From a virus: 29,223 bases of DNA. A model generated the notes under the pieces. It was not told the origin of the DNA and ran no database searches. It worked only from the letters and a program-made list of their open reading frames with translations. Below, in pieces: positions 1 through 29,223 of this stretch. The stretch is taken from the IMG/VR virus record IMGVR_UViG_3300005264_000042, positions 1 to 29,223 of that record, one strand, 5' to 3'. Position numbers and translations under genes: made by a program. Positions within the stretch are counted from its first letter, which is position 1, and every line of letters begins with the position of its first letter.

Positions 1-104
1 AAAAACAAACTATCATGAACACATTAGAAATGTTACAAGAACTCGAAGCAATGGGAGTTCAAACGAACGCCACTCCTCCAATGGGAACAGGCAAAACAGG
101 GGAA
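1..104. repeat. Terminal direct repeat, left copy (genome circularity)
   Basis: These 104 bases are identical to 29120-29223 with a constant offset of 29,119. The repeat cuts through the capsid gene start, so it is most simply an assembly overlap of a circular or circularly permuted molecule rather than a biological terminal repeat. The unique unit is then 29,119 bp. A true short terminal redundancy cannot be excluded from sequence alone. Confidence 0.95.
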
Positions 105-1088
105 GGGGCGGAATTAGTTCCTTCACAAGTATTTATGCAAGAGGTTTTTGATATGGTTCCGGCTATGTCAAAATTGATGGGTATGCTTCCCGGGAATCAT
201 TCGGCAAATGGTCGGCGATTGCCAAAGGTTGCAACCGTTCCGCTTCTTGGTGAAGCTCCTTTCTTTTCCGCAGGATCAGAAAAAACAAGCGGTGCATTTG
301 CGGTTTCCGCTGGAACAACAGCACCAACCGGAGAAATCACGATCACACAAAAGAAATACACATTAAAATTTGATGTGACTGAAGATTTGGACACCTTTTC
401 TGAATACCCAGAAGAATTAAAAACAGCCTTGCAAGAGCGTATTGGAAAATCAATGGCACGAACGCTTGAGGCGACAATCATCAATGCGGATGCGGAAACC
501 GGTGCAACCGGGAACGTGAATACAGATGATCAATTGCCAGTTGCCGGGTCATATTTCCTTGGTGCGGATCACGGTATCCGAGAACTTGCAATCAATAATT
601 CATACGGTGTGAATGTTGGGGCATTGAGCATTTCAGACTTTACAGATGTAATGGCGGTGCTTGGTGATTATGGTGCCGATCCGGAAGATTGTCTTTGGAT
701 TTTTAACCGGAAGACATATTTGAAAGCCATGAGCCTTTCCGATTTTGCTGATGCTTCAAAAGCAGGAAAAGAAGCAACAACGTCAAGCGGAGCAATGACA
801 AATGTGTTTGGTTCTGACTTGATCGTTGGTCGAGATGTGAATTTAACCGAGGCGGATGGAAAAATGTCAGGGGCAACACCGGGGGATAATACGCTTGGTC
901 AGTTCCTTTATATTTGGAAACCGGCAGTTCAATTTGGATTTGGGAAAGATCTTCAAATTAAAATTTTGGACTTTGGTTCTGATGGATACCAACTTCATGC
1001 GTGGTATCACTTTGGATTCGGTATTTTCAACAAAGATGCAGGAGCAACAGATCCGGCGGTTGCCGTTGGGTACAACGTGACAGTGTAG
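15..1088 (+). CDS. Major capsid protein, HK97 fold
   Basis: This 357-residue protein forms the icosahedral head shell. It directly follows the prohead protease across the circular junction and precedes the neck genes, the standard HK97-type order. The length and pattern fit HK97-like capsid proteins: a short N-terminal arm, then LPKVATVPLLGEAPFFSAG and a conserved beta-rich core (TQKKYTLKFDVTEDL), ending with a C-terminal segment around QLHAWYHFGFGIFN. The N-terminal arm is only about 30 residues, with no long delta domain, in keeping with scaffold function lying in the C-terminus of the protease. The ATG at 15 follows an A-rich leader (AAAAACAAACTATC) and has no Shine-Dalgarno. It is probably transcribed from the 27767 promoter and ends at the terminator at 1120. 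The assignment rests on pattern and synteny. Confidence 0.9.
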   Translation: MNTLEMLQELEAMGVQTNATPPMGTGKTGEGAELVPSQVFMQEVFDMVPAMSKLMGMLPGNHSANGRRLPKVATVPLLGEAPFFSAGSEKTSGAFAVSAGTTAPTGEITITQKKYTLKFDVTEDLDTFSEYPEELKTALQERIGKSMARTLEATIINADAETGATGNVNTDDQLPVAGSYFLGADHGIRELAINNSYGVNVGALSISDFTDVMAVLGDYGADPEDCLWIFNRKTYLKAMSLSDFADASKAGKEATTSSGAMTNVFGSDLIVGRDVNLTEADGKMSGATPGDNTLGQFLYIWKPAVQFGFGKDLQIKILDFGSDGYQLHAWYHFGFGIFNKDAGATDPAVAVGYNVTV

Positions 1089-1119
1089 GCGAAAGGGTTT
1101 TGCCTTCATTTATTCAATC

Positions 1120-1147
1120 AGGGGATCCCACAGGGGGTTCCCTTTTT
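1120..1147 (+). terminator. Rho-independent terminator after the capsid gene
   Basis: A 10-bp stem (1120-1129 with 1134-1143, two G-U pairs) closes a 4-nt ACAG loop and is followed directly by a run of five T. It sits 32 bp after the capsid stop codon. It would end the protease-capsid transcript and let the capsid be expressed apart from the neck genes, whose own promoter begins inside the T tract. Confidence 0.88.
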
Positions 1148-1174
1148 GATTTATGTAAAAAAATGCGGTACAAT
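1146..1174 (+). promoter_or_regulatory. Promoter for the neck/tail-tube operon
   Basis: TTGATT (1146-1151), a 17-bp spacer and TACAAT (1169-1174). The predicted start near 1182 gives a 24-nt leader before the ATG at 1206. The -35 box overlaps the T tract of the preceding terminator, a compact terminator/promoter junction. Confidence 0.7.
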
Positions 1175-1205
1175 ATTTATGTATTTACTTTTTAATTCAC
1201 AAAAA

Positions 1206-1628
1206 ATGAAATCACTAAAATACATTCACAGCGAACCGACTAGAATCAGGAAAGAACAAGGGGGGGCAAAAATCAATATCAAGAAAAACGATATTGTGAA
1301 AGTTGAAGATAAAATTGCGGATGAACTATTGAAGACGTATCCAAAATATTTCCAAGAACAAGCAGGTGGAACATTGCCAAAAAAAGAACTTGATAAACTG
1401 AAAAAAGAAATCAAAAAAGAACTTGAAGACGAAATGAAGGACGGCATGATTGAAGAAATTTCAAAAAAATCACTGGCAAAAGCCTTTCAAGAAGGGGGGT
1501 TTAAACACATTGTTTCTGATGCCGACTTGAAAGCAAATGATGATCTTGTTGGTGTGGTTGAGGTTGGTGAAGAAATAATGGTTTCCGTTTTCTTTCAGAT
1601 TGAAGGTGAACAGGAAGTACGAGCATAA
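1206..1628 (+). CDS. Small virion-module protein after the capsid gene (unknown function)
   Basis: A 140-residue protein. I start it at ATG 1206, after an A-rich leader and about 24 nt below the predicted transcription start; the in-frame ATG at 1146 lies within the promoter and cannot be used by that transcript. Residues about 22-50 (NIKKNDIVKVEDKIADELLKTYPKYF, quoted in part) resemble short proteins often found next to phage capsid genes. A lysine/glutamate-rich helical stretch follows at about 55-85, then a mixed C-terminal segment. It could be a head-tail joining or accessory head protein, but I recognise no defined family. It is the first gene of the operon ending at the 4898 terminator. 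Confidence 0.75.
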   Translation: MKSLKYIHSEPTRIRKEQGGAKINIKKNDIVKVEDKIADELLKTYPKYFQEQAGGTLPKKELDKLKKEIKKELEDEMKDGMIEEISKKSLAKAFQEGGFKHIVSDADLKANDDLVGVVEVGEEIMVSVFFQIEGEQEVRA

Positions 1629-1631
1629 AAC

Positions 1632-1657
1632 TTTCGAGACTTCTTTGTGTCTCGGGA
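1632..1657 (+). other. Intergenic RNA hairpin
   Basis: A 9-bp inverted repeat (1632-1640 with 1649-1657, two G-U pairs, core CGAGAC/GTCTCG) with an 8-nt loop lies between the stop at 1628 and the ATG at 1684. There is no T run, so it does not look like a terminator. It could be an mRNA processing or stability element. Confidence 0.5.
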
Positions 1658-1683
1658 TACAAAGGGAATAAAAAAACAAACCA

Positions 1684-2529
1684 ATGAATAATCAAAAAAT
1701 CATTTCAAATGCGGACCTTGCCGTTCTCCTTGGATCGAGTGCATCCGCAACATTGATTTCACTACACAATCAAATTGCAACCAACGCATTGTGTTCCGTT
1801 TTACAGGTCAATGACTTGGCGGAACATGATGTGGGCAAAGAAGCCGTTGAGGTTTTGGAGCATGGGCAACTTTTAGAATTTAGAGACTTTCCGATTGACA
1901 CAACAACCGTTCAGGCATGGAACAAATTTGCACAACGTGTTGATTCTGATTGGGTTTTTCGTGCTGACAGTCACACAGAACAAATGTTGTGGCTTGAAAA
2001 TTCTGAAGGGGTTACGCTACAAACAGAATACAAAACCGGGCAAGTTTTGATTGATTACACGGCAGGGTTTCAAGTTGTTGACAAGATGACGATTTCAACA
2101 AATCCAACGGATGCACAAACGTTCACGGTTGAGGTTGCCGGGGTTCAAACAGCTTGGACACTTGCAACGACACCAACCGGGGATCAAATTGAAATAGGGG
2201 CAACGACAGACGATACAGCCTCGAACATTGCCACGGCTCTTGGCAGTTCTTCAACCGGGTCAATCGTATCGTTTCCGCTTGGCACGATCTTTGTTTCATC
2301 ACAATTTTCAACCGAGGTGACAGGAACAACCATCCCGGAAGAATTGAAATATTGTGTGGCTCTTATTGCCGGGGGTTCCATTGCGAACATTGAAAAATCC
2401 GGAGGTGTTATTTCATACAAATTGGGGCAAAAATCCGTAAACTTTCGAGATGTTGGAGAAGCCAAAACAGCCGAAGAAATATTGAACCAATATATTTCCA
2501 AATATAGCACAATGACAATTTTATCATGA
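1684..2529 (+). CDS. Putative head-tail connector protein with an inserted beta-rich domain
   Basis: A 281-residue protein between the capsid gene and the head-closure gene, the position of the connector/adaptor (gp6/gp15-like) in siphoviruses. Residues 1-130 are mixed helical and residues 225-281 form a conserved-looking C-terminus with a helical end. Between them, residues about 135-212 form a separate beta-rich module (TISTNPTDAQTFTVEVAG, IGATTDDTASNIATAL, FPLGTIFVSS). A module with the same motifs, in the same order, occurs in the virion protein at 12498-13547. The stop overlaps the next ATG (ATGA), indicating translational coupling. The connector assignment is from synteny and size. Confidence 0.65.
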   Translation: MNNQKIISNADLAVLLGSSASATLISLHNQIATNALCSVLQVNDLAEHDVGKEAVEVLEHGQLLEFRDFPIDTTTVQAWNKFAQRVDSDWVFRADSHTEQMLWLENSEGVTLQTEYKTGQVLIDYTAGFQVVDKMTISTNPTDAQTFTVEVAGVQTAWTLATTPTGDQIEIGATTDDTASNIATALGSSSTGSIVSFPLGTIFVSSQFSTEVTGTTIPEELKYCVALIAGGSIANIEKSGGVISYKLGQKSVNFRDVGEAKTAEEILNQYISKYSTMTILS

Positions 2530-2873
2530 TAATCGACAACGCAAGCAATTCAATCGTGACGATCACAGGACTTTCAAAACCTAGTGACACAGCCAAAGAT
2601 CAAAAGTCATGGACAACCGATACCAAGGAGTCAAATTTGGCTTGTTATATCGAACAGGCAAACGCACAAACGACTTTGATTTTTGCCGGGGAAGGTGGTG
2701 TGAACATTTACAACATATTTGTTCCGGGGGGTACCAACATTGATTCAGGTGACAAGATCACAGACAATCACGGAAGATCCTTCACGGTTCAATCCGTTCA
2801 GAAGTTTGTTGGTGATCAAGATGTTCAGGATCATTATGAAGGCATTTTGGTTCAAAGGTACCCAAACGCATAA
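2526..2873 (+). CDS. Putative head-closure (stopper) protein
   Basis: A 115-residue, largely beta protein with the look of short SPP1 gp16-like or gpFII-like stoppers: a small barrel pattern with GDKITDNHGRSFTVQSVQ in the middle and a C-terminal strand ILVQRYPNA. It overlaps the preceding connector gene by ATGA and precedes the HK97 gp10-like gene, the usual place for a head-closure protein. Function is inferred from position and size. Confidence 0.6.
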   Translation: MIIDNASNSIVTITGLSKPSDTAKDQKSWTTDTKESNLACYIEQANAQTTLIFAGEGGVNIYNIFVPGGTNIDSGDKITDNHGRSFTVQSVQKFVGDQDVQDHYEGILVQRYPNA

Positions 2874-2884
2874 TCCCAAAAAAG

Positions 2885-3277
2885 ATGGCACAAGGCGGAT
2901 TCCATATTTCACTTGATCGTATTGCATCAAAGGATGCGTTGCGATTACTCGAAACCTTTCCGGACAAAATGAGCGAGGCAAATGAAATTGCGTTGTTCAG
3001 GATCGGGCAAGATGTGCGAAGTGATGCAGGAACAATGGCACCATACAAAACCGGAAATTTGCGAAGATCATTGACGGATGCGTTTGACAAAGAAGCAATA
3101 TTCAATGAAAAAAGAAACAAAGTGGAAATTGGTTCAAAACTTGTTTACGCAAGAACACAAGAGTTTGGAAGGGGTGGGATCAAAGCACGTTTGTTTCTGA
3201 CAAAGGCAATGGAGAAACAAATCAAAGGGGAAGCCGAAAAAACTTTTTCCGAAGAAATCGAAACCGTTATAAAATAA
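2885..3277 (+). CDS. HK97 gp10-like tail completion protein
   Basis: A 130-residue protein with the hallmarks of the HK97 gp10 family: APYKTGNLRRSL at about residues 56-67, a strand IGSKLVYARTQEFG near 83-96, and KARLFLTKAM near 100-109 before a C-terminal helix. These proteins act at the head-tail joint during tail attachment. The gene sits between the head-closure and tail-terminator genes. The ATG at 2885 follows CCCAAAAAAG with no Shine-Dalgarno. Confidence 0.82.
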   Translation: MAQGGFHISLDRIASKDALRLLETFPDKMSEANEIALFRIGQDVRSDAGTMAPYKTGNLRRSLTDAFDKEAIFNEKRNKVEIGSKLVYARTQEFGRGGIKARLFLTKAMEKQIKGEAEKTFSEEIETVIK

Positions 3278-3288
3278 CACTATAAAAC

Positions 3289-3732
3289 ATGGGAAACACT
3301 CGAACAATCAAAACAGCAATTTCAACAATACTTTCAGACGTTGTTGGTGTTGGTTTCAACATCCGCAAGTTGTACGGATACTTTGAACCGTCACCGGCGG
3401 AATTTCCGTGTGTGATGGTGTACATGAGAAACGCAAATGAAACACGACTAGATTTTGGAAGCAATCAAACAAACGTTGAATATTCGATCAAACTCATTGT
3501 TCCGCTCGAACAGAGGGCAAACAGTGAAGCGATGGAGGATTTGCGGTTGGATTGTATGGATGACGTTCTTGACCGATTGCGAAAAAAAGATGCGGTTGAA
3601 ACTCTTGGTGGTGTTGTGTTCAAAACCGAAATCATTGCAGGAGAACCGTACATGGACAACGGTGCAAACTTCCCGGTGTTGGTCACGGATCTTGTTTTAA
3701 GAACTTCACGATGTGAAAATATTTCAACATAA
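3289..3732 (+). CDS. Putative tail terminator protein
   Basis: A 147-residue protein. Helix TRTIKTAISTILSDVV is followed by strands around FPCVMVYMRNANETRLDF and YSIKLIVPLEQ, then a helix, then VFKTEIIAGEPYMDN and FPVLVTDLVLRTS. This alpha/beta plan and length match tail-terminator (gpU-like) and minor tail proteins, which cap the tail tube and set the interface with the head. It lies immediately before the tail-tube gene. The family call is by pattern and position. Confidence 0.65.
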   Translation: MGNTRTIKTAISTILSDVVGVGFNIRKLYGYFEPSPAEFPCVMVYMRNANETRLDFGSNQTNVEYSIKLIVPLEQRANSEAMEDLRLDCMDDVLDRLRKKDAVETLGGVVFKTEIIAGEPYMDNGANFPVLVTDLVLRTSRCENIST

Positions 3733-3750
3733 TCATTTTTAATGTATAAT
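3722..3750 (+). promoter_or_regulatory. Possible internal promoter giving a leaderless transcript
   Basis: A perfect TATAAT at 3745-3750 with a weak -35 (TTTCAA, 3722-3727) at 17-bp spacing. The expected start is at or near 3758, the A of the next ATG, so the mRNA would lack a leader. The weak -35 lowers confidence. Confidence 0.45.
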
Positions 3751-3757
3751 ATTCACG

Positions 3758-3901
3758 ATGACAGACAAAAAACCGATCACAACAAAAGGAATTCCCAAAA
3801 AACCTTCAAAGGCTTGGCACTTTCCAATTGAAAATAAAACAGTTTTTGCAACGTCATTTGATGAAGCAAAAAAAAAGCTTCAAATAATTCTTAAAACTTA
3901 A
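3758..3901 (+). CDS. Small basic protein of 47 residues
   Basis: A short ORF between the tail-terminator and tail-tube genes, starting MTDKKPITTKGIPKKPSKAW and ending with a lysine-rich helix (DEAKKKLQIILKT). It fills the 174-bp gap and stops 5 bp before the next ATG. A perfect -10 box ends 7 bp upstream of its ATG, so it may be read from a leaderless transcript. I recognise no family. Tight packing and sensible composition support it as a real gene. Confidence 0.6.
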   Translation: MTDKKPITTKGIPKKPSKAWHFPIENKTVFATSFDEAKKKLQIILKT

Positions 3902-3906
3902 AAACA

Positions 3907-4869
3907 ATGAGTGAAATTGGTAGAATCACCTCCATAGGGATTGGGAAAGAGACAACGTATGGCACAAAAGCGAGTGCCATTACATACTTTCCGGTTGAAT
4001 CGTTCAATCCCAACGCAAGAAAAGAAACGATCCGTGAAGGCGGTATTTTCGGCAAAAAAGCAACAACATTAAAAGGGGCTTGCGTTTCAAAACTTTGGAG
4101 CGAACCAACTTTTGATGGTATCGTTTACGATGAAATTATAGGGCAATTGATTCATGGGGTATTGGGAACGTCCGCAATCTCCGGGTCGGCTCTTCCGTAC
4201 ACACACACGTTCACGGAAAATGATGCATCAATTCCATCCTTTACAGTTGTTTGGAAGGAAGGGGCAATGACAAAGATGTTGACCGGGTGCATTTTCACAA
4301 CACTTGCATTGACACAAGACACCGGGGCGTTCTTGATGCAATCATCAACACTAAAAGGACAATATCCACAGGACACAACAGAAACACCGGGAATGACAGC
4401 AGAAAATAAATTTTGTTCAAAATTCGCAGGTGTAAAGATTGAAGATGCCGTTTCCGGACTTTCCGCCGGCACGGTCATTGATGCCGAGTCTTTCAGTTTT
4501 TCAATTGAAAAAAATACGGAAGAAAAATACGTTTTGGGAACAAATACTCCAAAAGAAATTTACGACAAAAACGCAGAAATTACCGGGGAATTCTCATTGA
4601 ACCTTGATGATGATGCATACTTGGCATTGCATGAATCCGGGGCAATCAAGGCCATCCAATTTGAAACGATTAACACAGATGTTTCCGTTGGAACCGGGAA
4701 TCCGGCATTGAAATTCATATTTGATGCTTGCGATATTGAAGAATGGACACGGAACGGAGGCAAGGATGACCGAAAAACGCAAACGTGCGGGTTCTATTCT
4801 TCTTATGATTTGACCGCCGGGGCAATGATTACAGGAGAGTTGATCAACGGTCAAGATTCCCAATATTAA
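3907..4869 (+). CDS. Major tail tube protein
   Basis: A 320-residue beta-rich protein that would polymerise into the tail tube. It starts IGRITSIGIGKETTYGTKAS, a pattern typical of siphovirus tail-tube proteins (short N-terminus, then G-KE-TYGT), and continues with alternating strands and loops to the C-terminus. It is followed by a strong terminator and then by the chaperone and tape-measure genes, the expected order. The ATG follows TTAAAAACA. At 320 residues it is on the long side, suggesting a large or two-part tube domain. Confidence 0.82.
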   Translation: MSEIGRITSIGIGKETTYGTKASAITYFPVESFNPNARKETIREGGIFGKKATTLKGACVSKLWSEPTFDGIVYDEIIGQLIHGVLGTSAISGSALPYTHTFTENDASIPSFTVVWKEGAMTKMLTGCIFTTLALTQDTGAFLMQSSTLKGQYPQDTTETPGMTAENKFCSKFAGVKIEDAVSGLSAGTVIDAESFSFSIEKNTEEKYVLGTNTPKEIYDKNAEITGEFSLNLDDDAYLALHESGAIKAIQFETINTDVSVGTGNPALKFIFDACDIEEWTRNGGKDDRKTQTCGFYSSYDLTAGAMITGELINGQDSQY

Positions 4870-4897
4870 CATATACAGGTGGGTTAGAATTATCAAG

Positions 4898-4929
4898 AAA
4901 AGGCACTGGCAATCCCGGTGTCTTTTTTT
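4898..4929 (+). terminator. Rho-independent terminator after the tail-tube gene
   Basis: An 8-bp stem (4902-4909 with 4915-4922) with a 5-nt CAATC loop, preceded by a run of A and followed by seven T (4923-4929). It lies 29 bp after the tail-tube stop and directly before the next promoter. Confidence 0.9.
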
Positions 4930-4934
4930 ATATG

Positions 4935-4968
4935 TTGCAATTTATCAGCAGTTGAAATATAATTTCAA
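4935..4968 (+). promoter_or_regulatory. Promoter with operator-like palindrome over the -10 box
   Basis: TTGCAA (4935-4940), a 17-bp spacer and TATAAT (4958-4963). The palindrome TTGAAATATAATTTCAA (4952-4968) covers the whole -10 box. It is the same TTGAAA/TTTCAA type found at the early promoters. Predicted start near 4971, 19 nt before ATG 4990. Confidence 0.75.
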
Positions 4969-4989
4969 TACATTCTTTAATTCTACAAA

Positions 4990-5403
4990 ATGCAAACCAC
5001 ATTCAATACAACAAAACCGGAAAAGGCAACACTTCATTTTTTTGACTATGTTTCACGAAAAGCAAACCGACAAATGCAATCCGTGTTGACGAAATATTCA
5101 GATATTGACATGGATGCAACACAAAAGAAATTTCAAAAAGCATTCAACGAAAAATCAAAAAAAATAAATCCCTTTATATCGTTGACAGAACGAGAACTTG
5201 ATGCGTTATTTGATACACAAGAAACAATGGTTGTACGGATGTTGGATAAAATCGTACTTGATGACGGCACGGTTGTTGAAGAAAAAAACAAAAAAGAGTT
5301 CATTCAAAACATGAATGATGTTGAATTTTCTGAAGCAACATTTGTTGCGGTTGACATTGTGAAAGCCGAAAAAGAAGAATCAGAAAAAAAAACAAAAAAG
5401 TAG
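4990..5403 (+). CDS. Tail assembly chaperone, short form (G-like)
   Basis: A 137-residue, mostly helical acidic/basic protein directly upstream of the tape measure. It corresponds to lambda gpG-like chaperones that coat the tape measure during tail assembly. It ends SEKKTKK followed by TAG. The last codons form the slippery heptamer A AAA AAG (5394-5400) immediately before the stop, and the next ORF continues in the -1 frame. Most ribosomes would make this form and a minority the longer G-T fusion. It is the first gene after the 4935 promoter. Confidence 0.82.
   Translation: MQTTFNTTKPEKATLHFFDYVSRKANRQMQSVLTKYSDIDMDATQKKFQKAFNEKSKKINPFISLTERELDALFDTQETMVVRMLDKIVLDDGTVVEEKNKKEFIQNMNDVEFSEATFVAVDIVKAEKEESEKKTKK
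5394..5400 (+). other. Programmed -1 ribosomal frameshift site (A AAA AAG)
   Basis: The zero-frame codons AAA AAG preceded by A form the canonical bacterial slippery heptamer, followed at once by TAG. A -1 slip reads Val-Val-Asp-Glu across the stop and then joins the frame of the 5412 ORF with no intervening stop. Position and frame are exactly as in lambda-type G/GT chaperone genes. A nearby A9 run (5384-5392) is a second possible slip site. Confidence 0.85.
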
Positions 5404-5411
5404 TTGATGAA

Positions 5412-5639
5412 ATGAGGTCTTTTTTGAACTCTCCACGACAAACACGAAAAAACAAAACTATACCGGATGAATATGCGGAGTTTTGTTTGTGTAGAATGTT
5501 TCACAAACTTCCACATGAATTTGATGAAATGCCCAACAATGTGGTACAATTATGGCGGAAATTCATTTCACTAGAAAACACAGGGGAAGAGCTTGAAATG
5601 AAAAGACAACAACAAAAAACCAATCATCATGGCAAATAA
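5412..5639 (+). CDS. Tail assembly chaperone, T extension (made by frameshift)
   Basis: A 75-residue ORF from its first ATG, but its reading frame is open back through the slippery site at 5394-5400. It is therefore best read as the C-terminal T part of a G-T fusion of about 214 residues (4990 to 5639). It contains PDEYAEFCLCRMFHKLPHEF, a W (VVQLWRKF) and a charged tail, as in T domains that recruit the tail-tube protein. It overlaps the tape-measure start by 11 bp. Independent translation from ATG 5412 is possible but unusual for the family. Confidence 0.8.
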   Translation: MRSFLNSPRQTRKNKTIPDEYAEFCLCRMFHKLPHEFDEMPNNVVQLWRKFISLENTGEELEMKRQQQKTNHHGK

Positions 5640-7692
5640 AGAACTCAAATTCATCATTGAAGGTGTTGACAACGTATCCCCTAAAATGCGGAACGTTGAG
5701 AACAATGCCGAAAAGATGGGGAAAGGGGTATTAAAAGCCGGGAAGCTTGCCAAGGTTGGACTATTCGCAGTTGTAGCAGGGGCAACAGCAGTTGTCACGG
5801 CATCCGCCAAAATGGCAAGTTCCTTTGAAAAAAGCATGGCAAATATTTCAACTCTTGTTGATACCGGTGCCGAGTCAATGGAAGATATGGGCAAACAGGT
5901 TCTTGAAATATCAAAAAGAACGCCGGTTGCTCTTGAGGATTTAACCGGGGCATTGTACAACGTGAGATCCGCCGGGATTGATGCCGGGGATGCCATGATG
6001 GTATTGGAAAAATCCGCACAACTTGGGGTCACAGGGTTGGGATCAACAGAAGAAGCCGTTGACCTTGCAACGTCCGCAATCAATGCATTCAACCTTTCAG
6101 GGGAAGAGGCTTCCGCCGTTTTTGACACGATTCAAAACACGGTAAAAACAGGAAAAACAAATATTTCAGAACTTGCACAATCTTTTGGGATGGTTGCCGG
6201 TGTTGCAAAAACAGCAGGGGTTGACTTTGAAGAACTCATGGGGGCAACATCCGCAATGACAACATCCGGGTTGAAAGCATCCGTGGCACAGGGGGCAATC
6301 AGGCAAGCAATTTTGGCATTACAAGCACCAACCGGGGAAATGTCAAAACTGTACAAAGATATGGGGGTCACAACAGGTGAAGCCATGTTGAAAGAACACG
6401 GATTGGTTGAATCCTTGCGGATGGTGTCAGATGCAACCGGTGGAAGTGCCGAACAAATGAAAAAAGCGTTTGGATCAACTGAGGCGTTGACGGTGGCACT
6501 TTCCCTTGCCGGAGAACAAGCGGAAACCTTTGATGCAATAATGGTTCAAATGAATGATTCTTCCGGAACACTTGATGAAGCCTTTAAAAAGCAATCACAA
6601 ACATTTGATGCACAATCACAGATATTGAAAAATAATTTGAATGCAATGATGATCCAACTTGGAACGGCAATATTGCCGGTATTGAATAAAGCAATTCAGG
6701 CAATCTTGCCAGTGATTGAATCAATATCCGCATGGTTCACAAAAGTTTCCGAAGATGGGATTGGAACATCCGGAACAATGCGACAGCTTGCGGACACGTT
6801 CAATGAATACGTTGTGCCGATCATCAAAGATGCAATGGTAATATTAAAACAAGTCATGAAGGCTATGAAATGGGCATGGGATAATGACCTTTTGGGGTTA
6901 AAAACATCAATCAAAACAACCTTTGAAATTGTGAAAGGAATATTTGAATCAATCTTGCCGATCATCAAAGGTGTGTTTGGGTTGGTTGCCGGGATAATGA
7001 CAGGGGATTTTGGCAAGGCACAAGAATCCGTGATTGGAATGACCGTTGATCTTTATGAAATATGGGAAGAAAAGTTCACAGCAATTGCCGATTTTTTCAG
7101 TCAAATTTGGGATCGTATTGCCGGAAACTTCACAATGATCATTGATGGCATAAGCGGAAAATTTTCCACATGGGCAATGACCTTCTCAAACGGTTGGAGT
7201 GCCCTTTGGGAGAGTGCGAAGGATATTTTTGACAGTATTTGGGAAGGAATATTGAAGGCATTGGAACAAAACTTGAACACAGCGATAAAGATCATGAACA
7301 GCGTGATCAAGGCAATGAATGTTGTTCCGGGCGTGAACATTCCCCTTATCAATTATGTTGCACTTTCAAGCGAAGGAAAAGAACAACAGGCGAAAAAGGC
7401 GGAATCAACACTTTCGGCGGTCAATGTGTTTGGAGGTGTTGCCGGGGCAAGGGCTTCCGGTGGCTCCGTTGATGCCGGGAAATCGTACTTGGTTGGCGAA
7501 CGTGGTGCAGAGATGTTTGTACCGGGTCGAAACGGAAGCATGGTTTCAAACAAAGACATGGGGGGCGGTGTAACAATCAACGTCACAGGCAACACGATTG
7601 ATTCCGGTGAAAGAATAAATCAACTAGCAAGCGAAATAGAAAAAAGACTTTCACGATCAATGCAATTGCAACGGTACGGTGTAACTATTTAA
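5629..7692 (+). CDS. Tail tape measure protein
   Basis: A 687-residue protein that sets tail length. Residues about 60-300 match the TP901-type tape-measure core (FEKSMANISTLVD, ISKRTPVALEDLTGALYNV, TSGLKASVAQGAIRQAILAL). The middle holds hydrophobic helices (IKGVFGLVAGIM and others near 430-500). The C-terminus has the usual glycine-rich end (GARASGGSVDAGKSYLVGER, then GAEMFVPG and VTINVTG). Using the rough rule of 0.15 nm per residue the tail would be near 100 nm. Its size and place after the frameshifted chaperones make the call secure. Confidence 0.95.
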   Translation: MANKELKFIIEGVDNVSPKMRNVENNAEKMGKGVLKAGKLAKVGLFAVVAGATAVVTASAKMASSFEKSMANISTLVDTGAESMEDMGKQVLEISKRTPVALEDLTGALYNVRSAGIDAGDAMMVLEKSAQLGVTGLGSTEEAVDLATSAINAFNLSGEEASAVFDTIQNTVKTGKTNISELAQSFGMVAGVAKTAGVDFEELMGATSAMTTSGLKASVAQGAIRQAILALQAPTGEMSKLYKDMGVTTGEAMLKEHGLVESLRMVSDATGGSAEQMKKAFGSTEALTVALSLAGEQAETFDAIMVQMNDSSGTLDEAFKKQSQTFDAQSQILKNNLNAMMIQLGTAILPVLNKAIQAILPVIESISAWFTKVSEDGIGTSGTMRQLADTFNEYVVPIIKDAMVILKQVMKAMKWAWDNDLLGLKTSIKTTFEIVKGIFESILPIIKGVFGLVAGIMTGDFGKAQESVIGMTVDLYEIWEEKFTAIADFFSQIWDRIAGNFTMIIDGISGKFSTWAMTFSNGWSALWESAKDIFDSIWEGILKALEQNLNTAIKIMNSVIKAMNVVPGVNIPLINYVALSSEGKEQQAKKAESTLSAVNVFGGVAGARASGGSVDAGKSYLVGERGAEMFVPGRNGSMVSNKDMGGGVTINVTGNTIDSGERINQLASEIEKRLSRSMQLQRYGVTI

Positions 7693-7704
7693 AAAAAAAA
7701 CAAT

Positions 7705-8547
7705 ATGTATGGAATTTCAACTTTTGGCACGGTTTTATATTCAGAGGCTTCAACACTTGCGGAATTTGTTCCGAGTGAAGCCGTTACGTTCAACACCTAT
7801 GGATTACAGAATCCCGGTCAATATGGGGTTCACGTTTCTGGCTATACTATTGACACTCCGAACCGTGATTTTTCAACCGCAAGCGTTCCCGGGGGGCATG
7901 GGTTGATACTTCAGGAAGATTGGTACAGAGGAAATCCGATCACATTATCCGGGTGGGTTTCGCAACCAACAAAAATCCAAATGGATCAAAAGATTCATGA
8001 AATCATGCGGAACTTGCACGGTGTGAGTGGTACACTTTCCATTGACAATGGCGGAAATTTCAAAGAAATTCAAACAACATTACAATCCGCTGATTTTGAA
8101 AATGAACACTATTCAACCACGAGAAAAGAATTCACATTCACTTTTTCAGGTGTCAAAGCTTTTTGGCAAGATTCCGCATATTCATCCAGTGCAATTTTTG
8201 ATTCAACAGATCTTTCTATTGACGGAACAATGAACAACGCAGGAAGCGTTGAATCCGATCAGGTCATGATCGTTATATTTTCAACCGCAACGGACGTTTC
8301 CGGGGTGACTTTCACCAATACGAAAACAGGGGAAGAAGTTTCAATCACCGAAACGATCACAGCCGGTGACGTTCTTATTTTTGACGGTGAAGAAAAAACA
8401 GCAACATTGAACGGAATGGATGTTGAATTTTCCGGAGCTTTTCCAAAATTGCAAATCGGGTTGAATACCTATACAATCGACATTGTAGCAACATCATCAT
8501 TGGTTGACGTGACCGCAAAATGGAAAAACCAATATCTTACACCATAA
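7705..8547 (+). CDS. Distal tail protein (Dit-like)
   Basis: A 280-residue protein immediately after the tape measure. The N-terminal half resembles Dit hub domains: GYTIDTPNRDFSTASVPGGHG, then DWYRGNPITLSGWVSQPTK, then HEIMRNLHGVSGTLSI, and KEFTFTFSGVKAFWQ around residue 150. The C-terminal half is a beta-sandwich-like segment with a strand pattern typical of the galectin-like part of Dit. It would form the hexameric ring joining tail tube to baseplate. Confidence 0.78.
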   Translation: MYGISTFGTVLYSEASTLAEFVPSEAVTFNTYGLQNPGQYGVHVSGYTIDTPNRDFSTASVPGGHGLILQEDWYRGNPITLSGWVSQPTKIQMDQKIHEIMRNLHGVSGTLSIDNGGNFKEIQTTLQSADFENEHYSTTRKEFTFTFSGVKAFWQDSAYSSSAIFDSTDLSIDGTMNNAGSVESDQVMIVIFSTATDVSGVTFTNTKTGEEVSITETITAGDVLIFDGEEKTATLNGMDVEFSGAFPKLQIGLNTYTIDIVATSSLVDVTAKWKNQYLTP

Positions 8548-8558
8548 TTTTATAAAAA

Positions 8559-10100
8559 ATGTTTCAATATTTCATACCAACCGCAAAAAATTCCGCACAA
8601 GTTCAAATGGCTTCAAGTCTTTCCGCTTCAGGAGATACGATCCAATTGAATGCCGGTGAATCGTCTATTTTGACAGACAGAAGTTTCAAAGACAACGCAA
8701 CGTCAACAGGAACCGCAACAACGTTGAACCTCACCGGTATTGGTGCGAAAGTTGCCGTGGGTGACTTCGTCCGAAACGTCACAGATGGTTCTTGGGGGTG
8801 GGTTGAATCGGAATCCGCCGACAGTGTAACGACAACCGCATTGATTGGCGGAAGTGATAACACATGGGATTCAGGTGATGAAATTGTTGTTGGATCAACA
8901 TATGCTTGGCTCTCCAAAAAAGATTCATCCGGAAACGACACAACACGAGAGCTTGTAAAAGTAAAATACATTGATACTTCATCCGATCAAATCAAGATTG
9001 AAACACGATCCGTTGAAGGCACCGCAACAACGTTTGATGCGGATGACTATGTTTCAATATACATTGATGCAAACGTCACGAAACAAGTGGCACAGGCTCT
9101 TGGTGATTTGCAGGGGCGGAAGGCGGAAGATGGTGAAGTGATTCACAACGCAATCGGAACGGCAAAGGGTGATTTGATTGCATTTACTGCACAAGGAGTA
9201 CCGGTAAGAAAGGCGGTTGGTGCTGATGGGCAAATAATAGTGGCAGATTCAACACAGACAGACGGAATGGCATGGAAGGATTTGAGTAGCGGATACGCAT
9301 ATCCAGACATTGCCCCGGCAATAGACACGTTGGTTGCAAATGATTTTGTTCAAACATATAAATTCCCACAATTTTCAATGGCAACCACTGCACAATATCT
9401 TGGAGCCAGTTCTTCATACCAAAAGAGTGGGTACAGGATCTTGGGAAATGGTTATTCTATGACAAGCATAAATATATCAATCAGAAAAGTTGCAAACCCA
9501 ACAGATAACGTAATAATAAGAATAGAAACGGATTCAGGTGGTACTCCCTCCGGAACTCTTATCAATGCAAACGCAATGGCAACAATAGCAGGTTCAGGAT
9601 TGACAACTGCCTTTGTTGACAAGGTTTTTACTTTTTCGGGTGCGTTCACTATTACAGACGGACAGGTTGTATGGGTTGTGTTGTCAAGAAGCGGTGCGGT
9701 TAATTTTACAAACAGATATGAGATTGGTGAAAGTTCTGTTACTGATTCCGTGGGGGTAGAGACAAAAAGATATGATGGAGCTTGGCAAGGAACGACCAAA
9801 AACACACCGTACCTTTCCGGAACCGGTTTTTACAATTGTTGTATTTCAAAGAATTATGGAAATACCGGATCTCTGACAAATTTAAACAAATCAAGGCTTC
9901 TTGGATTCGTTGATAAAGATTACACGGTGGGTGATTCCGTAAGTGTTCTTGATAATGGGCTTGTTACAACGTCAGGAATAATTCCCGGAGAGTTTTATTA
10001 TATATCTTCGCAATCACTGATAAAGAGAACAGCCACAACGCACAACATTGTAGGCGTTGGGATAACAACAACACAATTAAGGTTTAATTTTAGAAAATAA
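8559..10100 (+). CDS. Tail fibre or receptor-binding protein
   Basis: A 513-residue Ser/Thr/Gly-rich beta protein. Residues 1-190 form a repeated-strand region, followed by a short helix (TKQVAQALGDLQGRK) and then AIGTAKGDLIAFTAQGVPVR with VGADGQIIVADSTQTDGMAW, a linker motif common in phage tail fibres. Residues 255-430 look like a jelly-roll or lectin-type domain, and the C-terminus has VGVGITTTQLRFNF. Its place between Dit and hub-like genes agrees with a tail-tip fibre. Base composition drifts slightly in its second half (more AGA, ATA and GGA codons), which may reflect domain exchange. Confidence 0.7.
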   Translation: MFQYFIPTAKNSAQVQMASSLSASGDTIQLNAGESSILTDRSFKDNATSTGTATTLNLTGIGAKVAVGDFVRNVTDGSWGWVESESADSVTTTALIGGSDNTWDSGDEIVVGSTYAWLSKKDSSGNDTTRELVKVKYIDTSSDQIKIETRSVEGTATTFDADDYVSIYIDANVTKQVAQALGDLQGRKAEDGEVIHNAIGTAKGDLIAFTAQGVPVRKAVGADGQIIVADSTQTDGMAWKDLSSGYAYPDIAPAIDTLVANDFVQTYKFPQFSMATTAQYLGASSSYQKSGYRILGNGYSMTSINISIRKVANPTDNVIIRIETDSGGTPSGTLINANAMATIAGSGLTTAFVDKVFTFSGAFTITDGQVVWVVLSRSGAVNFTNRYEIGESSVTDSVGVETKRYDGAWQGTTKNTPYLSGTGFYNCCISKNYGNTGSLTNLNKSRLLGFVDKDYTVGDSVSVLDNGLVTTSGIIPGEFYYISSQSLIKRTATTHNIVGVGITTTQLRFNFRK

Positions 10101-10101
10101 A

Positions 10102-11184
10102 ATGAAATCATACAACATTAAAATATATTCAAAAACCGGGATATATATTACAACCGTAAAACAAACCACAAGGCTTTCAAAGATTGGATTCCGTTCAACG
10201 GTGAATGGCGGACAGGGGTCGTTGTCACTTGCGGTAACATCCCCATTTGATGATCCGCCTTCATGGGCGGTGTTCATGAATTTTGTGAAAGTTTTTGTTG
10301 TGAAGATCTGTGACGGTGTGCAAACTGAAGAACTTTTTTTCACCGGGTACATTTCGAGAATCTCACATGTAAAAAAAGGATCAAATGAATATATGACATT
10401 GGACGTTTTATCCTTGTCTTCTCTTCTTGGGTTGGCATTGTACAAAGACGGTGCAAGTTTTGACGTTGTGCATACGTCAGTTGATCCGGCAACAATAGCG
10501 ACCGATATAATAGATGCCGTGAACACAGGCACAAACGACTGGCTATCATACGGCACAAACGTTGAAAGTGTGGGAGTTAATGTTTCATATACTTTCGAGA
10601 AACAACGGTGGTTGAAGGCATTGACGAAAACACTTGAATTTGCCGGGGGTGACTTTTTTTGGTTCATTGGTGCGGATGGGGATTTGAATTTCAAATCATA
10701 CCCAACAACACCAACACACAAATTCAATATTTTGAAAGACGTGAACGAAATTTCAATCGACAATACAAGCGAAGGAATTTTGAACAGTGCAACCTTGGAC
10801 AATGGCACGGCATACGGATCCGAGGATGCAACCAGTGTGTCAACGTACTTCCAACGTGATCAATGGGAGTCCGACACCGGCATGGATGCCACGACAGCCC
10901 AACAATACGTTGATGGGATTGTTGTTGATGAGAAGGATCCAAAACTTTCAATCACGGTTGAGGTTAATACAAATTATGATATTGAATCAATTCAACCGGG
11001 TCACACTTGCAATGTTTTTGGGGTAAAGACAGGATCAACGGTGCTTGGTTCAAACATGAAAATTGTGGCGGTTGAGTATTCAGAATCAAGAGCCGTGTTG
11101 ACCATTGCGGAAGACGTTGGAAATTACGGTGAACAACTTTCCAAGTATTTTGCAAACCAGTTGCAAGAACGTCAACTCTCGTGA
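10102..11184 (+). CDS. Baseplate hub / tail-associated protein
   Basis: A 360-residue protein. It begins with strands (YNIKIYSKTGIYITTVKQ), followed by an OB-like segment with ELFFTGYISRISHV, a domain around YTFEKQRWLKALTKTLEFAG and FFWFIGADGDLNF, and a C-terminal strand set with IESIQPGHTCNVFGV and MKIVAVEYSESRAVLTIAED. This is the pattern of gp27/Tal-type hub proteins, which cap the tube and contact the membrane. No peptidase domain is fused. It follows the fibre gene by 1 bp. Confidence 0.68.
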   Translation: MKSYNIKIYSKTGIYITTVKQTTRLSKIGFRSTVNGGQGSLSLAVTSPFDDPPSWAVFMNFVKVFVVKICDGVQTEELFFTGYISRISHVKKGSNEYMTLDVLSLSSLLGLALYKDGASFDVVHTSVDPATIATDIIDAVNTGTNDWLSYGTNVESVGVNVSYTFEKQRWLKALTKTLEFAGGDFFWFIGADGDLNFKSYPTTPTHKFNILKDVNEISIDNTSEGILNSATLDNGTAYGSEDATSVSTYFQRDQWESDTGMDATTAQQYVDGIVVDEKDPKLSITVEVNTNYDIESIQPGHTCNVFGVKTGSTVLGSNMKIVAVEYSESRAVLTIAEDVGNYGEQLSKYFANQLQERQLS

Positions 11185-11190
11185 TACAAT
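11161..11190 (+). promoter_or_regulatory. Promoter for the lysis genes
   Basis: TTGCAA (11161-11166), an 18-bp spacer and an extended -10, TGA-TACAAT (TACAAT at 11185-11190). It overlaps the end of the hub gene. Predicted start near 11198, about 22 nt before ATG 11220; the leader is U-rich (TTTATTTTTTTACACA). Confidence 0.7.
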
Positions 11191-11219
11191 GAGATTGTTT
11201 ATTTTTTTACACATAAAAC

Positions 11220-11420
11220 ATGCAATCTCCAAAATACAGCTTGAAAAACAAAGGATTGAAACTTTTAAAAAGCCTCGGACTTTCGTTGCTTGGTGGTTTT
11301 TCCGCTTGGCTTCTTACGATTACACAGGTGATTGATCTTGGTGTTTATGCACCATTGATCGGGTCAATGATGCCGTTTTTAGCGAACGCAATCAACGAGT
11401 TCATAAAAGAATCAAAATAA
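11220..11420 (+). CDS. Small membrane protein, candidate holin
   Basis: A 66-residue protein with a basic N-terminus (KYSLKNKGLKLLKS), a hydrophobic stretch LGLSLLGGFSAWLLTITQVI (about 19-38) and a second weaker one (APLIGSMMPFLANAI), then a charged end. The topology, size and location before a second membrane protein and a lytic-type peptidase suggest a holin. Its stop overlaps the next ATG (TAATG). No family motif proves the function. Confidence 0.6.
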   Translation: MQSPKYSLKNKGLKLLKSLGLSLLGGFSAWLLTITQVIDLGVYAPLIGSMMPFLANAINEFIKESK

Positions 11421-11710
11421 TGAAAGAAGTCATTCAAACTATAAAAAACAAACCGGTATATATTCAACTAGGAACCGCCGTTGTGGTGGTTGCCTTTATT
11501 GTTCGGTGTTCTTTTGCAATCGGAGCCTTTCTGGAAACAATGAACATGAAGATTGAAGACGTTTCCGCCAAATATATCATAATTGAAAAAGAGGTTGATG
11601 AATTGCAAACATTAAACAACAGCATTGGCAATCGGTTGGGACGAATAGAGGAGGTTCTGACAAGAGTTGAAAAGATCGTGGACAAAGTATCTGACAAAAT
11701 ATACCAATGA
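11420..11710 (+). CDS. Single-span membrane protein with coiled coil (lysis cassette)
   Basis: A 96-residue protein: a short basic N-terminus, one membrane segment (IQLGTAVVVVAFIVRCSFAIG, about 15-36) and a long heptad-rich helix (about 44-94, IEKEVDELQTLNN through IVDKVSDKIY). It starts inside the stop of the candidate holin gene and its end overlaps the peptidase ATG by 4 bp. The layout fits a second holin, a holin regulator or a spanin-like tether. The choice cannot be settled from sequence. Confidence 0.55.
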   Translation: MKEVIQTIKNKPVYIQLGTAVVVVAFIVRCSFAIGAFLETMNMKIEDVSAKYIIIEKEVDELQTLNNSIGNRLGRIEEVLTRVEKIVDKVSDKIYQ

Positions 11711-12444
11711 TTGAATCATTTTTGACCACAATTGCAAAGTTCAAAGAACAAATGCAAAATGATGTTCCATTCAACAACCTTGCCATGGATCTTCCGGATG
11801 ATCGTGATTGGGTTGCCGGCGTACCAACGTTGAGACACTTCCCAACACGGATAGATTTAGTCAAAAAGGCACAAAACCTTGGCTTCACGCCACGGAAACA
11901 ATCAAAAGGTAGTTGTACAGCATATTCTGAAATATTCCGTGCAGAGATTGAAAATACAATCGAACACGGCAAGAAGATCATACTTGATACAGAAGCACAA
12001 TGGGCTTGGCAGGAAAAGAGCGGAGCGAGTAGGGAAAAAGGGGATTGGATTCAGAATGCAAAAAAACAATTTCAAAAACATCCGCAAGGATTTCCACAAA
12101 CAGAATACCGGCGGATTGATGGCGGTGTTGATTTATGCAAAAAATGGTTGGCAAAACAAAAGCCGATCAATACCGGGATCTATTGGCGGTGGTTGTCAGA
12201 CAAGAGAATGACAAACTTCCGATACATGAAAGAAACCGGGATTTATATTCCGGGCGAAGGGAAGGTTTTGGGCGGTCATGCAATCATTTTGACCGGATTT
12301 GATCGTGGTGTTATTAAGTTTTTAGAACCAGAATTGACAAGAAATAAATCCGGGAACAACCAAGACGGTGTTTTTGAAATTTTTGAAGATCATTTTGAAA
12401 AACTTATGAGCCAGTACATTTCTTTTGATGCGTGGGATAAGTAG
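11707..12444 (+). CDS. Papain-like (C1) cysteine peptidase in the endolysin position
   Basis: A 245-residue protein. QSKGSCTAYSEIF (about 65-77) matches the papain active-site region QGxCGSCWAFS, with Q65 as oxyanion residue and C70 as nucleophile. GGHAIILTGFD (about 189-199), with H191, matches the catalytic His strand, followed by a strand IKFLEPEL where papain has its Asn loop. There is no signal peptide or wall-binding domain. It is overlapped by two small membrane genes, the standard place for an endolysin, so it may act as a peptide-cleaving lysin. A virion or host-protein protease role is the main alternative. Confidence 0.68.
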   Translation: MIESFLTTIAKFKEQMQNDVPFNNLAMDLPDDRDWVAGVPTLRHFPTRIDLVKKAQNLGFTPRKQSKGSCTAYSEIFRAEIENTIEHGKKIILDTEAQWAWQEKSGASREKGDWIQNAKKQFQKHPQGFPQTEYRRIDGGVDLCKKWLAKQKPINTGIYWRWLSDKRMTNFRYMKETGIYIPGEGKVLGGHAIILTGFDRGVIKFLEPELTRNKSGNNQDGVFEIFEDHFEKLMSQYISFDAWDK

Positions 12445-12460
12445 TTTTTCATGTTTTAAC

Positions 12461-12469
12461 TGATATACT
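12461..12469 (+). promoter_or_regulatory. Extended -10 promoter
   Basis: TGA-TATACT (12461-12469) after the peptidase gene, with no good -35 box. The predicted start lies about 20 nt before ATG 12498, the same leader length as at other promoters here; the leader is U-rich then A-rich. Confidence 0.5.
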
Positions 12470-12497
12470 CCTTTTGTATTTAATAATTTTTTGCAAA

Positions 12498-13547
12498 ATG
12501 AATTTTCATAATGAACGGATCAAGGACATTGCAACAACACCGTTGGGGATGTTGGCACTTTCCGCAGGGGAGGTTGAGGGGGCTGAATCAGGGTTCAAAT
12601 TTGGGAGGACAACATCATCCGGAACAGCGGAAGAAGTTATTTGGGATGGGGGCGGAACGTATGAGTTTTTGACGGCAGGTGAAACAATGACAGTTGTCTC
12701 TGACAGTGTAGCGGATACGTCAATGCAGACGGTTGAATTAACCGAAAATCCAAGCGATGGCAACACCATTGTTTTTATCGTTGATGGGGTTTCCGTAACA
12801 AAAACATTCGTGACAGAGGCAACAGCGGTTGAAGACGGTGAGGATCCAATCCCCAATGAAATTGTCATTGGTGTTGATGCGGATACAACAGCAACAGCAC
12901 TTGCAACTGAAATGTCAGGATCGGCAACACTTGCCGTTGTAACTCTTCCATACGGAACACTTTTCACGTCCTCGGATTCAACAACGACTATTGTGACTGG
13001 TGCAGGGGCTTGGAATCTTTATATTGTTGGGCTTGATGATGAATACAATGAAGTTTCTGAATTTGTTTTGTTGAATGGAATAACTCCAGTAACAACAACA
13101 CAAAAGTTTTTTCGTGTGTATCGTGCATACGTTGTAAATGCGGGCACAAATTCAACAACCACGGATGCGAACACTGGGGAGATAACAATTACACCGTCTA
13201 CGTCAACAACTAAAACACAGGCAAAAATACTCGAACACATTGGACAAACGTTGATGTGTGTTTATACGGTGCCGACAGGAAAAACAATGTTTGTAACTGG
13301 CTTTTCTTTTTCGGCGGGAAGGGGTAAAGAAGCGTTAATGCTAGTGAAAGTCCGTGTATGTGGTGACGACTGTGCGTTTCAAACAAAGTACACATTGGAA
13401 CTTTATCAATCCAACTTTGTTGGTGCTTTACGGGTACCTTTCCGATTGCCAGAGAAAACAGACATTATAATCAATATAGTTCCCGGGTCTTCCGGTGATC
13501 GTGTTAGTGCTTCTTTTGGGTATTTGTTGATAGAAAATAACAAGTAG
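12498..13547 (+). CDS. Virion structural protein of a marine-phage type with an inserted domain
   Basis: A 349-residue protein starting at ATG 12498; an in-frame TTG at 12474 lies in the predicted leader. Residues about 35-75 (GTAEEVIWDGGGTYEFL, then TAGETMTVVSDS) and 168-349 (YIVGLDDEYNEVSEFVLLNG, FFRVYRAYVVNAG, VPTGKTMFVTGFSFSAGRG, GYLLIEN) resemble a family of beta-rich structural proteins common in environmental tailed phages. Residues about 76-167 interrupt it with a module (TENPSDGNTIVFIVDG, IGVDADTTATALATEM, LPYGTLFTSS) matching the insert in the 1684 protein. It could decorate head or tail. It is the last late gene before the control region. Confidence 0.65.
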   Translation: MNFHNERIKDIATTPLGMLALSAGEVEGAESGFKFGRTTSSGTAEEVIWDGGGTYEFLTAGETMTVVSDSVADTSMQTVELTENPSDGNTIVFIVDGVSVTKTFVTEATAVEDGEDPIPNEIVIGVDADTTATALATEMSGSATLAVVTLPYGTLFTSSDSTTTIVTGAGAWNLYIVGLDDEYNEVSEFVLLNGITPVTTTQKFFRVYRAYVVNAGTNSTTTDANTGEITITPSTSTTKTQAKILEHIGQTLMCVYTVPTGKTMFVTGFSFSAGRGKEALMLVKVRVCGDDCAFQTKYTLELYQSNFVGALRVPFRLPEKTDIIINIVPGSSGDRVSASFGYLLIENNK

Positions 13548-13564
13548 TTGAAAACATTTTTCAA
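13548..13564 (+). promoter_or_regulatory. Operator-like palindrome, no -10 box
   Basis: A perfect 7-3-7 palindrome TTGAAAACATTTTTCAA begins on the base after the stop codon of the previous gene. No -10 box is found at 16-18 bp, so it is probably a binding site only. It lies 38 bp from the next TTGAAA element. Confidence 0.6.
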
Positions 13565-13585
13565 GTTCAGGCAAGGCAAAGTGAC

Positions 13586-13614
13586 TTGAAAGGTTAATTA
13601 AAGTGGTGTATGAT
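13586..13614 (+). promoter_or_regulatory. Early control-region promoter 1
   Basis: TTGAAA (13586-13591), a 17-bp spacer and TATGAT (13609-13614). The element begins with AGTGACTTGA, which recurs at 13679 and at 16850. Only a degraded palindrome is present. The predicted start near 13622 lies just ahead of the first RNA hairpin. Confidence 0.72.
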
Positions 13615-13624
13615 TTTGAGCGTG

Positions 13625-13656
13625 TGGGGATGATTGCGTTGTTGTTGTCATCCCCA
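13625..13656 (+). other. RNA hairpin at a predicted 5' end
   Basis: A perfect 9-bp inverted repeat (TGGGGATGA, 13625-13633, with TCATCCCCA, 13648-13656) and a 14-nt GU-rich loop. It starts about 3 nt after the predicted start of promoter 1. There is no T run after it, so it is not a simple terminator. It could stabilise the 5' end, be part of a small RNA, or work as DNA near a replication origin. Confidence 0.6.
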
Positions 13657-13695
13657 ACAATAAAAAAGAAACAACAACAGTGACTTGAGAAATCA

Positions 13696-13724
13696 CTTTA
13701 AACAATTGGAAAGTGTTTTATAAT
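13696..13724 (+). promoter_or_regulatory. Early control-region promoter 2 (replication genes)
   Basis: A weak -35 CTTTAA (13696-13701), a 17-bp spacer and a perfect TATAAT (13719-13724). The inverted repeat GGAAAGTG (13708-13715) / CACTTTCC (13732-13739) flanks the -10 box, and CACTTTCC occurs again at 13751-13758. A weak TTGAGAA element lies just upstream (13685). Predicted start near 13731-13732, at the base of the second hairpin. Confidence 0.65.
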
Positions 13725-13728
13725 ATAG

Positions 13729-13775
13729 ATGCACTTTCCGTGGGGTCTCACACTTTCCCCCCACGGATGGTGCAT
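13729..13775 (+). other. Long 5'-leader hairpin before the replication initiator gene
   Basis: Outer stem ATGCAC/GTGCAT (13729-13734 with 13770-13775), a 2x2 internal loop, then inner stem TCCGTGGGG/CCCCACGGA (13737-13745 with 13759-13767) and a 13-nt loop. The 15 base pairs are all Watson-Crick. The hairpin begins at the predicted transcription start and ends 11 nt before ATG 13787. It could protect the mRNA, control initiation or bind a protein. Confidence 0.75.
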
Positions 13776-13786
13776 TTTCATATCCC

Positions 13787-14518
13787 ATGAAAGAAACTTT
13801 TTATTTTACGCACGACTTCAACGCACAAAATGATCCGAAGATCCGGAAGATGAGGCGAAAATGGAAGATGGAGGGGGTTGGTGTTTTTTGGTGTTTAATT
13901 GAAATGCTTGCACAAGAGACAGAACGCTGGTATTTGCCAAAAGATTATGATGAATTGGCGGACGATTTAAGGACAACCGAAAAGTGCATCAAATCAATCG
14001 TTGAGGATTTTGATTTATTCGTATTTGATCAAAAAAACTTTTGGAATCGGAGGTTGGATCGTCATTTTGATATAATGGCTGAAAAATCAACAATTGCCCG
14101 CAAGAATGCGGAAAAACGATGGAAGAAGCAGGATCAAAAAATGCAAAGTGAATGCAAAAAAAATGCAACGGCATACAATCTGCATTGCCAAAGTGATGCT
14201 ATAAAAGAAAAGAAAAGAAAAGAAAAGAAAATAGATACAACCATAAATGGGAAAAATGTTGCTGAAGAAACCTTTGAAATCTTTTGGAAAATATATCCAA
14301 AAAAAATTGGAAAAGCGGTTGCCAAAAAATCTTGGATAAAACTTTCACCGGGTGAAGATATTTGCAAAAAGATTGCAACTGCTCTTCAATATCAAATGCA
14401 ATCAGATCAATGGCAAAAGAGTTCCGGGCAATATATCCCCAATCCTTCAACGTGGTTGAATCAAGAGCGATGGAATGATGAACAATTCAAAGATGTTGAT
14501 GTAATTCTTAATTTTTAA
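13787..14518 (+). CDS. Phage replication initiator / DnaD-like protein
   Basis: A 243-residue protein. Residues 1-95 (YFTHDFNAQNDPKIRKMRRK, GVGVFWCLIEMLAQE, LRTTEKCIKSIVEDFDLF) match the Lin1244/Lin1753-type winged-helix domain found at the N-terminus of phage replication proteins. A very basic linker follows (KEKKRKEKK). The C-terminal part (FWKIYPKKIGKAVAKKSW, and YIPNPSTWLNQERWNDE near 215-233) is the helicase-loader-type ending seen in lambda O/DnaD-like proteins. It probably binds the nearby control region and recruits the host helicase. It is the first gene after the long leader hairpin. Confidence 0.8.
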   Translation: MKETFYFTHDFNAQNDPKIRKMRRKWKMEGVGVFWCLIEMLAQETERWYLPKDYDELADDLRTTEKCIKSIVEDFDLFVFDQKNFWNRRLDRHFDIMAEKSTIARKNAEKRWKKQDQKMQSECKKNATAYNLHCQSDAIKEKKRKEKKIDTTINGKNVAEETFEIFWKIYPKKIGKAVAKKSWIKLSPGEDICKKIATALQYQMQSDQWQKSSGQYIPNPSTWLNQERWNDEQFKDVDVILNF

Positions 14519-14523
14519 AAACA

Positions 14524-14961
14524 ATGTACAAAATAATATTCAAGAATCCTGAAAATGAAAATCAAAAACTTGAAAGAAAGATTTCAGATTTTGAGGCAAA
14601 ACAAGCATTCAAAGCCCAAAAAGACAAATCCGCATTCATGTTGCGAGACTACGGAACAATTCCGCATTATCTCATTGTGACAATCAAGTCACACCAAGAA
14701 CCACGTCCAGAACTCATGATGGGGCGGACGTTATGGGAAACACATCCACCGACAAAAGAACAAATTCAAGCACTACAATTGGCTGTGGTTGCCTCCTTGC
14801 CGTTCCGGGTAGGGTCAACTGGGTTTTTTATGGGGATTGTTCAATCCGTGTGGAATTGGAATTCAGAAAGAACAAACGACCTTCTTGAATTTGGTCAATC
14901 GTTGGTTGATTCAGGCGAAACAATGAAAACGTTGATCAACGCACTGTCAAAACAAACTTGA
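14524..14961 (+). CDS. Early protein of unknown function
   Basis: A 145-residue soluble protein, 5 bp after the initiator gene. It begins with a strand YKIIFKNPENENQKLERKIS, then a mixed segment FMLRDYGTIPHYLIVTIKSH and a C-terminal helical part with VWNWNSERTNDLLEFGQSL. There are no cysteines, membrane spans or motifs I can assign. Its stop codon overlaps the -35 box of the next promoter. Co-transcription with the initiator suggests a replication role, as inference only. Confidence 0.75.
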   Translation: MYKIIFKNPENENQKLERKISDFEAKQAFKAQKDKSAFMLRDYGTIPHYLIVTIKSHQEPRPELMMGRTLWETHPPTKEQIQALQLAVVASLPFRVGSTGFFMGIVQSVWNWNSERTNDLLEFGQSLVDSGETMKTLINALSKQT

Positions 14962-14986
14962 AAAATGTTTCAAGGTGTGTAATAAT
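14957..14986 (+). promoter_or_regulatory. Operator-bearing promoter giving a leaderless mRNA
   Basis: TTGAAA (14958-14963), a 17-bp spacer and AATAAT (14981-14986). The perfect palindrome TTGAAAAATGTTTCAA (14958-14973) covers the -35 box, and one more C/G pair flanks it. ATG 14994 is exactly 36 bases after the first base of the -35 box, so transcription should begin on the start codon. Confidence 0.75.
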
Positions 14987-14993
14987 CCAATCA

Positions 14994-15188
14994 ATGAAAA
15001 TAACTTGCACAAATTGCGGATATGAAGGGAAGCCAAAAACAAGGAGAAAAGGTTCCTTGGTTCTTGAACTTTTCTTGTGGCTTTTCTTTTTGATCCCGGG
15101 GTTGTTTTATACAGCGTGGAGGTGTTTCAATCGGGAAATGAAATGCCCACGCTGTGGGTTCCTGTATTGTATAAAAAAAATCAAATAA
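14994..15188 (+). CDS. Small zinc-ribbon membrane protein
   Basis: A 64-residue protein with a CxxC pair (C5, C8), a hydrophobic segment (LVLELFLWLFFLIPGLFYTAW, about 22-42) and a second cysteine set (C44, C51, C54, C59; CPRC core). The two knuckles around a membrane-inserted helix resemble the plan of LITAF-type domains, though homology is not claimed. I start it at ATG 14994 because the in-frame TTG at 14958 is the -35 box. It is the first gene of the transcript that encodes the HTH regulator. Confidence 0.7.
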   Translation: MKITCTNCGYEGKPKTRRKGSLVLELFLWLFFLIPGLFYTAWRCFNREMKCPRCGFLYCIKKIK

Positions 15189-15189
15189 G

Positions 15190-15435
15190 ATGGCACGAAC
15201 AACAATCAGAAAAATTACAAAAAACAAGATCACATTCAAAATGTGGTGTGACGAAAACCGTTGGACAACCACGAAACTTTCAAAAGAATTTGAAAAATAC
15301 GGTATGAGTATTTCACCGACAACCATTTGGTATTGGCAACGTGAAGAATACAGCCCACGGAACAAAAAAACGCATAAGATTCTTTCTGAAATATGCGGAT
15401 TCAATTCAATGCAATTTATAAATTTTCAAAAATGA
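15190..15435 (+). CDS. Small HTH DNA-binding protein, candidate repressor of the palindrome regulon
   Basis: An 81-residue protein, basic at the N-terminus, with a helix-turn-helix pattern at about residues 25-50 (TTTKLSKEFEKYGMSISPTT, then IWYWQREEYSP) and a C-terminal helix (HKILSEICGF). It resembles Cro/CI-type or MerR-short regulators without an effector domain. It lies second in the transcript from the 14958 promoter, which itself carries the palindrome, so negative autoregulation is plausible. It follows the previous gene by 1 bp. No integrase is present, so a lysogeny repressor role is less likely than early-gene timing. Confidence 0.7.
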   Translation: MARTTIRKITKNKITFKMWCDENRWTTTKLSKEFEKYGMSISPTTIWYWQREEYSPRNKKTHKILSEICGFNSMQFINFQK

Positions 15436-15650
15436 ATAACAAAGAAAAACCCTTTATTTGCGAGGTGTGCCAAGTTTGTGACGGCAACGAGAAGCTCCGA
15501 GACCAGACAGTGAAAGAAGTGGTTGCAGGTCTTCACAACAGCGTTTCAGATGTACTGTTTGAGTCTTCCGGGTTTCATTGGCAGGTCATTGGTGAATATT
15601 CCCATTGTTATTCTAAACCGGAATTTTGTTCAACATTCAATTCAAAATGA
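15432..15650 (+). CDS. Small cysteine-containing protein of unknown function
   Basis: A 72-residue protein. ATG 15432 overlaps the previous stop (ATGA) and is preferred over the in-frame ATG 15393, which lies inside the HTH gene. It opens with a CxxC (CEVCQVCDGNEK, about 9-20) and has two more cysteines near the end (HCYSKPEFC), consistent with one metal site. The middle is a helix (TVKEVVAGLHNSVSDVLFES). No family is recognised. Confidence 0.65.
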   Translation: MNNKEKPFICEVCQVCDGNEKLRDQTVKEVVAGLHNSVSDVLFESSGFHWQVIGEYSHCYSKPEFCSTFNSK

Positions 15651-15811
15651 AAAAAATAGACAAACAGATCGAATGGGATGGGCTTGATGCGGACTTGTTG
15701 TATCATGAGGATCGGATACACACGGCAACAACGGTTGAAGAATATTGTGAATGCAAAGCAATGGTTGAGATCCTAAAAGAGAGAATCCTTGAAATAATTG
15801 ATGATCAATAA
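15647..15811 (+). CDS. Small acidic helical protein
   Basis: A 54-residue protein, MKKIDKQIEWDGLDADLLYH at its start and a long amphipathic helix after it (VEEYCECKAMVEILKERILEI). It overlaps the preceding stop by ATGA, so it is probably translated by coupling. It is the last gene of the short transcript that carries the HTH regulator. No function can be assigned. Confidence 0.65.
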   Translation: MKKIDKQIEWDGLDADLLYHEDRIHTATTVEEYCECKAMVEILKERILEIIDDQ

Positions 15812-15818
15812 AAAGGAC

Positions 15819-15847
15819 TTGAAAAAATGTTTCAAGTGTGGTATAAT
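15819..15847 (+). promoter_or_regulatory. Operator-bearing promoter for the membrane-lysozyme gene
   Basis: TTGAAA (15819-15824), a 17-bp spacer and a perfect TATAAT (15842-15847). The palindrome TTGAAAAAATGTTTCAA (15819-15835), flanked by a further C/G pair, covers the -35 box and is identical to the one at 23726. Predicted start near 15855, with a U-rich then A-rich leader of 25 nt. Confidence 0.85.
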
Positions 15848-15879
15848 GGTTTTGTATTTATTTTTTAAACCAAAACAAA

Positions 15880-16314
15880 ATGAAAAAAATACAAACAGAA
15901 AACGGATTCGAGTATAAAGGGGAAAAGAAAGACGTGGTGCGGATAATAATTGCAATGCTTATTGTATTAGCACTTTCCGCTTGGGGTATTAGTACGGTTC
16001 TTTCGGCAATACAACCGGCACAAATGGCGTGGGAAGATGACGTGATCCAATACAACCAAGACGTTGCCCATATTATTGAATCACGGTTCAACATGGTCTC
16101 CGCTGAAAGAGACTTGGCAAAGGAAAAATTGGAAGAAGCGGTTGAATTGGAAGCATGGGAAGAGATCATGCGACTGAAAAACAAGGTTCAGGCTCTTGAT
16201 GTAGAACTTGGAAGAAAAGAATATTGGATACCTTTTTTGCGGTATCAGGACAATTGTTCCGAAACGGAAAATCCCGGAACGGATGAGATCAAAAAAAAAA
16301 CGATGAAACGATAG
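15880..16314 (+). CDS. Membrane-anchored coiled-coil protein, N-terminal part of a candidate lysozyme fusion
   Basis: A 144-residue ORF: a cytoplasmic charged N-terminus, one membrane span (VVRIIIAMLIVLALSAWGIS, about 19-40) and a long charged helix (about 55-112). It ends EIKKKTMKR at TAG 16312. Its last codons cross a run of ten A (16291-16300). A -1 slip there continues without a stop into a lysozyme domain that has no ATG of its own. Without the shift it is a plain membrane/coiled-coil protein. The leader (TTTATTTTTTAAACC) is of the standard type for this genome. Confidence 0.72.
   Translation: MKKIQTENGFEYKGEKKDVVRIIIAMLIVLALSAWGISTVLSAIQPAQMAWEDDVIQYNQDVAHIIESRFNMVSAERDLAKEKLEEAVELEAWEEIMRLKNKVQALDVELGRKEYWIPFLRYQDNCSETENPGTDEIKKKTMKR
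16291..16300 (+). other. Candidate -1 frameshift site (A10 run)
   Basis: Ten consecutive A in the frame GAG-ATC-AAA-AAA-AAA-ACG provide A AAA AAA slippery heptamers. The -1 frame then reads Asn-Asp-Glu-Thr-Ile-Ala and runs into the lysozyme domain with no stop. A sequencing or assembly indel in the homopolymer would give the same picture and must be excluded. Confidence 0.6.
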
Positions 16315-16712
16315 CAGAAAAAGCATTTCAATTTATTTCCAAACATGAAGGCTTGAGATTGAAAGCATATTGGGATATTGATGCGTGGGCGGTGTGTTAT
16401 GGGAACCGATCACATGAAGGAGAAACGACAACAAAAGAGGATTGTGAATCCCGGTTGCGTTCCCGGATTGGATCGGTTTTTTCTTATGTGAAAGATAAAT
16501 TTGGGGAAGACTTCACGGATAATCAACTGGTGGCATTGGTGTCTTTATATTTCAACGTGAGAGATCCGGAGCATGTTGAATGGCGGATCAAAAACGACAT
16601 GAGCAATGAAAGTGTTGCAAATGCTTTTCGGATGTATGTTGTAGCCGATGGGCAACGTCTTCCGGGATTGGAGAAAAGAAGAAAAGAAGAAGCAAACTTG
16701 TTTTTAAAATAG
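16299..16712 (+). CDS. Phage lysozyme (GH24) domain, probably expressed as a -1 frameshift fusion
   Basis: This frame is open from 16287 and encodes FISKHEGLRLKAYWD, the classic GH24 start with the catalytic Glu, then AWAVCYG, FTDNQLVALVSLYFNV, and the typical ending ADGQRLPGLEKRRKEEANLF. The first usable start codon is TTG 16353, which would delete the catalytic Glu, so fusion to the membrane/coiled-coil ORF (15880) through the A10 run is the better reading, giving about 276 residues. By comparison with the E-x8-D-x5-T triad, the Thr position seems to hold Ala or Val, so activity is uncertain. The gene lies in the early block, far from the late lysis genes. It could be a membrane-tethered muralytic or decoy protein. 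Confidence 0.72.
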   Translation, partial: NDETIAEKAFQFISKHEGLRLKAYWDIDAWAVCYGNRSHEGETTTKEDCESRLRSRIGSVFSYVKDKFGEDFTDNQLVALVSLYFNVRDPEHVEWRIKNDMSNESVANAFRMYVVADGQRLPGLEKRRKEEANLFLK

Positions 16713-16716
16713 AAAA

Positions 16717-16854
16717 ATGAAGTGTATCATTTGTGGTTCCGTTGGTGGGTGTATCCCTTTTCGTGGTGAACATGTATGCCAAGATGGGGTGTGCGTGCGA
16801 AAGTTTATTGAAAAACAAAAAGAAAAACAACGCAAGACGAAAAAGAGAAAGTGA
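16717..16854 (+). CDS. Small cysteine-rich basic protein (45 residues)
   Basis: Starts MKCIICGSVGGCIPF four bases after the lysozyme stop. It has cysteines at 3, 6, 12, 21 and 26 (a zinc-knuckle-like set) and a strongly basic tail (EKQKEKQRKTKKRK). The stop (TGA 16852) lies directly before the next promoter. It may be a zinc-binding, nucleic-acid-binding protein. No family is recognised. Confidence 0.6.
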   Translation: MKCIICGSVGGCIPFRGEHVCQDGVCVRKFIEKQKEKQRKTKKRK

Positions 16855-16855
16855 C

Positions 16856-16883
16856 TTGAAAAATATTTTCAACAACCTATACT
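16856..16883 (+). promoter_or_regulatory. Operator-bearing promoter for the recombination genes
   Basis: TTGAAA (16856-16861), a 16-bp spacer and TATACT (16878-16883). The perfect 7-3-7 palindrome TTGAAAAATATTTTCAA (16856-16872) covers the -35 box. The leader TTTATTTTTTAAACAACAAC starts close to the expected transcription start and ends just before ATG 16916. Confidence 0.82.
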
Positions 16884-16915
16884 AAAAACATATTTATTTT
16901 TTAAACAACAACACC

Positions 16916-18073
16916 ATGAATGAAAATGAAATATTTTCAAACACTCCGGAGGTTCAGGAAACATTAGATGTAATCAAGATTGATGACATCGAAGCAACAA
17001 AGATAATTTTAAACAATTATTTTTCCGCAGGAATTCAAGTAATGGAGTTTGATTCAATCCCGGTTCCGATCCGTTTGTCTTTTGTGCAGAAAACACCAAA
17101 GGCATTTATAAAATATCGGGCGGTTGGAGGCAATCAAATTCCATATATTGATCATTATTTTGCGGAAAAATGTTTGAACTTTGTTTCAAATTTTGATTGG
17201 GACTCTGAAATTGTCCGATCAGATATAAAAGAAGTAATGGTAAAAACAAAGAACGGTGACAAACGTGCATTTGATGCAATGGTCGAAATGAATTTCAAAA
17301 TCACACTAGGGGAGAAAACAATCAAACGGTTCATAGTAGCAGGACACCGGATGTTTGAATCACCGGCAACGACAAGAGCGGATGCCTTGAAATCGGCAGT
17401 ATCAAAGGCAAACACGGTTTTTGCACGGCAACTTGGGGTTGGGGCAAATATTATTGATCAGGAAGGCAGGGCGTATGATGCAATCGTGAATGTCATGGAT
17501 GCGGTGAAAACACTTGCCCCGGTCAAATTCGACAAATCAGACTTTGAACCGGTGAAAGAAGAAAAGAAAAAACCGAAAAAGAAAACTGAAAAAGTTATTG
17601 AAAAAAAAGAAACAGAATTAGAAATCCGGGATGAATCAAAGAACACACCGCAAATAGACGTTGAGCCGAAAAAGGTTGATCCGGAAGAACAAAAAAAGAT
17701 GCTTTTGAAAATTCGGGAAGAACAACTTGAAAAAGAGAAAGCCGAAAAAGCCGAAAAAGAAAAAGCAAAACCAGTGGCAAAAAAGGCGGAACCGGTTGAA
17801 AAGAAAGAACCAGAAGAAAAAAAGGAAGAGATCAAAAAAAGATCATTCGACAAAGAAAAGTTTTGTGGACACATTGACCGTTGCCGAACGCTTGATGAAT
17901 TGAATAAAATTCATGAAGCATTTCAAACGGTAAACAAGCAAATCGAAGAATTTGAACTTGATGCGGAATCAATCACGGAAATTTGGGATGCATTGAAATT
18001 AAAATTGAAAGAGGTTTCCATAAAAAAAGACGGTGTTGCGGATGCTTCAGATTTTGATGATCTTTTTTCATAG
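16916..18073 (+). CDS. Rad52-like single-strand annealing protein
   Basis: A 385-residue protein. Residues about 45-200 have the Rad52/Sak-type pattern: KAFIKYRAVGGNQIPYIDHYFAEKCLNF (quoted partly, about 60-90), FDWDSEIVRSDIKEVMVKTK, a beta strand MVEMNFKITLGEKTIKRF, then RADALKSAVSKANTVFARQLG (about 150-170). A highly charged Lys/Glu linker follows (about 205-310), then a conserved-looking helical C-terminal domain (KFCGHIDRCRTLDELNKIHE and on). Such proteins anneal ssDNA with an exonuclease partner, here probably the PD-(D/E)XK protein at 19144. The end, DDLFS-TAG, abuts a SWIM ORF in the -1 frame. Confidence 0.68.
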   Translation: MNENEIFSNTPEVQETLDVIKIDDIEATKIILNNYFSAGIQVMEFDSIPVPIRLSFVQKTPKAFIKYRAVGGNQIPYIDHYFAEKCLNFVSNFDWDSEIVRSDIKEVMVKTKNGDKRAFDAMVEMNFKITLGEKTIKRFIVAGHRMFESPATTRADALKSAVSKANTVFARQLGVGANIIDQEGRAYDAIVNVMDAVKTLAPVKFDKSDFEPVKEEKKKPKKKTEKVIEKKETELEIRDESKNTPQIDVEPKKVDPEEQKKMLLKIREEQLEKEKAEKAEKEKAKPVAKKAEPVEKKEPEEKKEEIKKRSFDKEKFCGHIDRCRTLDELNKIHEAFQTVNKQIEEFELDAESITEIWDALKLKLKEVSIKKDGVADASDFDDLFS

Positions 18074-18090
18074 GGCGGAAGGCGGAGCCG

Positions 18091-18261
18091 TTGATCCGGG
18101 GTGAATTTGTTTCATCCGATGGGTCAACGGTATACACCGCACAAATTTTCGACACTTTTGAGACTTGCACATGCAAGGGATTCAAACACCGCCAAAAGTG
18201 CAAACACATTACTTCTTTAAAACAACAACAATGGAAAAAGACTACACCGAAAGCAGAGTAA
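18091..18261 (+). CDS. SWIM zinc-finger protein or C-terminal extension
   Basis: This frame is open from 18061 and encodes AEPLIRGEFVSSDGSTVYTA, then FDTFETCTCKGFKHRQKCKH, ending at TAA 18259. The CxCx8CxH set (C-T-C ... C-K-H) is a SWIM zinc finger, a domain tied to recombination and DNA-binding proteins. No ATG precedes it. TTG 18091 gives 56 residues. Alternatively a -1 slip on the T6 run (18063-18068) at the end of the Rad52-like gene would attach it to that protein. The slip site is not canonical, so this is less firm than in the tail chaperone. It overlaps the next gene by 31 bp. Confidence 0.65.
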   Translation: MIRGEFVSSDGSTVYTAQIFDTFETCTCKGFKHRQKCKHITSLKQQQWKKTTPKAE

Positions 18262-18386
18262 TGAATGATCATGTTTTTGATGATGATGAAATAATGTTTG
18301 CGGAATTCTTTTTCCGTGATCGTGTGAATTGTGTTGTAGAAATTTGCGACTTTGCAATGCATAAAGGGGAAAAAATTTATTTATAA
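18231..18386 (+). CDS. Small acidic protein (51 residues)
   Basis: Starts MEKDYTESRVMNDHVFDDDE at ATG 18231, directly after the leader motif TTTAAAACAACAACA, which decides the start over the in-frame ATGs at 18165 and 18171 that lie within the SWIM frame. Strongly acidic at the N-terminus, with a short mixed C-terminus (CVVEICDFAMHKGEKIYL). It may be a small DNA-mimic or accessory protein, but there is no recognised family. Confidence 0.6.
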   Translation: MEKDYTESRVMNDHVFDDDEIMFAEFFFRDRVNCVVEICDFAMHKGEKIYL

Positions 18387-18399
18387 AAAACAACAACAA

Positions 18400-18609
18400 A
18401 TGAAAAAATCAGAAATCAAAAACAACATCATGATCGTAATGAGATCATACAAGGGGGTCGAGATGACACCAACGGATATTGCAAGAGAAATGACAAAGTG
18501 GGGGCTTTTTGTTCCTTATGACAACGATGTACACATTCGGCAATTGTACGCACAAAAAAGAATAGAAAGAGTTAAGCGAGGGGTGTATTTGTTTAATGAT
18601 GAAGAATGA
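18400..18609 (+). CDS. Small winged-helix-like protein
   Basis: A 69-residue protein starting at ATG 18400, after TTTATAAAAAACAACAACAA. Residues 5-65 form a pattern of three helices plus a wing: NNIMIVMRSYKGVEMTPTDI, then AREMTKWG, VHIRQLYAQKRIERVKRGVY and a final LFN strand. This is like short winged HTH domains that sense or bind DNA ends. It could be a second regulator of the phage. Its stop overlaps the ATG of the next small ORF (ATGA). Confidence 0.65.
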   Translation: MKKSEIKNNIMIVMRSYKGVEMTPTDIAREMTKWGLFVPYDNDVHIRQLYAQKRIERVKRGVYLFNDEE

Positions 18610-18752
18610 ATGATCCACAACAAAGGTTCCAAGAAAACAACATCATTTCAAGTTTTAATGCCGGGCAAATATCCCGGAAAGAAATGAACAAAAAACTTTA
18701 TTCAATTTATAAAAAAACACACAATGAACAATTACCCCCCCGGATTCAGTGA
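18606..18752 (+). CDS. Small protein of 48 residues, coupled to the upstream gene
   Basis: Starts at an ATGA overlap with the previous stop and reads MNDPQQRFQENNIISSFNAG, then QISRKEMNKKLYSIYKKTH, ending in a proline-rich tail that overlaps the next gene by 29 bp. The coupled start and helical composition support it; the long overlap with the 18724 gene weakens it. Without it there would be a 114-bp gap. Function unknown. Confidence 0.5.
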   Translation: MNDPQQRFQENNIISSFNAGQISRKEMNKKLYSIYKKTHNEQLPPRIQ

Positions 18753-19089
18753 CACCAACGATCACGGCACCATGGTTTTTAGCGGTGCCGATGAAAACTC
18801 CCCAGATCAAGAAGAAGAATTGGTTGAAGAGTCAGTGGAACACCACGAACAATTGAAAAAATATCTTCCGAAAAATACAATACAATGCAACCGGTTGAAG
18901 GACATGGCAATGGATCAATACAGCGGACGTGAATCGTGTTTTTCATACGTTTTTCCGAAATCATTGATTCATAAATTTCTTGATCCGTTCACTATTCCGG
19001 ACTTTTTGGAACAAGATGAGCACGGACGAAAAAGAATTCTTGATCTTTATTTTTTAGCAGAAAAGCAAAAGAAAAGAAAAAGAACTTGA
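18724..19089 (+). CDS. Early protein of unknown function, acidic head and basic tail
   Basis: A 121-residue protein with ATG 18724 after AAAAAAACACACA. Residues 1-45 are disordered-looking and acidic (SPDQEEELVEESVEHHEQ). Residues 50-110 appear folded, with two cysteines and aromatic residues (YSGRESCFSYVFPKSLIHKF, FTIPDFLEQDEHGRKRIL), and the tail is basic (KQKKRKRT). It lies between the annealing protein and the nuclease, so a recombination role is possible. No family is recognised. Confidence 0.7.
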   Translation: MNNYPPGFSDTNDHGTMVFSGADENSPDQEEELVEESVEHHEQLKKYLPKNTIQCNRLKDMAMDQYSGRESCFSYVFPKSLIHKFLDPFTIPDFLEQDEHGRKRILDLYFLAEKQKKRKRT

Positions 19090-19113
19090 AAAGATTTTTC
19101 AGTTCATTATAAT
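19086..19113 (+). promoter_or_regulatory. Operator-bearing promoter for the nuclease gene
   Basis: TTGAAA (19086-19091), a 16-bp spacer and a perfect TATAAT (19108-19113). The palindrome TTGAAAAGATTTTTCAG (19086-19102) has one mismatch at its end. The -35 box overlaps the stop of the previous gene. The leader has the ATTTTTTTAAACAACAACA motif, about 23 nt. Confidence 0.82.
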
Positions 19114-19143
19114 CAAATTACATTATTTTTTTAAACAACAACA

Positions 19144-20178
19144 ATGTTAGAAATCCAAACCGTATCCGCAACCGTTGATCCCTATGTTGAAAAGAACACC
19201 GGGATCATAACGTCTTCAAAACTGAAGGCATTTATGAAGTGTCCACGATCGTATAAAATGGTCTATGTTGACAAAACGCCATTAGAAAGAAAATTGAAAA
19301 AGTATTTTAAAATGGGAACCGCCTTTGATGATCTTATTGCATACGGTGAAATAAAGTTTTTGCAAAAGTATTTAATATTGAAATCTGGTCAAAATTGTCT
19401 TCCGGATGGTGCGTTGGAAGTTGCAATTGAAAAACATGAAACATTGGTTGCGGAATTGGACGAACGACAGAAAAAATTGGATGCAAAACTTGAAGAAAAT
19501 TCCGCACTTGAATCAGAAGGAAAGAAGCCAAAGGCAACAACAGCCGTTCAAAAATCGGTTGAATCATGGATCAAGAAAGTTGATGAAGCCTTTGAAATTG
19601 TATCCGAGACAGAAGCAAGAATGAAATTTATTGAATTGACAGCGGTTGAAGGTGACTTGATTGCAAAATTACAAAGGGAAGCCACACGACAAACACTATT
19701 TGATATTGATGGGGCTTGGATGTATCAAAAACACTTCAAAGCAACGTACAAAGGCAAATTGACACTAGGCACGACACCGGATAGGGTGCGGATTGATGGG
19801 GAGAATCCACAGATCCGGGAATTGAAAGTGATTGATGACGTTGAAAAAGCATGGTTCAAAATCCAAGACTTGGAATACATTAAACAAGTGGCATTTCAAC
19901 AACTTTTGATTGAATTGGATACAGGAAAACAGTTGCCAGTATTTTTTGATATTCTCGACAAAAAAGAGGTTCCACGATATAGAATGATGCAAATTCCGCA
20001 ACAGTTGTTGGATGATGCACGAAACGAAATACAAAGGGGGTTGGAGTTTCTTTTGGAATGCGAAGAAAAATCATACTTTCCAACGCATTCAGAATTGGGG
20101 TTGCCGGATGACGGTTGCCAAGCATATGAACTTTGTGAAGGGTCGATCAAAACAGCTCCGGAACTTTATTCCGCATAA
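19144..20178 (+). CDS. PD-(D/E)XK nuclease, RecB/Cas4-like
   Basis: A 344-residue protein. It starts with the RecB-nuclease entry motif ITSSKLKAFMKCPRSYKMVY (about 22-41). A coiled-coil insertion (about 90-180) comes next. The catalytic core is GTTPDRVRI (D213), IRELKVID (E226-x-K228) and YIKQVAFQQLLIEL (about 245-258), the D...ExK...QxxxY-like set. Such proteins act as 5'-3' exonucleases with a phage annealing protein, here the Rad52-like protein upstream. A few cysteines (C33 and three near the C-terminus) could form a Cas4-like Fe-S cluster, although the spacing is not canonical. Confidence 0.82.
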   Translation: MLEIQTVSATVDPYVEKNTGIITSSKLKAFMKCPRSYKMVYVDKTPLERKLKKYFKMGTAFDDLIAYGEIKFLQKYLILKSGQNCLPDGALEVAIEKHETLVAELDERQKKLDAKLEENSALESEGKKPKATTAVQKSVESWIKKVDEAFEIVSETEARMKFIELTAVEGDLIAKLQREATRQTLFDIDGAWMYQKHFKATYKGKLTLGTTPDRVRIDGENPQIRELKVIDDVEKAWFKIQDLEYIKQVAFQQLLIELDTGKQLPVFFDILDKKEVPRYRMMQIPQQLLDDARNEIQRGLEFLLECEEKSYFPTHSELGLPDDGCQAYELCEGSIKTAPELYSA

Positions 20179-20191
20179 AAAAACGAAAAAA

Positions 20192-20341
20192 ATGAAAACA
20201 ATCCATTACCTACTCATAGCAATTATTCTTGGACAACTCACATACAATATTATGCCACAGGAATATCACGACAGGGCGGAAGAAATTGCATATAATGCGG
20301 GCGTAGGTACAAGGGTTTTTCTTCAAAAACTATTAAAATGA
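20192..20341 (+). CDS. Small single-span membrane protein (49 residues)
   Basis: Starts MKTIHYLLIAIILGQLTYNI at ATG 20192, 13 bp after the nuclease stop and preceded by AAAAAACGAAAAAA. In-frame ATGs further upstream lie inside the nuclease gene and are rejected. One N-terminal hydrophobic helix, then a soluble helix (YHDRAEEIAYNAG). The stop overlaps the next ATG (ATGA). Function unknown. Confidence 0.62.
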   Translation: MKTIHYLLIAIILGQLTYNIMPQEYHDRAEEIAYNAGVGTRVFLQKLLK

Positions 20342-20715
20342 AAAAAATTAAAAAATGGTATCGACAGAGTGTGGAACTTGATGCGTACTATTCTCCCAGT
20401 GCGAAATTTGCGGTGGTTGGTTTTGTTGTTGTATTCGTTATTGGATACAATATCCCCTTTATTCCGGCGGTGATTATTGTTTCACTTTGTTCCGGGTACT
20501 TCAACGCAATTCAAAGATTTCAAATGAAGGCGGAACGATTCATGAGAAAACATGAAGTGTATTTAGGAGTTGGAATAAAACGAAACATGTATGAGCTTGA
20601 TTTGTATGAAAGAACGGTGCAGTTACGATGCAGGGCAACACACCGTGAAAAAACTTGGTTTTATATTCTTTTTGCTTCAATTCTCGTTTCTTTATTGTTG
20701 GGGGTTATTTTTTAA
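20338..20715 (+). CDS. Membrane protein with three predicted spans
   Basis: A 125-residue protein with a basic N-terminus, two adjacent hydrophobic stretches (KFAVVGFVVVFVIGYNIPFI and PAVIIVSLCSGYF, about 23-56), an amphipathic middle (about 57-105) and a C-terminal span (FYILFASILVSLLLGVIF). It overlaps the preceding gene by ATGA. Two membrane proteins in an early operon could mediate superinfection exclusion or membrane anchoring of replication. Neither can be proven from sequence. Confidence 0.7.
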   Translation: MKKIKKWYRQSVELDAYYSPSAKFAVVGFVVVFVIGYNIPFIPAVIIVSLCSGYFNAIQRFQMKAERFMRKHEVYLGVGIKRNMYELDLYERTVQLRCRATHREKTWFYILFASILVSLLLGVIF

Positions 20716-20727
20716 AAACAAAACAAC

Positions 20728-21519
20728 ATGAAGTCAAGCAAAGGCGAACGAGGTAGAACAATAGTTGCAATGAGTGGCGGAAAAGGCTCCGCATGGTGTG
20801 CAAAATGGGCAATTGACAATTGCAAAGATGTTGTTCTTTATTTCAATGATACAAAATGGGATGATCCCGATTTGTATAGGTTCTTGGAGGATCTTCAACA
20901 ACATTTTGGTATTAAAATTTTTAATGATTCAGATGGGAGAACACCGGAAGAATTGTTTTTTGATGTGAAATATTTGGGAAATAGCCGTGTGGCGTTGTGT
21001 TCAATAGAGTTGAAAGCGAAAAGATTACAACGGTTTTTTGAAAAAAATGACACACTTATTTTTGGAATTGGAATTGATGAGCTACACCGGGCGGTAAGAA
21101 TTGCCGGAATATATAATGAAATATCTTTGAAAAAATGGGGAAAACCGTGCAACGTTGTATTCCCAATGATAAAAGAAGAAACAACAAAAGAGACCATTGA
21201 CAACTGGTTGACATCAACAGGAATAAAACAACCAAGGTTGTACGACATGGGCTTCAATCACAACAATTGTGGCGGTGGTTGTGTGAGAGCGGGTAAAAAG
21301 CAATGGAAGCATTTGTTGGAGACACTTCCGGATGTTTATATGAAAAGGGAAGAGATGGAAGAACGATTCAGAAAAGAGCTAGGGAAAGACGTAACAATAA
21401 TAAAGGGGATCACATTGAAAGAATTTAGAAAAAAAACACAGAACAATCTCAAGATGGATCTTGACTTTGATTGTGAAATACAAAATGAATGTATTGGGAT
21501 TTGTGGGTCTATAAATTAA
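20728..21519 (+). CDS. PP-loop ATPase, PAPS-reductase-like family
   Basis: A 263-residue protein. SGGKGS at 16-21 is the PP-loop that binds ATP pyrophosphate. FNDTKWDDPDLYRF (about 39-52), LCSIELKAKRLQRF (about 90-103, C91) and GIGIDELHRAVRI follow as in PAPS-reductase/adenine nucleotide alpha hydrolase proteins. FNHNNCGGGCVRAGKKQW (C181, C185) and a cysteine-rich C-terminus (CEIQNECIGICG) could bind an Fe-S cluster or zinc. Phage members of this family are common but mostly uncharacterised. Sulfur transfer to DNA (DndC-like) or nucleotide modification are possible roles. It starts after TTTTTTAAAAACAAAACAAC. Confidence 0.8.
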   Translation: MKSSKGERGRTIVAMSGGKGSAWCAKWAIDNCKDVVLYFNDTKWDDPDLYRFLEDLQQHFGIKIFNDSDGRTPEELFFDVKYLGNSRVALCSIELKAKRLQRFFEKNDTLIFGIGIDELHRAVRIAGIYNEISLKKWGKPCNVVFPMIKEETTKETIDNWLTSTGIKQPRLYDMGFNHNNCGGGCVRAGKKQWKHLLETLPDVYMKREEMEERFRKELGKDVTIIKGITLKEFRKKTQNNLKMDLDFDCEIQNECIGICGSIN

Positions 21520-21532
21520 AAAACAAAGCACC

Positions 21533-21562
21533 ATGAAAAATAAGCCAACACCAAGAGAATAA
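21533..21562 (+). CDS. Possible minigene (9 codons)
   Basis: ATG 21533 follows TAAAAAACAAAGCACC, the same kind of A-rich leader used by real genes, and encodes MKNKPTPRE before TAA. It sits between the PP-loop gene and the next promoter. It may be a leader peptide, a remnant or chance. Confidence 0.25.
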   Translation: MKNKPTPRE

Positions 21563-21563
21563 T

Positions 21564-21591
21564 TTGAAAAGTTTTTTCAATTCAGTATAAT
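21564..21591 (+). promoter_or_regulatory. Operator-bearing promoter
   Basis: TTGAAA (21564-21569), a 16-bp spacer and a perfect TATAAT (21586-21591). The perfect 7-3-7 palindrome TTGAAAAGTTTTTTCAA (21564-21580) covers the -35 box. The leader TATTTTAAACAACAATTTACC is about 28 nt before ATG 21627. Confidence 0.84.
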
Positions 21592-21626
21592 GAAAAAGTA
21601 AAATATATTTTAAACAACAATTTACC

Positions 21627-22043
21627 ATGAAAGCAATTTGTATGCTATACCAGACACCTTCAAAAGAAGTTGTTGAAAAAGTAAAGGGAACAGCCGTGAA
21701 ATTTGAAGATCGTATTTTGACAAAAGATCTTGCGAACAAATACCCGGGATTTTTGAAGAATAATAAAATTGGTGACACGATCAAATTCCCAAAAGACATT
21801 GATCCAAACGATTTGGAAATGAAAGACACTTTTGAAATGGAACTTGAATTTGTTTTCCCGGAAAAGAAAACGATCAAAGATGATGATCTTCTTTTTGAAG
21901 AATTGGCGGATCTTAAAAAGAAAACAAAGGACGAAGGTGATGCCCAAATGGTGTTGCTTTTGTTCATTCAACTTCTTGTTGACTCCGGTTGGGATCTTCA
22001 GGGGATGAGCGGATCACGTTACGCATTCACCAAAAATTGTTAA
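21627..22043 (+). CDS. Early protein of unknown function
   Basis: A 138-residue acidic soluble protein: strands MKAICMLYQTPS and TAVKFEDRILTKDLANKYPG, a loop PKDIDPNDLEMKDTFEMELE, a helix-rich acidic middle and a C-terminal part VLLLFIQLLVDSGWDLQGMS ending GSRYAFTKNC. The last part looks like a short alpha-beta domain closing with a GYxF-type strand. It is the first gene of the transcript that also includes the methyltransferase. No family is recognised. Confidence 0.7.
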   Translation: MKAICMLYQTPSKEVVEKVKGTAVKFEDRILTKDLANKYPGFLKNNKIGDTIKFPKDIDPNDLEMKDTFEMELEFVFPEKKTIKDDDLLFEELADLKKKTKDEGDAQMVLLLFIQLLVDSGWDLQGMSGSRYAFTKNC

Positions 22044-22044
22044 A

Positions 22045-22248
22045 ATGGAAAATCAAATACATGTTTTAGATTCATCAATGAACGTTTTGATTGTGTTGTG
22101 GGGTATCACGGCAATTCTTGCACTGACTTCATTTATTCTTCTTTTGTTGGGGGTGAAGAACCTCAAAAAATCAGTCGTTTGGATGAAACTTGCAATGTGT
22201 GTTTCATTCCTTTCCGCCGTCATTGCATTGATTGACTATCTTTTCTAA
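22045..22248 (+). CDS. Small two-span membrane protein
   Basis: A 67-residue protein, 1 bp after the previous stop. Hydrophobic segments are VLIVLWGITAILALTSFILL (about 14-33) and LAMCVSFLSAVIALIDYLF (about 49-67), separated by a basic loop KNLKKSVVWMK. The stop overlaps the next ATG (TAATG). It could be an early holin-like or exclusion protein. The sequence does not decide. Confidence 0.65.
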   Translation: MENQIHVLDSSMNVLIVLWGITAILALTSFILLLLGVKNLKKSVVWMKLAMCVSFLSAVIALIDYLF

Positions 22249-22427
22249 TGAATATATTTAAAAAAAACGTATCCGAAAAAATAAACATTTCAAAAGGTGT
22301 TCCAAAACGCATTGCAAAAGCCAAGGCAAACGAAAAAATCAAACGTGTGAACATGAAATCAAAGACAATGAAAAAGGCATTTCAAGAAATCGTGGCATGG
22401 GCATTGCGTAACTCAAATAGAAAATAA
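22248..22427 (+). CDS. Small strongly basic protein (59 residues)
   Basis: ATG 22248 lies in the TAATG overlap with the preceding gene. The protein is rich in Lys/Arg throughout (KRIAKAKANEKIKRVNMKSK) with a C-terminal helix (MKKAFQEIVAWALRNSNRK), suggesting nucleic-acid binding. Without it there would be a gap of more than 200 bp. The zero frame ends ...AGA AAA TAA, and the next ORF is in its -1 frame. Confidence 0.62.
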   Translation: MNIFKKNVSEKINISKGVPKRIAKAKANEKIKRVNMKSKTMKKAFQEIVAWALRNSNRK

Positions 22428-22480
22428 ATCCAAAAATATTCCCGGCATACGTTGGAGGTCAACGGTTCACCACAATTCTT

Positions 22481-22678
22481 GTGAATGATCCGACACCTCG
22501 AATGTGTGCATTGTGTGGGCAAGAGATATTGATTGGAAAAAATAAGTTTGGGAATGTGGTTGCAATTGAATGGTGCCGAACTTGGGGGTGGGTGATCCAC
22601 AACCGGAATTGTAAAGATTTCAACATTAAAAACTTTTTAAACAACAACTATGGAATTAAACAAAATCATACACGGTGA
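22481..22678 (+). CDS. Small zinc-finger-like protein with an unclear start
   Basis: From GTG 22481 this is 65 residues: RMCALCGQEILIGKNKFGNV with a CxxC, then WCRTWGWVIHNRNCKDF, giving a C-x2-C ... H-x3-C candidate metal site. The frame is open further upstream to 22421 and encodes PKIFPAYVGGQRFTTILVND, which looks coding but has no ATG or GTG. The real start may be a rare codon (ATA/ATT) or a -1 slip at the AAA before the TAA of the previous gene. The end overlaps the methyltransferase start by 29 bp. Confidence 0.58.
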   Translation: MNDPTPRMCALCGQEILIGKNKFGNVVAIEWCRTWGWVIHNRNCKDFNIKNFLNNNYGIKQNHTR

Positions 22679-23303
22679 CTGTTTGGAATACATGAAAACC
22701 GTTCCAGATAATTATTTTGACCTTGTTTTGACCGATCCTCCATATGGAATTGGTGCGGATGTTGGTTTTGGGGGTGGGTCGCACCGAGGCGTTGCAAAGA
22801 AGTTCAAAGGTGATTGGGATTCAAGTGCACCATCAAAAAAAGTATTTGATGAAATTGTCAGGATTTCACGGCATCAAATAATATTCGGAGCAAATCATTT
22901 TATATCAAAGATACCATATGACTCCCCTTCTTGGATTGTGTGGGATAAGGACAACGGAACAACCAATTTCGCAGACTCAGAACTTGCGTGGACAAGTCAT
23001 AAAACAGCCGTCAGAAACTTCAAATGGACTTGGAACGGAATGATTCAAGAGGCAGGAGGGAAAAAAGAGTACAGAGAACATCCGACACAAAAGCCAGTTG
23101 AATTGATGGCGTGGTGTCTTGAAAATTATCTCGTGAGAAAATGGGATAAGGACAGAAAGCCCAGAGTGTTTGACGGTTTCGCAGGTTCAGGAACAACCGG
23201 CGTTGCGTGTAAAAAATGCGGTTGTGATTATGTTTTGGTTGAAAAAGAAAAAGATTATTGTGATGTTATTGAAAAAAGATTGAAACAAGAAACTTTATTT
23301 TAA
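22650..23303 (+). CDS. DNA methyltransferase, beta class (N6-A or N4-C)
   Basis: A 217-residue protein. DPPY at 29-32 (motif IV) precedes FDGFAGSGTTG at about 174-184 (motif I, AdoMet binding), the order of beta-class amino-methyltransferases; HPTQKPVELMAWCLENYL (about 144-161) is the usual motif X region. The target-recognition part (about 85-140) is short. No restriction endonuclease is adjacent, so it is likely an orphan enzyme protecting phage DNA or marking it. The start follows TTTTTAAACAACAACT, the genome's standard leader. Confidence 0.92.
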   Translation: MELNKIIHGDCLEYMKTVPDNYFDLVLTDPPYGIGADVGFGGGSHRGVAKKFKGDWDSSAPSKKVFDEIVRISRHQIIFGANHFISKIPYDSPSWIVWDKDNGTTNFADSELAWTSHKTAVRNFKWTWNGMIQEAGGKKEYREHPTQKPVELMAWCLENYLVRKWDKDRKPRVFDGFAGSGTTGVACKKCGCDYVLVEKEKDYCDVIEKRLKQETLF

Positions 23304-23306
23304 AAA

Positions 23307-23705
23307 ATGATTGAAACACAAATTGAAAAAACGATCAAGCAGTACGTATTTTCCCGGGGCGGTTTTATTCAAAAGACACAATCAGGTTCATTGATGAAAT
23401 CGTACAGAACAAAAACCGGGGTTCAAAAATCACACCGGATAAATCTTGCCGATCAAGGCACACCAGACATGATGGGGGTTTTGAATGGTATTTTTTTGGG
23501 GATTGAGGTGAAGAAAGATAAAAAAGAGGTTGAACGGTGGTTGGCGTATCCCTTGGGATTGAGAGGAACACCGGTTGAGCGAAAAGAACGTATTGAAGCA
23601 CAAAAACATTTTGCGGAATTGATTCAAAAGAATGATGGTTTTTTTGCGTGTGTTTATTCTCTTGATGATCTTGAAGATCGTATGTTGCGTTTTGGTGTTA
23701 TATAG
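23307..23705 (+). CDS. VRR-NUC nuclease
   Basis: A 132-residue stand-alone VRR-NUC domain: N-terminal helix IEKTIKQYVFSRGG, then GTPDMMGVLNGIFLGIEVKK (about 51-70) with the D...ExK catalytic set, a basic loop, a helix RIEAQKHFAELIQKNDG and a C-terminal strand FFACVYSLDDLEDRM. These phage enzymes are thought to cut branched DNA such as Holliday junctions before packaging, which fits its place just before terminase. It begins 3 bp after the methyltransferase. Confidence 0.88.
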   Translation: MIETQIEKTIKQYVFSRGGFIQKTQSGSLMKSYRTKTGVQKSHRINLADQGTPDMMGVLNGIFLGIEVKKDKKEVERWLAYPLGLRGTPVERKERIEAQKHFAELIQKNDGFFACVYSLDDLEDRMLRFGVI

Positions 23706-23725
23706 TTTTTGCCGTTTCATTGTAA

Positions 23726-23754
23726 TTGAAAAAATGTTTCAACAGTGGTATGAT
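23726..23754 (+). promoter_or_regulatory. Operator-bearing promoter for terminase, leaderless
   Basis: TTGAAA (23726-23731), a 17-bp spacer and TATGAT (23749-23754). The perfect palindrome TTGAAAAAATGTTTCAA (23726-23742) is the same as at 15819. ATG 23762 is exactly 36 bases after the first base of the -35 box, so the transcript should begin on the start codon. Confidence 0.78.
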
Positions 23755-23761
23755 CGGGGTG

Positions 23762-24280
23762 ATGAAAACAAAAAAAACAGAACCAAAGAAAAAAGAAGTC
23801 AAAAAGGCTTTAATGACAAAGAATAAAAAAACAAAAGGTACAAAGACACCAAACCAAAGTAAAAAGGTCGTTAAGGGTAAACGGTTGCGTTTTTGTGAGG
23901 AATACGTCATTGACATGAATGCAACGCAATCCGCAATTCGTGCCGGGTATAGTTTGAAAACCGCATATTCTATTGGGCAAAGATTGTTGAAAAAAGTTGA
24001 AATAATGGAGAAGATTGCAGAGCTCCAAAAGAAGGTGGCGGATGAAGTGAAATTAAATGCAGAATATGTTTTAAATGGATTGATGGAAGTACACGAACGA
24101 TGTATGCAGAAAGAAGCCGTGAAAGACAACCAAGGGAATACGACTGGGGAATGGAAGTTTGAACACTCCGGAGCCAATAGATCCTTGGAACTTTTGGGAA
24201 AACATTTGAAACTTTTCACAGATCAAGTTGAAACAAAAACCGATATCAACATCAATTGGAATGAAGAAAAATCATACTGA
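23762..24280 (+). CDS. Terminase small subunit
   Basis: A 172-residue protein from ATG 23762; the in-frame TTG 23726 is the -35 box and is rejected as start. After a very basic N-terminus (KTKKTEPKKKEVKKAL and on, about 1-40) comes the terminase small-subunit HTH pattern: RLRFCEEYVIDMNATQSAIR, then AGYSLKTAYSIGQRLLKKVE (about 43-85). Next is the helical oligomerisation region (AELQKKVADEV) and a segment ending NRSLELLGKHLKLFTDQ. It recognises phage DNA for packaging. The stop shares one base with the TerL start (TGATG). Confidence 0.9.
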   Translation: MKTKKTEPKKKEVKKALMTKNKKTKGTKTPNQSKKVVKGKRLRFCEEYVIDMNATQSAIRAGYSLKTAYSIGQRLLKKVEIMEKIAELQKKVADEVKLNAEYVLNGLMEVHERCMQKEAVKDNQGNTTGEWKFEHSGANRSLELLGKHLKLFTDQVETKTDININWNEEKSY

Positions 24281-25611
24281 TGAAATTAAACAAAAAACAA
24301 ACAACCGCCTTGGATTATCTTGAGGGTTCCAAAATCACGGAGCTTCTTTTTGGCGGAGGTGCCGGGGGGGGCAAGTCTTTATTTGGTTGTTATTGGATTT
24401 TGAAAAACTGTTTGAAATATCCCGGTTCACGGTGGGTGATCGGTCGATCAAAACTCAAGACACTGAAGGCAACGACACTGGTTTCTTTTTTTGAGGTGTG
24501 CAAGATGCAAGGGATCAAAACCGGGGTGCACTTCAATTACAACCAACAGGCAAACGAAATTCATTTCTTCAACGGATCAGTGATTCTTTTGAAAGATTTG
24601 TTTTTGTATCCGTCAGATCCACAATTTGACGAACTTGGATCGTTGGAGATCACCGGGGCGTTTGTTGATGAGGTCAACCAAATTGTAAAAAAAGCATGGT
24701 ATATTTTGCAATCAAGAATCCGATACAAAATAGATGAATTTAAATTGGTTCCAACGATCTTGGGAACGTGTAATCCGTCAAAAAATTGGGTGTATTCAAC
24801 TTTTTACAAACCAAGCAAGAATGGAAAATTGAAACCGTATCAACAATTTATAAAAGCACTGGTGACGGATAATCCGTTCATTTCAAAACATTATATTGAT
24901 CAACTGAAAAAACTTGATAAAAATTCACAAGAACGATTATTGCGTGGAAGTTGGGAATATGATGACGATCCGGCAAAATTGTTTGAGATTGAAAAGATCC
25001 AAGACATGTTCACAAACAAAGCCGTTGAAGCACCGGAAAAATACATTTCCGTTGATGTTGCACGATTTGGGAACGATAGCACCGTGATCACAGTGTGGAC
25101 TGGCTTGCGTGGTGTGGTTCACCGCTTTTCAAAGTTAAGCACAGCAGAGACGGCAAAGAAGGTCATTGATTTTGCAGAAAAAGAAGGTGTTCCAAGATCA
25201 AACATCATCATTGATGAAGACGGTATTGGTGGAGGTGTTGTTGATCAGATCCCGGGGGCAAAGGGGTTTTTGAATAATGGACGAGCAATTCAACCGCACG
25301 GATCGGCATACGATGAAACGCTGAAGGTGAACTATTCAAACCTAAAAACGCAATGTGCGTTCAAATTGGCGGAATTGGTGCGACTTGGAAAAGTTGAAAT
25401 TGTGTGTGATGAAGGTGTTCAGGATCTTATTGTTGAAGAGTTTGAGCAAGTGAAAGAAAAAGATATTGATAAAGATGGGCGGATTGCATTGGTTGGAAAA
25501 GACAAGATCAAAGAAGCCATTGGGAGATCACCAGACTTTTTTGATGCAATCATGATGCGGATGTATTTTGAACTAGAAGAAACGGTTGATTTGGAATACT
25601 TTGAACTTTAA
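24280..25611 (+). CDS. Terminase large subunit
   Basis: A 443-residue packaging motor. Walker A GGGAGGGKS lies at about 25-33 and Walker B ITGAFVDEVNQ with D130/E131. The coupling region is LGTCNPSKNWVYSTFY (about 161-176). The RNase-H-like nuclease has YISVDVARFGNDSTVITVW (D259, D266), IIIDEDGIGGGVVDQI (about 309-324) and DFFDAIMMRMY near the end. All expected motifs are present, so it is probably functional. It is coupled to TerS and its end contains the promoter for the portal gene. Confidence 0.96.
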   Translation: MKLNKKQTTALDYLEGSKITELLFGGGAGGGKSLFGCYWILKNCLKYPGSRWVIGRSKLKTLKATTLVSFFEVCKMQGIKTGVHFNYNQQANEIHFFNGSVILLKDLFLYPSDPQFDELGSLEITGAFVDEVNQIVKKAWYILQSRIRYKIDEFKLVPTILGTCNPSKNWVYSTFYKPSKNGKLKPYQQFIKALVTDNPFISKHYIDQLKKLDKNSQERLLRGSWEYDDDPAKLFEIEKIQDMFTNKAVEAPEKYISVDVARFGNDSTVITVWTGLRGVVHRFSKLSTAETAKKVIDFAEKEGVPRSNIIIDEDGIGGGVVDQIPGAKGFLNNGRAIQPHGSAYDETLKVNYSNLKTQCAFKLAELVRLGKVEIVCDEGVQDLIVEEFEQVKEKDIDKDGRIALVGKDKIKEAIGRSPDFFDAIMMRMYFELEETVDLEYFEL

Positions 25612-25620
25612 TGCTACAAT
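25591..25620 (+). promoter_or_regulatory. Promoter for the portal gene
   Basis: TTGGAA (25591-25596), an 18-bp spacer and TACAAT (25615-25620), located inside the last codons of TerL. The predicted start near 25628 gives a leader of about 19 nt before ATG 25647. No palindrome is present. Confidence 0.58.
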
Positions 25621-25646
25621 GTGGGTGCATTTATAAATACATAAAA

Positions 25647-26936
25647 ATGAAAATACCATTTACAAATCTTGTTGTTGGGCTTGCCGAAAAAACCGAAAAC
25701 AACAAATTCAATGACGGTGGACGATCCGTTCCCTTTTCCGAGGTATTCAAAAGCAACAAAAAAACAACAGAATATAAAATCTCATTACATTCACTTTTTG
25801 GGATATATCGGAACAATTCGGACGTGCGGAATTGTGTGCGTGAGATCAAAAACAACGTTGGGAAATCCGGGTATAAATACATTGATGCAACCGATCCAGA
25901 AGCCGAGGTGAAACCATCAACCAAAGATGAAATTTGGGGTGTTTTTAATTCACAAGAATCAACACACAAAACATTCAAAGACTTGATTGATCGGACGGTC
26001 AGGGATTTGAAGATTGCCGGGAATGCTTATTGGTTGAAGCTGAAAAATGACCAAGGTGTTGTTTTGGGGTTTCAACCTATTGATCCAAGAACAATGGCAA
26101 TTGTTGCAAACGATTCAGGACATGTTTTTCTTTTCGTTCAAAAGGTTTTGGGGCATGAGGCACTTGAATTCCTTCCGGATGACGTGATTCATTTTAAGGG
26201 CGAAGACGATCCGTTGAACGAGGTCTTTGGGTTGGGAGAATTGGAACCGGTCATTTGGGAAGCCCGGACAGATAATTCGGCAATGATTGCAAATTTCAAG
26301 TTCTTTGAAAACAACGCAATTCCGTCCGCTCTTTATATTCTTGATGAAAAGATCCCAACCGAAAAATTGAGAGCAAAATTTGATGAAATCAAAAAGCATT
26401 TTGGCTCCGCTTCAAACTACAAAAAAGTTGGTGCAATCGTTGGAGTGAAGGACATTAAAACGATCAATATGAGCCAAAAGGACATGGATTTCCTTGCCGG
26501 TCGAACATTCAGTACAAAGAAAATCTGTGCATCCTTTGGAGTTCCGGTGTTTCTTTTGGGTGATACTGACAAAGTGAACAACAACAACGGTGAAGAATTG
26601 GAGAAAAACTTCATGGAAAAAACCATCATTCCATTGGAACAACGGATTGAAACCACAATCAATTCACAATTCATGTTCCCGGAATACGGTGCAATCGGGT
26701 TGGTATTCAATGCACACGTCTTTTCAAACGCAAGAGAGCTAGAGGAGCGTGCTATGAACCTTTATAAGGGGGGAATGAAAACACTAAGACAAGCAAAAAA
26801 AATGATTGGTGACGAGATAACAGACGAGGACGAACAAGAAGAAAATTTTGACAAATACATTATACAAAATGGGGCAAGTTCTGTTTTGTTGGAAGATGTG
26901 GGGGTTGATCCCGAACTTGATATTGATGAAGAATAA
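25647..26936 (+). CDS. Portal protein, HK97 family
   Basis: A 429-residue protein forming the dodecameric DNA gate. Typical segments are IYRNNSDVRNCVREIKNNVG (about 52-71), RDLKIAGNAYWLKLKNDQGV (residue about 115), FQPIDPRTMAIVAND, DVIHFKGEDDPLNEVFGLGE and ASFGVPVFLLGDTDKVNNNN (about 293-312), followed by EKTIIPLEQRIETTINSQFM. I start it at ATG 25647 because of the promoter and leader. An upstream in-frame ATG at 25611 overlaps the TerL stop (TAATG) and would add 12 residues if translational coupling is used instead. Confidence 0.93.
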   Translation: MKIPFTNLVVGLAEKTENNKFNDGGRSVPFSEVFKSNKKTTEYKISLHSLFGIYRNNSDVRNCVREIKNNVGKSGYKYIDATDPEAEVKPSTKDEIWGVFNSQESTHKTFKDLIDRTVRDLKIAGNAYWLKLKNDQGVVLGFQPIDPRTMAIVANDSGHVFLFVQKVLGHEALEFLPDDVIHFKGEDDPLNEVFGLGELEPVIWEARTDNSAMIANFKFFENNAIPSALYILDEKIPTEKLRAKFDEIKKHFGSASNYKKVGAIVGVKDIKTINMSQKDMDFLAGRTFSTKKICASFGVPVFLLGDTDKVNNNNGEELEKNFMEKTIIPLEQRIETTINSQFMFPEYGAIGLVFNAHVFSNARELEERAMNLYKGGMKTLRQAKKMIGDEITDEDEQEENFDKYIIQNGASSVLLEDVGVDPELDIDEE

Positions 26937-26944
26937 ACACCAGA

Positions 26945-27763
26945 ATGGCAAAAGATCAAAAATACAAACAACGGCAAGAAAAAAGAATGATCCGCAAGAT
27001 TTATTCTCTTTTGACGAAACAACGCAAATGGGTTGAATCAAATATGGAAGATCTTTCCTTTTTTCAGGAAAAAGATAAAGATAAACGAGAAAACCGTTTA
27101 AATCCCGGGATGTTGCAAAAAAACACGATAGAGAATGAAATTGAAGTGTTGTTGGATCAACTTCCCTACAAAAAAGATTTGGCAACGGAGATTGTGACGT
27201 TCATGAAGTTGGCAATAAAACGAGGAGGAAAACAACTGGTGAAAGAGCTTGATTTAAAAAACGAGTATGGTATTTCCTTTGACGTTACAAATCCAAGGGC
27301 AACACAGTTTTTACAGGAAAAAGAAGTATGGGAACTTTCAAACGCACAAGGAAACATTGACGGCACAACCAAAAAACGTTTGAAGGGCGTTTTGATTGAT
27401 GCACACGACACTGGGAAATCTTACAATGAAACAGCAAAAAAGATCCAAGGACTCTCAAAAGCCGGTGTATTTTCAAAAGAACGAGGTAAACTAATTGCCG
27501 TGCGTGAAATCGGTGTTGCGTATGAGGAAGGGAATGCCGAGGTGATCAATGAATTCCGTTCAAAGTATGCAGGACGACAAGTTCTGAAGAAGTGGCAAAC
27601 GGTGAATGATGCAAGGGTGACAGCCACACACAAGGAAAATCAGGGCAACGGTTGGATTGATTACAACCAAGCATTTACCGGCACCGGAGACCAACATGCA
27701 CCGGGGTCAGATAATCCACGATGCCGTTGTTTCACTAAATACAAAATACCGAAAAAGAAATGA
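26945..27763 (+). CDS. Minor head protein, Mu F / SPP1 gp7-like
   Basis: A 272-residue protein, mostly helical and basic, with the diagnostic C-terminal motif of Mu gpF-like proteins: VLKKWQTVNDARVTATHKEN (about 218-237), then GWIDYNQAF and APGSDNPRCRCF (about 253-264). The middle contains AVREIGVAYEEGNAEV, also typical. Such proteins enter the procapsid with the portal and are thought to take part in DNA delivery. It follows the portal gene by 8 bp. Confidence 0.88.
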   Translation: MAKDQKYKQRQEKRMIRKIYSLLTKQRKWVESNMEDLSFFQEKDKDKRENRLNPGMLQKNTIENEIEVLLDQLPYKKDLATEIVTFMKLAIKRGGKQLVKELDLKNEYGISFDVTNPRATQFLQEKEVWELSNAQGNIDGTTKKRLKGVLIDAHDTGKSYNETAKKIQGLSKAGVFSKERGKLIAVREIGVAYEEGNAEVINEFRSKYAGRQVLKKWQTVNDARVTATHKENQGNGWIDYNQAFTGTGDQHAPGSDNPRCRCFTKYKIPKKK

Positions 27764-27782
27764 TTTTTCACAATTTCTTTTT
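27752..27782 (+). terminator. AT-rich hairpin, possible weak terminator
   Basis: A perfect 10-bp inverted repeat (AAAAAGAAAT at 27752-27761, ATTTCTTTTT at 27773-27782) overlaps the end of the minor head gene and continues in T. The stem has a single G-C pair, so termination would be weak. It overlaps the next promoter and could also act on that. Confidence 0.4.
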
Positions 27783-27795
27783 TATATGATACAAT
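27767..27795 (+). promoter_or_regulatory. Promoter for protease and capsid genes
   Basis: TTCACA (27767-27772), a 17-bp spacer and TACAAT (27790-27795). Predicted start near 27803, about 20 nt before ATG 27823. The transcript would run through the capsid gene to the terminator at 1120. A TATGAT at 27785-27790 is an alternative -10 box. Confidence 0.62.
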
Positions 27796-27822
27796 TGACG
27801 TGACATAACCAACTTTAAAAAT

Positions 27823-29100
27823 ATGGACATTCAGAAAATCAAATCCAAAAAACAGTTGAAAGAGTTCATCAACAAAAATGGATCTTTCAATCAAATGCAG
27901 ATCAACACAATAAAAGCCCCGGACGGTGTGAATATGCCAGAGGATGCGAAATACTTCAAAGGTATAGCCTCAAACGGTGACATGAACCGCAATGGGTATG
28001 TCATTGAACCAGAAGCGTTCAAGAACTCGATCAAGTCATATATGGAAAATCCGGTGATTCTTTTGCAACATGATGCCAATAAACCGATTGGAAAATGCAC
28101 AAAAGCGGAAGTGACCTCAAAGGGTCTTGAGGTTGAGGGGTATGTTGTAAAATCTCAAATGGACGAAGCCTCTTGGATGGCTTTTGAAAATGGTATATTG
28201 AAAGGACTTTCAACTGGACACATTACAACACATGCAAAATTCAAGAACGAGGAAACCGGATTGATTTTTGATGAAGAAAATGTTGGTGAAAAGGGATACC
28301 CGGGTTGGTGGGAGATCTTCACGGATGGGGTGTATACAATGATCGTGGATGCCCTTGATTGGGTTGAATTCTCATTTGTGTCAATCCCGGCAAACAAAAA
28401 AAGCACAATCACCGCAACCAACGCAACCGATGAGGAGCGAGGGGATGCAATTAAAAAATACGCAATCAATTCCGGGAAGGTCACGGAAGATGATTTGAAC
28501 AAAGACAAACCAGAGCCGGAAACCGTTCCGGAAGAAAAAGTTGAAACCGTGGAAGAAACGGTTGATGCAAAAGATCCCAATGAAACTGAAGACGTTGTTG
28601 ATTCTGAAAATCCGGATGAAAAACCGGAAGCCACACCGGACGTTTCTGAAAAAGAAACGGTTGTGATTGAAGAAAACGTTGAAGGTGATGCGGTTGTTTC
28701 TGAAAATGAAGAAGCCGTTGAGGACGTTGTTGTTGAAGAAGAGGTTGCCAGTGATGAGCCAGAGGAAACGGATGAATCCCAAAACTCTTTCGCTGAAGAG
28801 TTGCACGGAATGACCGTCAAACTTGCAAAAAACATTGTCAAACTCGAAAACGACATAAGCGAAAAGGGAAAGGCATTGACGGTTGAGGAAGTAGATTCAA
28901 TGATCAATTCAAAATTTAACACAGTGATTGCCGATCACAACACACTTGTTGAAAAGATGGACAGTGAGTTGAAAAAACTTTCAAACACCGTGGATAGTCT
29001 TACAAAACGGCTTGATGCCGTGGCGGTGAATAAGCCAAAAATAATTCACCGGCAATTCGAGAATGCACAGGAAAAGAAATCAAAATCGTCTTGGGCATAA
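27823..29100 (+). CDS. Prohead protease (S78/HK97 family) fused to a scaffold-like C-terminus
   Basis: A 425-residue protein. Residues about 25-200 are the HK97-type prohead protease: YFKGIASNGDMNRNGYVIEP, PVILLQHDANKPIGK with catalytic H83, ENGILKGLSTGHITTHAKF with catalytic S130, and WVEFSFVSIPANKKSTI near its end. Residues about 215-320 form a very acidic low-complexity region with many Glu/Asp/Val/Pro repeats. Residues about 320-405 form a coiled coil (MTVKLAKNIVKLENDISEKG and on). The C-terminal half probably serves as the capsid scaffold, as the capsid protein lacks a long N-terminal delta domain and no separate scaffold gene is present. Confidence 0.9.
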   Translation: MDIQKIKSKKQLKEFINKNGSFNQMQINTIKAPDGVNMPEDAKYFKGIASNGDMNRNGYVIEPEAFKNSIKSYMENPVILLQHDANKPIGKCTKAEVTSKGLEVEGYVVKSQMDEASWMAFENGILKGLSTGHITTHAKFKNEETGLIFDEENVGEKGYPGWWEIFTDGVYTMIVDALDWVEFSFVSIPANKKSTITATNATDEERGDAIKKYAINSGKVTEDDLNKDKPEPETVPEEKVETVEETVDAKDPNETEDVVDSENPDEKPEATPDVSEKETVVIEENVEGDAVVSENEEAVEDVVVEEEVASDEPEETDESQNSFAEELHGMTVKLAKNIVKLENDISEKGKALTVEEVDSMINSKFNTVIADHNTLVEKMDSELKKLSNTVDSLTKRLDAVAVNKPKIIHRQFENAQEKKSKSSWA

Positions 29101-29119
29101 ACTCTTTATTTATTTATTT

Positions 29120-29223
29120 AAAAACAAACTATCATGAACACATTAGAAATGTTACAAGAACTCGAAGCAATGGGAGTTCAAACGAACGCCACTCCTCCAA
29201 TGGGAACAGGCAAAACAGGGGAA
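29120..29223. repeat. Terminal direct repeat, right copy
   Basis: Identical to 1-104. It contains the capsid leader and the first 30 codons of the capsid gene again (29134-29223), which is the same gene as at 15, not a second copy. Confidence 0.95.
29134..29223 (+). CDS. Major capsid protein, 5' part cut by the window end
   Basis: The first 30 codons of the capsid gene, repeated because of the end overlap. The full gene is at 15-1088. The region between the protease stop (29100) and this ATG is a U-rich then A-rich leader with no promoter I can support, so the capsid gene is probably read from the 27767 promoter. Confidence 0.9.
   Translation, partial: MNTLEMLQELEAMGVQTNATPPMGTGKTGE

Follow-up and report, generated by a model that had tools for sequence, protein, structure and literature searches.

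A candidate poly-A recoding site that would tether a GH24 lysozyme domain to a membrane coiled coil in a phage genome

An uninterrupted run of ten adenines near the 3' end of a membrane-protein ORF lies where a -1 slip would join that ORF to a GH24 lysozyme domain in an overlapping frame. The window analysed here is the entire IMG/VR virus record, 29,223 bases, and all features of the locus are on the + strand. With the sequence as given, the membrane anchor, coiled coil and GH24 domain can be joined only by a -1 slip at the A10 run. On balance, we read the two ORFs as one recoded gene that yields both the anchor and a membrane-tethered lysozyme.

The record starts with a major capsid gene, ends with a head protease gene and carries connector, tail, replication, recombination, terminase and portal genes between them. 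Its boundary (1-14 and 29101-29223) falls between the head protease and major capsid genes, which are normally neighbours. Given these ends and the phage genes it holds, the record is probably the near-complete, circularly permuted genome of a small tailed phage. Its terminase shares 50.6% identity with the Flavobacterium phage 11b terminase, and its gene leaders are A-rich and lack Shine-Dalgarno sites, as described for Bacteroidetes (PMC6847099). Together these two features make a Bacteroidota host likely.

The anchor ORF (15880-16314, 144 aa) has a charged N-terminus with six Lys/Arg ahead of one strongly hydrophobic transmembrane helix (residues about 22-44, 15943-16011; mean hydropathy up to 2.5), which is followed by an acidic stretch. 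By the positive-inside rule, the predicted topology is N-terminus in, C-terminus out. A single-sequence structure model gives one long helix spanning residues 16-126. The part beyond the membrane (residues about 46-126, 16015-16257) is continuous helix and likely a coiled coil, with pLDDT about 90 for residues 51-110. Searches of IMG/VR and of 50,697 phage records (E up to 1) found no relatives of the anchor.

The -1 frame runs from 16287, just after a TGA at 16284-16286, to a TAG that ends at 16712. Its domain match (16341-16691) bears out the earlier assignment to GH24, with Pfam PF00959 at E 2.6e-19 (70.2 bits; curated cut-off 22.3) and a PHROG endolysin match at E 3.5e-24. The domain model has pLDDT 94.6 and superposes on a solved GH24 structure (9kbq) with Z 18.1 and on the SpmX muramidase domain (6h9d) with Z 18.0, both at 2.0 A over 135 residues; Z is 16.3 for R21 and 11.4 for T4 lysozyme. 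From the sequence matches and the model, the GH24 domain is real and its predicted fold intact.

The catalytic Glu (Glu21 of the lysozyme frame, P0002; 16347-16349) is invariant in 177 aligned rows, and Asp30 aligns with the family catalytic Asp of the Glu-Asp-Thr triad. The third position is Ala35 (16389-16391), where 174 of the 177 aligned GH24 rows have Thr. The sequence-only reading had the catalytic Thr replaced by Ala or Val; it is indeed replaced, by Ala, but the change is no private sign of lost function because it is common to a GH24 subgroup of other phages. Members of that subgroup (L276, L281, L287, L295, L293, L298, L300 and L303) have Ala for the catalytic Thr and a loop one residue shorter (AYWDVNAWAIGYGH). 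A solved Thr-to-Ala mutant of the GH24-like protein pesticin (4arm) is titled inactive, so by analogy reduced activity is plausible here.

The A10 run occupies 16291-16300 and contains the in-frame heptamer A_AAA_AAA (16293-16299). The anchor-frame stop lies 15 nt after the heptamer and the -1 frame is open for 137 codons, which is the layout of a slippery site. The run, ten bases against a threshold of at least nine A or T, is in the coding frame near the stop: the TAG (16312-16314) begins 12 nt past the end of the run, four codons on. Frames read directly from the sequence confirm that a -1 slip here would join anchor, coil and lysozyme, as had been proposed; the predicted product is 277 aa, against an earlier estimate of about 276. 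Its junction is IKKKNDETIAEK, and a -1 slip and one A added to the mRNA yield the identical protein.

The claim that the lysozyme has no start upstream holds within its own frame, where no ATG, GTG or TTG precedes the domain and the first such codon, TTG 16353, is already inside it. Outside that frame, an ATG does follow the run by two bases (16303-16305). It belongs to the anchor frame, encodes Met-Lys-Arg-stop and has a moderately start-like leader, ranking 47th among 637 non-start ATGs. Of the near-cognate starts close to the domain, the best positioned is an ATA in the lysozyme frame that overlaps the anchor stop (16311-16313).

Long A runs are rare in the genes of this genome. Runs of A9 or longer occur in 2 of 29 genes, the anchor and a tail-chaperone-type gene, in both cases within the last ten codons. 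Both have an in-frame A_AAA_AA(A/G) heptamer followed by a long open -1 frame, and no other gene scanned has an in-frame A-heptamer followed by 40 or more open -1 codons. Shuffling the codon order of the anchor ORF placed A9 or longer within its ten final codons in 0.41% of trials (P 0.0041). The genome encodes Lys-Lys-Lys at five other places, each of which uses at least one AAG codon. A-rich stretches are also common ahead of start codons in this genome (ATG 7705 is preceded by A10), which gives another possible reason for the A10 run.

The tail-chaperone-type pair (4990-5639) serves as a comparison and is not part of the anchor-lysozyme locus. It consists of an ORF at 4990-5403 and a -1 frame to 5639, open for 79-82 codons, upstream of the tape-measure gene. 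It has an A9 run (5384-5392) and A_AAA_AAG just before the TAG, and RNA structure is predicted downstream (z -2.1). A frameshift review (PMC5009743) describes this arrangement, a heptamer before the stop with a -1 frame, as a known tail-chaperone layout. The anchor-lysozyme site resembles the lambda-type G/GT frameshift in its -1 frame and its slippery heptamer just before a stop. Unlike G/GT, it would fuse an enzyme, not a chaperone, and no downstream structure is predicted.

In the proposed mechanism, most transcripts would give the 144-aa anchor, which would cross the membrane once, its N-terminus staying inside and its coiled coil lying in the periplasm. Occasionally RNA polymerase would add an A on the run, ribosomes would slip -1 on A_AAA_AAA, or both. 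The resulting 277-aa product would carry the GH24 domain at the tip of the coil, held at the inner membrane and facing peptidoglycan. The anchor would thereby supply the export signal that the lysozyme domain itself lacks, and the slip would set a low lysozyme dose. Because no stimulatory RNA structure is predicted after the run (16300-16400, z +1.0; such structures are common but not universal at -1 sites), RNA polymerase slippage is at least as probable as a ribosomal -1 shift, and we favour it, with a ribosomal contribution.

A run of ten is within the range of proven RNA polymerase slippage, which counts in favour of recoding. Slippage on A11 in Citrobacter rodentium tssM1 reaches 20-25% (PMC4256274), slippage on A10 is described for Shigella spa13 and Buchnera genes (PMC6260861), and nine two-ORF dnaX genes with A10 were assigned to slippage by comparison with Thermus (PMC3711429). 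The tssM1, Thermus and Chlorobi dnaX, Buchnera and Shigella genes share with the present locus an A9-A11 run shortly before a stop, a long ORF in another frame, and short and long products, which are predicted here. They differ in belonging to other gene families, and slippage at the present locus is a prediction.

We scored 177 GH24 loci for a start codon. An in-frame start precedes the domain in all 175 of the other checkable loci; the two without one are the window's own and a locus cut by a contig end. Most relatives are stand-alone, and their ATG lies some 12-16 residues N-terminal to the catalytic Glu. Searches with the anchor, the fusion and the neighbouring genes, and among terminase relatives and Bacteroidota genomes, found no relative with both parts of the junction. 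The neighbouring genes at 16916 and 19144 returned no relatives as queries. Terminase relatives were at best 56% identical; PF00959 was found in 0 of 23 of their records, and 0 of 17 matched the 277-aa fusion.

Among 395 Bacteroidota genomes, nothing matched the anchor part, and the GH24 proteins were stand-alone, lipoprotein-like or membrane-fused. One locus in a Bacteroidia MAG (L208:2881-3438) encodes a short N-terminal membrane helix and GH24 in a single frame. Immediately ahead of its GH24 domain it has an A8 run and an in-frame internal ATG; judging by its sequence, it may make both tethered and free lysozyme. Sequences of L256, L307 and L308 also suggest membrane or lipoprotein tethering. 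Tethering of GH24 therefore has precedents, and the frame break has none among the loci compared. In titles and abstracts, we found no frameshifted endolysin and no membrane-anchored lysozyme in superinfection exclusion, and the frameshift review (PMC5009743), in the text examined, does not mention lysozyme, endolysin or holin.

Known GH24 proteins match parts of the predicted product. Phage GH24 endolysins (PF00959; P22 lysozyme, PHAb10, R21 and P1 Lyz) share the fold and the catalytic Glu and Asp, with Z 14.9-18.1. Unlike them, the window lysozyme has no start of its own, has Ala at the catalytic Thr position and would be slip-joined to a membrane coil. SAR endolysins (R21, P1 Lyz and DLP12 RrrD) offer a parallel for export, in that an N-terminal membrane helix could export the GH24 domain without a holin. 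The window protein differs from them in its two frames and in the 80-residue coil between membrane and enzyme. A SAR helix is weakly hydrophobic, leaves the membrane and activates the enzyme; the helix here is strongly hydrophobic and far from the enzyme. SpmX likewise has a GH24 domain held at the membrane, but it is a bacterial protein made from a single frame and its domain order is different.

Because no relative with the junction was found, a one-base assembly error or recent indel remains a rival to recoding. The gene would then encode anchor and lysozyme in one frame as a fused protein of about 277 aa, the contig would carry a one-base indel (an assembly error or minor variant), and the tethered lysozyme would be real with no recoding involved. 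A single base added anywhere between the run and the domain would put both ORFs in one frame, A10 is the most error-prone kind of site and so the likeliest place for an assembly error, and the L208 fusion with its A8 run shows such a gene in one frame. About 48 other homopolymer runs within genes, including A9 and G8, nevertheless show no visible frame break, and no gene in the window other than the anchor/lysozyme pair looks broken. An indel would also make it a matter of chance that a stop comes immediately behind the run and that the arrangement mirrors the tail-chaperone pair. We regard this explanation as unlikely, though it is the strongest competitor to recoding.

The lysozyme might instead be a separate small gene with no purposeful fusion, begun by translational coupling at the weak start ATA 16311 or formerly at its own ATG 16303, recently put out of frame. 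Both codons sit at the usual GH24 start distance from the catalytic Glu, and the ATG has A at -3, -6 and -12, positions where A is favourable in Flavobacterium (PMC6847099). But that ATG now encodes only three residues before the stop, and ATA is a very poor start that selection could readily improve. Among the GH24 homologues that could be checked, none is without a standard start. As the ATG is in the anchor frame, a one-base change there would break a fusion too. Taken together, a separate gene seems rather improbable.

Least probable of all is that the lysozyme part is a decaying remnant left by a frameshift and made only at noise level: the loss of the catalytic Thr, by the same change as in 4arm, and the lack of close relatives fit decay, but no stop interrupts the frame beyond the run, the domain is strongly conserved with a confident fold, other, intact phage GH24 domains have the same Ala, and no other wall hydrolase is recognised among the proteins scanned. 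A reassigned stop codon was also considered and ruled out, since readthrough of the TAG in frame 0 meets another stop within 15 codons.

If the recoded product is made, its role could be that of a lysis enzyme or of a wall-binding or remodelling protein. The sequence-only reading had set it apart from a late lysis cassette located elsewhere. That contrast is weaker than stated: the proposed cassette (11220-12444) is backed by weak family matches at most, so the location of the gene gives no ground for assuming a non-lysis role. Within it, 11707-12444 follows two small membrane proteins and possibly encodes a papain-like cysteine peptidase (GSCTAYS and GGHAIILTGFD stretches), with no family match above threshold. 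As the one wall hydrolase recognised among the proteins scanned in the genome, the tethered lysozyme could equally serve lysis.

A more specific proposal starts from a gene with its own promoter, away from the structural region, in which poly-A recoding sets how much of the membrane coiled-coil protein carries a Thr-less lysozyme at its tip; the lysozyme-bearing form would then hold, bind or locally trim the wall, for example against superinfection, and would not burst the cell. We put it forward as speculation and think it quite unlikely as a whole. Phage recoding is best known for tail chaperones. If the A10 run is confirmed in reads or in relatives, the locus would be a rare use of a known slippage trick; if recoding does determine which copies of a membrane protein receive a wall-cutting domain, the phage would have a novel means of keeping a hazardous enzyme at a controlled dose, and annotation pipelines would miss or mislabel such lysozymes.

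Upstream of the anchor lies a sigma-70-like promoter, TTGAAA-17-TATAAT (15819-15847), with its -35 box inside the palindrome TTGAAAAAATGTTTCAA (15819-15835). This agrees with the earlier description of an operator-bearing promoter, in that a promoter-like site carries a palindrome found at several other promoters. The next promoter-like site is at 16856, which would make the anchor, the lysozyme and perhaps a 46-aa cysteine-rich ORF one unit. The palindrome TTGAAAA-NNN-TTTTCAA occurs at 4952, 13548, 15819, 16856, 19086 and 21564. Four of these copies (15819, 16856, 19086 and 21564) overlie a -35 box and are followed by a TATAAT-like box and a TTTAAACAACAAC-type leader. On these sequence features, the palindrome sites may form a shared promoter or operator class. 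The early region also contains a phosphoadenosine phosphosulfate reductase-like gene at 20728-21519 (PHROG 424, E 4e-41).
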